This document shows, one piece after another, positions 1-56,106 of a stretch of 56,106 nt of DNA. The stretch's first letter is position 1, and each line of letters opens with the position of its first letter. The position numbers and the translations under genes are program-made. The notes under the pieces are model-generated. The model ran no database searches, was not told the origin of the DNA, and worked only from the letters and a program-made list of their open reading frames with translations. The DNA comes from an uncultured Rhodospirillales bacterium (GTDB lineage Bacteria > Pseudomonadota > Alphaproteobacteria > Acetobacterales > Acetobacteraceae). The stretch is from assembly GCA_903865895.1 (NCBI GenBank), contig CAIPLM010000231.1, forward strand, positions 1-56,106. The letters run 5' to 3'.

Positions 1-3000
1 CCGGAGCGGGACGGGCTGTTCTGCGCCCGCATCTTCGGGCCGATCAAGGACTACGAGTGCCTGTGCGGCAAGTACAAGCGCATGAAGTTCCGCGGCATCA
101 TCTGCGAGAAGTGCGGCGTGGAAGTCACGCTCGCTAAGGTGCGCCGCGAACGGATGGGTCACATCGAGCTGGCCTCGCCGGTCGCTCACATCTGGTTCCT
201 GAAGTCGCTTCCGAGCCGCATCGGCCTGATGGTCGATCTCACGCTCAAGGAGCTGGAGAAGATCCTGTATTTCGAGAACTACGTGGTTCTCGAGCCCGGC
301 CTGACCGACCTTAAGGTCTATCAGCTCCTCACCGAGGAGCAGCTGATGGACAAGCAGGACGAGTTCGGCGAGGACGCGTTCCGCGCCGGCATCGGTGCTG
401 AGGCAATTAAGGGCGTTCTGGCGGCGATCGACGCGGATGCCGAGAAGGTCAAGCTGCGGGCTGACCTCAAGGAGACCACGTCGGAGGCCAAGCGCAAGAA
501 GCTGGTCAAGCGCCTCAAGCTCATCGAGGCCTTCGCCGAGTCGGGCGCCAAGCCCGAGTGGATGATCCTCGACGTGGTGCCGGTGATCCCGCCCGAGCTG
601 CGTCCGTTGGTGCCGCTCGATGGCGGCCGCTTCGCCACATCGGACCTCAACGACCTCTATCGCCGCGTCATCAACCGCAACAACCGCCTGAAGCGGCTGA
701 TCGAGCTGCGTGCGCCGGACATTATTGTCCGCAACGAGAAGCGCATGCTGCAGGAGGCGGTTGACGCCCTGTTCGACAACGGCCGCCGTGGCCGCGCCAT
801 CACGGGCGCCAATAAGCGCCCGCTGAAGTCGCTGTCCGACATGCTGAAGGGCAAGCAGGGTCGCTTCCGGCAGAACCTGCTCGGCAAGCGCGTCGACTAC
901 TCGGGCCGTTCGGTCATCGTGGTGGGTCCGGAGCTGAAGCTGCAACAGTGCGGTCTGCCGAAGAAGATGGCGCTGGAGCTGTTCAAGCCGTTCATCTACG
1001 CGAAACTCGAGAAGTACGGCCACGCCACCACCATCAAGGCCGCCAAGCGGATGGTGGAAAAGGAGCGTCCGGAGGTGTGGGACATCCTCGAAGAGGTGAT
1101 CCGCGAGCACCCGGTCATGCTCAACCGCGCGCCGACGCTGCATCGCCTGGGCATCCAGGCGTTCGAGCCGGTGCTGATCGAGGGCAAGGCGATCCAGCTG
1201 CATCCGCTGGTCTGCACCGCCTTCAATGCGGACTTCGACGGCGACCAGATGGCGGTGCACGTGCCGTTGAGCCTGGAAGCCCAGCTCGAAGCGCGTGTGC
1301 TAATGATGTCCACCAACAACATCCTCAGCCCCGCCAACGGCAAGCCGATCATCGTGCCGAGCCAGGACATCGTGCTCGGCATCTACTACCTCTCGCTGGA
1401 GACGCCGGAATTCCGCGCCACCGATGACGCGACGGCCCCGGCCTTCGCCAACCTCGGCGACATCGAGCACGCGATCCACGCCAAGCGGATCACGTTGCAT
1501 GACAAGATCCGCAGCCGCTACGAGACGGTTGACGCCGCGGGGAACCGCATCACCGAGCGGGTGATTACCACCGCCGGCCGCATGCTGATCTCCCAGGTAT
1601 TGCCGCGCAGCACGCTGATCCCGTTCTCCTTGATAAACCGCCAGCTGACCAAGAAGAACGTGTCGGACGTGATCGACGCGGTCTACCGCCACTGCGGCCA
1701 GAAGGAATGCGTGATCTTCGCCGATCGCCTGATGGGCCTCGGCTTCGCGCATGCTGCCAAGGCCGGGATTTCCTTCGGCAAGGACGACATGATCATCCCG
1801 CTGGAGAAGCAGGACATGATCCTGAAGACCCAGGGCGAAGTGAAGGAGTTCGAGCAGCAGTATCAGGACGGCCTGATCACCGCCGGCGAGCGCTACAACA
1901 AGGTGGTTGACGCCTGGTCGCGTTGCACCGACGTCGTCGCCACCGCGATGATGAAGGAGATCTCCAAGCAGGAGATCGGCCGCCAAACCAACTCGGTGTG
2001 GATGATGAGCCACTCCGGCGCCCGTGGGTCGCCGGCGCAGATGCGCCAGCTTGCCGGCATGCGCGGCCTGATGGCCAAGCCGTCGGGCGAGATCATCGAG
2101 CAGCCGATCATCGCGAACTTCAAGGAAGGCCTCTCGGTTCTCGAATACTTCAACTCGACCCACGGCGCTCGTAAGGGCCTCGCGGACACCGCGCTGAAGA
2201 CCGCGAACTCCGGCTACCTCACCCGCCGCCTAGTGGATGTGGCGCAGGATTGCATCATCGTCGAGAACGATTGCGGCACTGTGCGCGGCCTCACCGTGAA
2301 GCCGGTGATGGATGGCGGCGAGGTGGTCTCCTCCCTCTCCGAGCGGATCCTTGGCCGTACCTCGGCGGAGGACATCATCGATCCGCTGACCAACCTCGTG
2401 TTGGTGCCGCGCAATACGCTGATCGAGGAAAGCGAGGCCGAATTGGCCGAGAAGGCCGGCGTTGAGGCGGTGCTGATCCGCTCGGTGCTGACCTGCGAGG
2501 CCAAGGTGGGCGTGTGCGGCCATTGCTATGGGCGCGATCTCGCCCGCGGCACTCCGGTCAACGTCGGCGAGGCGGTGGGCGTCATCGCCGCGCAGTCGAT
2601 CGGCGAGCCGGGCACCCAGTTGACCATGCGCACCTTCCACATCGGCGGTGCCGCCCAGCGTGGCGCCGAGCAGTCGAGCGTGGAAGCCAGCCATGACGGC
2701 GTGATCGAGGTGAAGAACCGTAACGTGGTTATCAACTCGTCCAACGTGCCGGTGGTGATGAGCCGTAACTGCGAAATCGTGCTGATGGACAAGGGCCGCG
2801 AACGCGCCCGCTTCCGGGTTCCCTACGGCGCCCGGCTGCTGGTGGATGACGGCGCAACCGTCATCCGCACGCAGAAGCTGGCGGAGTGGGATCCCTACAC
2901 CCTGCCGATCATCACCGAGCGGAATGGCCGCCTCGAATATCTCGACCTGATGGAGGGTGTCACCCTCGTCGAGCGGATGGACGAAGTGACCGGCCTCACC

Positions 3001-4014
3001 TCCAAGGTGGTGGTGGACTACAAGCAGAACGCCCGCGGTGTCGATCTGCGGCCGCGTCTGCAGCTCAAGGACGCCAAGGGCGAGGTGATCAAGCTGCCGA
3101 ACGGCAATGACGCGCGGTACTTCCTTTCGCCCGACTCGATCCTCTCGGTCGAGAACGGCGCCGAGGTGGCCGCCGGCGACGTGCTGGCGCGTATTCCGCG
3201 TGAAGGCAGCAAGACCCGCGACATTACCGGCGGTCTGCCCCGCGTGGCGGAGCTCTTCGAAGCCCGGCGTCCCAAGGACCATGCGATCATCGCAGAAATC
3301 GATGGCCGCGTGGAGTTCGGCAAGGACTACAAGGCCAAGCGCCGGATTATCCTGAAGAACGACGAGACCCAGGAGGAGAGCGAGTATCTCATCCCGAAGG
3401 GTAAGCACGTCTCGGTACAGGAGGGCGATTTCGTCCGCCTCGGCGATCCCCTGGTCGACGGCCCGCGCGTGCCGCACGACATCCTCAAGGTGCTCGGCGT
3501 GCCCGCTTTGTCGGACTACCTAGTGAACGAGATCCAGGACGTCTACCGGTTGCAGGGCGTGAAGATCAACGACAAGCACATTGAAGTGATCGTTCGCCAG
3601 ATGCTCCAGAAGGTCGAAATCACCGAGCCGGGGGATACCACGTTCCTGGCCGGCGAACAGGTCGACCGGATGGAGTTCGCCATCGAGAACGGCAAGCGGA
3701 TCGCTGAAGGTGAGCGCCCTGCAGTGGCCACGCCGGTGCTCCAGGGCATCACCAAGGCCTCCCTGCAGACCCACAGCTTCATCTCTGCGGCATCCTTCCA
3801 GGAGACCACGCGGGTGCTCACGGAGGCGGCAACCGCCGGCAAGGTGGACAACCTGATCGGTCTTAAGGAGAACGTCATCGTTGGCCGCCTGATCCCGGCG
3901 GGCACCGGTGCGGTGATGAACCGGCTGCGCGCGATCGCTGCCGGCCGCGAGGATGCCAGAGGCCTTACGAGCGAAACCACCGCGATTCCCGGCAGCGATA
4001 TCGCCGCGGAATAA
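1..4014 (+). CDS. rpoC: DNA-directed RNA polymerase beta' subunit, 5'-truncated by window edge
   Basis: Catalytic large subunit of RNA polymerase. The reading frame is open from base 1, so the true start lies upstream; roughly the first 50-60 residues are missing compared with typical beta' length (about 1,400). The first internal ATG at 82 is not the start, because codons 1-27 already encode the N-terminal zinc-ribbon region ([12 protein letters not shown] then CEKC). The active-site Mg2+ motif [10 protein letters not shown] lies near visible residues 408-417. A second zinc cluster (one Cys, then CGHCYG) is encoded around 2490-2530, followed by the bridge/trigger-loop region ([13 protein letters not shown]). 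The C-terminus is complete, with a stop at 4012-4014 followed 22 bp later by an intrinsic terminator. Family identity is certain. Confidence 0.99.
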
Positions 4015-4036
4015 CGGTCAACCCCTCCATGAGCAG

Positions 4037-4075
4037 GAAGGGCGGCGATCAGCGCATCGCCGCCCTTCTTCTTTT
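4037..4075 (+). terminator. Rho-independent terminator after rpoC
   Basis: A 13-bp stem (GAAGGGCGGCGAT pairing with ATCGCCGCCCTTC) closes a 6-base loop and is followed by TTCTTTT. It sits just after the rpoC stop and separates the rpoC transcript from the str operon. Confidence 0.9.
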
Positions 4076-4099
4076 GGGGGAGAATACTCCGCCTACCGC

Positions 4100-4128
4100 T
4101 TGACTCACCCTCCCCCCCGCCGTAGGTT
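4100..4128 (+). promoter_or_regulatory. Candidate sigma70 promoter for the str/S10 ribosomal operon
   Basis: TTGACT at 4100-4105 and TAGGTT at 4123-4128 are separated by 17 bp, in the gap between the rpoC terminator and rpsL. The -35 box is good and the -10 box is imperfect. The position fits a promoter for the following cluster, with a leader of about 230 nt. Confidence 0.35.
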
Positions 4129-4234
4129 CCGCGCCCTCGGCCAACCCCTTCAACTCTCTGGGGCGCCGTCGTTTGCAGCTACCATCGCCTTCGGCGCCGC
4201 CTCTTCGGAGGCCTAGGCCGGTGGCAGTGTCAGA

Positions 4235-4268
4235 CCCCGCAGGGTGGCGATTGCCATCCTTTGCGGGG
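4235..4268 (+). promoter_or_regulatory. Strong stem-loop in the rpsL leader
   Basis: CCCCGCA (4235-4241) pairs with TGCGGGG (4262-4268). Inside it GGGTGGC pairs with GCCATCC (one G-U) around a GATT tetraloop, with only a TT bulge between the two helices. It lies about 100 nt upstream of rpsL and is followed by a weak T-rich stretch. It may be an attenuator or a ribosomal-protein binding site, but its function is unknown. Confidence 0.5.
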
Positions 4269-4365
4269 ATTGGTTTTGCAGACTGACGACGCTCGGACGC
4301 TGACGGGTGCGGAGGACGAGATTTGGACGCGTAGGACTACGCCAGACAGGATCGAAAGAGGCTCA

Positions 4366-4737
4366 ATGCCGACCATCAATCAGCTGATCGCCAGCGGGCG
4401 CGAGCCCGCCGCGAAACGCAACAAGGTTCCCGCCCTGCAGGGTTGCCCGCAGAAGCGTGGCGTGTGCACCCGCGTCTACACCACGACGCCGAAGAAGCCG
4501 AACTCCGCGCTCCGTAAGGTCGCGAAGGTTCGTCTCACCAACGGCTATGAGGTAGTGAGCTACATCCCCGGCGAAGGCCACAACCTGCAGGAGCACAGCG
4601 TTGTGCTGATCCGCGGCGGGCGCGTGAAGGATCTTCCGGGCGTTCGCTACCACATCCTGCGCGGCGTGCTGGATACCCAGGGTCTGCCCAAGCGTCGTAA
4701 GCGCCGGTCGCTTTACGGCGCCAAGCGGCCGAAGTGA
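4366..4737 (+). CDS. rpsL: 30S ribosomal protein S12
   Basis: Decoding-centre protein of the small subunit, 123 residues, the usual length. The ATG at 4366 gives the canonical MPTINQLI start; an in-frame upstream extension is non-coding in character. The conserved [11 protein letters not shown] loop and RVKDLPG loop carry Lys43 and Lys88, the residues changed in classical streptomycin-resistant mutants, so this is the sensitive-type sequence. Asp89, the methylthiolation position in other bacteria, is present. First gene of the str cluster; rpsG follows after 10 bp. Confidence 0.98.
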
Positions 4738-4747
4738 GGAGAGGGCA

Positions 4748-5224
4748 ATGAGCCGTCGCCACCGCGCAGAAAAGCGCGAAATCCTGCCGGACCCCAAGTT
4801 CGGTGACGTTGTCGTCACGCGTTTCATGAACGCCCTGATGTATGACGGCAAGAAGTCGACCGCCGAGACGATCGTCTATGGCGCGCTTGACACCATGAAG
4901 AAGCGCGGCGGGGCTCAGGCCGATGCCGTGCGCATGTTCCACGAGGCGCTGGATAACGTGAAGCCGGCCGTCGAGGTGCGTTCGCGCCGCGTCGGTGGTG
5001 CCACCTACCAGGTGCCGGTTGAAGTGCGGACGGAGCGTCGCCAGGCGCTCGCCATTCGCTGGATCATCGATGCCGCCCGCAAGCGCGGCGAGCATACGAT
5101 GGAAGACCGGCTTTCGAACGAACTGCTGGACGCGGTGAACAACCGCGGTTCGGCCGTGAAGAAGCGTGAAGATACCCACCGGATGGCGGAGGCGAACAAG
5201 GCCTTCAGTCATTACCGCTGGTAA
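4748..5224 (+). CDS. rpsG: 30S ribosomal protein S7
   Basis: Primary binder of the 3' domain of 16S rRNA, 158 residues. It begins [12 protein letters not shown] and contains the typical [13 protein letters not shown] segment. The ATG at 4748 is preceded by GAGGAGAG. It is followed after 48 bp by tuf; fusA, which lies between these two genes in most bacteria, is absent here. Confidence 0.98.
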
Positions 5225-5272
5225 GCATCAGAACCCCCACCCCGGACAGCAAGCGGGAACGGAGATAGGACG

Positions 5273-6460
5273 ATGGGTAAAGCTAAATTCGAGCGTAACA
5301 AGCCGCACTGCAACATTGGCACGATCGGCCACGTCGATCATGGCAAGACGTCGCTGACCGCGGCTATCACCAAGATCCTGGCCAAGGCAGGCGGTGCCAC
5401 TTTCACCGCCTATGACCAGATCGACAAGGCCCCGGAAGAGCGGGCCCGTGGCATCACGATCTCGACCGCGCACGTCGAATACGAGACCAAGAACCGGCAC
5501 TACGCCCACGTCGACTGCCCTGGCCACGCCGACTATGTGAAGAACATGATCACCGGCGCCGCGCAGATGGACGGTGCGATTCTGGTGGTGTCCGCCACCG
5601 ACGGCCCGATGCCGCAGACCCGCGAGCACATCCTGCTCGCCCGTCAGGTCGGCGTGCCGGCGCTCGTGGTGTTCCTCAATAAGTGCGACATTGCCGACCC
5701 CGAGCTGCTTGAGCTCGTCGAGATGGAGCTGCGCGAGCTGCTGAGCAGCTACAACTTCCCGGGCGATGATATCCCGATCATCCAGGGTTCGGCCGTTTGC
5801 GCGCTGAACGACACCCAGCCGGAGCTTGGCGAGCAGGCGATCCTGAAGCTGATGGAGGCGGTTGACGCCTACATCCCGCAACCGGCCCGCGACATTGACA
5901 AGCCCTTCCTGATGCCCGTCGAAGACGTGTTCTCGATCTCCGGCCGCGGCACTGTGGTGACCGGTCGCGTCGAGCGCGGCATCGTCCGCGTTGGCGAGGA
6001 AGTCGAGATCGTCGGCCTCAAGAACACGGTGAAGACTGTCGTGACGGGCGTCGAGATGTTCCGCAAGCTGCTCGATCAGGGCCAGGCTGGCGATAACATC
6101 GGCGCGCTGCTGCGTGGCACGAAGCGTGAGGATGTTGAGCGCGGTCAGGTTCTGGCCAAGCCGGGCTCCATCACGCCGCACACCAAGTTCAAGGCTGAAG
6201 CGTACATCTTGAACAAGGAAGAGGGTGGCCGTCACACGCCGTTCTTCACGAACTATCGCCCGCAGTTCTACTTCCGCACCACGGACGTCACGGGCATCGT
6301 GACTCTCCCCGAGGGCACGGAAATGGTGATGCCGGGCGACAACGTGGCGATGGACGTGACCCTGATCGCCCCGATCGCCATGGATGAAGGCCTACGTTTC
6401 GCCATTCGCGAAGGTGGCCGCACCGTCGGCGCCGGCGTGGTCGCGAAGATCGTCGCCTAA
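5273..6460 (+). CDS. tuf: Elongation factor Tu
   Basis: GTPase that delivers aminoacyl-tRNA to the ribosome. It has 395 residues, full length. The G1 loop GHVDHGKT is at residues 19-26, followed by switch I (RGITI), DCPGHADYV (G3) and NKCD (G4). Domains 2 and 3 follow, with [13 protein letters not shown] and a C-terminus ending in VVAKIVA. The start has GGAGATAGG upstream. It directly follows rpsG with no fusA in between. A GC-rich stem-loop lies between tuf and rpsJ. Whether a second tuf copy exists elsewhere cannot be told from this window. Confidence 0.99.
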
Positions 6461-6477
6461 AGAAAGAAAGGAGTTCT

Positions 6478-6506
6478 GCCGGCCCGCGCAGTGATGCGCG
6501 GGCGGC
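6478..6506 (+). promoter_or_regulatory. Stem-loop between tuf and rpsJ
   Basis: CCCGCGCA (6483-6490) pairs perfectly with TGCGCGGG (6495-6502) around a GTGA loop. It is extended by GCCG/CGGC after a one-base bulge. It has no T-tract and ends about 12 bases before the rpsJ start. It could be an RNA processing site or an S10-leader-type control element. Confidence 0.45.
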
Positions 6507-6518
6507 GGAAAGACTGAG

Positions 6519-6827
6519 ATGGACAACCAGAATATCCGCATCCGCCTCAAGGCGTACGATCACCGCGTGCTGGATAACAGCACAAAGGAGATTGTGAATA
6601 CGGCGAAGCGCACGGGCGCGCGGGTTCGGGGGCCGATCCCCTTGCCGACGCATATCGAGCGCTTCACGGTGAACCGCTCGCCGCACGTCGACAAGAAGAG
6701 CCGCGAGCAGTTTGAGATGCGCACGCATCGCCGTCTGCTCGATATCGTTGAACCGACCCCGCAGACGGTAGACGCGCTGATGAAGCTCGACCTCGCCGCC
6801 GGCGTGGACGTCGAGATCAAGATCTAA
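6519..6827 (+). CDS. rpsJ: 30S ribosomal protein S10 (NusE)
   Basis: Small-subunit head protein that also acts in transcription antitermination with NusB. It has 102 residues, standard length. It begins [16 protein letters not shown] and contains the conserved GPIPLPT segment. First gene of the S10 part of the cluster. It is preceded by a strong stem-loop, and the 48-bp gap to rplC contains a small GGACCC/GGGTCC hairpin. Confidence 0.98.
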
Positions 6828-6875
6828 CTTATTTTTGGCCTAAGGACCCCGCTTGGGTCCCTCTGGGGAAAGTCA

Positions 6876-7550
6876 ATGCGCACAGGTTTGCTGGCAAAGA
6901 AGCTGGGCATGTCCCGGCTGTTTAAGGAGGACGGGACACATGTGCCCGTCACGGTGTTGCATCTGGACAACGTCCAGGTGGTCGCCACCCGCACCATAGA
7001 GACGGACGGCTACACTGCCGTTCAGCTCGGTTGGGGCACTGCAAAGGTGAAGAACGTTTCGCAGCCCAACAAGGGGCATTTCGCGAAGGCGAAGGTCGAG
7101 CCAAAGGCGAAGCTCGCTGAATTCCGCGTCGCCCCCGAGGCGATGCTGGAGTCGGGCGCCACCCTCTCCGCCGCCCATTTCGTGGTTGGTCAGAAGGTCG
7201 ATGTCTGCGGCACTTCGAAGGGCAAGGGGTTTGCCGGCGGTATGAAGCGCTGGAACTTCGCCGGCCTTGAGGCCTCGCATGGCGTGTCCATTTCGCATCG
7301 CTCGCTCGGCTCTACTGGCAACCGCCAGGACCCCGGCAAGACCTTCAAGAACAAGAAAATGGCCGGCCATATGGGGCAGGACCGCATCACCACCCTCAAT
7401 CTTGAGGTGGCTGGCGTGGATGCGGATCGTGGCCTGCTGATGATTAAGGGCTCCGTGCCTGGCGCCAAGGGCGGCTATATCCTGGTGCGCGATGCGGTGA
7501 AGGCCGAACGTCCGGCCGATGCGCCGTTCCCCGCGGCGCTGGCGGGCTGA
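6876..7550 (+). CDS. rplC: 50S ribosomal protein L3
   Basis: Early-assembly protein whose long loop reaches the peptidyl-transferase centre. It has 224 residues and begins [14 protein letters not shown]. The loop segment [11 protein letters not shown] carries Asn149 where E. coli has the PrmB-methylated Gln150 (GSIGQNQTPGK, an ungapped match); the codon is AAC at 7320-7322. The rest of the loop, including KMAGHMGQ, is conserved. rplD starts 10 bp downstream. Confidence 0.98.
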
Positions 7551-7560
7551 GGGCAGGAAC

Positions 7561-8175
7561 ATGCAGATCGATATCAAAACCCTCGATAATGGCAGCGCCG
7601 GCACGGCCGAGCTGCCGGATGAGATCTTCGCCACGACGCCGCGCGCCGACATCATGGCTCGCGTCGTTCACTGGCAGCAGTCCAAGCGCCGCGCCGGCAC
7701 CCACAAGACCAAGGGTATGGGCGAAGTGCAGGGCACGACGAAGAAGCCCTATAAGCAGAAGGGCACTGGTAACGCGCGTCAGGGCTCGCTCCGTGCGCCG
7801 CAATATCGCACCGGTGGCGTTGTCCACGGTCCGGTGGTGCGCAGCCATGCCTACGACCTGCCGAAGAAGGTCCGTCGTCTTGGCCTGATCTCTGCGCTGT
7901 CGCAGAAGGCGGCTGACGGTAAGCTGGTGGTGCTGGATGCGGCTTCGGGCGCGGCCAAGACCAAGGAACTCGCCGCGAAGCTGAAGGTTCTCGGCTGGAC
8001 CTCGGCTCTGATCGTTGATCACACGGTGGATGACGGCTTCCTCAAGGCCAGCCGCAATATCCATGGAATCGACGTTCTGCCGACCGTCGGCGCGAACGTA
8101 TACGACATCCTGCGCCACGACGTTCTCGCCATCACCACGGCGGGCGTTGCCGGCCTGAAGGAGCGGCTGTCATGA
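7561..8175 (+). CDS. rplD: 50S ribosomal protein L4
   Basis: Exit-tunnel protein, 204 residues. The ATG at 7561 follows GAGGGCAGGAAC and gives MQIDIKTLD; an in-frame upstream ATG lies inside rplC and is not needed. The conserved extended loop [15 protein letters not shown] is present. In E. coli L4 represses its own operon, but nothing here proves the same control. The stop overlaps the rplW start by 4 bp (ATGA), indicating translational coupling. Confidence 0.98.
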
Positions 8176-8501
8176 GCGATACCGCGAAGAAAAAGGGCCC
8201 GGCCCTGTCCCGCGAGGCGATGTACACGATCATTCGCAGCCCGGTGATCACCGAGAAGGCAACCCTGCTGTCCGAGAAGGGGCAGACGGTGTTCCGCGTG
8301 GCGATTGATGCCACCAAGCCGGAGATCAAGGCGGCGGTTGAGGGTCTGTTCAACGTGAAGGTGATGGCGGTCAACACCGTGGTCACCAAGGGCAAGACCA
8401 AGCGTTTCAAGGGCCGTCCTGGCCGGCGCTCCGACGTCAAGAAGGCCTATGTCAAGCTCGCCGAGGGTCAGTCGATCGACATCTCGACCGGCCTGGCGTG
8501 A
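8172..8501 (+). CDS. rplW: 50S ribosomal protein L23
   Basis: Protein at the tunnel exit and docking site for trigger factor and SRP. It has 109 residues. It carries an N-terminal leader ([15 protein letters not shown]) before the family core, with [11 protein letters not shown] and the [16 protein letters not shown] loop. The ATGA overlap with rplD supports the start. Confidence 0.97.
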
Positions 8502-8516
8502 TCCGGGAAGAAAACG

Positions 8517-9350
8517 ATGGCACTTAAGAGTTTCAATCCCGTCACGGCGAGCCTTCGCGGAACGGTCCTGATCGACCGCAGCGAGCTGTGGAAGGGCAAG
8601 CCGGTCAAGGGTCTTACCGAGGGCAAGCATTCTTCGGGCGGGCGCAACAACCACGGCCACATCACCAGCCGGTTCCGGGGCGGCGGACACAAGCAGTCCT
8701 ACCGCATCGTGGACTTCAAGCGCCGCAAGCGCGACGTGCAGGGCGTGGTTGAGCGTCTGGAATATGATCCGAACCGCACGGCGTTCCTTGCGCTGATCAA
8801 GTACCAGGACGGCGAGCTTGCCTATATCCTGGCGCCGCAGCGCATGAAGGCTGGCGACCCGGTCATTGCGTCCGCCCGCGCCGACATCAAGCCGGGCAAC
8901 GCGATGCCGCTGGCAGCCATTCCGGTCGGCACGATCGTCCATAACGTCGAGCTGAAGCCCGGCGCGGGTGGCAAGGTTGCCCGTGCGGCTGGTCAGTATG
9001 TCCAGCTCGTGGGCAAGGATAGCGGTTACGCGCAGATCAAGCTGATGTCCGGCGAGCTGCGCCTGGTGCGCGGCGAGTGCATGGCGACGATCGGCGCGGT
9101 GTCGAACCCGGACAATTCCAACCAGCAGTTCGGCAAGGCCGGCCGCAAGCGTTGGATGGGCCGCAAGCCGCATAACCGTGGTGTCGTGATGAACCCGGTT
9201 GACCATCCGCATGGCGGCGGCGAAGGCCGCACCTCGGGCGGCCGTCACCCGGTCACGCCATGGGGCAAGCCGACCAAGGGTTACAAGACCCGCGTGAACA
9301 AGCGCACGGACCGTCTGATCGTCCGCGGTCGCAACAAGGGTAAGGGTTGA
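8517..9350 (+). CDS. rplB: 50S ribosomal protein L2
   Basis: Core large-subunit protein near the peptidyl-transferase centre, 277 residues. It begins [17 protein letters not shown]. The conserved C-terminal [17 protein letters not shown] motif contains the histidine equivalent to E. coli His229. It lies 15 bp after rplW, and rpsS follows after 4 bp. Confidence 0.98.
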
Positions 9351-9354
9351 GGCG

Positions 9355-9633
9355 ATGACGCGTTCCGTCTGGAAAGGCCCGTTCGTCGACGGGTATCTGC
9401 TGAACAAGGCCGAGGCTTCGCGGGCATCGGGCCGCAACGAGATCATCAAGATCTGGTCGCGCCGCTCCACCATCCTGCCGCAGTTCATTGGTCTTACTTT
9501 CGGCGTCTATAACGGCCACAAGTTCCTGCCGGTGCAGGTCAACGAGAACATGGTCGGCCACAAGTTCGGTGAGTTTGCGCCGACCCGTACCTTTACGGGT
9601 CACGCCGCCGACAAGAAGGCGAAGCGGGGCTGA
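9355..9633 (+). CDS. rpsS: 30S ribosomal protein S19
   Basis: Small-subunit head protein that pairs with S13, 92 residues. It begins [16 protein letters not shown] and contains [11 protein letters not shown] and the conserved C-terminal [15 protein letters not shown]. It lies tightly between rplB (4 bp) and rplV. Confidence 0.98.
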
Positions 9634-9634
9634 T

Positions 9635-10045
9635 ATGAGCAAGCCGAAACATCCGCGCGCGCTGAAGGACACCGAGGCGCAGGCCATCCTGAGCAACGTC
9701 CGGGTCTCCCCGCGCAAGTTGAACCTGGTTGCGGGCCTGATCCGCAATCGCACTGCGGCCGACGCGGTGGCGACCCTGACCTTCTCGAAGCGTCGTATCG
9801 CACAGGACGTGCGCAAGACGCTGGAGAGCGCCATTGCCAACGCCGAAAACAATCATCAGCTCGATGTCGATCGTCTGGTCGTCACCCGTGCCGAGGTTGG
9901 CAAGTCGATGGTCATGCGGCGCTTTCACGCCCGTGGCCGCGGCCGCTCGGCGCAGATCGAGAAATGGTTCAGCCACCTGAAGATCGTGGTAGCCGAACGG
10001 GCGCAGGAAACTGCTCCGACCGAGACGGCGCAGGAGGCCGCATAA
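9635..10045 (+). CDS. rplV: 50S ribosomal protein L22
   Basis: Exit-tunnel protein, 136 residues. The ATG at 9635 follows the rpsS stop by one base and gives [17 protein letters not shown]. Core motifs include [15 protein letters not shown] and the beta-hairpin [14 protein letters not shown]. The last 15 or so residues are an Ala/Thr/Glu-rich tail ([13 protein letters not shown]) beyond the E. coli length. Confidence 0.97.
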
Positions 10046-10046
10046 G

Positions 10047-10724
10047 ATGGGTCACAAAGTCAATCCGGTCGGGCTTCGCCTCGGCATCAACCGCACCTGG
10101 GACAGTCGCTGGTACGCTGGTTCGGACTACGCCAAGCTCCTGCACGACGACCTGAAGCTGCGTGCGCACCTGCGCAAGAGGCTGTCGGGCGCCGGCGTGT
10201 CCCGCGTGGTGATCGAGCGTCCGGCGAAGAAGCCGCGCGTGACGATTTACGCGGCTCGTCCCGGTGTCGTGATCGGCAAGAAGGGCCAGGACATTGAGCA
10301 TCTGCGCAAGGACCTGAGCAAGCTCGCGAAGTCCGAGGTGTCGCTCAACATCGTCGAAATCCGCAAGCCGGAAATCGACGCGACGCTGGTGGCCGAGAAT
10401 ATCGCCCAGCAGCTTGAGCGCCGCGTTGCCTTCCGGCGCGCCATGAAGCGTGCGGTGCAGTCGGCCATGCGTCTCGGCGCACAGGGTATCCGGATCAATT
10501 GCGGTGGCCGTCTCGGCGGCGCTGAAATCGCTCGCGTCGAGTGGTATCGCGAGGGCCGGGTGCCGTTGCACACGCTGCGCGCTGATATCGATTTCGGGGT
10601 CGCGACCGCGAAGACCACCTATGGCACCTGCGGTGTGAAGGTTTGGATCTTCAAGGGCGAGATCCTGGCGCAGGACCCGATGGCTCAGGATCGTCGCGCG
10701 GCCGAGCAGGCCCCGCAGCGTTGA
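10047..10724 (+). CDS. rpsC: 30S ribosomal protein S3
   Basis: mRNA-entry protein with an N-terminal KH domain ([16 protein letters not shown], about residues 72-87) and the C-terminal S3 domain ([11 protein letters not shown]). It has 225 residues, in the normal range. It begins [14 protein letters not shown] one base after rplV. A 25-bp gap precedes rplP. Confidence 0.98.
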
Positions 10725-10749
10725 TGTGAAGCGCTAGGAATCAAAAACA

Positions 10750-11166
10750 ATGCTTTCGCCAAAGCGCACTAAGTTTCGCAAGGCCCATAAGGGCCGCATC
10801 AAGGGTGCCTCCAAGGGCGGCACGGCGCTGAATTTCGGCGCCTACGGCCTTAAGGCACTGGAACCCGAGCGGATCACCGCGCGTCAGATCGAGAGCGCCC
10901 GTCGCGCGATCACCCGTGCAATGAAGCGCGCGGGCCGCGTGTGGATCCGCATCTTCCCGGATCTGCCGGTCTCGACGAAGCCTGCCGAAGTCCGCATGGG
11001 CTCGGGCAAGGGCTCGCCGGAATTCTGGGTGGCGCGCGTCGCTCCCGGGCGGATCATGTTCGAGATCGACGGCGTGGCGCCGGAACTCGCCAAGGAGGCG
11101 CTGACACTCGGTGCCGCTAAGCTGCCGATCAAGACGAAGTTCATCACCCGCATCGGAGACGCGTGA
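10750..11166 (+). CDS. rplP: 50S ribosomal protein L16
   Basis: Large-subunit protein near the A-site tRNA elbow, 138 residues. It begins [16 protein letters not shown] and contains [19 protein letters not shown]. Followed by rpmC after one base. Confidence 0.98.
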
Positions 11167-11167
11167 G

Positions 11168-11383
11168 ATGGCCAAGCAGATGAAGGCTACGGACGCCCGT
11201 CTGAAGACGGTGGACGAGCTGAAGACCAGCCTGCTCGACCTCCGGAAGGCGCAGTTCAATCTGCGCTTCCAGCGCGCCTCGGGCCAGAACGAAGGTCTGG
11301 CGCAGGTGAAGCAGGTTCGGCGCGATATCGCGCGCGTGAAAACCATCCTGGCGGAGAAAGCTAGCTCCGCCTCGAAGTCCTGA
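11168..11383 (+). CDS. rpmC: 50S ribosomal protein L29
   Basis: Small helical protein at the tunnel exit, 71 residues. The ATG at 11168 overlaps the end of the GAGATG after the rplP stop. It gives [18 protein letters not shown] and contains the family motif [12 protein letters not shown]. It ends [10 protein letters not shown] and is followed by GAAAGGAG and rpsQ. Confidence 0.96.
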
Positions 11384-11396
11384 AAGGAGTAGGGCG

Positions 11397-11699
11397 ATGC
11401 CGAGGCGCGTCCTGACAGGGCGGGTGACCAGCGACAAGATGGATAAGACCGTTACGGTGCTTGTCAATCGTCGTGTGATGCATCCGCTGTATAAGAAGTT
11501 CATCCGGCGCTCGAAGAAGTACGCCGCGCATGACGATGCCAACGCGTGCGAGATTGGTGACGTGGTGCGGATCGAGGAATGTCGGCCGATCTCCAAGCGT
11601 AAGACGTGGATGGTGGTCGAGCGCAACGGCGCTGCCGTTGCTGACGCCGGCGCATCCGCCGCGCAGCCGACGGTCGCTCACGCGACCGCGGCGGGCTGA
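11397..11699 (+). CDS. rpsQ: 30S ribosomal protein S17
   Basis: OB-fold rRNA-binding protein, 100 residues. It begins [18 protein letters not shown] and has the [13 protein letters not shown] and [12 protein letters not shown] motifs. An Ala-rich C-terminal tail of about 20 residues (ending AHATAAG) extends past the usual end. A good AAAGGAG lies upstream. Confidence 0.97.
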
Positions 11700-11709
11700 G
11701 GAGGGATAG

Positions 11710-12078
11710 ATGATTTCAGTCGAGACCAACCTGGACGTTGCCGATAATTCGGGTGCGCGTCGGGTGCAGTGCATCAAGGTGCTGGGCGGTTCCAAGCGTA
11801 AGACTGCCTCGGTCGGCGATGTCATCGTGGTGGCGATCCAGGACGCCATTCCGCGGGGCAAGGTGAAGAAGGGCGACGTGCACCAGGCGGTGATCGTCCG
11901 CACGTCCTTCCCCGTTCGCCGCCCCGATGGCAGTGCGATCCGGTTCGACCGCAACGCGGCCGTGCTGATCAACAAGTCGCAGGAGCCGATCGGCACCCGT
12001 ATTTTCGGGCCGGTTGTGCGTGAACTTCGTGCCAAGAAGTTCATGAAGATCATCTCGCTGGCGCCGGAGGTGCTGTAA
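11710..12078 (+). CDS. rplN: 50S ribosomal protein L14
   Basis: Subunit-interface protein, 122 residues, the universal length. It begins [18 protein letters not shown] and contains [15 protein letters not shown] and the conserved [10 protein letters not shown]. Its TAA stop shares one base with the rplX start (TAATG). Confidence 0.98.
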
Positions 12079-12398
12079 TGGCTGCGCGCATTCGCAAGGG
12101 CGACAACGTCCTGGTCATCAGCGGCGCCGATCGCGGCAAGCGCGGTGAGGTTCTCCGGGTGATCCCGTCCGACAACCGTGCGGTGGTGCAGGGCGTCAAT
12201 ATCGCTCAGAAGCACACCAAGCCGGGCGGTATGGGCCAGCCTGGCGGCATCGTTTCCGTTGAGGCGACCATCCATTTGTCCAACCTGAAGCTCGTTGACC
12301 CGAAATCGGATCAGCCGACCAAGGTCGGGTTCCGGATTCTGGAAGACGGCCGCAAGGTCCGCGTTGCCAAGGCCAACGGCAACGTGATCGAGAGCTGA
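12078..12398 (+). CDS. rplX: 50S ribosomal protein L24
   Basis: Assembly-initiator protein with a KOW motif ([19 protein letters not shown], about residues 7-25). It has 106 residues. The start overlaps the rplN stop by one base. Followed after 10 bp by the GTG start of rplE. Confidence 0.97.
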
Positions 12399-12408
12399 GG
12401 AGACCAAG

Positions 12409-13119
12409 GTGAGCGACAGCAAATCCAAGGGCGGCAAGCCCGGCGCGAAGGCCGGCGGCAAGTCCGCAGCCCCGCGCGGCGCCGGTGGCCCGCCCGCGAA
12501 GATCGTCAAGGGCGCTGGCAGGAGCGAGACCCTCGCGACCGCCGCGGCCGGTGCGGCTAAGGCAGCGCCGGATAGCACGGCGCGTCTTCAGGTGCACTAT
12601 GCCGAGGTGGTGCGTGCCGCGATGCAGAAGGAGTTCGGTTACACGAATCCGATGCAGGTGCCCCGCCTCGAGAAGATCGTGATCAATATGGGCGTTGGTG
12701 AAGCCACCGGCGACCAAAAGAAGCTTGATAGCGCGGTTGGCGAGCTCGCCCTCATCAGCGGTCAGAAGCCGGTGAAGACGGTGGCGAAGAAGGCAATCGC
12801 CGGGTTCAAGATCCGCAAGGGTCTGCCGATCGGCTGCAAGGTCACGCTCCGTAAGGCGCGCATGTATGAGTTCCTGGATCGCCTGGTGACGATCGCGCTG
12901 CCACGCGTGCGTGACTTCCGCGGCGTTCCCGGCGGCAAGGGCTTCGACGGCCGTGGCAACTTCGCCATGGGCCTGAAGGAGCAGATCATCTTCCCGGAAA
13001 TTGTCTACGACCGCGTGGACTCGATCCGGGGTATGGACATCGTGTTCGTCACCACGGCGAAGACGGATGCCGAGGCGAAGGCCCTGTTGAAGCAGTTCTA
13101 TATCCCCTTCCAGGGCTGA
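12409..13119 (+). CDS. rplE: 50S ribosomal protein L5 with long N-terminal extension
   Basis: 5S rRNA-binding protein of the central protuberance. At 236 residues it is about 55 longer than E. coli L5 (179). The extra N-terminal segment is low-complexity Lys/Gly/Ala/Pro/Ser ([19 protein letters not shown]...), and the family core begins around [19 protein letters not shown]. The start is GTG at 12409 with GAGGAGA five bases upstream, so the extension is probably translated; no start codon with a better ribosome-binding site is evident near residue 55. The core is intact ([44 protein letters not shown]). Confidence 0.96.
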
Positions 13120-13211
13120 GACGGCTTCAGCGAGTGAATTATCGCGCTTTCGGGCGCAACTGATTTGGAAAACCGCCGGCGGTGCCGGCAGGTTCCGGAG
13201 GACAAGACAGG

Positions 13212-13517
13212 ATGGCCAAGACCTCTCAGGTCAACCGCAACGTGAAGCGGGAACATATGGCGGCGCGCGACAAGGGCAAGCGGGCGGCGCTGAAGGCGAT
13301 CGTCATGGATCGCTCGCTTCCGGTCGAGGATCGCTTCAACGCGACGATCAAGCTGGCCGAGCTGCCGCGCAACGGCGCCAAGGTGCGGGTGCGTCTGCGC
13401 TGCGAGCTGACCGGGCGCGCACGCGGCAACTATCGTAAGTTCAAGCTGTGCCGTATCGCACTGCGTGACCTGGCCAGTTCGGGGCAGATCCCGGGCATGG
13501 TCAAGGCCAGCTGGTAA
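13212..13517 (+). CDS. rpsN: 30S ribosomal protein S14 (zinc-independent form)
   Basis: Small-subunit head protein, 101 residues, the long form without the CxxC zinc pair. The ATG at 13212 gives [14 protein letters not shown] and has CCGGAGGACAAG upstream; an in-frame ATG 30 bp earlier is rejected. The 92-bp gap after rplE is one of the longer gaps inside the spc block and contains GC-rich short dyads. Confidence 0.97.
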
Positions 13518-13529
13518 AGGGATCCCGGC

Positions 13530-13928
13530 ATGTCGATGTCCGATCCGCTGGGTGATATGCTCACCCGCATCCGCAATGCGCAGCGTGCGCGCCACAGCTC
13601 TTGCGTGGCCCCCGCTTCCGCCTTGCGTGCCAACGTGCTCGATGCCCTCAAGCGCGAGGGCTATATTCGCGGTTTTGCCGCTGAGGAACTCCGCCCCGGC
13701 GTTGCGCAGCTGCGAATTGAGCTGAAATACAATGAAGGCGAGCCGGTGATCAAAGAGATCACCCGCATCTCCAAGCCTGGCCGTCGCGTTTACTCCAAGA
13801 TCAAGGAGCTGCCGCGGGTTTATGCCGGGCTCGGCGTGTCCATCCTGTCCACCCCCCGCGGGGTGCTGAGCGATGCCGAGGCGCGCGCTGCCAATGTTGG
13901 CGGCGAAGTCCTCTGTCGCGTGTTCTGA
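13530..13928 (+). CDS. rpsH: 30S ribosomal protein S8
   Basis: Central-domain 16S rRNA binder, 132 residues. It begins [18 protein letters not shown] and ends with the conserved [29 protein letters not shown] region. In E. coli S8 represses the spc operon; no matching S8 site could be confirmed here. rplF starts 13 bp on. Confidence 0.98.
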
Positions 13929-13941
13929 GGAGCAGCCAGCA

Positions 13942-14475
13942 ATGTCTCGCGTAGGCAAGTATCCCGTGGAAATCCCGGCTGGCGTGCAGGTTGCGCTGGC
14001 TGGAGAAATCATCACGGTCAAAGGCAAGCTCGGCGAATTGTCGTTGGCGTTGACCGACAAGGTCGACACCACGATCGACGGCAACAAGGTGGTGGTCGCC
14101 CCCCGTGGTGGGTCCGCTCCGGCGCGCATGATGTGGGGAACCACGCGTGCGCTGGTGGCCAGCATGATCAAAGGGGTTTCCACCGGCTATACCAAGTCGA
14201 TGGAGATCACCGGCACCGGTTATCGCGCCGCCGTCAACGGCGACACGTTGGTGCTCAATCTCGGTTTCTCGCATGATGTGAATTACAAGATTCCTGCGGG
14301 GATCAAGATCAGCTGCGAAAAGCCGACGGCGATTAAGGTCGAGGGCGTGGATAAGCGCCTGGTTGGGCAGGTTTGCGCCGAGATCCGCACCTGGCGTCCG
14401 CCTGAGCCGTATAAGGGCAAGGGCGTGAAGTTCGACGGTGAGCAGATCCTCCGCAAGGAAGGTAAAAAGAAGTGA
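13942..14475 (+). CDS. rplF: 50S ribosomal protein L6
   Basis: Large-subunit protein near the factor-binding region, 177 residues. The ATG at 13942 follows TGAGGAGCAGCC and gives [15 protein letters not shown]; the longer in-frame version would run into rpsH. The C-terminal signature [13 protein letters not shown] is intact. The stop overlaps the GTG start of rplR (GTGA). Confidence 0.98.
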
Positions 14476-14834
14476 GCGACAGCAAGGAATTGCAGCAGCG
14501 CCGGCGCGACCGGCTGCGCTATCAGCTCCGCCGCAAGGCTGGTGGGCGTGCGCGCCTCTCGGTCTTCCGGTCGAGCAAGCACATCTATGCGCAGGTCATC
14601 GACGACGCGCAGGGTCGCACCGTGGCGGCGGCTTCGAGCCTCGATCGGACGCTCCGCGAGGCGCTGAAGACCGGCGCGGACAAGGACGCCGCGACGGCCG
14701 TGGGCAAGCTGGTGGCCGAGCGCGCACTCGCTGCCGGTGTCACCGAGGTGGTGTTCGACCGCGGCGCATATCTTTATCACGGTCGCGTCAAAGCGCTGGC
14801 CGATGCCGCCCGTGAGGGCGGTCTGGCGTTCTAG
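14472..14834 (+). CDS. rplR: 50S ribosomal protein L18
   Basis: 5S rRNA-binding protein, 120 residues. The start is GTG at 14472, overlapping the rplF stop by 4 bp, which implies translational coupling. It contains [18 protein letters not shown] and the typical C-terminal [23 protein letters not shown]. Confidence 0.97.
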
Positions 14835-14845
14835 GAAAAATCAGC

Positions 14846-15445
14846 ATGGCACGTGAACCGAGAGAAGGTGGTAGCGGTGGCCGCGGTGGTCGCGATCGCG
14901 ACCGTGGCGGTCAGGACCGGGATGCCGGCGATGATCTGATCGACAAGCTGGTCACGATCAACCGCGTCGCGAAAGTGGTGAAGGGCGGCCGTCGTTTCGC
15001 CTTTGCTGCGCTCGTCGTGGTGGGTGATCAGAAGGGCCGCGTTGGATACGGCGCCGGCAAGGCGCGCGAAGTGCCCGAGGCGATCCGCAAGGCAACCGAC
15101 CGCGCGAAGCGCACGATGATCCGCGTTCCCATGAAAGAAGGCCGCACGCTCCACCATGACGTGACCGGCAATTTCGGGGCCGGCTCTGTGGTGCTGCGTA
15201 GCGCTGCGGCCGGCACCGGCATCATCGCCGGCGGCCCGATGCGCGCGGTGTTCGAGACGCTGGGGATTGGCGACGTGGTGGCCAAGTCGCTCGGTAGCCG
15301 CAACCCGCATAACATGGTCAAGGCGACGTTCGACGCTCTTCAGCGTTGCGCCAGCCCCCGTTCCGTCGCGGCGCGCCGCGGCAAGAAGGTGTCCGATCTG
15401 CTGGGCAAGCGCGAAGCCCCGGCGCAGGAGGCGGCTGATGCCTGA
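14846..15445 (+). CDS. rpsE: 30S ribosomal protein S5
   Basis: Fidelity protein at the mRNA entry site, 199 residues. A Gly/Arg/Asp-rich N-terminal arm ([20 protein letters not shown]...) of about 30 residues precedes the core [19 protein letters not shown]. Charged arms here are usual in alphaproteobacteria, but this one is notably RGG-like. The tail also ends Ala-rich. The stop overlaps rpmD by 8 bp. Confidence 0.98.
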
Positions 15446-15629
15446 CGGTAAGAAGGTCCGGGTGATCCAGACCAGCTCCAGCCATGGGCGCAAGCCCGGG
15501 CAGAAGGAGACGCTCATCGGTCTTGGCCTCGCCAAGATCGGTGCGCGGCGGGAACTCGAGGATACGCCGTCGGTGCGGGGCATGATCCGCAAGGTGGCGC
15601 ACCTCATTAAGGTTGAGGAGCTGTCCTGA
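15438..15629 (+). CDS. rpmD: 50S ribosomal protein L30
   Basis: Small large-subunit protein, 63 residues. The ATG at 15438 lies inside the end of rpsE (8-bp overlap) and gives [18 protein letters not shown]. It contains the family pattern [22 protein letters not shown] longer in-frame version would read through rpsE and is rejected. Confidence 0.96.
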
Positions 15630-15656
15630 CGCGAGTCTGGACGGAAGGGAACAGCG

Positions 15657-16139
15657 ATGAAGCTCAATGAATTGCGGGATAATCCCGGGTCGCGATTGAA
15701 GTCCAAGCGCCTCGGCCGCGGTATCGGCTCCGGCAAGGGCAAGACGTCGGGCAAGGGCGTGAAGGGTCAGAAGGCGCGCGAGGGCGTGGCGCTCAATGGG
15801 TTCGAGGGCGGTCAGCTCCCGATCTATCGGCGTCTCCCGAAGCGTGGCTTCAAGAACATCTTCCGCGTGACTTATGCGCCGGTGAACCTCAGCGCGCTCG
15901 CCAAGGCGATCGAGTCGGAGAAGATCGATGCCGGGCAACCGATCGACGAGGCGGTTCTTCGCACTGCTGGCTTGGTGCGTGGCGGCAAGGTGTCGGGCGT
16001 GCGTCTGCTCGCTTCGGGCGCTGTGTCGCAGGCGCTGACCATCACGGTGTCGGGCGCGTCGGCGGCTGCGGTGGCGGCCATCGAGGCGGCTGGTGGCAAG
16101 GTTACGACGACGGTCGTCAAGCCTGGCGCCGAAGCTTAG
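15657..16139 (+). CDS. rplO: 50S ribosomal protein L15
   Basis: Late-assembly large-subunit protein, 160 residues. It begins [18 protein letters not shown], with the Gly/Lys-rich RNA-binding segment ([15 protein letters not shown]), [18 protein letters not shown] and the C-terminal L15 fold. A 119-bp gap containing a nested hairpin separates it from secY. Confidence 0.98.
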
Positions 16140-16190
16140 TGAGGCACGGCCCGCTTTCGCCGTTGGCGGCAGCGCGGTAATAAGACGGAC

Positions 16191-16237
16191 GCGGCGCCTA
16201 CGGGAACCCGATCTCGGGTCAACCCGGTCGGCGCCGC
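16191..16237 (+). promoter_or_regulatory. Nested stem-loop in the secY leader
   Basis: GCGGCGCC (16191-16198) pairs with GGCGCCGC (16230-16237). Within it CGGG pairs with CCCG, and ACCCG pairs with CGGGT around ATCT. There is no T-tract after the stem. It ends about 20 bases before the secY start, just ahead of the ribosome-binding site GATGAGG. It could act as an attenuator, processing site or translational control element. Confidence 0.5.
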
Positions 16238-16258
16238 TTCCATGATGAGGATAGCAGT

Positions 16259-17602
16259 ATGGCGTCGGCGGCCGAACAACTTGCGTCCAACATGAGTCTT
16301 GGCGTCTTCTCGAAGGCGACGGAGCTCAAGAAGCGGATCTGGTTCACTCTCGGGGCCCTCCTGGTCTACCGGCTGGGAACCTATATCCCGGTGCCTGGTG
16401 TGGACGCATCGGTGATGGGCGAGATGCTGCAGCAACATGGCGGCGGCATCCTCGGTATGTTCGACATGTTTTCGGGCGGCGCGCTCGGGCGTATGACCGT
16501 CTTCGCGCTGAATATCATGCCCTATATCAGCGCCTCAATCATCATCCAGCTGATGTCCAGCGCCGTACCGGCGCTGGAGACGTTGAAGAAGGAAGGCGAG
16601 GGCGGACGCAAGAAGCTCAACCAATACACACGGTACCTCACCGTGCTGATCGCGATGTTCCAATCCTATGGGATCGCCATCGGGCTCGAGGGGATGCGCG
16701 GTGCGTTCGGCGCGGCGGTGATCGATCCCGGCGCATTCTTCCGCATCTCCTGCGTTGTCTCGCTGGTGGGCGGCACGATGTTCATCATGTGGCTGGGTGA
16801 GCAGATCACGGCGCGCGGCATCGGCAACGGAACGAGCCTTATTATCTTCTCCGGCATTGTCGCTAACGTGCCGCATGCACTGGCTTCTTTGTTGGAACTC
16901 GGTCGTACTGGAGCGCTGAGCCCGGTGTTCATCGTTGCGTTCCTGGTGATCGCGGTCGCGGTGGTGGCCTTCATCGTGTTCGTCGAGCGCGCCCAGCGCC
17001 GGATCGTGGTGCAGTATCCCAAGCGTCAGGTGGGGCAGCGGATGTTCGGCGGGGACTCGACCCATATGCCGCTGAAGCTCAACACCTCGGGCGTGATCCC
17101 GCCGATTTTCGCCAGTTCGATCTTGCTGATCCCCGCGACCATCTCCGGCTTCTCCGGGGGAGCGGATGGCGGGATTCTCGTGATGATCGGCAATGCCCTT
17201 GCTCATGGCCAGCCGCTCTACATGTTCACCTACGCGGCGATGATCATCTTTTTCAGCTACTTCTATACCGCCGTTGTGTTCAATCCGGACGAGACGGCGG
17301 AGAATTTGAAGAAGTATGGCGGCTTCATTCCAGGTATCCGGCCGGGGAATGCGACGTCGTCCTATTTCGACACGGTGCTGACGCGGCTGACGACGATAGG
17401 CGCGCTGTATCTTTGCGTCGTTTGCCTGTTGCCGGAGATTTTGATCAACAATTATGGCGTGCCGTTTTACTTCGGCGGCACTAGCCTCATGATCATCGTC
17501 TCGGTGACGATGGACACCATCACTCAGGTGCAGTCGCATCTTTTGGCCCATCAGTATGAGGGTCTCATCAAGAAGGCCCGGGTCAAAGGCCGCGGCCGCT
17601 AA
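16259..17602 (+). CDS. secY: Protein translocase subunit SecY
   Basis: Channel subunit of the Sec translocon, 447 residues with ten predicted membrane segments. It begins [17 protein letters not shown]. The first membrane segment contains [19 protein letters not shown], followed by the plug region with [22 protein letters not shown]. Cytoplasmic loop motifs include [12 protein letters not shown]. The C-terminus is Lys/Arg-rich ([10 protein letters not shown]). It is separated from rplO by a leader with a strong hairpin, and adk follows after 10 bp. Confidence 0.98.
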
Positions 17603-17612
17603 GGAGGCGGAT

Positions 17613-18275
17613 ATGAAGCTCATCCTGCTTGGCCCCCCAGGGGCCGGGAAAGGCACGCAGGCCAAGCGCCTGCAGGATCGCTATGGCATCGTGCAAATCT
17701 CCACCGGGGATATGCTGCGCGCCGAAGTGGCGGCCGGCAGTGAGGTCGGGCGTGAGGCGAAGGCGGTGATGGAGGCGGGGCAGCTCGTGTCTGACGATAT
17801 CCTGATCCGCATGCTTGCGGCGCGGGTGGACCGGCCGGATTGCGCCAAGGGTTTCATCCTCGACGGTTTCCCGCGCACGGTGCCGCAGGCGGCCGCGCTG
17901 GATACGATGCTGGCGAGCCGCATGATGGAGCTGGATGCCGTCGTCGAGCTGAAGGTGGACGATGCCGCGCTGACTGATCGGATCGCTGGGCGCTATACCT
18001 GCGCCGCTTGCGGGGCTGGGTATCATGACAGCTTTCAGAAGCCGCGCGTTACGGGGGTGTGCGATACGTGTGGCGGCACCAGGTTCTCCCGGCGTGCGGA
18101 TGACAACCGGGAGACGGTAGGTGCGCGGCTGGCGGCCTATCACCAGCAGACGGCGCCGATCCTGCCGCACTACGCCGCTCAGGGGCGATTGCAGGCAGTG
18201 GATGGCATGGCCGACATCGATGACGTGACGGCCGCGCTGATCGCGCTGCTGGACGGTCTGGTCACCGGGCGTTGA
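17613..18275 (+). CDS. adk: Adenylate kinase (zinc-type LID)
   Basis: Interconverts AMP + ATP and 2 ADP in the cytoplasm. It has 220 residues. The ATG at 17613 follows AAGGAGGCGG and gives [16 protein letters not shown] (P-loop, residues 7-14). It has the NMP-binding STGDMLR and DGFPRT motifs. The LID carries two CxxC pairs (CAAC and CDTC), the zinc-binding form rather than the E. coli form. Its place after secY is common in bacteria. It is followed by about 200 bp with a promoter for rpsM. Confidence 0.98.
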
Positions 18276-18343
18276 ATCCCACGGCGGACCTTTACTTTTT
18301 CTGCATGGCTGCCCGGCAGCTCAATACCGGGGCCATGCGCGCG

Positions 18344-18371
18344 TTGACTCAAGAGGGTTCGCGGCTATAGT
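18344..18371 (+). promoter_or_regulatory. Sigma70 promoter of the alpha (rpsM-rplQ) operon
   Basis: TTGACT (18344-18349) and TATAGT (18366-18371) are separated by 16 bp, in the adk-rpsM gap. This is one of the best consensus matches in the window. It would allow rpsM-rpsK-rpoA-rplQ to be transcribed separately from the upstream cluster, with a leader of about 95 nt. Confidence 0.75.
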
Positions 18372-18474
18372 GCGCGCCCTCGGCGGTGCCCACTGGGTTC
18401 CGCCCAATAGGTTTTGTGTGCCTGCCGATTTACCTCTTTTCGGGGTGGTCCGGGCGTTTAAGGAGTGAATGGGC

Positions 18475-18852
18475 GTGGCGCGTATTGCCGGCGTGAACAT
18501 CCCGACCAACAAGCGGGTGAAGATTAGCCTCCGCTACATCTACGGCATCGGCCCGGCCAAGGCGCAGGAAATCTGCGGCAAGCTTGGCATTGCCGATGAC
18601 CGTCGCGTGAATCAGCTCTCGGATGACGAGGTGCTGAAGATCCGTGAAATCATCGACCGCGATTATCGCGTCGAAGGTGATCTGCGGCGTGAAGTTGCGA
18701 TGAACATCAAGCGTCTGATGGACCTTGGCTGCTATCGCGGTCTGCGTCATCGCCGTGGCCTTCCGGTGCGCGGCCAGCGGACGCACACCAACGCCCGTAC
18801 CCGCAAGGGCAAGGCAGTGGCCATCGCCGGCAAGAAGAAGGTGACGAAGTAA
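18475..18852 (+). CDS. rpsM: 30S ribosomal protein S13
   Basis: Head protein contacting P-site tRNA and bridging to L5, 125 residues. I choose GTG at 18475, giving [14 protein letters not shown] as in relatives, because the AAGGAG at 18460-18465 is 9 bases away. The in-frame ATG at 18469 is only 3 bases from it and would add two residues. C-terminal [23 protein letters not shown] is typical. No rpmJ (L36) is found nearby. Confidence 0.95.
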
Positions 18853-18934
18853 GCCTCAGGGCTTTCTTCCGCCTCATTGGAACACAGTCGCGGCACCTTC
18901 CGCCGCGACGCATTGTTGGACAGGACCGAAATAC

Positions 18935-19330
18935 ATGGCGAAGCCTGCCGCCGCTGCGCGCACCCGTAAAAAGGAGCGCAAGAATATCACGTCCGGCGTG
19001 GCTCACGTGGCCGCGACCTTCAACAACACCATGGTGACCATCACCGACGCACAGGGCAATACGATTGCCTGGTCGTCGGCGGGCATGCAGGGCTTCAAGG
19101 GCAGCCGCAAGTCGACCCCCTATGCCGCCCAGGTGGCGGCCGAGGATGCCGGCAAGAAGGCTCGCGAGCATGGCATGGAGACGCTGGAGATTGAGGTCTC
19201 TGGCCCCGGGTCTGGCCGCGAGAGCGCGCTGCGCGCCCTCCAGGCGGTTGGGTTCTCCATCACCGCCATCCGTGACATGACCCCCGTGCCGCATAACGGC
19301 TGCCGGCCGCGCAAGCGGCGGCGGGTGTGA
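18935..19330 (+). CDS. rpsK: 30S ribosomal protein S11
   Basis: Platform protein near the mRNA exit, 131 residues. It begins [17 protein letters not shown]. It contains the conserved [19 protein letters not shown], the [18 protein letters not shown] segment and the C-terminal [18 protein letters not shown]. An 82-bp gap separates it from rpsM. Confidence 0.98.
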
Positions 19331-19334
19331 TCCC

Positions 19335-20366
19335 ATGAGACTTTCCGCTGTCATGCAGAAGAACTGGCAGTCGCTCATCAAGCCCGAAAAGCTTGCTGTC
19401 GACCACGGTTCGGACCCTCAGCGCGTGGCCACCGTGATCGCCGAGCCGCTTGAGCGGGGTTTCGGCCTGACGTTGGGCAACGCGATCCGTCGTATCCTGC
19501 TGTCCTCGCTTCAGGGCGCAGCGGTGACCGCGGTGCAGATCGACGGCGTGCTGCACGAGTTCAGCAGCATCCCGGGCGTCCGCGAGGACGTGACCGATAT
19601 CGTGCTCAACATCAAGCAGCTGGCCCTTCGCATGCATGGCGACGGCCCGAAGCGTATGGTGCTGAACGCGGTGGGCCCTGGCGAAGTGAAGGCCGGACAG
19701 ATCACGACCGGCCACGACATCGACGTGATGAATCCGGATCTCGTGCTGTGCACCCTGGATGATGGGGTGAAACTCGGGATGGAGTTCACCGTCAATAACG
19801 GCAAGGGCTACGTCGCGGCCGCTGCCAACCGGCCGGAAGACGCGCCGATCGGGCTGATCCCGGTCGACTCGATCTACTCGCCGGTCCGCCGGGTCTCCTA
19901 CAAGATCGAGCAGACCCGCGTTGGCCAGGTGACGGACTACGACAAGCTCTTGCTGCAGGTGGAGACCAACGGCACGGTCTCGCCGGATGACGCGGTGGCG
20001 CTGGCGGCTCGCATCCTGCAGGACCAGCTCCAGCTGTTCATCAACTTCGATGAGCCGCAGCAGCTGCGCACCGAGGAACCCGAGGACGATCTGCCGTTCA
20101 ATCGCAACCTGCTGCGCAAGGTTGACGAGCTTGAGCTGTCGGTCCGCTCTGCGAACTGCCTGAAGAACGACAACATCGTCTATATCGGTGATCTCGTGCA
20201 GAAGTCCGAACAGGAAATGCTGCGCACGCCGAATTTCGGCCGCAAGTCGCTCAACGAAATCAAGGAAGTGCTTTCCTCGATGGGTCTTGCGCTGGGAATG
20301 TCCGTCACGGGCTGGCCGCCCGAGAATGTCGAAGACCTCGCCAAACGGCTCGAAGAGCCTTTCTGA
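19335..20366 (+). CDS. rpoA: DNA-directed RNA polymerase alpha subunit
   Basis: Assembly platform and promoter/activator contact subunit of RNA polymerase, 343 residues. The N-terminal domain has [17 protein letters not shown]. The C-terminal domain follows a short acidic linker (EEPEDDLP) and contains [15 protein letters not shown] and [17 protein letters not shown]. The ATG at 19335 has no clear ribosome-binding site. A second in-frame ATG at 19353 ([13 protein letters not shown]) fits many homologues equally well, so the start is uncertain by six residues. Confidence 0.98.
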
Positions 20367-20385
20367 GTAGCCGGGAGAATTTAAG

Positions 20386-20811
20386 ATGCGTCACGGGGTT
20401 GCCGGCCGGAAGCTCGGCGTTACAGACACTCATCGCTTTGCCATGTTCCGCAATCTGGCACATGCGCTCATCAAGCACGAGCAGATCACCACCACGCTGC
20501 CGAAGGCGAAGGAGCTGCGGCCGGTCGCCGAGAAGCTCATCACGCTCGGCAAGCGCGGCGATCTGCATGCGCGCCGCCAGGCCTATGCCCAGCTGCGGGA
20601 CGACGTGATCGTCTCGAAGTTGTTCAGCACGATTGCCGAGCGCTACAAGGACCGGAAGGGCGGCTATACCCGCGTGCTGAAGGCCGGTATCCGCTACGGC
20701 GACGCCGCGGACATGGCGGTGATCGAGCTGGTTGATCGTGATCCCTCCGCCAAGGGCCAGGATAGTGGCCCGCGGCCGGAAGTGGTTGCCGAGGATAGCG
20801 AGAGCGAATAA
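20386..20811 (+). CDS. rplQ: 50S ribosomal protein L17
   Basis: Tunnel-exit protein, 141 residues. It begins [17 protein letters not shown], with [21 protein letters not shown] and [26 protein letters not shown]. An acidic tail ([16 protein letters not shown]) extends past the core. It is the last gene of the alpha operon, followed by a perfect terminator. Confidence 0.98.
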
Positions 20812-20831
20812 GCCGCTGTTTCAGACCACCT

Positions 20832-20867
20832 AAAAAGGGCGCCTCCGGTACCGGAGGCGCCCTTTTT
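20832..20867. terminator. Bidirectional intrinsic terminator between rplQ and the glycine-rich gene
   Basis: A perfect 36-bp palindrome: five A, a GGGCGCCTCCGG arm, TA at the centre, its complement, then five T followed by GTTT. It has U-tracts in both directions, so it can end the ribosomal transcript on the plus strand and the convergent gene on the minus strand. Confidence 0.95.
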
Positions 20868-20888
20868 GTTTGCGGGCGGGTTCGCTTT

Positions 20889-22661
20889 CTATGTGAACGT
20901 GAACCAGGTCGGCTGCAGGCCGAATGTCGACTCAAAGCGGATGGAGCCGCCGTCGGGTGTGGCAACTTCGGTATAGCTTCCAAGGCTGTCGAAGCCGGTG
21001 CTGCTGGCGGCTTGGACGTCAGTGTAGCTGGCCAGGCCTGCGAAGCCTTGCAGGTTTACCAGGACACCGCTGAACCCGGCGCCCTTGATGGCGTCATGGC
21101 CGTGCCCGGCGGCGAACGTGATAGTATCGGGCGCGGCATCGAAGCTGTTGTATACGCCGTAGCTCTGGTTGCCCGCGCCGTCGGCGATGTGGTCGCTGTA
21201 GATTGTGCCGTCGATCGCGGAGACGCCGCTCAGGAAGTTGGTCGGGGAGTCCGCGATCTGCAGCGTGTGCGCGTTGATGTCGATGGTAGCGGCGCCACGT
21301 GCAACGGCGGTGAGGTCGAGCTTCCAGTCGCTGCCGTCGAAGTGGTTGCTGCTGAAGGTGAGGGTGCCGGAGGCCGCCGAAAGTGGACCGCTCAACCCGG
21401 TACCGTTGGCTGCGGTCAGGCTGAGATGGAGCGTGCCGCCGCCCGCGAGGTCGATGGAATTGTTGGAGAGGACAACCATGGGCGTGCCCGTGGTGCCGGG
21501 GAGGCCTGGGGAGCCAGGGGTTCCAGCTATGGAGGTATTGCCGCCGAAATAGCTGGAACTGCCGCCGCTGCCGCCGGCGCCGCCACCATTCTGGGAGCCG
21601 GCGCGAGCGATCAGCGAAATTGTCAGGTCGAGGGAGGCGGAGGCGGTTACTACGTTGCCCGCATAGGTCGCTGTGGCATCTCCGCCAGTGCCGCCGGCGC
21701 CGCCCCTACCCCCGTTGGTGTAGGTGGTCGTCGTGCCCTGGCCGCTGATGGCTTGGACGGAGGCCCCGGCGCTCCCACCATCGCCCCCGTGCCCTGCGCT
21801 GCCGCCGAAAGCGGAGACCGACATCCCCATGCTGCCTGCGCTTGTCACCGTGAGGCCGAAATCGGACAGACCCGCCGAGGCGAGGCCGCCATTGCCGCCA
21901 TCGCCGCCGGTGCCGCCGCTGCCGCCCGGGCTGCCACTGCCGCCAGCACCTGCCCGCCCGCCGGTGCCACCCGTGCCGCCCGAGGCCGTGGCCTGGAAGC
22001 TCCATGAACTCCCGCCGGCGAGGGTCCCCTGCACGTGATCGACTTGCGCGATCGAGTTGGCTCCATTGCCGCCGCGGCCGCCTTGCCCGCCGTTGCCGGC
22101 GGTGCCGCCATGGCCGGTCGGGGTGATGGTGGAGCCGCCGGAGCCGTCCGGCACGGCAATGGCGCTGTCAAATCCCGCGTAACCGCCGGTGCCGCCATTG
22201 CCGCCGATCCCGCCATTGCCGCCGGCGGCACTCGCGCCCAAGGGCGCGATGTCACTGGTCAGCGCGTCGGTATCGCCGAGTTGAACGTCGGACAGGGTGA
22301 TGGTCACCCGATTGCTGCCGCCGCCGTTGCCGCCCCTCCCGCCCGTTCCGGCGTTGCCGTAGTTGTAGCCGCCGATGGCATTGGCCTCAGACGTTCCAGC
22401 CCGCCCGGTTGTGCCAGCTCCGCCATTCCCGCCGGTGCCGCTCTGTGCATAGGGCGCAAGGGTGAGGGCGGGGGCGCCCGGGCTGGAGTACGCGGGTGTG
22501 CTCTTGAGATGGGCGGGCGCGGGCGTGAAGCCTTGGCCCCTGCCGCCGGCACCACCGCTGCGGGCAGCGGCGGTGCCAGGGAGGCCTGAGCCACCGGACG
22601 TGCCGAAGCGGGGGGAGTTGAGCAGGGCGAGCAGTCCCGGCGTCAAAGAACGGAGTGCCAC
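20889..22661 (-). CDS. Glycine-rich, collagen-like, RTX-like secreted/surface protein
   Basis: 590 residues from GTG at 22661, chosen because CGGGAG lies about 8 bases upstream; an in-frame extension to 22862 lacks such support. There is no Sec signal peptide. Residues about 20-380 are dominated by GGxGG/GTGG/GNGG runs split by short Ser/Thr/Val beta-like blocks. About 380-394 is a Gly-X-Y stretch (GTPGSPGLPGTTGTP). From about 395 the sequence becomes an ordinary beta-rich domain; NQSYGVYNSFDAAPDTITF and AAGHGHDAIKGAGF (about residues 498-530) resemble the C-terminal ends of RTX / type I-secreted proteins. The run composition recalls mycobacterial PE_PGRS proteins, but there is no PE domain. 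Secretion and adhesin roles are inference; no type I secretion genes are in the window. Confidence 0.75.
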   Translation of the reverse strand: MALRSLTPGLLALLNSPRFGTSGGSGLPGTAAARSGGAGGRGQGFTPAPAHLKSTPAYSSPGAPALTLAPYAQSGTGGNGGAGTTGRAGTSEANAIGGYNYGNAGTGGRGGNGGGSNRVTITLSDVQLGDTDALTSDIAPLGASAAGGNGGIGGNGGTGGYAGFDSAIAVPDGSGGSTITPTGHGGTAGNGGQGGRGGNGANSIAQVDHVQGTLAGGSSWSFQATASGGTGGTGGRAGAGGSGSPGGSGGTGGDGGNGGLASAGLSDFGLTVTSAGSMGMSVSAFGGSAGHGGDGGSAGASVQAISGQGTTTTYTNGGRGGAGGTGGDATATYAGNVVTASASLDLTISLIARAGSQNGGGAGGSGGSSSYFGGNTSIAGTPGSPGLPGTTGTPMVVLSNNSIDLAGGGTLHLSLTAANGTGLSGPLSAASGTLTFSSNHFDGSDWKLDLTAVARGAATIDINAHTLQIADSPTNFLSGVSAIDGTIYSDHIADGAGNQSYGVYNSFDAAPDTITFAAGHGHDAIKGAGFSGVLVNLQGFAGLASYTDVQAASSTGFDSLGSYTEVATPDGGSIRFESTFGLQPTWFTFT

Positions 22662-22688
22662 GTTGATTTCTCCCGAAGGGCGCCGCGC

Positions 22689-22739
22689 CGCATCGCGGAT
22701 GCGGCCACGTATGTTTAGCCTACATATTGGTAGGACTAA
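22689..22739 (-). promoter_or_regulatory. Inverted repeat and leader hairpin upstream of the glycine-rich gene
   Basis: TTAG-CCTAC-ATATTG-GTAGG-a-CTAA (22715-22739) is a dyad with 9-bp arms and one bulged base, set in a local A/T-rich patch. It has the size and symmetry of a dimeric regulator's operator. Nearer the gene, CGCATC-gcg-GATGCG (22689-22703) is a small hairpin in the probable leader. The regulator is unknown. Confidence 0.45.
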
Positions 22740-23247
22740 TGATCTTTTGGGAGCAAGTGGGCTCACCAGATGTTGACCGGGCGCCGTCCGCGGGCTTGCC
22801 ATCGGGCTGACGTTGATCGCGCGGGCGTCAGGCCTAACCTGTTGCGCTGCTAGGCGAGCCATGCAGGAGGGCGGTCGGTCCGCGTTGGACTGACAAGGCG
22901 AGCCCGCGCGGTTGCCGATCGGAGAAACGTGACTCCGGTGGATTGCAGGCGGCTAGCGTTGTTGAAAGCGGATGGTCCCGTCATTGTACTGCGCCGCCGT
23001 CGTCTACGTCCCGATGCCGGCGATCTTGGCGCCGTTCGCGGATATGACATGCGCATTTTGGAAGGGGTGGAGAAGCGGCGCTGATTGCGAGCACGCTGCG
23101 GGCGGTGCGCAAGCGGGCTCTGGGAGGGGCGACCAATGCATGGCCCGGAGGCAGGAGATGCGATTTCGCATGCCCTGGCGCGAACTGCCCTCCGGATGAT
23201 CGGGGATGTCTCCGGGCTGCATGGGGACTCTCGCTGTGGACGCAAAA
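22740..23247. other. Intergenic stretch without a convincing gene
   Basis: About 500 bp between the glycine-rich gene and the SOS-type promoter. It holds only weak short frames. The best is GTG 22929 to TGA 23084 (51 codons) with GGAG upstream and a basic, Arg-rich product (VIVLRRRRLRPDAGDLGAV). It might be a small gene or a decayed gene end; I cannot decide. No repeat or RNA gene is recognised. Confidence 0.4.
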
Positions 23248-23291
23248 GTTCAATTTTCGTTCTTGATTTTTGTCCGTGACCAGTGTATATT
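23248..23291 (+). promoter_or_regulatory. LexA-type SOS box adjoining a sigma70 promoter
   Basis: GTTC-N7-GTTC (23248-23262) is the direct-repeat LexA box known from alphaproteobacteria. It abuts TTGATT (23263-23268), which is 17 bp from TATATT (23286-23291). A start near 23298 would give a leader of about 30 nt to the ATG at 23328. The half-site alone can occur by chance in 56 kb; the exact placement next to a good promoter, in an A/T-rich patch, is what supports it. Confidence 0.6.
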
Positions 23292-23327
23292 CCCAGCGTT
23301 CGCCATCGCATCAGCAAAGGACCCCCG

Positions 23328-23756
23328 ATGTCATCCGCCGCTTCCCTCCAACCGGACCCGCTCAGCGCCCTGATGCGCCGCCTTGCCGTCCTGTTGATGG
23401 GGCTGCTGGGGTCGTTTTTGGCCGAGTTGCTGGCGGAGCGGGATGCGCTGCCGGTGGGGGATGGGCGGCGGAAGCGGGTGATGGGGAAGATTGCAGTGGT
23501 GCGGCGGGCGCTCGCGCAGATGGAGGCGCAGGCGAAGTCGGGGGTGCACGAGGAGGTCGAGTATGTTCTCGTGCCGGCGCCGTGGCGGTTGCTGTATTCC
23601 GTGCGGCTGGGTTGCCGCGTCGTCAAGGGCGGCCGTGGTGGCGATGCACGTGGGCGTGCGATGCATCCGCGGCTGCTGCATCCTCCGGATTGGGTGGCGT
23701 GCTGGCTTTGGTCGATAGGCAACCGCCCGCAAGGCGGCGCTGTCGTGCGGCCATAG
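23328..23756 (+). CDS. Hypothetical protein with hydrophobic N-terminal segment, possibly SOS-regulated
   Basis: Not recognised. It has 142 residues from the ATG at 23328 (AAAGGA upstream); an earlier in-frame ATG at 23283 overlaps the -10 box and is rejected. Residues about 13-34 (LMRRLAVLLMGLLGSFLAEL) could be a membrane or amphipathic helix. Next comes a basic, helical stretch (GDGRRKRVMGKIAVVRRALAQME). The C-terminal third is His/Trp/Gly-rich without a known motif. Codon third positions are strongly G/C, as in real genes here. It is the first gene behind the LexA-type box and lies 32 bp before rarA, so both are probably co-transcribed. A DNA-damage-related role is inference from position only. 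Confidence 0.6.
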   Translation: MSSAASLQPDPLSALMRRLAVLLMGLLGSFLAELLAERDALPVGDGRRKRVMGKIAVVRRALAQMEAQAKSGVHEEVEYVLVPAPWRLLYSVRLGCRVVKGGRGGDARGRAMHPRLLHPPDWVACWLWSIGNRPQGGAVVRP

Positions 23757-23788
23757 GTCGGCGGGCCGTGCTGGGCTATGCATCGGGG

Positions 23789-25066
23789 ATGACTCACACC
23801 GTTCCACCGCTTGCCGACCGGCTGCGCCCCAGTGGGCTTGAGGATGTGGTCGGCCAGGATCATCTGGTCGGGCCGGCAGGCACGCTGACGCGGATGCTGG
23901 CGCGGGGGTCACTCGCCTCGCTGATCCTGTGGGGGCCGCCGGGGGTGGGGAAGACGACGATCGCGCGACTGCTGGCGGATCGGGCGGGGTTGGAGTTCAC
24001 CCAGTTGTCGGCGGTGTTCTCAGGGGTGGCGGATCTCAAGAAGGCGTTCGATGCCGCGCGGCTGCGCCGGTCGATGGGGCAGGGGACGATGTTGTTCGTC
24101 GATGAGATCCATCGCTTCAACCGGGCGCAGCAGGACGGGTTTCTGCCGGTGGTGGAGGATGGGACGATCACGCTGGTGGGGGCGACCACGGAGAACCCAT
24201 CCTTCGCGCTGAACGGCGCGTTGCTGTCGCGCTGCCAGGTGCTGGTGTTGCGGCGGCTCGATGATGCGGCGTTGGAGCGGCTGCTGGCGCGGGCCGAGGC
24301 GGAGGCGGAGCGGGCGTTGCCGCTCGACGAGGAGGCGCGGGCCGCGCTGCGGGCGATGGCGGATGGCGATGGGCGCTATGTGCTGAACATGACGGAGCAG
24401 TTGCTGGCCTTGCCGATCGACACGGCGCCGCTGACCGGGGCCGCGTTGTCGGAGCTGCTGGCCAAGCGGGCGGCGCTGTATGACAAGGACCGCGAGGAGC
24501 ACTATAACCTCATCTCCGCGCTGCATAAGTCGCTGCGCGGGTCGGATGCCGATGCCGCGCTCTACTGGCTGGCCCGCATGCTCACTGGCGGGGAGGACCC
24601 GCGCTATATCGCGCGGCGCCTGGTGCGCTTTGCCAGTGAGGATATCGGGATGGCCGATCCCAACGCCCTCGTCCAGGCGATGACGGCGTGGGAGACGTAT
24701 GAACGGCTGGGCAGCCCGGAGGGCGAACTCGCCATTGCCCAGGCGGTGGTCTATCTCGGTACCGCACCTAAATCGAACGCCTTGTATGTCGCGCTCGGCG
24801 AAGCCAATCGGGCCGCGCGCGCCACTGGAAGCCTGACACCCCCCATGCATATTCTCAACGCTCCCACCCGCCTGATGAAGGACCTCGGCTATGGGTCCGG
24901 CTATGCCTATGACCACGAGGCGGAGGACGGGTTCTCCGGCCAGAACTATTTTCCGGACGGCATGAAGCGGTCGCAGTTCTACCGGCCGCAGGAGCGCGGC
25001 TTCGAGCGGGAGATGCTGAAACGGCTGGCCTATTGGGATAAGCTGCGGCGGGAGCGTGGGGCATGA
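23789..25066 (+). CDS. rarA: Replication-associated recombination protein RarA (MgsA)
   Basis: AAA+ ATPase related to clamp loaders and to WRNIP1, acting at stalled replication forks. It has 425 residues from the ATG at 23789; a much longer in-frame version would run through the preceding gene and is rejected. Walker A GPPGVGKT is at residues 49-56, Walker B LFVDEIHRF at about 102-110, and sensor 1 in GATTENPSF at about 131-139. The C-terminal MgsA domain has YDKDREEHYNLISALHKS and SGQNYFPDGM. It overlaps the next gene by 4 bp (ATGA) and may share the SOS-type promoter. Confidence 0.96.
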   Translation: MTHTVPPLADRLRPSGLEDVVGQDHLVGPAGTLTRMLARGSLASLILWGPPGVGKTTIARLLADRAGLEFTQLSAVFSGVADLKKAFDAARLRRSMGQGTMLFVDEIHRFNRAQQDGFLPVVEDGTITLVGATTENPSFALNGALLSRCQVLVLRRLDDAALERLLARAEAEAERALPLDEEARAALRAMADGDGRYVLNMTEQLLALPIDTAPLTGAALSELLAKRAALYDKDREEHYNLISALHKSLRGSDADAALYWLARMLTGGEDPRYIARRLVRFASEDIGMADPNALVQAMTAWETYERLGSPEGELAIAQAVVYLGTAPKSNALYVALGEANRAARATGSLTPPMHILNAPTRLMKDLGYGSGYAYDHEAEDGFSGQNYFPDGMKRSQFYRPQERGFEREMLKRLAYWDKLRRERGA

Positions 25067-26064
25067 GCAGTCCGGCGGGGGTCACCACGCGCGTGGTGAC
25101 GGAGGATGAGGCGGATATCCGGCTGGATCGCTGGTTCCGCCGCCATTTCCCCGGGCTCACCCAGGGGGCGCTGCAGAAGCTGTGCCGCACCGGGCAGATC
25201 CGGGTGGATGCCAAGCGGGCCGGCACGGATACGCGGTTGCTGCCGGGGCAGACGCTGCGGATTCCGCCGCTCAACCTCAATTCGCCGGCGACCGCCAAGC
25301 CGATGCCGCTGGTCGATGCGCGCACGGTGAGCGAGGCGGAGGACATGGTGCTGTATCGCGATGACCATGTGATCGTGATCAACAAGCCGCCGGGGCTGCC
25401 GACGCAGGGCGGGCCGGGGATCGTGCGGCATCTCGATGGCATGCTGGATGCGTTCCGCTTCGGCTCGGAGCATCGCCCGCGCCTGGTGCATCGGCTGGAT
25501 CGGGATACGTCGGGCGTGCTGCTGCTGGCGCGCACGCCGGGGGTGGCGGCGAAACTGGCGGCCTCGTTCCGCACGCGCGCCGTGGGCAAGACGTACTGGG
25601 CCGTGGTGTGCGGCCGCCCGGTGCCGCCGGTGGGGCGGATCGAGTGCGATTTGGTGCGGGTGGACGGGTTCCGTGGCGAGCGGGTGGCCGTCGCCGGGCC
25701 CTATGACAAGGATACCGCGCACGCGATCACCGATTACACGACACTCGATCATGCCGGGCGGAAACTGGCCTGGCTGGAGCTGTCGCCGCTGACCGGGCGG
25801 ACCCATCAACTTCGCGTCAGCTGTGCCGCCGTCGGCGCGCCGATCCTCGGTGATGCGCCCTATGGGACGGAGAAGGACGGGGTGAATTCCGCGCTCGTTG
25901 AGGGGTTCCCGGCGACGCTGCATTTGCATGCCCGCAGGCTGTCACTGCCACATCCCGCGGGCGGGAAGCTGACGGTGGAGGCGCGGTTGCCGGCGCATAT
26001 GGCGGAGAGTTTCCGTGCCCTGGGGTTCACGGTGCCGGTGACGGCCGCGCCGCTGCGAGGGTGA
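25063..26064 (+). CDS. RluA-family 23S rRNA pseudouridine synthase (RluC/RluD-like)
   Basis: Converts specific uridines in 23S rRNA to pseudouridine. It has 333 residues. An N-terminal S4 RNA-binding domain (about residues 18-70, DIRLDRWFRRHFPGLTQGAL) is followed by the synthase domain with HRLDRDTSGVLLLAR (residues 143-157), where Asp146 is the catalytic Asp. The later motif GRTHQLRVSCAAVGAPILGD is also typical. RluC and RluD cannot be told apart here with certainty; the genomic position beside rarA fits RluC. Translationally coupled to rarA. Confidence 0.93.
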   Translation: MSSPAGVTTRVVTEDEADIRLDRWFRRHFPGLTQGALQKLCRTGQIRVDAKRAGTDTRLLPGQTLRIPPLNLNSPATAKPMPLVDARTVSEAEDMVLYRDDHVIVINKPPGLPTQGGPGIVRHLDGMLDAFRFGSEHRPRLVHRLDRDTSGVLLLARTPGVAAKLAASFRTRAVGKTYWAVVCGRPVPPVGRIECDLVRVDGFRGERVAVAGPYDKDTAHAITDYTTLDHAGRKLAWLELSPLTGRTHQLRVSCAAVGAPILGDAPYGTEKDGVNSALVEGFPATLHLHARRLSLPHPAGGKLTVEARLPAHMAESFRALGFTVPVTAAPLRG

Positions 26065-26114
26065 CGAATGTTTCATGCCTCGTTAGACTATCGGTTCGTA
26101 AAGATGGGCCCTGA

Positions 26115-28529
26115 ATGTCCTCACGCCGCCGTCGCCGCCGCAAGGTAAGCCGCAGACTGCTGTATTGGATCGGCGGCGGCGCTGCTGCGGCGGTGCTGCT
26201 GCCGATCCTGATTGTGGTTGCGCTGATTGCGGCGATGGATCCGAACAGCTTCAAGGAGCAGCTCGAGGTTTCGCTGCGCAAGGTGCTGGGGCGCGATCTG
26301 CATATCCGTGGGCAGCTCTCGGTGTCCACCTCGCTGTCGCCGCGGCTGGAGGCGGATGACGTCACGCTGATCAACATGCCCAACGGCTCACGCGCCGACA
26401 TGGTGCGCATCGAGCATATGTCGATCGACATCGCGCCCCGGGCGCTGCTGACCGGGCGGCTGGTGATTTCGCGCATCTCCCTGATCAAGCCCGATATTCT
26501 GCTGGAGACCGACCGCAACGGGGTGGGGAACTGGACCTACAAACCGGCAATCCCCCAGGAGGACGATGACGGTGCCAGGTTGTTGCTGGTGACGGTGCAT
26601 GTCCGCGATGGCCGCGTGACGTGGCGGGATGGGGTTTCCGGCGAGAGCGCCTCCGTCGAACTGCGCCGCGTGCAGATGAGCGCAGCTTCGCCGGAAGCGC
26701 CAGTGATCGCCAGCGCGGAGGTGCTGTATGGCCGGCAGCGCATCAATATTTCCGCCCAGACCGGCCCGTGGTCCCGCATCCTGGATACCGCGGCGCGAAC
26801 GCCCTGGGGGGTGTTCGCCAACTTCGAGTCAGCTGGCGCCAAGCTCACCATTACCGGAGCGCTGACCCGGCCATATGAGATGCGCGGCTACTCGCTGCGC
26901 GTCGATGCGACCGCGCCCGATCTTGGGCAGCTTTCCTGGCTGCTGCCCTGGCGCCTGCCACCGTTGCACAATGTCTCCGCGACCGCCCGCCTGCTCGATG
27001 CTGGCGGGGAGATGCCCGAGATCACGGGGTTGGTGATGCAGAGCGGCTTCACCAACCTCGATAAGGCGGTGCCGGGGCTGACGCTTGACCTGTTTCGCCT
27101 CGAACTCCCGCGCCTCAGCGAGCCGCTATTGATTACCGCCGAGGGGGCATACATTTCCTCACCGCTGCGCATCGCCGCCACGCTGGGGGCGCCGGTGCTG
27201 TTGCTGCCCAATCCGCCGCCCGGACCCTTCGCCGTCGATGTGCGGTTGGAGGCGGCGGGGGCGACCTTCGCGGCCCGTGGTGCGATCGCCGAGCCCGGGG
27301 CGGGGAAGGGTGTGGATATCGGCATCGGCGCCCGGGTGCCCGATCTCGCCTTGCTCGCGCCGCTCATCGGCCAGCGCCTGCCGGTGATCCGCAACCTCGC
27401 CTTTGCCGGCCAGTTGGTCGAGGGCGCTGGCGGGTTCCGCGAGGACCTGCAACTCCGCAACATCGTTCTCACGACGCCGCAGCTCGACCTGGCCGGCACC
27501 GCGGAGCTGACGCTGAAGGACGGGCCGCAGCTGCGCCTCGCCACGACGTCCAAACTGTTCGATATCGACGCCGCGATCGCCGCCTGGGAGGCGAGCAAGC
27601 CGCAGGAGCAGGATGGGGTGCGCCGCTTCGGCGCCGGTGGCCGGGGGCTCGATGTGATCATCCCGCCGCCGATGCCCTCGCGCGGCCTCACGGCGATCCC
27701 GGATGAGCGGCTGCCGCTGGAGTGGCTGCGGGCGCTGAACCTTGATCTGCGCCTCGGCATCGACCAGCTGCGTGCCGGCGGGATCGCGTATCGCGATGTG
27801 CAGCTCACATCAGAGCTGCGTGGCGGCAAGCTCACGATCGATCCGCTGAGTGCGGAGATGGCGGGCGGCCGTGGCGAACTGCGCATGAGCCTCGATGCCG
27901 GTGCAGCCGCACCGGGTGCCAGTCTGGCGCTGAAGGCCGAGGGGCTGGACCTCAAGCCACTGATTGCCTCCTGGGGGTGGCCGCCGCTGATCGTCGGCAA
28001 GCTGGATGGCGAAATGCAGCTGCAATCTTCCGGAGCCTCGCTGCATGAGCTCGCTGCCGGGGCCAGTGGCCGCATGCGCCTCGCGCTCAGCGATGGCCGG
28101 CTCGATACAGGAAAGGTCAGCGGGGTGACGGCGAGCGTTTTCAACGCGTTGCGTGCGGGGACCGATCGGTTGGAAACCGGCGAATCGCCGCTGCGCTGCG
28201 CGGTGCTCGGCCTCGATATCGCGGCGGGGGTGGCGACGGTCACGGAGGCGGGGCTCGATGCCCCCCGCCTGATCGGCACCGCGTTCGGCAGCGTGAACCT
28301 GCGGGAGGAGACGCTGGCGCTGCGCCTGCGGCCCTTCCTGCGCAATGCCAATGGGCTTGCCGCGATTCCGCTGAGGCTCGATAACGGCTGGCGCGATGCG
28401 CGGATCGTGCCGGACAGCCTCACCATGCCCAAGCCGGCCAGCGAGGGGTGCGGGTGGGTGAACATCGTCGTCACGCCGCCCCCGGCCGCCGGCGGCCGTG
28501 CGCCGGCTCCCCCCAACCGCTCGCCGTAG
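26115..28529 (+). CDS. AsmA-family envelope protein
   Basis: 804 residues. A basic start (MSSRRRRRRKVSRR) is followed by one membrane segment (about residues 15-40) and a long beta-rich periplasmic part. It matches the AsmA layout, with MDPNSFKEQLEVSLRKVLGRDLHIRGQLSVS just after the membrane and a C-terminal AsmA_2 region (GRMRLALSDGRLD, VKGVTASVFNAL-like). Family members are thought to act in lipid transport and outer-membrane assembly. It lies 50 bp after rluC and 6 bp before the ATP12-like gene. Confidence 0.9.
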   Translation: MSSRRRRRRKVSRRLLYWIGGGAAAAVLLPILIVVALIAAMDPNSFKEQLEVSLRKVLGRDLHIRGQLSVSTSLSPRLEADDVTLINMPNGSRADMVRIEHMSIDIAPRALLTGRLVISRISLIKPDILLETDRNGVGNWTYKPAIPQEDDDGARLLLVTVHVRDGRVTWRDGVSGESASVELRRVQMSAASPEAPVIASAEVLYGRQRINISAQTGPWSRILDTAARTPWGVFANFESAGAKLTITGALTRPYEMRGYSLRVDATAPDLGQLSWLLPWRLPPLHNVSATARLLDAGGEMPEITGLVMQSGFTNLDKAVPGLTLDLFRLELPRLSEPLLITAEGAYISSPLRIAATLGAPVLLLPNPPPGPFAVDVRLEAAGATFAARGAIAEPGAGKGVDIGIGARVPDLALLAPLIGQRLPVIRNLAFAGQLVEGAGGFREDLQLRNIVLTTPQLDLAGTAELTLKDGPQLRLATTSKLFDIDAAIAAWEASKPQEQDGVRRFGAGGRGLDVIIPPPMPSRGLTAIPDERLPLEWLRALNLDLRLGIDQLRAGGIAYRDVQLTSELRGGKLTIDPLSAEMAGGRGELRMSLDAGAAAPGASLALKAEGLDLKPLIASWGWPPLIVGKLDGEMQLQSSGASLHELAAGASGRMRLALSDGRLDTGKVSGVTASVFNALRAGTDRLETGESPLRCAVLGLDIAAGVATVTEAGLDAPRLIGTAFGSVNLREETLALRLRPFLRNANGLAAIPLRLDNGWRDARIVPDSLTMPKPASEGCGWVNIVVTPPPAAGGRAPAPPNRSP

Positions 28530-28535
28530 GACCCG

Positions 28536-29255
28536 ATGAAACGCTTCTGGGAAACTGCCGCCGCCGCGCCCGAAGGCACAGCCTGGACCGTTCGGCTCGA
28601 CGGCAAGCCGCTGCGCCTGCCCGGCGGCGGCCCGCTCGCGGTGCCGAGCGAAGCCATGGCCGCCGCCATCGCCGCGGAGTGGCAGGCGGCCGGTGGCGCG
28701 CCGGGTGGCGAGATGACCTATGCCGACGTGCCGATCACCCGCCTCGCCGGCACCGCGCAGGAGCGCATCCTGCCGGACCCCGAGCCGGTGGTGCTGGAGA
28801 TCGCCCGCTATGGCGAGACCGACCTGCTGTGCTACCGCGCCGATGGGCCTTCGGTGCTGGTCAACCGTCAGCAAATCCTGTGGCAACCCTGGCTGGACTG
28901 GGCGGCCGAGCGCTATGGCGCGCGGCTCGCGGTGACCGAGGGGGTTGTCCACGTTCCGCAGGCCCCCACTGCCCTGGCCAATCTGGCCGCCGCGGTCGCG
29001 TCGCAGGGGCCGCTGGCGCTGGCCGCGCTCGGTATCGCCGTGCCGGCCCTCGGCAGTCTGGTGCTCGGCCTCGCGGTGGCGGAAGGCGCGCTCCCGGCCG
29101 CCGCGGCGCATGAGTTGTCCATCCTCGATGATCTGTTCCAGGAGGAACTGTGGGGCAGCGATGATGAGGCGGTGAAGCGCCGTGCCGGGGTGCGGGCGGA
29201 TATCGCGATGTGCGGCCGTTTCCTGGACCTGACGCGCCCGCTGCGCGGCGGCTGA
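28536..29255 (+). CDS. ATP12-family F1-ATPase assembly chaperone
   Basis: 239 residues. It begins MKRFWETAAAAPEGTAWTV and has the family features LDGKPLRLPGGGPLAVPS and AAEWQAAGG. The central YADVPITRLAGTA, ETDLLCYRADGP and LWQPWLDWAAERYGA segments are characteristic. ATP12 proteins bind the F1 alpha subunit before assembly and in bacteria are essentially an alphaproteobacterial feature, which supports the taxonomic call. It is packed 6 bp after asmA and 7 bp before an MFS gene. Confidence 0.93.
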   Translation: MKRFWETAAAAPEGTAWTVRLDGKPLRLPGGGPLAVPSEAMAAAIAAEWQAAGGAPGGEMTYADVPITRLAGTAQERILPDPEPVVLEIARYGETDLLCYRADGPSVLVNRQQILWQPWLDWAAERYGARLAVTEGVVHVPQAPTALANLAAAVASQGPLALAALGIAVPALGSLVLGLAVAEGALPAAAAHELSILDDLFQEELWGSDDEAVKRRAGVRADIAMCGRFLDLTRPLRGG

Positions 29256-29262
29256 CCCCGGC

Positions 29263-30465
29263 ATGACCGGTGCGGGATGGACGCTGGTGTGGATGTGCGT
29301 TCTGGTCGCGGTCAACCAGATCGGCTTCGGCGCCGTGGTGCCGGCGCTGCCACTCTATGCCCAATCCTTCGGGGTCCCGGTCTCGGCGATCGGGCTGGCC
29401 GTCGGCGTTTATGGCCTGGCCCGCTTCGCCGGCTCGCCCCCCGCCGGCTTTCTGTCGGACCGGTTCGGCCGCCGCAAGGCGCTGGCACTCGGCGGCATCG
29501 TCACCGCGCTGGGCAATTGCTGGTGCGCGCTCGCGACGTCCTATCCCGAATTCATCCTCGCCCGCTTCATCGCCGGCGCCGGAGCGGGGCTGATCGTCAC
29601 CACCGGGCAGATCGTGCTGGCCGACATCACCACGGTGGAGCGGCGGGGGCGAACGGTCTCGATCTACCAGGGCGTGTTCATTTTCGCGGCCGGCATCGGC
29701 CCCTTCCCGGGCGGGCTGCTCTCTGAGCATTTCGGCCTCAAGGCGCCCTTTGTCGCCTACTCCCTCGCTGGCATCATCGCCGGGCTGGTGGCCTGGTTCG
29801 CAGTGCCGGAAACCCGCGATGCCGGCCACGTTACCCGCCGGCGCGGCGAGGGCGCGATGCCCCTGCTCGCCCAACTCCACCGCCTCGCCGGGCTGCGCGG
29901 CTTCGTGCTGGCCTGCTTCGTCTCGCTCGCCAACGCAGTAGCGCGGACCGGCGGGCTGTTCAGTGTGGTGCCGCTGCTCGGTAGCCTGCGGCTTGGCCTG
30001 AACGTGACGCAGATCGGCTTCGGCCTCGCGCTCGGCACCGTCATCGGCTTCCTCGCCGCCTATCCCGGCGGCATGCTGGTGGACCATTTCGGCCGCAAGG
30101 CGGTGATCGCGCCCTCGACCATCCTCTCCGGGCTCTCGATGCTGCTGTTCTGCGCCGCCCCCTCCTACCCCTGGTTCATCGCCGCCAGCATCATATGGGG
30201 CACCGCCAGCTCGATCGGCGGTGCCGCCCCCTCGGTCTACGCCGCCGACAGCGCGCCCCCCGGCCTCAACGCGAGCACCGTCAGCATTTTCCGCATGGCC
30301 GGCGATATCGGCTACATCACCGGACCCGTCGCACTCGGCATCATCTCCGACCAGTTCGGCGCCGTCACCGCCCTGATCATCGCCGCCGCCCTGCTGGTGA
30401 TCGCCGGCACCCTGTTCGCCGCATTCGCGCCCGAGACCTACCGGGCGCGGGATGGAAAGAAGTAA
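29263..30465 (+). CDS. Major facilitator superfamily transporter
   Basis: 400 residues with about twelve membrane segments. The cytoplasmic loop signature DRFGRRKALALGG follows segment 2, and the repeat in the second half is DHFGRKAVIAPS. The PALPLYAQSFG start of segment 1 and the GPFPGGLLSEHFGLKAPF stretch resemble drug:H+ exporters (DHA1). The substrate is unknown. Last gene of the rarA-rluC-asmA-atp12 run, convergent with the next MFS gene and separated from it by a hairpin. Confidence 0.9.
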   Translation: MTGAGWTLVWMCVLVAVNQIGFGAVVPALPLYAQSFGVPVSAIGLAVGVYGLARFAGSPPAGFLSDRFGRRKALALGGIVTALGNCWCALATSYPEFILARFIAGAGAGLIVTTGQIVLADITTVERRGRTVSIYQGVFIFAAGIGPFPGGLLSEHFGLKAPFVAYSLAGIIAGLVAWFAVPETRDAGHVTRRRGEGAMPLLAQLHRLAGLRGFVLACFVSLANAVARTGGLFSVVPLLGSLRLGLNVTQIGFGLALGTVIGFLAAYPGGMLVDHFGRKAVIAPSTILSGLSMLLFCAAPSYPWFIAASIIWGTASSIGGAAPSVYAADSAPPGLNASTVSIFRMAGDIGYITGPVALGIISDQFGAVTALIIAAALLVIAGTLFAAFAPETYRARDGKK

Positions 30466-30492
30466 GGCGAGGGGCGCTGCCCCCCTTGCCTT
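30464..30492. terminator. Hairpin between convergent MFS genes, possible terminator
   Basis: AAGGCGAGGGG pairs with CCCCTTGCCTT (one G-T pair) around CGCTGCC. It lies between two converging genes. Neither side has a good U-tract, so its efficiency as an intrinsic terminator is doubtful. Confidence 0.5.
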
Positions 30493-30500
30493 CCTGCCTC

Positions 30501-31682
30501 CTACCGCTCCTCCGGCGGCTTGATGTGGCGGAAGCTGGCGAGGAGGAGGAGGTCGTAGGTGGCTTTCATGCCGCCGCCGATCAGGAGGGGCCAGCCGAAG
30601 GGGGAGGCGGCGAGCAGGCCGCCAGCCAGGACGGGGCCGATGGCGGAGGCCAGGCTTTTGGCCACTGCGGTCACCGAGGCGGCCGCTGCGCGTTCCTCGG
30701 GGCGGACGACGGCCATCACGTAGGAGTTGCGGGTTGGCACGTCCATTTGCGACAGCGCGCCCCTGGCGAGCAGTAGCACGATCGCCATCCAGAGGTCGGG
30801 CACGAAGGGCACGGCCATGATGAACAGGCTGGAGGGCAGGTGGGTAAATACCATCGTATTGATCAACCCGATGCGCCGGGAGACCGGCACCGCCACCAGG
30901 AAGGAGATCGCCGAACACAGGCCGGACCAGAACAGGATGGTGGCGGTGGTGCCGATGGAGAGGGCGAAGCGCTGGTAGAGCCACAGCGCGAGCAGGGATT
31001 GCACGAAGAAGCCGCTGCCCAGGCTGTCGAGGCAGAACAGCAGGGAGAGTCGCATCACGATGCCGCGCGACGGGCCGAGCGGCGCCTGCTTACCGGTGGC
31101 GCTTGCATGCTCCACCGCGGGGGAGAGCCGCGCATAAGCCAGCAACGCCACCGCGCCGAGTGCACCGTAAAGCAGGAACATCCAGCGGGCCGCCACCGTC
31201 CAGTCCCCACCGGTGACGCCGGCGAGCGCGTCGGTCAGCGGGGCGGCGAGGGTTCCGGCGGCGCCCATCAGCGTGCCGATGAGGCTGTAGCGGGCGAACA
31301 CCGCGGTGCGGCCGGCTGCGCTGACGGTCTGGGTCAGCGCCGTCTGCTCCAGTGGCAGGAACACGCTGGAATCGCCGGAGGAGGGGTTCATTGTGCCGAT
31401 CACCGCGACGGCCAGCAGCGGCCAGAATGCGGTGACGAGCGCGAAGCCGAGCCCGGTGGCGGCCATCAGCGCGCAGGCCATCAGCAGTAGGGCGCGCCGG
31501 CGGTGACGGCCGCCGAACATGCCGACGGCGAGCGTCAGCGCCGAGGAGCCGAGCAGCGTGCCGGTGATCACCGCGCCGATTTCCCAGCCGTCGAAGCCGA
31601 GCTTCGTCAGGTAGATCGGCAGGATCAGCGAGACGAACCCGTCGGCGAAGGCGCGGATGCCGCGGGCGGCGAGCAGCAGCAA
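30501..31682 (-). CDS. Major facilitator superfamily transporter
   Basis: About 393 residues, twelve membrane segments. It has the MFS loop GRHRRRALLLMAC and a second-half QMDVPTRNSYVMAVVRPEERAAAAS stretch, as in a group of uncharacterised MFS permeases. The start is unsettled: the first usual start codon in frame is TTG at 31682. The frame stays open upstream with protein-like sequence (HRGEEWWRPLPHEVGRDG) but contains no ATG, GTG or TTG before reaching the upstream gene. It follows the D-aminopeptidase on the same strand, so uptake or export of peptides or amino acids is possible but unproven. Confidence 0.85.
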   Translation of the reverse strand: MLLLAARGIRAFADGFVSLILPIYLTKLGFDGWEIGAVITGTLLGSSALTLAVGMFGGRHRRRALLLMACALMAATGLGFALVTAFWPLLAVAVIGTMNPSSGDSSVFLPLEQTALTQTVSAAGRTAVFARYSLIGTLMGAAGTLAAPLTDALAGVTGGDWTVAARWMFLLYGALGAVALLAYARLSPAVEHASATGKQAPLGPSRGIVMRLSLLFCLDSLGSGFFVQSLLALWLYQRFALSIGTTATILFWSGLCSAISFLVAVPVSRRIGLINTMVFTHLPSSLFIMAVPFVPDLWMAIVLLLARGALSQMDVPTRNSYVMAVVRPEERAAAASVTAVAKSLASAIGPVLAGGLLAASPFGWPLLIGGGMKATYDLLLLASFRHIKPPEER

Positions 31683-31747
31683 CCCGTCGCGGCCGACCTC
31701 ATGCGGCAGCGGCCGCCACCACTCCTCGCCGCGATGCCAGGAGATGG

Positions 31748-33301
31748 CTATGCGACGCGCTCGTATTCGATGTGCCGCGCCAGCCAGCAGCCGACCTCGA
31801 TGCCGGTGACCTCGCCATCGGCGCCACGGCGGAAGGCCAGGGTCCAGTCGCCGGGGGCGGAGTGATCGAGCGCACGGGGGCAGGGCATCAGCCAGATATC
31901 CTGGGCATGCGGCAGCAGCGCCTGCATGGCGCCGATGCCAAGCTCTCCCGAGCAGGCGGCATAGAGCCCGCCACCGGCGTTGATCACGGTGAGGTCGGCG
32001 CCGTATTCGGTGGAACGATAGGTGCCGGCGACGTCGAGCCCGGGCGTGCCGCTCACCGGGGTCAGCGTGGTGTCGATATTATCGAGCGGACGCTGCATCC
32101 GCACCGCACCACCTTCGGCGCTGAGGCGCGGCGAGGTGCCGAAGCTGCCATCGCCATTGCCCCCGAGCAGATCGGGATGCGGCGCGAAATGCAGCTTCAC
32201 CGCGTTCTCCGCAGGCTCCACCCGCAACGCGAGGCCGGTCTCCGGCTCGATGTAGCGCCCGCTCCAATCCGGCGCGGGGGCGCTGGCGGCGGGCGGTGCC
32301 TTCTCGCCGAACAGCGCGGCCAGCGCGTCGAGTGCGGCCGCACGGGGATCGGCCATGTGGTTGAACAGGCAGGCCACCGAGATACGCTCGGATGGAATAT
32401 AGAAGCGGAAGCTGCGCCAGCCGCGCAGCCCGCCGCCATGGCCGGTGGCCTCGCGGCCGAGGATCTTCATGCGGCTCAGCCCGAATCCGTAGGAGGCGGT
32501 CCGCCCATCCGCGAAATGCACCGGCGCGGCTTGCCGGCGGTAGCGGCTGGCCTGGTCGTCCCAGGTGGCGTCGATATGCTGCTCCCAAGCGATCATGTCC
32601 TCGATCGAGCAGGCGAGCCCGGCATCCCCGGTCCAGATGATGTTGTTGATGGCGGGGCGGAAGCCGCTCTCCACCGTGCCCTCATAGCCCACCGTGCCGC
32701 CCGGCACGTTCGATGTATCGGCGGCGAGGCGGGCGCGCGGCATGCCGGCCGGCACCAGGATCCGCTCGCGCAGCAGCTCCGCGTAGTCCCGTCCGGCACG
32801 CTCCTGGATGATGTCGGAGAGGATGCGGAAATTCTGGTTGCAGTAGGAGTAGCGGGTGCCCGGCCTGAATTGCAGGCTGCTGGTGCGGGCGATCAGGCGC
32901 CGCGCGTCGAAATCGGTGAAGCGGCCCTCGATCGGCGCGCCGCACAGCATCGCCGTCGCCCAATAGTCGCGCAGGCCGGACTGGTTATGCGCGAGGCGCA
33001 GCGCATCGGGTGCCGCCGATCCGAGCAGCGGCATCATCCGGCGCACATCGCCGTCGAGCGCCGAGGGGTCGGGGAACTGGTCCAGCATCAGGGCGCAGGT
33101 GAACTGCTTGGTGATGGAGCAGACCAGCGTCATCGTCTCGGCCGTGAAGGGGATGCGCCGCTCCGCATCCGCCCAGCCCCAAACGTGCTTCGCCAGTACC
33201 TCCCCCTCGCGCAGCACGGCGATGGCGCCGCCCGGCCCGACATAGCGGCGCGGCAGGTTGGCGATGGCGGCGTCGAAGGCGGCGGGGATATGTGTGCTCA
33301 T
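31748..33301 (-). CDS. dap: D-aminopeptidase (serine beta-lactamase fold)
   Basis: Removes N-terminal D-amino acids (D-Ala, Gly, D-Ser) from peptides. 517 residues, close to the 520 of Ochrobactrum anthropi DAP, and the sequence follows it along its length as I recall it. Catalytic residues are in place: Ser62-x-x-Lys65 in CSITKQFTC, Tyr153-x-Asn155 in YSYCN, and His288-Gly-Gly in TGHGGGLRG. The lipocalin-like domains B and C follow from about residue 330 and end VGCWLARHIEYERV, as in DAP. No signal peptide, so it should be cytoplasmic. It is divergent from the SDR operon. Confidence 0.9.
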   Translation of the reverse strand: MSTHIPAAFDAAIANLPRRYVGPGGAIAVLREGEVLAKHVWGWADAERRIPFTAETMTLVCSITKQFTCALMLDQFPDPSALDGDVRRMMPLLGSAAPDALRLAHNQSGLRDYWATAMLCGAPIEGRFTDFDARRLIARTSSLQFRPGTRYSYCNQNFRILSDIIQERAGRDYAELLRERILVPAGMPRARLAADTSNVPGGTVGYEGTVESGFRPAINNIIWTGDAGLACSIEDMIAWEQHIDATWDDQASRYRRQAAPVHFADGRTASYGFGLSRMKILGREATGHGGGLRGWRSFRFYIPSERISVACLFNHMADPRAAALDALAALFGEKAPPAASAPAPDWSGRYIEPETGLALRVEPAENAVKLHFAPHPDLLGGNGDGSFGTSPRLSAEGGAVRMQRPLDNIDTTLTPVSGTPGLDVAGTYRSTEYGADLTVINAGGGLYAACSGELGIGAMQALLPHAQDIWLMPCPRALDHSAPGDWTLAFRRGADGEVTGIEVGCWLARHIEYERVA

Positions 33302-33457
33302 GGCCGGAGCCTAGGCCCAACCGCCTCGCTATGTGAAGCCGTGCCACGCCCAATATCGCCCATGTGAAACTGATCGCGCCGGCGCGAATGCCTATCGCCG
33401 CCGCCTCGCAGGTGCCAATGTCACGGCAACGAAAGCAGCCCGTGGGAGGGACCAGCG

Positions 33458-34345
33458 ATGGAGAAACTCGAAGGCCGTGTCGCCCTTGTCACCGGCGGGG
33501 CCGGCGGCATCGGGCTCGGCATGGCGCTCGCATTCAAGGGTGCCGGCATGCGCGTGGCGATCGCCGACATCGATGCCCCCCGCCTGGCCGCCACCGCGGC
33601 CGCGCATGGGCTGCATCCGGTGCAGCTCGACATCACCCGCGCGGAGTCCTGGGACGCTGCGGTGGCGGAGGTCGAGGCATCGCTCGGCCCGATCGACCTC
33701 CTGTGTAACAACGCCGGCGTCATGCAAGGCCGCTTCGGTGACGGCACCCCGATCCATCTCGCCGATATGCCGGAGACCCTGTTCCGCACGGTGGTCGAGA
33801 TCAACCTCACCGGCAGTTTCCTTGGCGTGCGCGCCGTGGTGCCCGGCATGATCGCCCGTGGACGCGGCCACATCGTAAACACCTCATCGATGGCCGGGCT
33901 GATCGCGCCGGGCGGGCTCGGCGCCTATGCCGCGTCGAAATACGCCGTGCTGGGCATGACGGAGTCGCTACGGGCGGAACTCGCGCCGCAGGGCATCGGG
34001 GTCAGCGTGCTGTGTCCCGGCGCGGTGGAGAGCGAGCTGGTCGCCACCTCCGCCGCCCGCCACGCGGCCACGCGCGGCGAGACGGTGCCGCTCGAAGCCA
34101 GCCGGCCGGTCTCCTATCACCGCATGACCGCCGAGGCGGTGGGTGCCCGCGTGCTCCAGGCCGTGCGGGAGAACGCGCTCTATATCCTCACCCACCCCGA
34201 CTACGCCCCCCTCTTCGCCGAGCGGGCCGCCGCCATCACCGCCGGCTTCGGCGCCCCCGCCGAGCCCGGCTACTCCGAGCCGGAAATGGTGCTCACCCGG
34301 TCCCGCAACCCCGAATATGCCCGCGCCGCGCACAAGGAGACCTGA
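33458..34345 (+). CDS. Short-chain dehydrogenase/reductase
   Basis: 295 residues, classical SDR. The cofactor motif TGGAGGIG is at residues 12-19, NNAG appears mid-protein, and the active-site Ser lies in NTSSMAG with Tyr-x3-Lys in YAASK. The ATG at 33458 follows GGGAGGGACCAGCG. It oxidises or reduces an unknown alcohol/ketone with NAD(P). First of three tightly packed genes with a SnoaL-like protein (2 bp later) and a peptide-type binding protein, so it probably acts on the imported substrate. Confidence 0.92.
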   Translation: MEKLEGRVALVTGGAGGIGLGMALAFKGAGMRVAIADIDAPRLAATAAAHGLHPVQLDITRAESWDAAVAEVEASLGPIDLLCNNAGVMQGRFGDGTPIHLADMPETLFRTVVEINLTGSFLGVRAVVPGMIARGRGHIVNTSSMAGLIAPGGLGAYAASKYAVLGMTESLRAELAPQGIGVSVLCPGAVESELVATSAARHAATRGETVPLEASRPVSYHRMTAEAVGARVLQAVRENALYILTHPDYAPLFAERAAAITAGFGAPAEPGYSEPEMVLTRSRNPEYARAAHKET

Positions 34346-34347
34346 CC

Positions 34348-34791
34348 ATGGATGACCTCGCTCGCCTGCTGATCGAGCGCGCCTGCCTGCGCCTGATGAC
34401 CGCCTACTGCACCCATCTCGACAACCGCGAGACCGAGGCCTTCCTCGCTCTCTACACCCCGGAAGCCACCTGGATCCGCACCGAGCCGCTGCCTGCGATC
34501 GAACTGGCCGGACGGGAGGCGATTCGCGGCTTCGTCGAGCGGCGGGGTACCGACAGCTACTCCAAGCACCTGGTGATCAACCCGGTGATCGACGTGATCG
34601 ACGCCGACACCGCCAAGGGCGTGTCCTTCGGCATGGTGGTCCGCGGCCCGGCCGATGGCGCGCTGCCGGTGCCGATGCGCGGGCTCGAATTGCTGGTGGA
34701 GTATCGCGACAGCTTCGTTCGCACCGCCGCCGGCTGGCGGTTCGCGCGGCGCGAGATGTCCCGGCTGATCGACGTGGAGGCCAAGCGGTGA
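34348..34791 (+). CDS. SnoaL-like / NTF2-fold protein
   Basis: 147 residues from the ATG at 34348, 2 bp after the SDR stop; longer in-frame versions overlap the SDR. The pattern fits the SnoaL-like fold: an N-terminal helix pair (LIERACLRLMTAYCTHLDN), FLALYTPEATWIR, then a beta-sheet ending DSFVRTAAGWRFARREM. Such proteins are small isomerases, dehydratases or ligand binders; the reaction here is unknown. Overlaps the next gene by 4 bp. Confidence 0.8.
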   Translation: MDDLARLLIERACLRLMTAYCTHLDNRETEAFLALYTPEATWIRTEPLPAIELAGREAIRGFVERRGTDSYSKHLVINPVIDVIDADTAKGVSFGMVVRGPADGALPVPMRGLELLVEYRDSFVRTAAGWRFARREMSRLIDVEAKR

Positions 34792-36305
34792 AGGCGCTGC
34801 GCCGGCTCGCCGCCGTCCTGGCGCTGGCCGCCGGGTTCGCCGGGCCGGCGCTGGCGCAGAAATCCGCCGATACGCTGCGCATCTCCTGGCGCGACGCGGT
34901 GCCCAACGTCGATCCCTACTACAACACCCAGCGCAACGGCATCATCCTCGCCGACCTCGCCTGGGACGGGCTGCTGTATCGCGACCCCGCGACCGGCCAG
35001 ATCGGCCCCGGCCTCGCCACCGAATGGCGGCAGGTGGACGACACCACGCTCGAATTCACCCTGCGCGCGGGGGTGACCTTCCATAACGGCGATGCCTTCA
35101 CCGCCGAGGATGTCGCCTACACCGTCAACACGCTGCTGGCCGATCCGCGGATCGTCACCCCCAGCAACTACGCCTTCCTCGCCGGCGCCGAGGTGATCGA
35201 CGCCCAGCATGTCCGCCTGCGCCTCAAGCGGCCCTTCCCGCCGGCCCTCAACGTCATCGCCGCCATCATGCCGATCTGGCCCAGCGCCTATCGCGCCCGC
35301 ATCGGCGCCGAGGCCTACGCCAAGGCGCCGGTCGGCACCGGCCCCTACCGCATGCTGCCGATCACCGGGCCGGGCGAGATCGCGCTTGAACGCTTCGACG
35401 CCCACTACCCCGCCAGCCCCAAGGGGCGGCCCGCCATCCGCCGGCTCGTCATCCATCAGGTCGCCGACGTCACCACTGAAATGGCGGAGCTGCTCGGCAA
35501 CCGCGCCGACTGGATCTCCGATTTCCCGGCCGACCAGTTCGACAACATCGCCCGCCTGCCCACACTGCAGGCCGTGCGCGCCGAGGTGCAGCGCGTCACC
35601 TACCTCAACATGGATGCCGCCGGCCGCTCCGGCGCCGGCAATCCGCTCACCAACCTCAAGGTCCGCCAGGCGATCGCCCACGCGATCGACCGCGAAACCC
35701 TGGCCGCGCAATTCATGCCCGGCGGCTCGCACGTGCTCAACATCGCCTGCTTCCCCGGCGAATTCGGCTGCGACCAGTCGGCCGGCGTGCACTACCCCTT
35801 TGACCCCGCGAAAGCCCGCGCCCTGCTGGCCGAAGCCGGATTCGCCAACGGCGTCGAGCTCGATCTCTACTCCTACCTGCCGGGGATCTGGACCGGCGCC
35901 ATTCAGAACTACCTTGCCGCCGCCGGCATCACCGCGCGCACCCACACCATGTCGGCCGGCGCCGTCATCCAGCTCGCCCAGCAGGGCAAGCTGCCGCTCG
36001 CCTTCGCCGGCTGGGGCGGCTTCGCGGTGAACGACGTCTCGGCCTTCCTCGGCTACTTCTACACCAAGGGCAGCTTCGCCATGGCCTACGACGACGAGGT
36101 GACCGCGCTCGTCACCGAAGGCGCCCGCATCCTCGATACCGAGCGCCGCCGCGCCCTCTACGACCAGGCCTTCCGCCTCATCACCGAGCGCGCGTATTTT
36201 CTGCCGTTGTTCACGTACGTGAAGACCTACGGCTTCTCCCGCCAGCTCGATTTCACGCCCTGGCCGGACGACAACCCCCGCTTCTACCGGGCGCGCTGGA
36301 AGTAG
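34788..36305 (+). CDS. ABC transporter substrate-binding protein, SBP_bac_5 family
   Basis: 505 residues. The GTG start at 34788 overlaps the previous stop (GTGA). Sec signal peptide of about 24 residues (MKALRRLAAVLALAAGFAGPALAQ). Mature protein has the family landmarks LEFTLRAGVTFHNGDAFTAEDVAYT, PVGTGPYRM and LKVRQAIAHAIDRE. The family binds peptides, nickel, opines, sugars and more, so the ligand is unknown. No permease or ATPase gene is adjacent. The context with SDR and SnoaL-like genes suggests a non-peptide ligand. Confidence 0.92.
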   Translation: MKALRRLAAVLALAAGFAGPALAQKSADTLRISWRDAVPNVDPYYNTQRNGIILADLAWDGLLYRDPATGQIGPGLATEWRQVDDTTLEFTLRAGVTFHNGDAFTAEDVAYTVNTLLADPRIVTPSNYAFLAGAEVIDAQHVRLRLKRPFPPALNVIAAIMPIWPSAYRARIGAEAYAKAPVGTGPYRMLPITGPGEIALERFDAHYPASPKGRPAIRRLVIHQVADVTTEMAELLGNRADWISDFPADQFDNIARLPTLQAVRAEVQRVTYLNMDAAGRSGAGNPLTNLKVRQAIAHAIDRETLAAQFMPGGSHVLNIACFPGEFGCDQSAGVHYPFDPAKARALLAEAGFANGVELDLYSYLPGIWTGAIQNYLAAAGITARTHTMSAGAVIQLAQQGKLPLAFAGWGGFAVNDVSAFLGYFYTKGSFAMAYDDEVTALVTEGARILDTERRRALYDQAFRLITERAYFLPLFTYVKTYGFSRQLDFTPWPDDNPRFYRARWK

Positions 36306-36324
36306 CCCGTCGCGCCGAAGGCGG

Positions 36325-37851
36325 CTATTTCGCCATTTTGAGGCCCTGGATGCGGATCAGCCCGTCCGGCACCGGCCGGTAGCCCGACACCTTGGCCGAC
36401 ATCGCGACGATGATGGCGGGGTTGCTGAGATACAACACCGGCAGGTCCTGCTGCACCTGCTGGGTGATCTTGGCGTAGAGCCCGCGGCGTGCGGCAAGAT
36501 CGGTGGTCGCCCGCGCGGCGTCGAGCCAGGTGTCGACGTCAGAATTGGCGTAGTGGCTTTCGTTCAGCGCGCCCTTGGAGTGCAGCCCGTTATAGAGATT
36601 GCCGTCGGGGTCGGCGCGGCCGGACCAGCCGATGGCCGAGACCTCGAAATCCCCGCTGGTCTGCGCCGATAGCGCCGCGCCGAATTCGGTGGCGCGCACC
36701 TTCACGTCAAACCCCGCCTCGGCGGCCATCGCCTGGATGATTTCGCCGGTCTGCTTCTGGTCGGGCAGGGTGGTCACCGTGAGCACCACCGGCACCGGCA
36801 ACGTCACGCCGGCCTCCTTCAGCAACGCCTTGGCCTTGGCGAGGTCACGCTTCGGCGGCGGCAAGTCCTTGTTGTACATCGGATTGCTCGCCGTCATGCC
36901 CTGGGCGAGCGGGGCGTACAGCCCGTTATAGACCACCTGCACCAGCGCCTCGCGGTCGATCGCCGCCTCGAAGGCGCGGCGCACCAGGGCATTGCTGCCG
37001 ATCGGCGATTTCGCCTTGGGCCCGTTGCCGACATTGATGTTGAGGCTCTGATAGCCGAGGCCGGGATAGACTAGGCCGACCAGCCGCTTATCCGCCTTCA
37101 CCGCCGCCACGTCGGTCGCCGCGATGCGCTCGCCGATATCGATCGCGCCGGCCTGTAAATTGGTCAGCCGCACCGCGTTGTCGATGATCGGCTGGAACAC
37201 CACGCGGCGGAAATGGATGTTGCCGGCATCCCAGTAGCCATCGAACCGGTCGAACACCATGCGGTCCTGCGCGACGCGCTCGGTGAACTTGAACGGCCCG
37301 TTGCATACCGGCGCGGCGCCGAATTCCTTGCCGGCGGCCTCGGCGGCCTTGGGTGAGACGATCATGCCGGCGCGGTCGGTCAGCAAAGAAAGGAAGGGCG
37401 AGGAGGGGGATTTCAGCACCACCCGCGCGGTGAGCTTGTCCACCACCTCCACCCGCTCGATGGTGGCGATCTCGCCGCGCCGCGTGCTGCCGGGGAAGGT
37501 GAGGTGGCGCTCGAAACCGTATTTCACCGCAGCGGCATCCATCTCGGTGCCGTCGTGGAACTTCACCCCCGATCGCAGTTTGAGGATGAGGGTTTTCGAA
37601 TCCGCCCACTCATACCCCACCGCCAGCTGCGGCACGATTTCGAGCTTCTCGTTGATGTCGAACAACTTGTCGCACAGGGCGGCGAAGACGAAGCGCCCGG
37701 AATAGGTGCGCGCCTGGGTGGGGTCCAGCATGTCGGCGTCATCGGCAAGCGCAATGCGCAACGTGCCGTCCTGCGCGGCGGCGGGCATGGCGAGAGCAAG
37801 CGGCGCGGCGATGAACGCCAGGGCGGCGAGAGCGAAGCGGGGCGTGCGCAT
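36325..37851 (-). CDS. ABC transporter substrate-binding protein, SBP_bac_5 family
   Basis: 508 residues from the ATG at 37851, which starts the Sec signal peptide (MRTPRFALAALAFIAAPLAL, ending AAAQ). Alternative starts at 37863 (ATG) and 37869 (TTG) add 4-6 residues. Landmarks include LKLRSGVKFHDGTEMDAAAVKYGFE, NALVRRAFEAAIDREALVQ and AKALLKEAGV. It stands alone on the minus strand, convergent with the previous binding protein and behind a terminator and a leader hairpin. No transporter partners adjacent; ligand unknown. Confidence 0.92.
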   Translation of the reverse strand: MRTPRFALAALAFIAAPLALAMPAAAQDGTLRIALADDADMLDPTQARTYSGRFVFAALCDKLFDINEKLEIVPQLAVGYEWADSKTLILKLRSGVKFHDGTEMDAAAVKYGFERHLTFPGSTRRGEIATIERVEVVDKLTARVVLKSPSSPFLSLLTDRAGMIVSPKAAEAAGKEFGAAPVCNGPFKFTERVAQDRMVFDRFDGYWDAGNIHFRRVVFQPIIDNAVRLTNLQAGAIDIGERIAATDVAAVKADKRLVGLVYPGLGYQSLNINVGNGPKAKSPIGSNALVRRAFEAAIDREALVQVVYNGLYAPLAQGMTASNPMYNKDLPPPKRDLAKAKALLKEAGVTLPVPVVLTVTTLPDQKQTGEIIQAMAAEAGFDVKVRATEFGAALSAQTSGDFEVSAIGWSGRADPDGNLYNGLHSKGALNESHYANSDVDTWLDAARATTDLAARRGLYAKITQQVQQDLPVLYLSNPAIIVAMSAKVSGYRPVPDGLIRIQGLKMAK

Positions 37852-37889
37852 GGGCGGTGGCATCCTCAACCTGTTCCACCGACATGCTA

Positions 37890-37935
37890 GAGCAACAGCC
37901 GATCAGACGGCAACGCCGTCCGGCTAAAGTTGCTC
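37890..37935 (-). promoter_or_regulatory. Three-helix nested hairpin upstream of the 36,325-37,851 gene
   Basis: GAGCAAC pairs with GTTGCTC; inside it AGCCG pairs with CGGCT; and innermost GACGGC pairs with GCCGTC around AAC. It lies between the terminator at 37,938-37,993 and the next gene's start, in that gene's probable leader. It shares the CTAGAGC word with the neighbouring hairpin, so both may be units of one dispersed repeat. Confidence 0.5.
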
Positions 37936-37937
37936 GC

Positions 37938-37993
37938 TAAAACAAAAAGCTAGAGCGATAGCGGGGCTTCTATCAGCACCGCTATCGCTCTAG
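37938..37993 (-). terminator. Rho-independent terminator of the minus-strand PBP1 gene
   Basis: Perfect 15-bp arms CTAGAGCGATAGCGG (37950-37964) and CCGCTATCGCTCTAG (37979-37993) with a 14-base loop. On the minus strand the stem is followed by CTTTTTGTTTT. It ends transcription of the gene stopping at 38030. Confidence 0.85.
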
Positions 37994-38029
37994 AGGGGCC
38001 GGCCGGGAAAAGGCCAGCCCAATCCGGCG

Positions 38030-39241
38030 TTACCCCTTCACGTAGGGGCAGGCGGCCTCCGCCGGCGTGCGCCAGATCGCATCCGGCGCCACCGAGGCGG
38101 TGATCTTGTAGACGTCGTAAGGCTCCTTCGATTCGGCGGGGGTCTTCACCTGCACGAGATACATCGGCCGCATCACGTGGCCATCGGCGCGGATCGGGAT
38201 GTTCTTCATCTGGAAATCGTTGATCGGCGTGGCCTTCATCTGCGCCATCACCTTCTCGCCGTCCGTGCTGCCGGCCGCCTTCATGGCGTTGAGGTAGTGC
38301 CAGGTGGCGCTATAGGCACCGGATTGCAGGAAGGTCGGCGCCTTGTTGCCGAAGCGCGCCATGAACCGGCGGGACCAGGCGCGGGTTTCGTCGTTTTGGT
38401 CCCAGTAGAACGGCACGGTGAACTGCATGCCCTGCGCCGCCTGCAAGCCAACCGCGACGATGGTGTTGATGGTGGTGCCGGTGGAGGCCAGCACCTGGCC
38501 GCGGCTGGTGATGTTGAACTCCCCGGCCTGCTTCACCGCGTTGCTGAAATCCGCCCCGGCATTGGCCAGCGCGATCACCTTGGCGCCGCTCGCCTGGGCC
38601 TGGAGCAGCTGGGTGGAGAAATCGGTGGTGCCGAGCGGGTGCTTGGCGGTGCCGAGCACCTTGCCGCCGGCTTCCTTGACGAACTGGGTCGCCGCGGCCT
38701 CCATGGCCGCACCGAAGGCGTAATCCACGGTGATGAAGTACCAGGTGTCCTTCCCCGCCCCCACCAGTGCGCGCGAGATCGCCTTGGGCATCACGTAGGT
38801 GTCGTAGACGAAGTTGATCGCCATCGGCGAGCAGGCCTTGCCGGTGAGATCGGCGGAGCCGGAGCCGGCGATGAGATGCGGCTTGCGCGCCTCCGTCATC
38901 AGCGGTTGCACCGCGAGCGCGGTGGGCGAGATGGTGAAGGTGAGGATGGCGTCCACCTTGTCCTCCGCCAGCCATTTGCGCGCCATCGCTACCCCAACGT
39001 CGGGCTTGTTCTGGTCATCGCCGGTGAGCAACTCGATGGGGCGGCCGAGCACGGTCTTGCCGAAATCCTCGATCGCCATGGTGGCCGCGACCACCGAGCC
39101 GGGGCCACCATTATCGGCATAGGGGCCGGACATGTCGCCCATAATGGCGATGCGGACGGGTTGCGCCTCGGCGGTGGCGCTGATCGCGGTCAAGGCGGTG
39201 GCGAGCAGCAAGGTGGCGGCAAGCGTGCGGCGATACGGCAT
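38030..39241 (-). CDS. Orphan branched-chain-amino-acid-type (PBP1) substrate-binding protein
   Basis: 403 residues from the ATG at 39241 with GGGGAG upstream; a 35-residue longer frame is rejected. Signal peptide MPYRRTLAATLLLATALTAI, cut near AEAQ. The Peripla_BP_6 fold shows IAIMGDMSGPYADNGGPG, DDQNKPDVG, GSGSADLTGKACSP and TVDYAFG. It is closely similar to the protein at 50,212-51,438. No LivH/M/G/F genes are nearby. It lies next to the IclR gene and divergent from the sugar-acid operon. Confidence 0.93.
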   Translation of the reverse strand: MPYRRTLAATLLLATALTAISATAEAQPVRIAIMGDMSGPYADNGGPGSVVAATMAIEDFGKTVLGRPIELLTGDDQNKPDVGVAMARKWLAEDKVDAILTFTISPTALAVQPLMTEARKPHLIAGSGSADLTGKACSPMAINFVYDTYVMPKAISRALVGAGKDTWYFITVDYAFGAAMEAAATQFVKEAGGKVLGTAKHPLGTTDFSTQLLQAQASGAKVIALANAGADFSNAVKQAGEFNITSRGQVLASTGTTINTIVAVGLQAAQGMQFTVPFYWDQNDETRAWSRRFMARFGNKAPTFLQSGAYSATWHYLNAMKAAGSTDGEKVMAQMKATPINDFQMKNIPIRADGHVMRPMYLVQVKTPAESKEPYDVYKITASVAPDAIWRTPAEAACPYVKG

Positions 39242-39349
39242 GGAACGGTCTCCCCTGGATGATCTGCGGGCCGCGCGAGGGCCTTCTGCGGTGGAGTTTC
39301 CGCCATGCGGCCGCGGCGAGCGAGAGGCGCGGGCCGGACCGCGCAAGAT

Positions 39350-40150
39350 TCACAAGTGTGATATTCCCGCATCGTCCTCCAACTCCGGTGGCGGGATGGC
39401 GGCGATGCCGGCGCGATATGCCTCCACCGCCCCGCGCATCGCGGCAATGATCCGCGCCCGCCCCGCGGTGATGCGCGCCACCGTGCCGCCCACCCCGATG
39501 GCGAGCGGAATGCCGTGCGGCGCATCGGGCAGCGGCATCGAGATCGTCGCCGCCTCGGGGAAGGGGATGCCGGAGAGGAAGCAGAACCCCTCGGCACGGA
39601 TGTCGTGCAACTGCGCGAGCAGTCGCGGCAAATCCACCCGCTTGCCGCCGGGCCCGGCATGGATATCGATATGGCGCACCAGCCGCGCCACCGCACGGTC
39701 CGTCATCCGGCTCAGCAGCACCAGCCCGGCGCCCGACCGGGTGAGCAGCCGCATCGCCCCCTCCGCCACCGGGTGCTTGTGCGGATGGTCCGGCTCGATC
39801 ACGCGAAGGTATTGAATGAACAAATCATTCTGCGACACCAGCGCCACCACCTCCTCGGTCTCGTCATGGATGCGGCGCATCATCTCCAGCAGGGCGCCGG
39901 AGCCGTAGATGAAATGGTTGATCCAGCCGCCCACCGCGGAAACGCGGGTGGTGGGGAAGTAGGTGCGGCTGGCCCGGTGGTAGTTGAGATAGCCCAGGCT
40001 CACCAGGCTCTTGAGCAGGCCGGTGGTGCTGGATTGCGGATAGGCGAGGCGCTCGACGATGAATTTCTGCCGTAGCGGCATGCGCTGCTCGGCAAATAAC
40101 TCCAGCACCTCCAGCACGCGTGCGGCGGACTTGATCGGGCTGCGGACCAT
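39350..40150 (-). CDS. IclR-family transcriptional regulator
   Basis: 266 residues from the ATG at 40150 with AAAGAGATGG context. The frame extends far upstream as an open shadow, but that part is antisense to the genes opposite. The N-terminal winged helix-turn-helix (AARVLEVLELFAEQ, QSSTTGLLKSLVSLGYL) is followed by the IclR ligand domain with LGYLNYHRASRTYFPT and AEGFCFLSGIPFPEA. Divergent from the SMP-30/enolase/ABC operon and 108 bp upstream of the PBP1 gene, so it probably controls one or both. Confidence 0.92.
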   Translation of the reverse strand: MVRSPIKSAARVLEVLELFAEQRMPLRQKFIVERLAYPQSSTTGLLKSLVSLGYLNYHRASRTYFPTTRVSAVGGWINHFIYGSGALLEMMRRIHDETEEVVALVSQNDLFIQYLRVIEPDHPHKHPVAEGAMRLLTRSGAGLVLLSRMTDRAVARLVRHIDIHAGPGGKRVDLPRLLAQLHDIRAEGFCFLSGIPFPEAATISMPLPDAPHGIPLAIGVGGTVARITAGRARIIAAMRGAVEAYRAGIAAIPPPELEDDAGISHL

Positions 40151-40203
40151 CTCTTTCCCCGGCCGGTTTGCCTCACTGTAACAGATCAGATGAAAATGGC
40201 AGG

Positions 40204-40209
40204 TATGAT
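40204..40209 (+). promoter_or_regulatory. Possible -10 box in the IclR / SMP-30 divergent gap
   Basis: TATGAT lies 70 bp before the SMP-30 start in the only A/T-rich part of the 129-bp gap (CACTGTAACAGATCAGATGA lies just before it). No convincing -35 box is seen. An IclR operator is expected here, but I could not define a clear palindrome. Confidence 0.3.
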
Positions 40210-40279
40210 CCCCGGCCGTGGCGGATGCCCTCGGCTGCGCGTATTGGGGAAGCTGAAGGATGGTGGAGGGTAACAGGGA

Positions 40280-41173
40280 ATGACGATCGATATCAGCTTC
40301 GTGGGCCGCGGCCGCGACAAGCTCGGCGAGGGCGCGCTGTGGGACCCGCTGGAGCAGGCCTTCTATTGGGTGGACATCACCGCCCCGTGCATCCAGCGCT
40401 ATGACCCGGCGATCCATCGGTTCCGCCGCTTCGCCATGCCAGACCTCGTCGGCAGCGTCGGCCTCGCCGCCCCCGGCACACTGCTGGTGGCGCTGCGCCA
40501 CGGCTTCCACATCTTCGATATGGCGACCTCGGCGCTGCGCCCGCTCGCTTTGCCCGAGGCCGGCAATCTCGGCGTGCGCTTCAACGACGGCAAGATGGAC
40601 CGCCAAGGGCGCTACCTCTGCGGCACCATGGATGCCGCACCCGGCACCCAGCCGGCGCTGGGCAAGCTCTACCGGCTGGACGCGAACTACGCCTGCCACG
40701 TGCTGGAAACCGGCATCAGCGTCTCCAACGCGCTGTGCTTCAGCCCCGCGGGCAGCACGCTCTATTTCGCCGACAGCTCGCAGGGCGTGCTCTGGGCCTA
40801 TGACTACGACACCAAGACCGGCACGCCCTCCAGCCGCCGGGTGCTGGCCGATACCCGCGCCATGACCGGCTCGTCCCCCGATGGGGCGACGGTCGATTCG
40901 GCGGGGAATATCTGGGTGGCGCTGGTGCATGGCAGCGCGATCGGCTGCTTCAGCCCGGCCGGCGAACTGCTCCAGAAGATCGATCTGCCGATCCCTTTCC
41001 CGACCTGCCCGGCCTTCGGCGGGCCGGGGCTCGAGACGCTGTACTGCACCGCGATCTCCAGTTCGGGCCGCCTCAACACCGACCACCGCGACGCTGGGCG
41101 GCTCATGCGCATCACCGGCGTCGGCGCCCGCGGCCTGCCCGAGACCCGATTCCGCCTGGGCGTGCCGGCCTGA
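40280..41173 (+). CDS. SMP-30/gluconolactonase-family lactonase
   Basis: Six-bladed beta-propeller that hydrolyses sugar lactones to aldonic acids with a divalent metal. It has 297 residues. The metal ligands of the family are all present: Glu17 (LGEGALWD), Asn102 (RFNDGKMD), Asn150 (SVSNALCF) and Asp201 (SSPDGATVD). No signal peptide, so cytoplasmic. First gene of an operon with an enolase-superfamily dehydratase and ABC transporter genes; the natural order lactone to acid to 2-keto-3-deoxy acid fits. Confidence 0.93.
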   Translation: MTIDISFVGRGRDKLGEGALWDPLEQAFYWVDITAPCIQRYDPAIHRFRRFAMPDLVGSVGLAAPGTLLVALRHGFHIFDMATSALRPLALPEAGNLGVRFNDGKMDRQGRYLCGTMDAAPGTQPALGKLYRLDANYACHVLETGISVSNALCFSPAGSTLYFADSSQGVLWAYDYDTKTGTPSSRRVLADTRAMTGSSPDGATVDSAGNIWVALVHGSAIGCFSPAGELLQKIDLPIPFPTCPAFGGPGLETLYCTAISSSGRLNTDHRDAGRLMRITGVGARGLPETRFRLGVPA

Positions 41174-41287
41174 GATCACGCACCCGCCATCCCCCGACGG
41201 GGGGTGGCGGCCACGGTCTCTGGCGCTACAGTGGCTCCCAATGCGGACGGCCGGCTCGCACCGCGCCAGCAAGGGAAACGCCACATC

Positions 41288-42397
41288 ATGAAAATCACCG
41301 GCATCGAGGCCTTCCAGATCGAGTGGGCCAAGGGCGACGCGCCCGAGAAGCGCGGCGCCTTCCTGCGCGTGCACACCGATGCCGGGCTGGTCGGTATCGG
41401 CGAGGCCTCGCCCATGCAGGGCGGCCTCGCCTCGCTGATGATCCTCAAGCACCACATCGGACCCGCCATCATCGGCCAGGACCCGCTCGACCATGCCGTC
41501 ATCCATGACCGGCTGATCCATCGCCTGGTGAAGCTCGGGCCGGAGGGCGCCCTCGGCGGCGCGCTCGCCGCGCTCGACATCGCGTTGTGGGACCTCAAGG
41601 GTAAGCTGCTCGGCCAGCCCGTCTACAAGCTGCTCGGCGGCGCCTGGCGCACCGAACTGCCGTTCTACGCCTCGATCGGCGGAAACGGCGCCCGCACGGT
41701 GGACGAGGTGCTGCGCGTCGTCGAGGCCCGCCTCAAGGACAAACCCGCCGCGATCAAGATCCGCTTCGATAATGACCGCACGGTGCCCGACGCCGACATT
41801 CCCGGCGATATCGCCAAGGCCCGGGCGGTGCGCAAGCTCGTCGGCGACGGCTTCCCGCTCGCTTTCGACGCCAATAACGGCTGCTCCACCGGCGGCGCCA
41901 TCCGCCTCGGCCGCGCGCTCGAGGACCTCGGCTTCTGGTGGTTCGAGGAGCCGGTGCAGCACTACCACATCCGCGAAATGGGCGAGGTCGCCCGCAAGCT
42001 CGACATCACCGTCTCCGCCGGCGAGCAGACCTACACCCTGGCCGGACTGCGAGACCTCATCGAGGCGGGGGTGACGATGGTGCAGCCCGACATCGTCAAA
42101 ATGGGCGGCATCACCGGCCTCATGCGCTGCGCCGTGCTGTGCCAGGCCCACGGGGTGGAACTGGTGCCGCACCAGACCCAGCCGACCATCGGCCACATGG
42201 CGAACATGCACGTCGTCGCCGCCCAGTTGCAGGCGACCAAGCCGATCGAGCTCGACGACCCCTCGAACCGCCGCCACGCGGTGTTCACCGCGCCGCCCCG
42301 CCCGGTCGACGGGTTGTTCCATGTCCCCACCACCCCGGGCCTCGGCCTCGAGCTCATCGAGGCCGAAATCGCCGCGCGGCGGCTCGAAATCGGCTGA
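41288..42397 (+). CDS. Mandelate racemase/enolase-superfamily sugar-acid dehydratase
   Basis: 369 residues from the ATG at 41288. Mg2+ ligands Asp194 (FDANNG), Glu220 (WFEEP) and Glu246 (SAGEQ) are in order. The His-Asp dyad of the mandelate-racemase subgroup is present (Asp268 in QPDIVK, His295 in VPHQTQP). The second-strand motif reads Lys157-Ile-Arg159 rather than Lys-x-Lys, so the stereochemistry is not the textbook mandelate one. Its partners (SMP-30 lactonase, transporter) point to dehydration of an acid sugar; the exact substrate is unknown. The stop overlaps the next ATG (TGATG). Confidence 0.9.
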   Translation: MKITGIEAFQIEWAKGDAPEKRGAFLRVHTDAGLVGIGEASPMQGGLASLMILKHHIGPAIIGQDPLDHAVIHDRLIHRLVKLGPEGALGGALAALDIALWDLKGKLLGQPVYKLLGGAWRTELPFYASIGGNGARTVDEVLRVVEARLKDKPAAIKIRFDNDRTVPDADIPGDIAKARAVRKLVGDGFPLAFDANNGCSTGGAIRLGRALEDLGFWWFEEPVQHYHIREMGEVARKLDITVSAGEQTYTLAGLRDLIEAGVTMVQPDIVKMGGITGLMRCAVLCQAHGVELVPHQTQPTIGHMANMHVVAAQLQATKPIELDDPSNRRHAVFTAPPRPVDGLFHVPTTPGLGLELIEAEIAARRLEIG

Positions 42398-44001
42398 TGC
42401 GCACCACCCGCCGCCGCCTGCTTGGCACCGGCCTGGCCGCCAGCCTGCCTTTCACAGCCAGGGCGCTGCCCGCTTTCGCCAGCGCCAGCGACAACATCAT
42501 CCGCTTCGGCCTCTCGGTGGAGAAGCCGGCCTCGCTCGACCCCGCTTTCGGCATCCAGGGCGCCGATAACGACGTCACAAGGCAAATCTTCGACGCCTTC
42601 ATCGACCCGCCCTACGGCACCTTCAACCTCGACCCCAAGGGCATGGTCGGCGAGGCGGTGGAGGCCTGGGAAATGGCGCCTGACAGCCGCAGCGTCACCC
42701 TCAAGCTGCGCGAGGGGATGCTGTTCCACAAAGGCTACGGCGAAGTGACGGCCGACGATGCCAAATTCACCTTCGATCGCCTGCGTGACCCCGCCGGCGG
42801 CTCACAGTACCGCGTGTTCTACGCGGGCGTCGATGAGATCACGGTGCTCGACAAGTACCGCATCCGCATCACTCTCAAGCGGCCGGACCCGACCTTCTAC
42901 GCCACCTCGCTGATCGCCCGCGGGGCGCTGCTGGTCAGCCGCAAGGCGGTCGAGGCGCTCGGCCAGGGTTTCCGCCGCGCCCCCATCGGCAGCGGGCCTT
43001 ACGAGTTCGTCAGCTACGACAATGAGCGCGGCGTGGTGCTCAAACCTTTCGCCGACTACCACGGCCAGAAGCCGCAGGTCGCCGGCATCGAATTCCGCTA
43101 TGTGCCGGATTCCACCGCCCGCACGCTCGGCTTCCTCAAGGGCCAGCTCGACATCATCGAGGGCATCCGCCTGCCCGGCTGGCTCGACGAGGTGCGCGGC
43201 CAGACGCCCAAGGCACAGTTCGATTTCACCCGCCCGGGCAGCCAGAACATCATCGCCTTCAACCTCACCCGCAAGCCGTTCGACGACATCAGGGTGCGCC
43301 GCGCCATCCGCTTCGCGATCGACCGCAAGGTGTTCCAGCAGGCCTATGGCGAGCTCTACGGCGATATCTGGGCGATCAACCCGCCCGAATATCCCGGCGC
43401 CTTCCAGAAGGGCCAACTGCCCGGCGACCTCCAGTACGACTACAACCCCGCCAAGGCGAAGCAATTGCTCGCCGAGGCCGGCTACCCCAAGGGCCTGAGC
43501 TTCGAGACCTACATCTCGCAGCGCGAGGACTACCAGGCCGTGATGATCATGGTTCAGGAGATGCTGCGCGCCGTCGGCATCGACATGCAACTGCGCGCGG
43601 TGGACCACACCGCCTACCACACCGATAATCTGCGCGATCAGAATATCTTCGGCATGAACTCGGAGACCACTGCCCCGGTCGGGACATCGCTGCTGCAAAC
43701 CTATTTCTCCAGCGCCAACGAGGTCCGCAAGGACGGCAAGGGCGGCCGCAACTACAGCCATTACGGCGCCGCCATGCCCGGGATCGACCCCGAGCTGGCC
43801 CGCATTCTCGACGAGCCGGACCTCGCCCGCCGCCAGGCCCTCACCCGCGAGGCGGAGGTGAAGATCCTCACCGACATGCCGGCCTTCAACGCGCTGTCGC
43901 TGCACTGGGTGTTCGCCCGCAATCCGCGGCTCGATCTCGGCTACAAGATCAACGCCAGCTACGCCTATTTCACCCTCGCCCGCGCCCGCTTCGTGGCCTG
44001 A
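42397..44001 (+). CDS. Tat-exported ABC substrate-binding protein, SBP_bac_5 family
   Basis: 534 residues, coupled to the dehydratase by a one-base stop/start overlap. The N-terminus (RTTRRRLLGTGLAASLPF) looks like a twin-arginine signal. Landmarks: LKLREGMLFHKGYGEVTADDAKFTFDRL, PIGSGPYEFVSYD and IRVRRAIRFAIDRKVFQQ. It is the only SBP_bac_5 protein here directly followed by its permeases. Its neighbours suggest it binds a sugar-acid or related carbohydrate ligand rather than a peptide. Confidence 0.93.
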   Translation: MRTTRRRLLGTGLAASLPFTARALPAFASASDNIIRFGLSVEKPASLDPAFGIQGADNDVTRQIFDAFIDPPYGTFNLDPKGMVGEAVEAWEMAPDSRSVTLKLREGMLFHKGYGEVTADDAKFTFDRLRDPAGGSQYRVFYAGVDEITVLDKYRIRITLKRPDPTFYATSLIARGALLVSRKAVEALGQGFRRAPIGSGPYEFVSYDNERGVVLKPFADYHGQKPQVAGIEFRYVPDSTARTLGFLKGQLDIIEGIRLPGWLDEVRGQTPKAQFDFTRPGSQNIIAFNLTRKPFDDIRVRRAIRFAIDRKVFQQAYGELYGDIWAINPPEYPGAFQKGQLPGDLQYDYNPAKAKQLLAEAGYPKGLSFETYISQREDYQAVMIMVQEMLRAVGIDMQLRAVDHTAYHTDNLRDQNIFGMNSETTAPVGTSLLQTYFSSANEVRKDGKGGRNYSHYGAAMPGIDPELARILDEPDLARRQALTREAEVKILTDMPAFNALSLHWVFARNPRLDLGYKINASYAYFTLARARFVA

Positions 44002-44943
44002 ATGCGCCACTACGTCGCCAACCGCGCGATCGATGCCGCGCTGACGGTGTGGCTGGTCCTCACGCTGGTGTTCTTCGCCATGCGGGTGTTGCCTGGGGAC
44101 CCCGCGATCGCCGCGTTGGGCGACCAAGCCACCAGCGACCAGCTCGACGCGTTCCGGGCGTTGATGGGGCTGAACGACCCGCTGGGCGTGCAGTATCTGC
44201 GGTTCCTGTGGGAGATGCTGCGGCTGGATTTCGGCCAGTCCTTCCGGACCACCGAGCCGATCGGCGGGCTGCTCGCCGCGGCCCTGCCGTTCACGCTGGA
44301 ACTCGCCACTGCCGCCCTGCTGGTCGGCGCGGTGATCGGCGTGCCGGCCGGGGTGGTGGCGGCGACCCAACGGGGTAAGGCGGCGGATTACGTGGCGCGC
44401 GTGCTGTCGCTGATCGGGCTGTGCATGCCGGAATTCTATCTCGGCGCCCTGCTGCTGATTGTCTTCGCACTGCGACTCGACCTCTTCCCCATCATGGGCG
44501 GCGGTGGCGCGCCGCTCGACCGGCTGCACCACCTCGTGCTCCCCGCCCTGACACTGGGGCTGGTGATGGCCGCCTTCACCGCGCGGCTCACTCGCTCCTC
44601 CCTGCTCGAGGTGCTGAAGCGCGATTTCATCCGCACCGCCCGCGCCACCGGCATCGCCGAGCGCTCGGTGATCTGGCACAGCGCGCTACGCAACGCGCTG
44701 ATCCCGGTCGTCACCGGCTTCGGCCTCTACATCCTCACCATGCTCTCCGGCTCGATCTCCATCGAGCTGGTCTTCGCCCGGCCCGGCCTCGGCACCATGC
44801 TGGTGAGCGGCATCCTCGCGCGCGACTATCCGGTGGTGCAGGCCGGGCTGGTGGTGTTCGCCTTCTTCGTCGTCGCGGTGAACCTCGCGATGGACCTGCT
44901 CTACGCCGCGATCGACCCGCGCATCCGCTCGGGCAACGCGTGA
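44002..44943 (+). CDS. ABC transporter permease, DppB/OppB type
   Basis: 313 residues, about six membrane segments, starting directly after the binding-protein stop. Typical DppB N-terminus (FFAMRVLPGDPAIAALG) and EAA-type loop (RLTRSSLLEVLKRDFIRTARATGIAERSVIWHSALRNALIPVVT). The start codon directly abuts the previous stop, and the stop overlaps the next gene's ATG (TGATG). Confidence 0.95.
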   Translation: MRHYVANRAIDAALTVWLVLTLVFFAMRVLPGDPAIAALGDQATSDQLDAFRALMGLNDPLGVQYLRFLWEMLRLDFGQSFRTTEPIGGLLAAALPFTLELATAALLVGAVIGVPAGVVAATQRGKAADYVARVLSLIGLCMPEFYLGALLLIVFALRLDLFPIMGGGGAPLDRLHHLVLPALTLGLVMAAFTARLTRSSLLEVLKRDFIRTARATGIAERSVIWHSALRNALIPVVTGFGLYILTMLSGSISIELVFARPGLGTMLVSGILARDYPVVQAGLVVFAFFVVAVNLAMDLLYAAIDPRIRSGNA

Positions 44944-45749
44944 TGCGCCATCCCGCCACCATCGCCTGCATGGCGATTTGCGCCATCTTCATTGCCATCG
45001 CCGCGCTGGGGCCGCTGATCCTGCCGCAGGACCCGCTGGCGCAAAGTTTTATCAGCCGCCTCAAGCCGCCCTCTGCGGCACATTGGTTCGGCACCGACCG
45101 CTACGGGCGGGACGTCTTCGCCCGGGTGCTGCTGGGGACACGATGGTCCCTGCTCCTGGGCCTCGCCGCCCCGCTGATCGCCGGCGTGTTCGGCACGCTG
45201 ATCGGCGCCGCCGCCGGCTTCTACGGCGGCTGGTTCGACCGCATCGCCGGGCGGCTGGCCGACCTGCTGATGGCCTTTCCCTCGCTGCTGCTGGGTATCC
45301 TACTGGCGGCTGCTTTGGGCCCTGGCTTCGGCAACCTCATCGCCGCCGTGTCCTTCGCCTTCCTGCCGCGCTTCATCCGCGTCGCCCGCGCCGCCACGCT
45401 CTCGGTGCGCGAGCAGCTTTATATCGAGGCGGCCTTCGCGGTCGGCGAACGGCCGATCCGCATCGTGCTGCGCCATGTGCTCCCCAATATCGCCGGCCCG
45501 ATGATCGTGGTCGCCACGCTCTGGATCGCCACCGCCATCCGCATCGAGGCGACGCTGTCCTTCATCGGCCTCGGCGTGCAGCCGCCGCAGCCTTCCTGGG
45601 GCAACATTATCCGCGACGGCCTGACCAACATCCTCGGTTCACCCTGGCCGGTGTTGACCACGGGCCTCACCCTCACGCTCTGCGTGCTGGCCTTCAACAT
45701 CGTCGGCGACGCAATCAGGGATGCGATCGATCCGGACTATCGGGAGTAG
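44943..45749 (+). CDS. ABC transporter permease, DppC/OppC type
   Basis: 268 residues from the ATG overlapping the previous stop. It has the DppC N-terminal HWFGTDRYGRDVFARVLLGTR and the EAA-type loop (REQLYIEAAFAVGERPIRIVLRHVLPN). It ends DAIRDAIDPDYRE, as usual. Forms the channel with the preceding permease. The two ATPase genes (DppD/DppF type) that normally follow are not present; an EamA transporter comes next. Confidence 0.95.
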   Translation: MRHPATIACMAICAIFIAIAALGPLILPQDPLAQSFISRLKPPSAAHWFGTDRYGRDVFARVLLGTRWSLLLGLAAPLIAGVFGTLIGAAAGFYGGWFDRIAGRLADLLMAFPSLLLGILLAAALGPGFGNLIAAVSFAFLPRFIRVARAATLSVREQLYIEAAFAVGERPIRIVLRHVLPNIAGPMIVVATLWIATAIRIEATLSFIGLGVQPPQPSWGNIIRDGLTNILGSPWPVLTTGLTLTLCVLAFNIVGDAIRDAIDPDYRE

Positions 45750-45752
45750 CGG

Positions 45753-46604
45753 GTGAAGAGCGAGAATCTACGTGGCGCCATGGCGATTCTGGGCGCGGTG
45801 GGGCTGTTCATCATCAATGACGCGATGATCAAGCTCGCGAGCGTGGGCCTGCCGGCCGCCCAGACCATCGGGGTGCGCGGGGTATTCGCGACCATCTGGG
45901 TCATCCTCGCCGTGCTCGCCTCCGGATTACGCGGCCAGGCCCATCTCGCCTTCGAACGGCGCACCGCCGGGCGCGCGGTGCTCGATGTCGCCAGCACCTT
46001 CGCCTACCTGATCGCCTTGTTCCACATGCCGATCGCGCTGGCGATCGCCATCGGCCAGACCGCGCCGCTGATGATGCTGATGCTCTCGGTGATCTTCCTG
46101 CGCGAGGTGGTGCCGTGGCGGCGCTGGGCGGCGATGGTCGTGGGGTTCGCCGCCGTGCTCCTGGTGGTGCGGCCGGGGTCCGATGGGTTCAACGTATGGG
46201 CCGCCCTTGGCCTGGCCGCCACCTTGTTCAGTGCCATCCGCGACATCTACACCCGCGTGGTGCCGCAGCGCGTGCCCTCGCTGATCATCACGCTTGCGAC
46301 CGCCGTGGCGGTGACGGTGACCGGCCTCGCCATCACCGCGGTGGCGGGCTGGCAACCCATGGCGGCCACGCAATGGGGCCTGCTATTCGCCGCCTCGCTG
46401 TTCCTCGCCGGGGCCTACCATTTGATGATCGTGGCGATGCGGTTGGGCGAAGTCTCTTTCGTCGGCGGCTTCCGCTATGCTTCACTACCAGCCGGCGCCC
46501 TGGTCGGTTGGGTGGTGTGGGGCCAACTGCCCGACGCCATCGCCATCGCGGGCATGGCGATCATCGTCGCGGCCGGGCTGTACCTGTTCCGCACCGGCCG
46601 GTAG
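45753..46604 (+). CDS. EamA/DMT-family transporter
   Basis: 283 residues, ten membrane segments in two EamA repeats, from the GTG at 45753, three bases after the permease stop. The first repeat has FIINDAMIKLASVGLPAAQ and the second GAYHLMIVAMRLGEVSF. The family exports or imports metabolites; the substrate is unknown. Last gene of the sugar-acid operon, abutting a convergent antiporter gene with no terminator visible. Confidence 0.9.
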   Translation: MKSENLRGAMAILGAVGLFIINDAMIKLASVGLPAAQTIGVRGVFATIWVILAVLASGLRGQAHLAFERRTAGRAVLDVASTFAYLIALFHMPIALAIAIGQTAPLMMLMLSVIFLREVVPWRRWAAMVVGFAAVLLVVRPGSDGFNVWAALGLAATLFSAIRDIYTRVVPQRVPSLIITLATAVAVTVTGLAITAVAGWQPMAATQWGLLFAASLFLAGAYHLMIVAMRLGEVSFVGGFRYASLPAGALVGWVVWGQLPDAIAIAGMAIIVAAGLYLFRTGR

Positions 46605-47786
46605 TCAACGGCGAAACCCGAACAGCCGTGCCGCCGGGGCGATCGTCCAGCCCTGCACGCCGAGCGAGAGCAGCACGATCACGAACACCGCCGCGAAAAT
46701 CCGTCCGCCCTCCGGAACCCCCGACAGCACCGGCACGATCGCGAGGTAGATCGGCACAGCCCCACGCAGGCCGACCCAGCCGGCGAAGCCGATTTCGCCC
46801 CAGCGGTAACCGAGCGGGCGCAGGCATAGCGCGGCCGCCACCGGCCGGCCGACCAGCATGAGGGCGAGTGCCACCAGGCCGGCGCCGGCGAGGAAGGGTG
46901 GGAGGTGATGCGGCGTAACCAGCAACCCGAGCAGCACGAACAGCCCAATCTGCGCAATCCAGGCGAAGGCCTCGAAGGCCAGCTCGGTCCCCTCAGCCGC
47001 GCCGCCGAGCCGGGCACGCACCACGATCCCTGCGCAGTAGACGGCGAGGAAGCCGCTGGCGTGCAGCATCTGGGCGGCGCCGAACAGGGCAAAGCCGCCG
47101 GCCAGCAGCAGCACCGGGCGCAGGCTCGCCTCCGCCTTCACCCGCGCCAGCAGCCAGGCCAGCACCACGCCACCCGCCAGCCCCAGCGCCGCACCGCCCC
47201 CCATCTCCCATAGGAACATGACCCCGCCCGATAGCGGCGACAGGCCAGTCGGCGCCACCAGCGCCTCGGTGAGCGTAAGCGTCAGGAAGACGGCCATCGG
47301 GTCATTGAAGCCGCTCTCCACCTCCAGCACCGCGATCAGCCGCTCCGGTACCGCGGTGGTGCGGGCGCGCAGTACGGCGGCCACGGCCGCTGCATCAGTG
47401 GGTGAAACCAGCGCGCCAATTAGGAACGCCACCGTCCAGGAGGCGCCGGAGAGCCACTTGACCGCGACTGCGACGATCCCGGCGGTGACGGCGACCCCAA
47501 GCGTTGCCAGCAGCGCGCCGGCCACCCCGGCGCTGCGCAGCATTGGCCGCGTGGTCTTCAGCCCGCCCTCCAGCAGGATGATCACCAAGGCGAGGCTGCC
47601 GAGCAGGTAGGTCATGCGAAAGTCGTCGAACTGGATGCCGCCCGGCCCATCCTCGCCTGCGAGCATGCCCAGCACCATGAAGACCAGCAGCACCGGCGTG
47701 CCGATCCGCGCGGCAACCAGCCCGATCAGGATACAACCGATGCCGATCGCGCCGCCGACGAGAATGAATAGATGTGCGCCGTCCAT
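46605..47786 (-). CDS. CPA1 cation/proton antiporter, NhaP2-like without C-terminal domain
   Basis: 393 residues, about twelve membrane segments. CPA1 active-site motifs are present: SPTDAAAVAAVL and ESGFNDPMAVFLTL. The GWVGLRGAVPIYLAI segment is typical of NhaP2/CvrA potassium/proton antiporters. Those proteins carry a cytoplasmic C-terminal regulatory part (about 570-580 residues in all) that is lacking here. The gene ends one base after the convergent EamA gene. Confidence 0.9.
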   Translation of the reverse strand: MDGAHLFILVGGAIGIGCILIGLVAARIGTPVLLVFMVLGMLAGEDGPGGIQFDDFRMTYLLGSLALVIILLEGGLKTTRPMLRSAGVAGALLATLGVAVTAGIVAVAVKWLSGASWTVAFLIGALVSPTDAAAVAAVLRARTTAVPERLIAVLEVESGFNDPMAVFLTLTLTEALVAPTGLSPLSGGVMFLWEMGGGAALGLAGGVVLAWLLARVKAEASLRPVLLLAGGFALFGAAQMLHASGFLAVYCAGIVVRARLGGAAEGTELAFEAFAWIAQIGLFVLLGLLVTPHHLPPFLAGAGLVALALMLVGRPVAAALCLRPLGYRWGEIGFAGWVGLRGAVPIYLAIVPVLSGVPEGGRIFAAVFVIVLLSLGVQGWTIAPAARLFGFRR

Positions 47787-47947
47787 GCTGCTTCAGATGG
47801 GGGCGCCAGGCCGGGCTGGAAAGGGCCACGGTCAGCCGGGCGTCAGCGGGTAGAGCGTTCGCGGGGCGTGGCGGAACGGGAAGCTCGCGATATCGAGCGC
47901 CGCCGGGCCGGGGGCGGCGCGGACGTGGTTCTTCGCCTTGGCGCACC

Positions 47948-48922
47948 TCAGCGCGACCTCGGCGATATCGATCCCGCGCAGCGCCAGCAGCCCGGCGCCT
48001 CGCCGCGCAGCTGGTTCTGCACGCGGGCGGCGGTGAAAAAATCGAGGAAGGCGCGCACCTTGGCCGGCACGTAGTCGGTGCGGCGGAAGACGGCGTGAAT
48101 GCCGCGGCCGAACTGGAAGGTGGAGTTCGTCACCGCGTAGTCCGGCAAGATACGGCGCAGGCGCCCCGCCTCGATGTCCGACTGCACGGTGTAGTCGTCG
48201 AGCAGCGCGATGCCGTGGCCGGCCAATGCCAGCATGCGCAGCACCTCGCCGGAATTGGCCGCGGTGGCCGGGCGGATGGCGATCTCCTCCAGCACGCCGG
48301 CGCGGGCGAAGCGCCAGACCGGCTCCTCCCCGGCGATGCGATAGGGCAGGCAGCGCGCGGCGGCGAGGTCGGCGGGGCGGGTGATCGGCGGCGTGGCGTC
48401 GAGCAAGGCCGGGCTCGCCACCAGGATGCGCTCGGTCTGCAGGATCAACGCGCTGGCCAGCGAAGGGTCCGGCGGGCGGCCGATACGGATTTCGACGTCG
48501 ACCTGCATATCGTGGTGGTTGAGGTCAGCCGGACGCTCGGCCAGCGTGAGTTCGACGATGATTTCCGGGTTGATCGCCTGGAATTCCGGCACCAGCGGCG
48601 CCAGCACGCGATTGCCGAACATCAGGCGGGAATGCACCAGCAGCCGGCCGGAGGGGCGGGTCTGGAAGGCGGCCGCCTCGGCCTCGGCCATGCGGATGCC
48701 ATCGAGGATCGGCTCGATGCGCCGCAGATAGATCGCGCCCGCCTCGGTGAGCGCCAAAGTGCGGCTGGTGCGGTTGAACAACGTCACACCGAGATGGGTC
48801 TCGAACTCGCCGATGATGCGCGAGACCGAGGCGGGCGACAGGCCGGATTGGCGGGCCGCCTCGGAGAAGCTGCCATGCCGGGCGGTGGCCGCGAACAGCT
48901 CCATGCCATGTAGCCGGTTCAT
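47948..48922 (-). CDS. LysR-family transcriptional regulator
   Basis: 324 residues from the ATG at 48922; an ATG at 48937 would add five. The N-terminal helix-turn-helix (MELFAATARHGSFSEAARQSGLSPASVSRII) and LysR effector domain (SGRLLVHSRLMFGNRVLAPL) place it in the CrgA/AaeR-like branch. The tail from about residue 300 (RGEAPGCWRCAGS) is unusual. Divergent from the catabolic operon at 49,058 with dyads between, so it is the likely regulator of that operon. Confidence 0.93.
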   Translation of the reverse strand: MNRLHGMELFAATARHGSFSEAARQSGLSPASVSRIIGEFETHLGVTLFNRTSRTLALTEAGAIYLRRIEPILDGIRMAEAEAAAFQTRPSGRLLVHSRLMFGNRVLAPLVPEFQAINPEIIVELTLAERPADLNHHDMQVDVEIRIGRPPDPSLASALILQTERILVASPALLDATPPITRPADLAAARCLPYRIAGEEPVWRFARAGVLEEIAIRPATAANSGEVLRMLALAGHGIALLDDYTVQSDIEAGRLRRILPDYAVTNSTFQFGRGIHAVFRRTDYVPAKVRAFLDFFTAARVQNQLRGEAPGCWRCAGSISPRSR

Positions 48923-48940
48923 CCCAGCCTCCCCCATCTT

Positions 48941-48966
48941 CTCGAAATTCGAGTAAATATTGCTCG
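48941..48966. promoter_or_regulatory. Overlapping dyads in the LysR / catabolic-operon divergent gap
   Basis: CTCGAA-a-TTCGAG (48941-48953) is a near-perfect palindrome. It overlaps CGAG-N9-CTCG (48950-48966) in the one A/T-rich patch of the gap. This is a likely LysR binding region by position and symmetry; no footprint data. Confidence 0.5.
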
Positions 48967-49057
48967 TCTATTCCCCATTGTCACGGCCCGGCGATCTCGC
49001 AACAAAGGCGGCATGCAACGCGCGGCGCAACGGCCGGCACTCAGGGGGAACCGGACG

Positions 49058-50140
49058 ATGGTCCAATTCGGCATTTTCGTGCTCATGCAGCAGCGCGGCT
49101 ATCACCAGCGCCCCGACCAGATCCTGCACAACGCCGTCGAGCAGACCGTGCACGCCGACCAGGCCGGGTTCGACACCGCCTGGTATGCCGAGCACCATTT
49201 TTCCAACTATTGCCTCTGCCCCTCGCCACTGATGATGGTGGCCCATTGCGCGCCGCTCACACGGCGCATCCGGCTCGGCTCAGCGGTCTGCGTGCTGCCG
49301 CTCTACCACCCGGCGCGGCTGATGGCCGAGGCCGGGTTTGCCGACGTCGTCTCCAACGGGCGGCTCGAATTCGGTGTCGGCGCCGGCTATCAGGCGTTCG
49401 AGTTCGAGCGCTTCGGCGTGAAGCTCGCCGATGGCGCGGAGATTTTCTCGGAATTCCTCGACATCATCCAGGCCGGCATGCGCGACAAGATCTTCTCCTA
49501 CGAAGGCAAGCACCTCCGCTTCCCGCCCACCTCGATCGCCATGCGCACCCAGCAGCAGCCCATCCCGCCACTGTGGCTGGCGACGGGGAACCCCAAGGTG
49601 CAGGCGCGCGCCATTCGCGAGGGGCACAACCTGTTCGTCACCGCGCTGCTCAACGGTCCGGAGAAGCTCGCGGCCCTGCGCGAGGGGCTGCTCTCGGTCG
49701 CCGCCGGCGAGAACCGCAGCCTCGATGACACGCGCATCGCCCTGCTGCGCTGCGCCTTCGCGTCCGATCGCAAGTCCGAGATCGATGATTTCCTCGGCAG
49801 CGCCATCTACCAGCGCCGCATCTCCGAGAGCCTGCGCGATCGCCGGGCCCAGAGCGATGACGGCTACATGATCCGTGAGGACATCCGCCCGACCGACCCC
49901 ACCGTGGAGCAACTGCGCGCCAACCTGCCGGTGGGCAGCGTGGAGCAGGTGGTGGAGCGCATGGTCAATGAAATCCGCATCCTCAAGCCCACCCAAATCG
50001 CGCTGCAGACCCAGCTCGGCGACTTCGATCAGGCCGCCATGCTGCGCCAGATCGAGCTGTGGGGCACCCGCATCATCCCCGCCATCCGCAAAGAGCTCGG
50101 AGATGACATGCCGGCGGTCAAGGAAGCCGCGCTGGCCTGA
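49058..50140 (+). CDS. Luciferase-like flavin-dependent monooxygenase
   Basis: 360 residues from the ATG at 49058 with CAGGGGGAA upstream. Bacterial luciferase-like TIM barrel: an N-terminal FGIFVLMQQRG strand, GFDTAWYAEHHFSNY, RIRLGSAVCVLPLYHPARLMAEAGFADVVSNGRLEFGVGAGY. This class uses FMNH2 from a partner reductase for hydroxylation or Baeyer-Villiger oxidation. No flavin reductase is next to it. First gene of an operon ending in a CMD-like protein, so it probably catalyses an early oxidation in that pathway. Confidence 0.92.
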   Translation: MVQFGIFVLMQQRGYHQRPDQILHNAVEQTVHADQAGFDTAWYAEHHFSNYCLCPSPLMMVAHCAPLTRRIRLGSAVCVLPLYHPARLMAEAGFADVVSNGRLEFGVGAGYQAFEFERFGVKLADGAEIFSEFLDIIQAGMRDKIFSYEGKHLRFPPTSIAMRTQQQPIPPLWLATGNPKVQARAIREGHNLFVTALLNGPEKLAALREGLLSVAAGENRSLDDTRIALLRCAFASDRKSEIDDFLGSAIYQRRISESLRDRRAQSDDGYMIREDIRPTDPTVEQLRANLPVGSVEQVVERMVNEIRILKPTQIALQTQLGDFDQAAMLRQIELWGTRIIPAIRKELGDDMPAVKEAALA

Positions 50141-50211
50141 AACCACCGCGCGGGACTATCGCGCCACACACGTCTCGTCATAAGAAACCAATAATCCGGG
50201 GAAACGCATCA

Positions 50212-51438
50212 ATGACCCATCCCACGCTCCGCCGCCGCTCGCTGCTGGCCGCCGGACTCGCCGCGCCCACCCTCGCCCTGGGCAACCGCGCCCGCGCCCA
50301 GGGGGCGCCGATCAAGATCGGCGTACTGTGCGATATGTCCGGCATCTATGCCGATGACACCGGGCCGGGCCTGGTGGCCGGCGTCAATGTTGCGGTGAAC
50401 GAACTCGGCGGCAAGATCGGCAACCGGCCGATCCAGGTGCTCGCAGCCGATGACAAGAACAAGCCCGATGTCGGCGCCGACGTCGCCGCCCAGTGGCTCG
50501 ACAAGGACGGCGTGAGCGCCATCGTCTGCGCCTCGGCCTCCTCCATCACCCTCGCGGTGGCGAGCCTGTGCAAGGCGCGCAACAAGGCGCTGCTGATCTG
50601 CGGCTCGCTGAGCGCCGATCTCACGGGCAGCCAGTGCAGCCCGATGTCCTTCCAGTTCAGCCTCGACACCTATGCCGGCCCCAAATCGGTGATCGCGCCG
50701 ACCATCCGCGAGGGGGCGAAGAACTGGTTCATCATCAACGTGGACTACGCCTTCGGCCTCAGCCTGCGCGACGAGGGGGCGAAGTTCATCGCGGCCAATG
50801 GTGGCAAGCTGCTGGGTACCACCTCCTTCCCGCTCGGCACCACCGATTTCGCCAGCCAGTTGCTCCAGGCGCGTTCCTCCGGCGCCGAGGCGATCGCGCT
50901 GGCCTGTGGCGGGGCCGATTGGTCGAACCTGTGCAAGCAGGCGCATGAGTTCGGCATCACCCAGGGCGGTCAGCGCCTGGTGACGCTGACCGGCGGCATC
51001 AACGAGATCCAGGCGGTCGGCGGCGATCTCTGCGCCGGCATGATCGCCTCCACCCCCTTCTACTGGGATCTCGACGAGGGCTCGCGCGGCTTCTCGGCCA
51101 AGTTCCGCGCCCTGCATGGCGGCCGCTTCCCCAATTGGCAGCAGGCCAATGGCTATTCGAGCGTGATGCATTGGGCCCGCGCAGTTGCGGCCACCGGCAC
51201 CGAGGACGGCGCCAAGGTGGCCCCGGCGATGCGTGCCGCCCCGGTGAAGGACGCGCTGATCGACGGCGCCGCCATCCGCGCCGACGGGCAGGTGATGCGG
51301 CCGACCTACCTTGTTAAGGTGAAGCCCGAGACCGCCAAGGGCCGCGCCGATATCTTCTCCCACGTCGCGACCTTGTCGGCCGAGCAAAGCTGGCGCCCGG
51401 CCGTGGAGAGCGCCTGTCCCGCCCTCAAGCCCGTCTGA
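50212..51438 (+). CDS. Orphan PBP1-type (Peripla_BP_6) substrate-binding protein
   Basis: 408 residues. The N-terminus (TLRRRSLLAAGLAAPTLALG) looks like a twin-arginine signal, unlike its Sec-type paralogue at 38,030. Shared blocks with that paralogue include DMSGIYAD, DKNKPDVG, GSLSADLTGSQCSP, NVDYAFG and FPLGTTDFASQLLQA. It has no permease or ATPase neighbours and sits inside the catabolic operon, implying it captures the pathway substrate and shares a transporter encoded elsewhere. Confidence 0.93.
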   Translation: MTHPTLRRRSLLAAGLAAPTLALGNRARAQGAPIKIGVLCDMSGIYADDTGPGLVAGVNVAVNELGGKIGNRPIQVLAADDKNKPDVGADVAAQWLDKDGVSAIVCASASSITLAVASLCKARNKALLICGSLSADLTGSQCSPMSFQFSLDTYAGPKSVIAPTIREGAKNWFIINVDYAFGLSLRDEGAKFIAANGGKLLGTTSFPLGTTDFASQLLQARSSGAEAIALACGGADWSNLCKQAHEFGITQGGQRLVTLTGGINEIQAVGGDLCAGMIASTPFYWDLDEGSRGFSAKFRALHGGRFPNWQQANGYSSVMHWARAVAATGTEDGAKVAPAMRAAPVKDALIDGAAIRADGQVMRPTYLVKVKPETAKGRADIFSHVATLSAEQSWRPAVESACPALKPV

Positions 51439-51484
51439 ACACAGCCCGCCTGATCAACCGGCCCTGCCGCCGAAAGGACACAAC

Positions 51485-52258
51485 ATGAGCGATTCCGATA
51501 TCCTCCTCGTCGAGGTCAGCGACTACATCGCGGTGGTCACGATGAACCGCCCGCCGGTCAACGCGCTGGATCGCCCGATGCGCAACCGCATCATCGCCGC
51601 GTTCGACGAGATCTCCGAGCGTGACGACGTGCGCGTCGCCATCCTCACCGGCAATGGCCGCTCGTTCTGCGCCGGCGCTGATCTGCGCGCCCGGCCGGAC
51701 CTCTCGGTGAAGGGTGCGTTCCACGACCACAACCGCGCCACCCGCGAGACCTCCAACGCCATCTCCGAGTGCATGAAGCCGGTGATCGCCGCGGTGAACG
51801 GTTCGGCGCTTGGCGCCGGCATGGGCCTCATGGCGCATTCCGACATCATGCTGGCCTGCGAAGAGGCGACCTTCGGGATGCCGGAGATCGATGTCGGTCT
51901 CGCCGGCGGGGCGGCGATGATGCACACGCTGTTCGGCCGCTCCACCATGCGGCGCATGATGTACACCGGCCTGCGTTTGCCGGCCGCGGAGCTGTATCGC
52001 CGTGGCATCATCGAGGCGGTGACGACCCGCGAGGGGTTGCTGCCGGCGGCGATGGAGATCGCCCGCGAGATCGCCTCCAAGTCGCCGCTCGGCATCCGCT
52101 ACGCCAAGCAATCCGCCAACATGGTGGTCAACATGCCCGAGCGCGACGCCTATCGCATCGAGCAGAATTTCACCATGGCGCTGGCCGCCACCGAGGATGC
52201 GCTCGAGGCCCGCACGGCGATGTTGGAGAAGCGCAAGCCGGTGTTCAAGGGCCGCTGA
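51485..52258 (+). CDS. Enoyl-CoA hydratase/isomerase family protein
   Basis: 257 residues, crotonase fold. CoA/oxyanion motifs: NRPPVNALDRPM, GRSFCAGADLRAR, and NGSALGAGMGLMAHSDIML. The crotonase acid Glu in FGMPEIDVG is present, but the first catalytic Glu (Glu144 in rat hydratase, in the GGGCEL context) is replaced by Gly in GAGMGL. It may therefore be an isomerase or another crotonase-type enzyme rather than a standard hydratase. Followed by the acyl-CoA dehydrogenase pair. Confidence 0.9.
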   Translation: MSDSDILLVEVSDYIAVVTMNRPPVNALDRPMRNRIIAAFDEISERDDVRVAILTGNGRSFCAGADLRARPDLSVKGAFHDHNRATRETSNAISECMKPVIAAVNGSALGAGMGLMAHSDIMLACEEATFGMPEIDVGLAGGAAMMHTLFGRSTMRRMMYTGLRLPAAELYRRGIIEAVTTREGLLPAAMEIAREIASKSPLGIRYAKQSANMVVNMPERDAYRIEQNFTMALAATEDALEARTAMLEKRKPVFKGR

Positions 52259-52259
52259 G

Positions 52260-53435
52260 ATGCAGCCCGGCCTGTCTGGCGAGGCTTTTCGCGCCCATGT
52301 CCTCGCCTGGCTGGCGGCCAATGTGCCGGCGGGGATCCGCATCGACCAGCCGGGCTATCAGGAGCCGGACCTCGAGGCGTGCCGCGCCTTCGAGGCGGCA
52401 CTCCACAAGGGCGGGCTCGCCGGCATCACCTGGCCGGTCGAATATGGCGGGCACGGGCTGACCATCCGCGAGCACCTCATCGCCAATCAGGAAATCGGCC
52501 GCCGCGGCCTGCCCGAGAGCATCAACTCCCTGGGCAAGGAACTCGCCGGGCCGATCATCCTGGCGATCGGCAATGAGGAGCAGAAGCTGCGCCTGCTGCC
52601 CCCGCTGCTGGAGATGAAGCAGATCTGGTGTCAGGGTTTCTCCGAACCGGGTGCCGGGTCCGACCTCGCGGGCCTGCGCACGCGGGCCACCCGCGATGGC
52701 GATCACTGGCGCATCAACGGCCGCAAGATCTGGACCTCGGCCAGCCCCTGGGCCGATCGCTGCCTGCTGCTCGCCCGCACCGGCGCGCTGGAGGATCGCC
52801 ACAAGGGTTTGGCCCTGTTCGCCATGCGGATGGACGCCCCGGGGGTGACGGTGCAGCCGATCCGCCAGATCGACGGCAGCACGGATTTCGCCGAGGTGAT
52901 CCTGGAGGACGTGCCGGTCGACGCCGCCGATGCGCTCGGCGCGCCGGATGAGGGCTGGGGTGCTGCAGTGCGCGTGCTCTCCATCGAGCGCGCCACCAAC
53001 CGCATGTATCGCGCCTGGCGCTTCGAGAACGAGCTCTCGCACCTCATGCGCGCCTGCCGGTCCGACGCCACGCTCGCCGGTCTGATCGGCAGCGGCGAAT
53101 ACCATCGCCGGCTCGCCGAGATCATGGTCGATATCGAGATCATCAAGGGCTACGTCGAACCCACGGTGGAGCGGCTGGCCGAAGGCGAGGCGATCGGCGA
53201 TCGCGGCAGCCTGATGAAGCTGCACTGGTCCGAGGCGCATCAGCGCTTCGCCGTGCTGGCGATGGAGCTGCTGGACCAGGCGCCCCCCGGCGCGGGCGAC
53301 GAGGTGGCGGCGGCGCGGGCGCGCTTCCAGAGCACCTATCTGCGCGGCCGCGCCGAGACGATCTACGCCGGCACAACCGAAGTGCAGCTCGGCATCATCG
53401 CCGACCGCATGCTGAAGCTGCCGAGGGAGCGCTGA
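52260..53435 (+). CDS. Acyl-CoA dehydrogenase, large subunit type
   Basis: 391 residues from the ATG at 52260, one base after the hydratase stop. Full acyl-CoA dehydrogenase layout: FAD/substrate motif QGFSEPGAGSDLAGLRTRA, the INGRKIWTS segment, and a C-terminal RAETIYAGTTEVQLGIIADRML. The C-terminal TIYAGTTEVQ region is where FAD and the acyl chain meet. The neighbouring 325-residue homologue starts one base later, the arrangement seen in heteromeric acyl-CoA dehydrogenases (for example steroid-side-chain FadE pairs). Confidence 0.94.
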   Translation: MQPGLSGEAFRAHVLAWLAANVPAGIRIDQPGYQEPDLEACRAFEAALHKGGLAGITWPVEYGGHGLTIREHLIANQEIGRRGLPESINSLGKELAGPIILAIGNEEQKLRLLPPLLEMKQIWCQGFSEPGAGSDLAGLRTRATRDGDHWRINGRKIWTSASPWADRCLLLARTGALEDRHKGLALFAMRMDAPGVTVQPIRQIDGSTDFAEVILEDVPVDAADALGAPDEGWGAAVRVLSIERATNRMYRAWRFENELSHLMRACRSDATLAGLIGSGEYHRRLAEIMVDIEIIKGYVEPTVERLAEGEAIGDRGSLMKLHWSEAHQRFAVLAMELLDQAPPGAGDEVAAARARFQSTYLRGRAETIYAGTTEVQLGIIADRMLKLPRER

Positions 53436-53436
53436 T

Positions 53437-54414
53437 ATGACCATCGCCACCGATGACGCGCTCGCCGCCTTCGCCACCACCGCCACGAGTGCGGTGGCGC
53501 AATGCGCCGGGCTCGACCCGCGCGGCCGCGCGCGCTGCCTCGCCGAGGCCGGGCTGATCGGCGTGCTGGCCGCCGAAGCCTCGGGCGGCCTCGCGCTCGG
53601 GCTCGATCATGCCGTGCCGGTGCTGCACGCTGCCGGCGCCGGGCTGCTCGGCTATCCCCTGCTGGAATCGATGCTGCTCGCCGCCGCACTCGGCGAGCGG
53701 CCGGAGGCGGCGCGCATCGTGCTCGGCGATGCCACCGCCACCATCGCCTGGTCTGGCGGTGCGCAGCTGGAGGGCGGGCTGCTCTCCGGCACCGCTGGTC
53801 GCGCGCCGATGGCCGACAGCGCCGATCTCGTGCTGGTCCGCCTCGCCGACGGCGCCGCGCTGGTGGATGCCACCGGCCCCGGCGTCATTATCGACGCCGG
53901 CGACGGGCTCGATCTCGAGGCGGCGGAATGCCGCGTGATCCTCTCCGGCGCCACACCGCTCGCGCTGCTCGATGGCGATGCGATGGATGCCATTCTCCAG
54001 GGTGCGCGGCTGCTCTGGGCGGCCGCGATCGGCGGTGCGGTGGAAACCTGCCTCGCCGCCGCCGTCGCCCATACCTCGACGCGCGTGCAGTTCGGCAAGG
54101 CGCTGGTCAGCTTCCAGTCGCTGCGCCACGCCATGGCGCGGCAGAAACTCGCCGCCGAGCACATCGGCGCCGCCATCGCCCGCAGCCTCATGCACCCGGA
54201 CGATCGGCTCGCCCGCGCCGCTGCCTTCGCCGCCGCCACCCGCTTCGGCGCCAGCGCGGTGGAATCGGCGCTGCAATTGCATGGCGGGATGGGCTTCACC
54301 TGGGACATCCCGATGCACCGCCACCTCCGCCGCATCCGCGCCTGGGACGCGCAGGGCGATGCCCCCGGCCTGCACCGCCGCCTCGCCGCCGATCTTCTCG
54401 CCGCCAACGCCTGA
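53437..54414 (+). CDS. Acyl-CoA dehydrogenase, small subunit type
   Basis: 325 residues, short and Ala-rich, starting one base after the large-subunit stop. It keeps the C-terminal FAD-contact motif (QLHGGMGFTWDIPMHRHLRRIRAW) but has a shorter, divergent N-terminal and middle part. It probably forms an alpha2beta2 heteromer with the preceding protein. Substrate unknown; heteromers are typical for bulky CoA esters. Confidence 0.9.
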   Translation: MTIATDDALAAFATTATSAVAQCAGLDPRGRARCLAEAGLIGVLAAEASGGLALGLDHAVPVLHAAGAGLLGYPLLESMLLAAALGERPEAARIVLGDATATIAWSGGAQLEGGLLSGTAGRAPMADSADLVLVRLADGAALVDATGPGVIIDAGDGLDLEAAECRVILSGATPLALLDGDAMDAILQGARLLWAAAIGGAVETCLAAAVAHTSTRVQFGKALVSFQSLRHAMARQKLAAEHIGAAIARSLMHPDDRLARAAAFAAATRFGASAVESALQLHGGMGFTWDIPMHRHLRRIRAWDAQGDAPGLHRRLAADLLAANA

Positions 54415-54427
54415 CCCGGAGCCCGAC

Positions 54428-55183
54428 ATGAGCACCCCCCCCTTCGCCGGCAAAGCCATCCTCATCACCGGCGCCGGCAACGGCATCGGCAAGGCCACCG
54501 CCCTCCACCTCGCCAGCCTCGGCGCCGTGGTGGGGGTGAACGACCTGCGGCCCAATTTCGTCGATGCCACGGTGGCGGCGATCGCCGAGGCGGGCGGACA
54601 GGCGGTCGCGGTGACGCAGGATGTCGCCACCCGCGAGGGCATGTATGCCGCCGTCGACACCTTCGCCGCCGCCGCTGGTGGCCTGCACGGCATGGTCAAC
54701 AACGCCGCCTGGGTGCGCTATCAGGCGCTGGCCGATATCGCGCCCGAGACGGTCGATCGCATGCTCAATATCGGCTTCAAGGGCATCATCTGGGGCATGC
54801 AGGCCGCCGCGGCGCGCATGGAAGGGCCGGGCAGCATCGTCAACATCGCCTCCGCCGCCGGCTTGCGCTCCACCCCGTCCTCCATCGTCTATAGCGGGAT
54901 CAAGGCCGCCGTGATGGGCATGACGCGCGCCGCTGCGGTGGATCTCGGCGCCCGGCAGATCCGCGTGAACGCCATCGCCCCCTCGGCAACGCCCACCGAG
55001 GGCACCATGCGCAACCGTGATGCCGACCGTGACGCCCATCGCATCGCCCAAACCCCGCTCGGCCGCCTCGGCACCGTCGATGACATGGCGCGCGCCATCA
55101 CCTTCCTGCTCTCGGGCGAGAGCCGCTACATCACCGGCCAGGTGCTGTCGGTCGACGGCGGCATCTCCACCAGCTTCCTCTGA
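54428..55183 (+). CDS. Short-chain dehydrogenase/reductase
   Basis: 251 residues from the ATG at 54428. Classical SDR: TGAGNGIG cofactor motif near the N-terminus, NNAAW, catalytic Ser in NIASAAG, and Tyr-Ser-Gly-Ile-Lys. It ends with the usual GQVLSVDGGISTSFL. It likely oxidises a 3-hydroxyacyl-CoA or ring alcohol made by the preceding enzymes. A 40-bp gap precedes the CMD-like gene. Confidence 0.94.
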   Translation: MSTPPFAGKAILITGAGNGIGKATALHLASLGAVVGVNDLRPNFVDATVAAIAEAGGQAVAVTQDVATREGMYAAVDTFAAAAGGLHGMVNNAAWVRYQALADIAPETVDRMLNIGFKGIIWGMQAAAARMEGPGSIVNIASAAGLRSTPSSIVYSGIKAAVMGMTRAAAVDLGARQIRVNAIAPSATPTEGTMRNRDADRDAHRIAQTPLGRLGTVDDMARAITFLLSGESRYITGQVLSVDGGISTSFL

Positions 55184-55223
55184 TCGGCTCATACCGCGCC
55201 ACCCCAACCCCGGAGACACCTGC

Positions 55224-55976
55224 ATGGCTCTGACCCCCGAACAGGAAGCGCTCAAACAGGCCTACATCAAGGCCCGCGGCTACTGGGTGGACTGGACCGA
55301 AGGCATCCTGCGCTTCAGCCCTGGCTTCCTCGATCTCTACGCCCGCTACGGCGGCTACCCCGCCGCCAACGGCCCGCTCTCGTCCCTGATGTGCGAGCTG
55401 ATCTACGTCGCGCTTGATGCCTCCTCCACCCACCTCTTCGAGTCCGGCCTGGTGCTCCACATGCGCTACGCCATGCGCCACGGCGCCACCCCCGCGCAGG
55501 TGATGGAAGTGCTCGCCATGGCCACCGCCCAAGGCCTCGGCGGCACTCGCGTCGGCATCGATATCCTCGCCGAGGAACTCGCCGCCGCCGGCCGCGCCGC
55601 CGCCGAACCCACCCTCTCCGCCGAACAACTCGACCTCAAATCCCGCTGGACCGACCGCTTCGGCGCTTGGCCGCGCTACGCCGATGCCCTGCTCCGCATG
55701 GACCCCGGCTACCTCGCCCTCGTCCTGGAACTCCACGCCTACGCCGACCCCGACGACAAACTCAGCGAAACCGACCGCACCCTCATCGGCATCGCCCTCG
55801 ACGCCTGCTTCACCGGCCTCAACCCCGACGCCCTCCGCGACCGCATCCGCCGCGCCATCGCGCTCGGGATCGACCCGCAAGCCATCCTGCAAACCCTGCA
55901 AATGACCGCCCATCTCGGCGTCCACGCCTGCGCCCTCGGCGTCCCCGCCCTCATGAAAATCGTCGACGGCACTTGA
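55224..55976 (+). CDS. Carboxymuconolactone decarboxylase-like (AhpD fold) double-domain protein
   Basis: 250 residues with two tandem CMD/AhpD-like repeats (about residues 35-115 and 150-245). The first repeat keeps the helix pair and the His of the family motif (FESGLVLHMRYAMRHGATPAQVMEVL). The CxxC of AhpD-type peroxidase partners is absent in both repeats, so a redox role is unlikely. Last gene of the operon. It may be a decarboxylase, hydrolase or lactonase-like step; the function is not known. Confidence 0.88.
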   Translation: MALTPEQEALKQAYIKARGYWVDWTEGILRFSPGFLDLYARYGGYPAANGPLSSLMCELIYVALDASSTHLFESGLVLHMRYAMRHGATPAQVMEVLAMATAQGLGGTRVGIDILAEELAAAGRAAAEPTLSAEQLDLKSRWTDRFGAWPRYADALLRMDPGYLALVLELHAYADPDDKLSETDRTLIGIALDACFTGLNPDALRDRIRRAIALGIDPQAILQTLQMTAHLGVHACALGVPALMKIVDGT

Positions 55977-56014
55977 GCCGGGGCGCGCCCGGCGGGGTGC
56001 GGCGGAGGGAAAGG

Positions 56015-56063
56015 CGAGGGGGCTCCGCCCCCCTCGACCCCCGGCCAGGGGCCGAGCCCCTGG
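56015..56063. repeat. Two adjacent GC-rich hairpins after the catabolic operon
   Basis: CGAGGGGG (56015-56022) pairs with CCCCCTCG (56029-56036), then CCAGGGGC (56045-56052) pairs with GCCCCTGG (56056-56063) around CGA. They have no U-tracts. They may mark the operon end or be a dispersed palindromic repeat; the single hairpin at 30,464 has a similar G-run/C-run build. Confidence 0.5.
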
Positions 56064-56106
56064 ACCTCATGCATTAAGGCAGGTGCGATATGAGAGAGGG
56101 GGCCAA

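Follow-up and report, generated by a model that had tools for sequence, protein, structure and literature searches.

LexA-type operators accompany a dispersed family of small basic proteins in an uncultured Acetobacteraceae bacterium

Introduction

Usual accounts of SOS regulons list a small number of genes for repair, mutagenesis, and checkpoint functions. SidA, TisB, DinQ, and SulA are SOS-induced small inhibitors or toxins, colicins are LexA-controlled, and MITE and PATE are known as non-autonomous mobile elements. In excerpts of two articles, the LexA site of Caulobacter is printed as GTTCN7GTTC (PMC12700426, PMC9578287).

Here, we analyzed a stretch of 56,106 nucleotides (the window) from an uncultured bacterium of the Acetobacteraceae, together with the genome containing it (G000; 5.69 Mb, 392 contigs) and genomes of its relatives. 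The putative SOS system of this genome resembles the Caulobacter type in its operator, in the overlap of operator and promoter, and in a core of recA, lexA, uvrA, and an error-prone polymerase, but differs in that a family of small proteins, dispersed through the genome, is the most frequent among the targets identified. This family shares small size, apparent LexA-type control, and a hydrophobic segment with SidA, TisB, DinQ, and SulA. It differs from them by a length of about 130 residues, three predicted helices, and dozens of copies, and lacks a sequence match in Pfam or NCBIfam. With this length and predicted fold, the family members are not the very short, single-span peptides that characterize the TisB/DinQ type.

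Results and discussion

The window locus

A LexA-type operator of the form GTTC-N7-GTTC (GTTCAATTTTCGTTC; its letters read GTTC-AATTTTC-GTTC) is located at 23248-23262, directly 5' of the -35 element (23263-23268) of a sigma-70-like promoter, TTGATT-17-TATATT (23263-23291; -10 element at 23286-23291). Between 23100 and 23900 this promoter is the sole sigma-70-like match (50 shuffles: mean 0.0). A probable ribosome-binding site read from the sequence, AAAGGA (23316-23321), precedes the ATG at 23328 of P0001, an ORF of 142 residues (23328-23756, stop codon at 23754-23756); AAAGGA or an AGGAG-like sequence is likewise found in front of most starts of the family described below. Residues 1-65 of P0001 constitute the match to this family, and residues 82-86 (VPAPW) are part of a second motif. 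At the end of the ORF, a GC-rich inverted repeat (CCGCC-CGCAA-GGCGG, 23723-23737) occupies the position of a 3' hairpin segment in other copies. After 32 bp, rarA follows (23789-25066; all features on the plus strand), encoding an AAA+ ATPase of the MgsA/RarA type with matches to MgsA_C (E 4.3e-67) and to the NCBIfam RarA model (E 5e-63, but under the cut-off of this model).

An earlier note on this DNA had described the box, the abutting promoter, the 142-residue ORF, and the 32-bp gap to rarA, and every coordinate could be verified. Its estimate that such a box arises about once by chance in the window is equally accurate, with one GTTC-N7-GTTC observed and 0.85 expected. As a single box is close to chance expectation, the window by itself cannot decide on its relevance; the box gains weight from the genome-wide box count, the boxes at core SOS genes, and those in front of the P0001 paralogues.

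The SOS system of the host genome

Throughout G000, 104 exact GTTC-N7-GTTC boxes were counted versus 67 occurrences of the reversed control pattern, and 100 of the 104 were examined as loci. A profile search for LexA_DNA_bind returned one match. An exact box ends 50 bp 5' of the ATG of lexA, and another is situated 74 bp 5' of an ORF start taken for that of recA. Further boxes lie 47 bp upstream of uvrA, with ssb adjacent and divergent, 7 bp upstream of an error-prone DNA polymerase gene, and 71 bp upstream of a gene for a ligase-associated exonuclease. Two more box-bearing genes, both lacking a profile match, may be imuA-like. Read on the opposite strand, the recA box matches that of one family copy (L004) in every letter. 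The comparison of the window box with the lexA site of the same genome yields the same kind of box at lexA and also at recA and uvrA, and the identification of GTTC-N7-GTTC as the alphaproteobacterial LexA site agrees with the identical site given for Caulobacter in the excerpts (PMC12700426, PMC9578287).

We rejected an enlarged regulon as judged by total box counts: the congeneric relatives G002, G003, and G004, in which the family was not detected, contain 86, 108, and 116 exact boxes, respectively, in comparison to 104 in G000, so that the family leaves the total not enlarged.

A multi-copy family of small proteins

A search of G000 with P0001 returned 33 rows at E 10; the top-scoring paralogue (7e-6) shares 47% identity with it over residues 1-60. 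Iterated profiles led to an alignment of 26 and later 47 members. With at most 99 or 150 best candidates scored per genome, the family profile matched 40 times in G000 at E 0.001 (41 at E 1), 10 times in the congener G001, and not at all in the congeners G002-G004. The taxonomic family was represented by 397 genomes; in the remaining 395 of them, no match was obtained within the best 10 candidates scored for each. A scan with A2 detected four loci in one Lake Pavin MAG, which is probably G001.

A profile generated without P0001 and its two nearest rows, the G001 orthologue L158 and L159, still found P0001 (E 2.9e-7 among 1817 ORFs), the match covering residues 1-65 and thus the N-terminal half alone. 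The C-terminal half contains the motif V-x-VPxPW, common to P0001 and the box-linked small ORFs L158 and L242 (both G001) as well as L087 and L002 (both G000). In the tree, P0001 and L158 are placed on a long branch. P0001 looks like a diverged member of a family whose small, basic proteins are encoded by many copies scattered over the genome; its status as an orphan is ruled out by the paralogues and by the P0001-free profile match.

For the members scanned, Pfam, NCBIfam, PHROGs, and PADLOC provided no match, apart from a few PHROG or Pfam rows at E 0.02 or worse. PDB sequences gave no meaningful match to the family (best E 0.25), and the scan of P0001 found no named relatives. Among the papers retrieved from the open full-text literature, no title or opening line of an abstract describes such a family. 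An origin from phages or plasmids was discarded, as viral contigs, plasmids, and phages contained no match.

Operators follow the family

Of the 38 start-complete members of G000, 22 are preceded by an exact box at a distance of at most 100 bp, nine by a box with one mismatch, and two by a box with two mismatches, while five have none. The corresponding means in 200 dinucleotide shuffles were 0.14 (maximum 2) for exact boxes and 2.88 (maximum 8) for boxes with at most one mismatch. All exact-box members of G000 had been seeds of the profile, their loci having been fetched by the box. The clean test is provided by G001, since only the protein profile was used to find its members: nine of the ten carry an exact box and the tenth a box with one mismatch (shuffles: mean 0.01). 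The reversed control pattern occurred exactly in 1/38 (G000) and 0/10 (G001) of the same upstream windows.

Three placements can be distinguished. In class A, GAAC-N7-GAAC lies across the -10 region, 22-26 bp 5' of the start, and in class B, GTTC-N7-GTTC covers the same region, 27-31 bp 5' of the start; each of these classes forms a single branch in the tree (with supports of 93/89 and 99/96, respectively). Class C, to which the window copy belongs, is defined by GTTC-N7-GTTC abutting the -35 element, with the box ending 63-66 bp 5' of the start, and comprises eight members from G000 and four from G001 when up to two mismatches are allowed.

Comparing eight G000/G001 pairs, half-sites differed at 1 of 64 positions versus 11 of 56 in the spacers (Fisher p 0.0013), with orthology of two pairs (L141/L155 and L022/L157) assigned from partial flank similarity only. 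At the orthologue of P0001, both GTTC halves are retained at the same position despite changes at four of the seven spacer positions, which corroborates the conservation of the box. Judged from these patterns, LexA regulation of the family promoters is well supported, and the proposal that a LexA-type site controls a small protein of no known family is in line with all of the sequence evidence.

Consequently, we regard it as probable that the P0001 family represents LexA-controlled, damage-induced small effector proteins, most copies being equipped with their own LexA-operator promoter. In the undamaged cell, LexA would block RNA polymerase at the family promoters. Upon DNA damage, RecA-stimulated self-cleavage of LexA would release about thirty copies together, leading to a pool of strongly basic proteins of roughly 130 residues, in which a hydrophobic N-terminal helix may pair with a second helix. 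Counting against this interpretation, 7 of the 38 G000 copies have a box with at least two mismatches or none.

Protein features and a possible effector role

Members of the family measure about 130 residues and show an excess of Arg and Lys. A hydropathy threshold for membrane helices of 1.6 is reached by 32 of 47 members and missed by 15. The predicted model of L034 (pLDDT 74.6, pTM 0.53) consists of three helices (7-40, 46-66, and 74-98) plus a loose tail, and yielded no informative fold match. For the eight G000/G001 pairs, dN/dS ranges from 0.40 to 0.79, compared with 0.04 for rarA, and such high values indicate weak or relaxed protein constraint or fast evolution. The reading frame is intact in nearly all copies, the exceptions being L003 (internal stop) and C385 (a fragment). 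Four pairs (L071/L150, L109/L151, L116/L152, and L074/L156) have a dS of 0.07-0.14, well under the 0.47 of rarA in the same genomes.

By analogy, the most plausible role of the proteins would be that of SOS effectors acting at the membrane or the division site and holding growth or division, an assignment that we make tentatively and with less than even confidence. Such effectors would work like SidA, TisB, or DinQ, without kinship to them, and a candidate role as division inhibitor is possible. Among the members scanned, a comparison limited to Pfam and NCBIfam detected no match to SulA or another catalogued division inhibitor. The weak point of the effector role is given by the 15 members under the hydropathy threshold and by a fold without functional match.

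The repeated unit and its mobility

Relative to the start, similarity between paralogues typically begins at about -80 and ends at about +450, defining a unit of approximately 530 bp that is composed of an A/T-rich upstream stretch, the promoter with its box, the ORF, and a 3' segment. Of 30 aligned ends of this 3' segment, 29 display CGATGTA, after which comes a GC-rich stretch that forms a hairpin; the window copy has no CGATGTA, and its 3' segment is absent from the matches of the covariance model R1. The hairpin was seen by eye and is statistically not established, with an RNAalifold consensus of three pairs lacking any compensatory change and single folds at z values of +0.2 to -2.6, so that R1 rests mostly on sequence. 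Every one of its matches (28 in G000, six in G001) coincides with a family copy, 14 and four copies, respectively, being outside the model. G002 gave no match, and solo 3' segments were not found among 150 candidates scored per genome. Several class B copies contain a REP-like insert (CTCACCCAACCCTCTCCCC) in the 3' segment, and at L072 a divergent ORF is located upstream of the family copy, which may encode a REP-associated tyrosine transposase.

The limits of similarity, the confinement of R1 matches to family loci, and the uneven distribution among congeners (40 matches in G000, 10 in G001, none in three others) would also fit a mobile or selfish cassette lacking its own transposase, whose SOS control ties its spread to damage and whose protein serves its own dispersal and not the host. 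In favor of this idea, the copy L057 resides within a 652-bp stretch that G001 lacks, only 9 bp separating the same flanks there, and the copy L054 is absent from its locus, which is rearranged, in G001-G004. However, the one clean site, that of L057, exhibits neither terminal inverted repeats nor an obvious target duplication, and the missing stretch exceeds the unit, making a loss equally possible. Whole-unit transposon ends were not found by eye. Moreover, DNA identity between paralogues of 66-80% argues against a recent burst, and the lack of matches in viral contigs, plasmids, and phages also speaks against such an element. Many dispersed copies of about 530 bp, a hairpin-forming end, and presence or absence between species are reminiscent of MITE or PATE, but each copy of the family keeps a reading frame and its own promoter, and neither inverted ends nor solo ends were found. 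Overall, dispersal as a cassette is possible; we consider a selfish cassette to be rather unlikely.

A second box-linked family in another genus

In G008, a genome of another genus, the family profile had no match. Out of its 97 boxes, 16 were examined, picked for AT-rich spacers, and six of them lie in front of small ORFs that are clearly related to one another (L225, L227, L228, L229, L237, and L238), with L230 and L231 as weaker members of the same box-linked family. In five members, an ATG lies inside the box. Like the P0001 family, this family is multi-copy, combines a hydrophobic helix with a basic proline-rich tail, and has the box at or near the start; a profile comparison detected no homology between the two (hhalign probability 0.1%).

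The small, basic proteins with hydrophobic N-termini, their fast evolution, and this convergent box-linked family raise the question of whether these are bacteriocin- or toxin-like peptides that the SOS response releases for antimicrobial action or self-killing. Such a function would explain the fast divergence, the many copies, and an unrelated box-linked family elsewhere. Against it, the copies are single-gene units, and no shared neighbor gene was noticed beside them in a crude codon-bias ORF pick with names read by eye; without a shared partner gene, an immunity or antitoxin protein is missing. We judge peptides of this kind to be distinctly improbable.

Damage-induced effectors remain the preferred reading, and the two families allow a wider conjecture, which we put forward with reserve and consider rather doubtful at present: Acetobacteraceae might repeatedly evolve "SOS cassettes" that multiply and disperse, so that a large share of the SOS response would consist of dozens of lineage-specific paralogues, belonging to unrelated families depending on the genus. 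The unit of such a cassette would be roughly 0.5 kb in size, comprising a LexA promoter, a fast-evolving small basic protein, and a hairpin-forming 3' end. Should G000 indeed contain about thirty paralogues with a LexA operator, and a different family play the same role in the other genus (G008), much of the damage response in these bacteria would be lineage-specific and unstudied, and the question of why a single small SOS gene is multiplied becomes testable, with effector dosage, an arms race, and an SOS-using cassette as conceivable answers.

The neighboring rarA gene

The 32-bp gap in G000 and the repetition of the gene order in G001 would suit P0001 as a RarA partner or co-regulated fork-repair factor. 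Among 28 rarA loci fetched, those of G000 and G001 have a box near the gene; of the others, the start could be located in 24 and not in the remaining two. None of the 24 other located loci has a box near rarA, the site of L197 lying 959 bp 5' of the Walker motif. In the congeners G002 and G003 as well as in G006 and G008, only 119-165 bp separate the end of rplQ from the start of rarA, and nothing P0001-like lies in between, while the distance from the rplQ end to the rarA start is 3 kb in the window; in G004, a different gene is found upstream of rarA. Sequence shared by G000 and G001 begins at 23244, 4 bp before the box, and continues through rarA. The approximately 38 other family copies adjoin unrelated genes.

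The tie of the box and the small protein to rarA, as considered in the earlier note, was not sustained by these data, the box being found at 0/24 other rarA loci and the small gene being absent from this position in G002, G003, G006, and G008. RarA as the true SOS target was dismissed, as the box goes with the small gene and not with rarA. A partnership with RarA is very improbable, considering that rarA occurs elsewhere without small gene and box and that the neighbors of the other copies are unrelated. On the evidence of gene order, rarA is an incidental bystander next to P0001, for which damage induction by read-through from the small gene is possible. In the window, the inserted 3 kb that separate rplQ from rarA also contain a glycine-rich ORF of 657 residues (20889-22862, minus strand) without Pfam match, which is missing there in relatives with adjacent rplQ and rarA.

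Finally, binding of the boxes by a different GTTC-N7-GTTC regulator in place of LexA, conceivable as the site is simple, is highly unlikely in view of the same 15-mer at recA, sites of this kind at lexA, at uvrA, and at the gene for the error-prone polymerase, the GTTCN7GTTC site of Caulobacter LexA as given in the excerpts (PMC12700426, PMC9578287), and the one LexA_DNA_bind protein in G000, this being the only repressor family searched.

Other small box-linked ORFs were encountered along the way. L017 in G000 and L243 in G001 each contain an ORF of 72-77 residues with two hydrophobic stretches and a box 32-38 bp upstream, without a family match except for a weak Pfam row (E 0.05). Similar-looking ORFs of 71-73 residues, starting 6 bp after the box, are present at L009 in G000 and on the minus strand of L238 in G008, thus coming from two genera.
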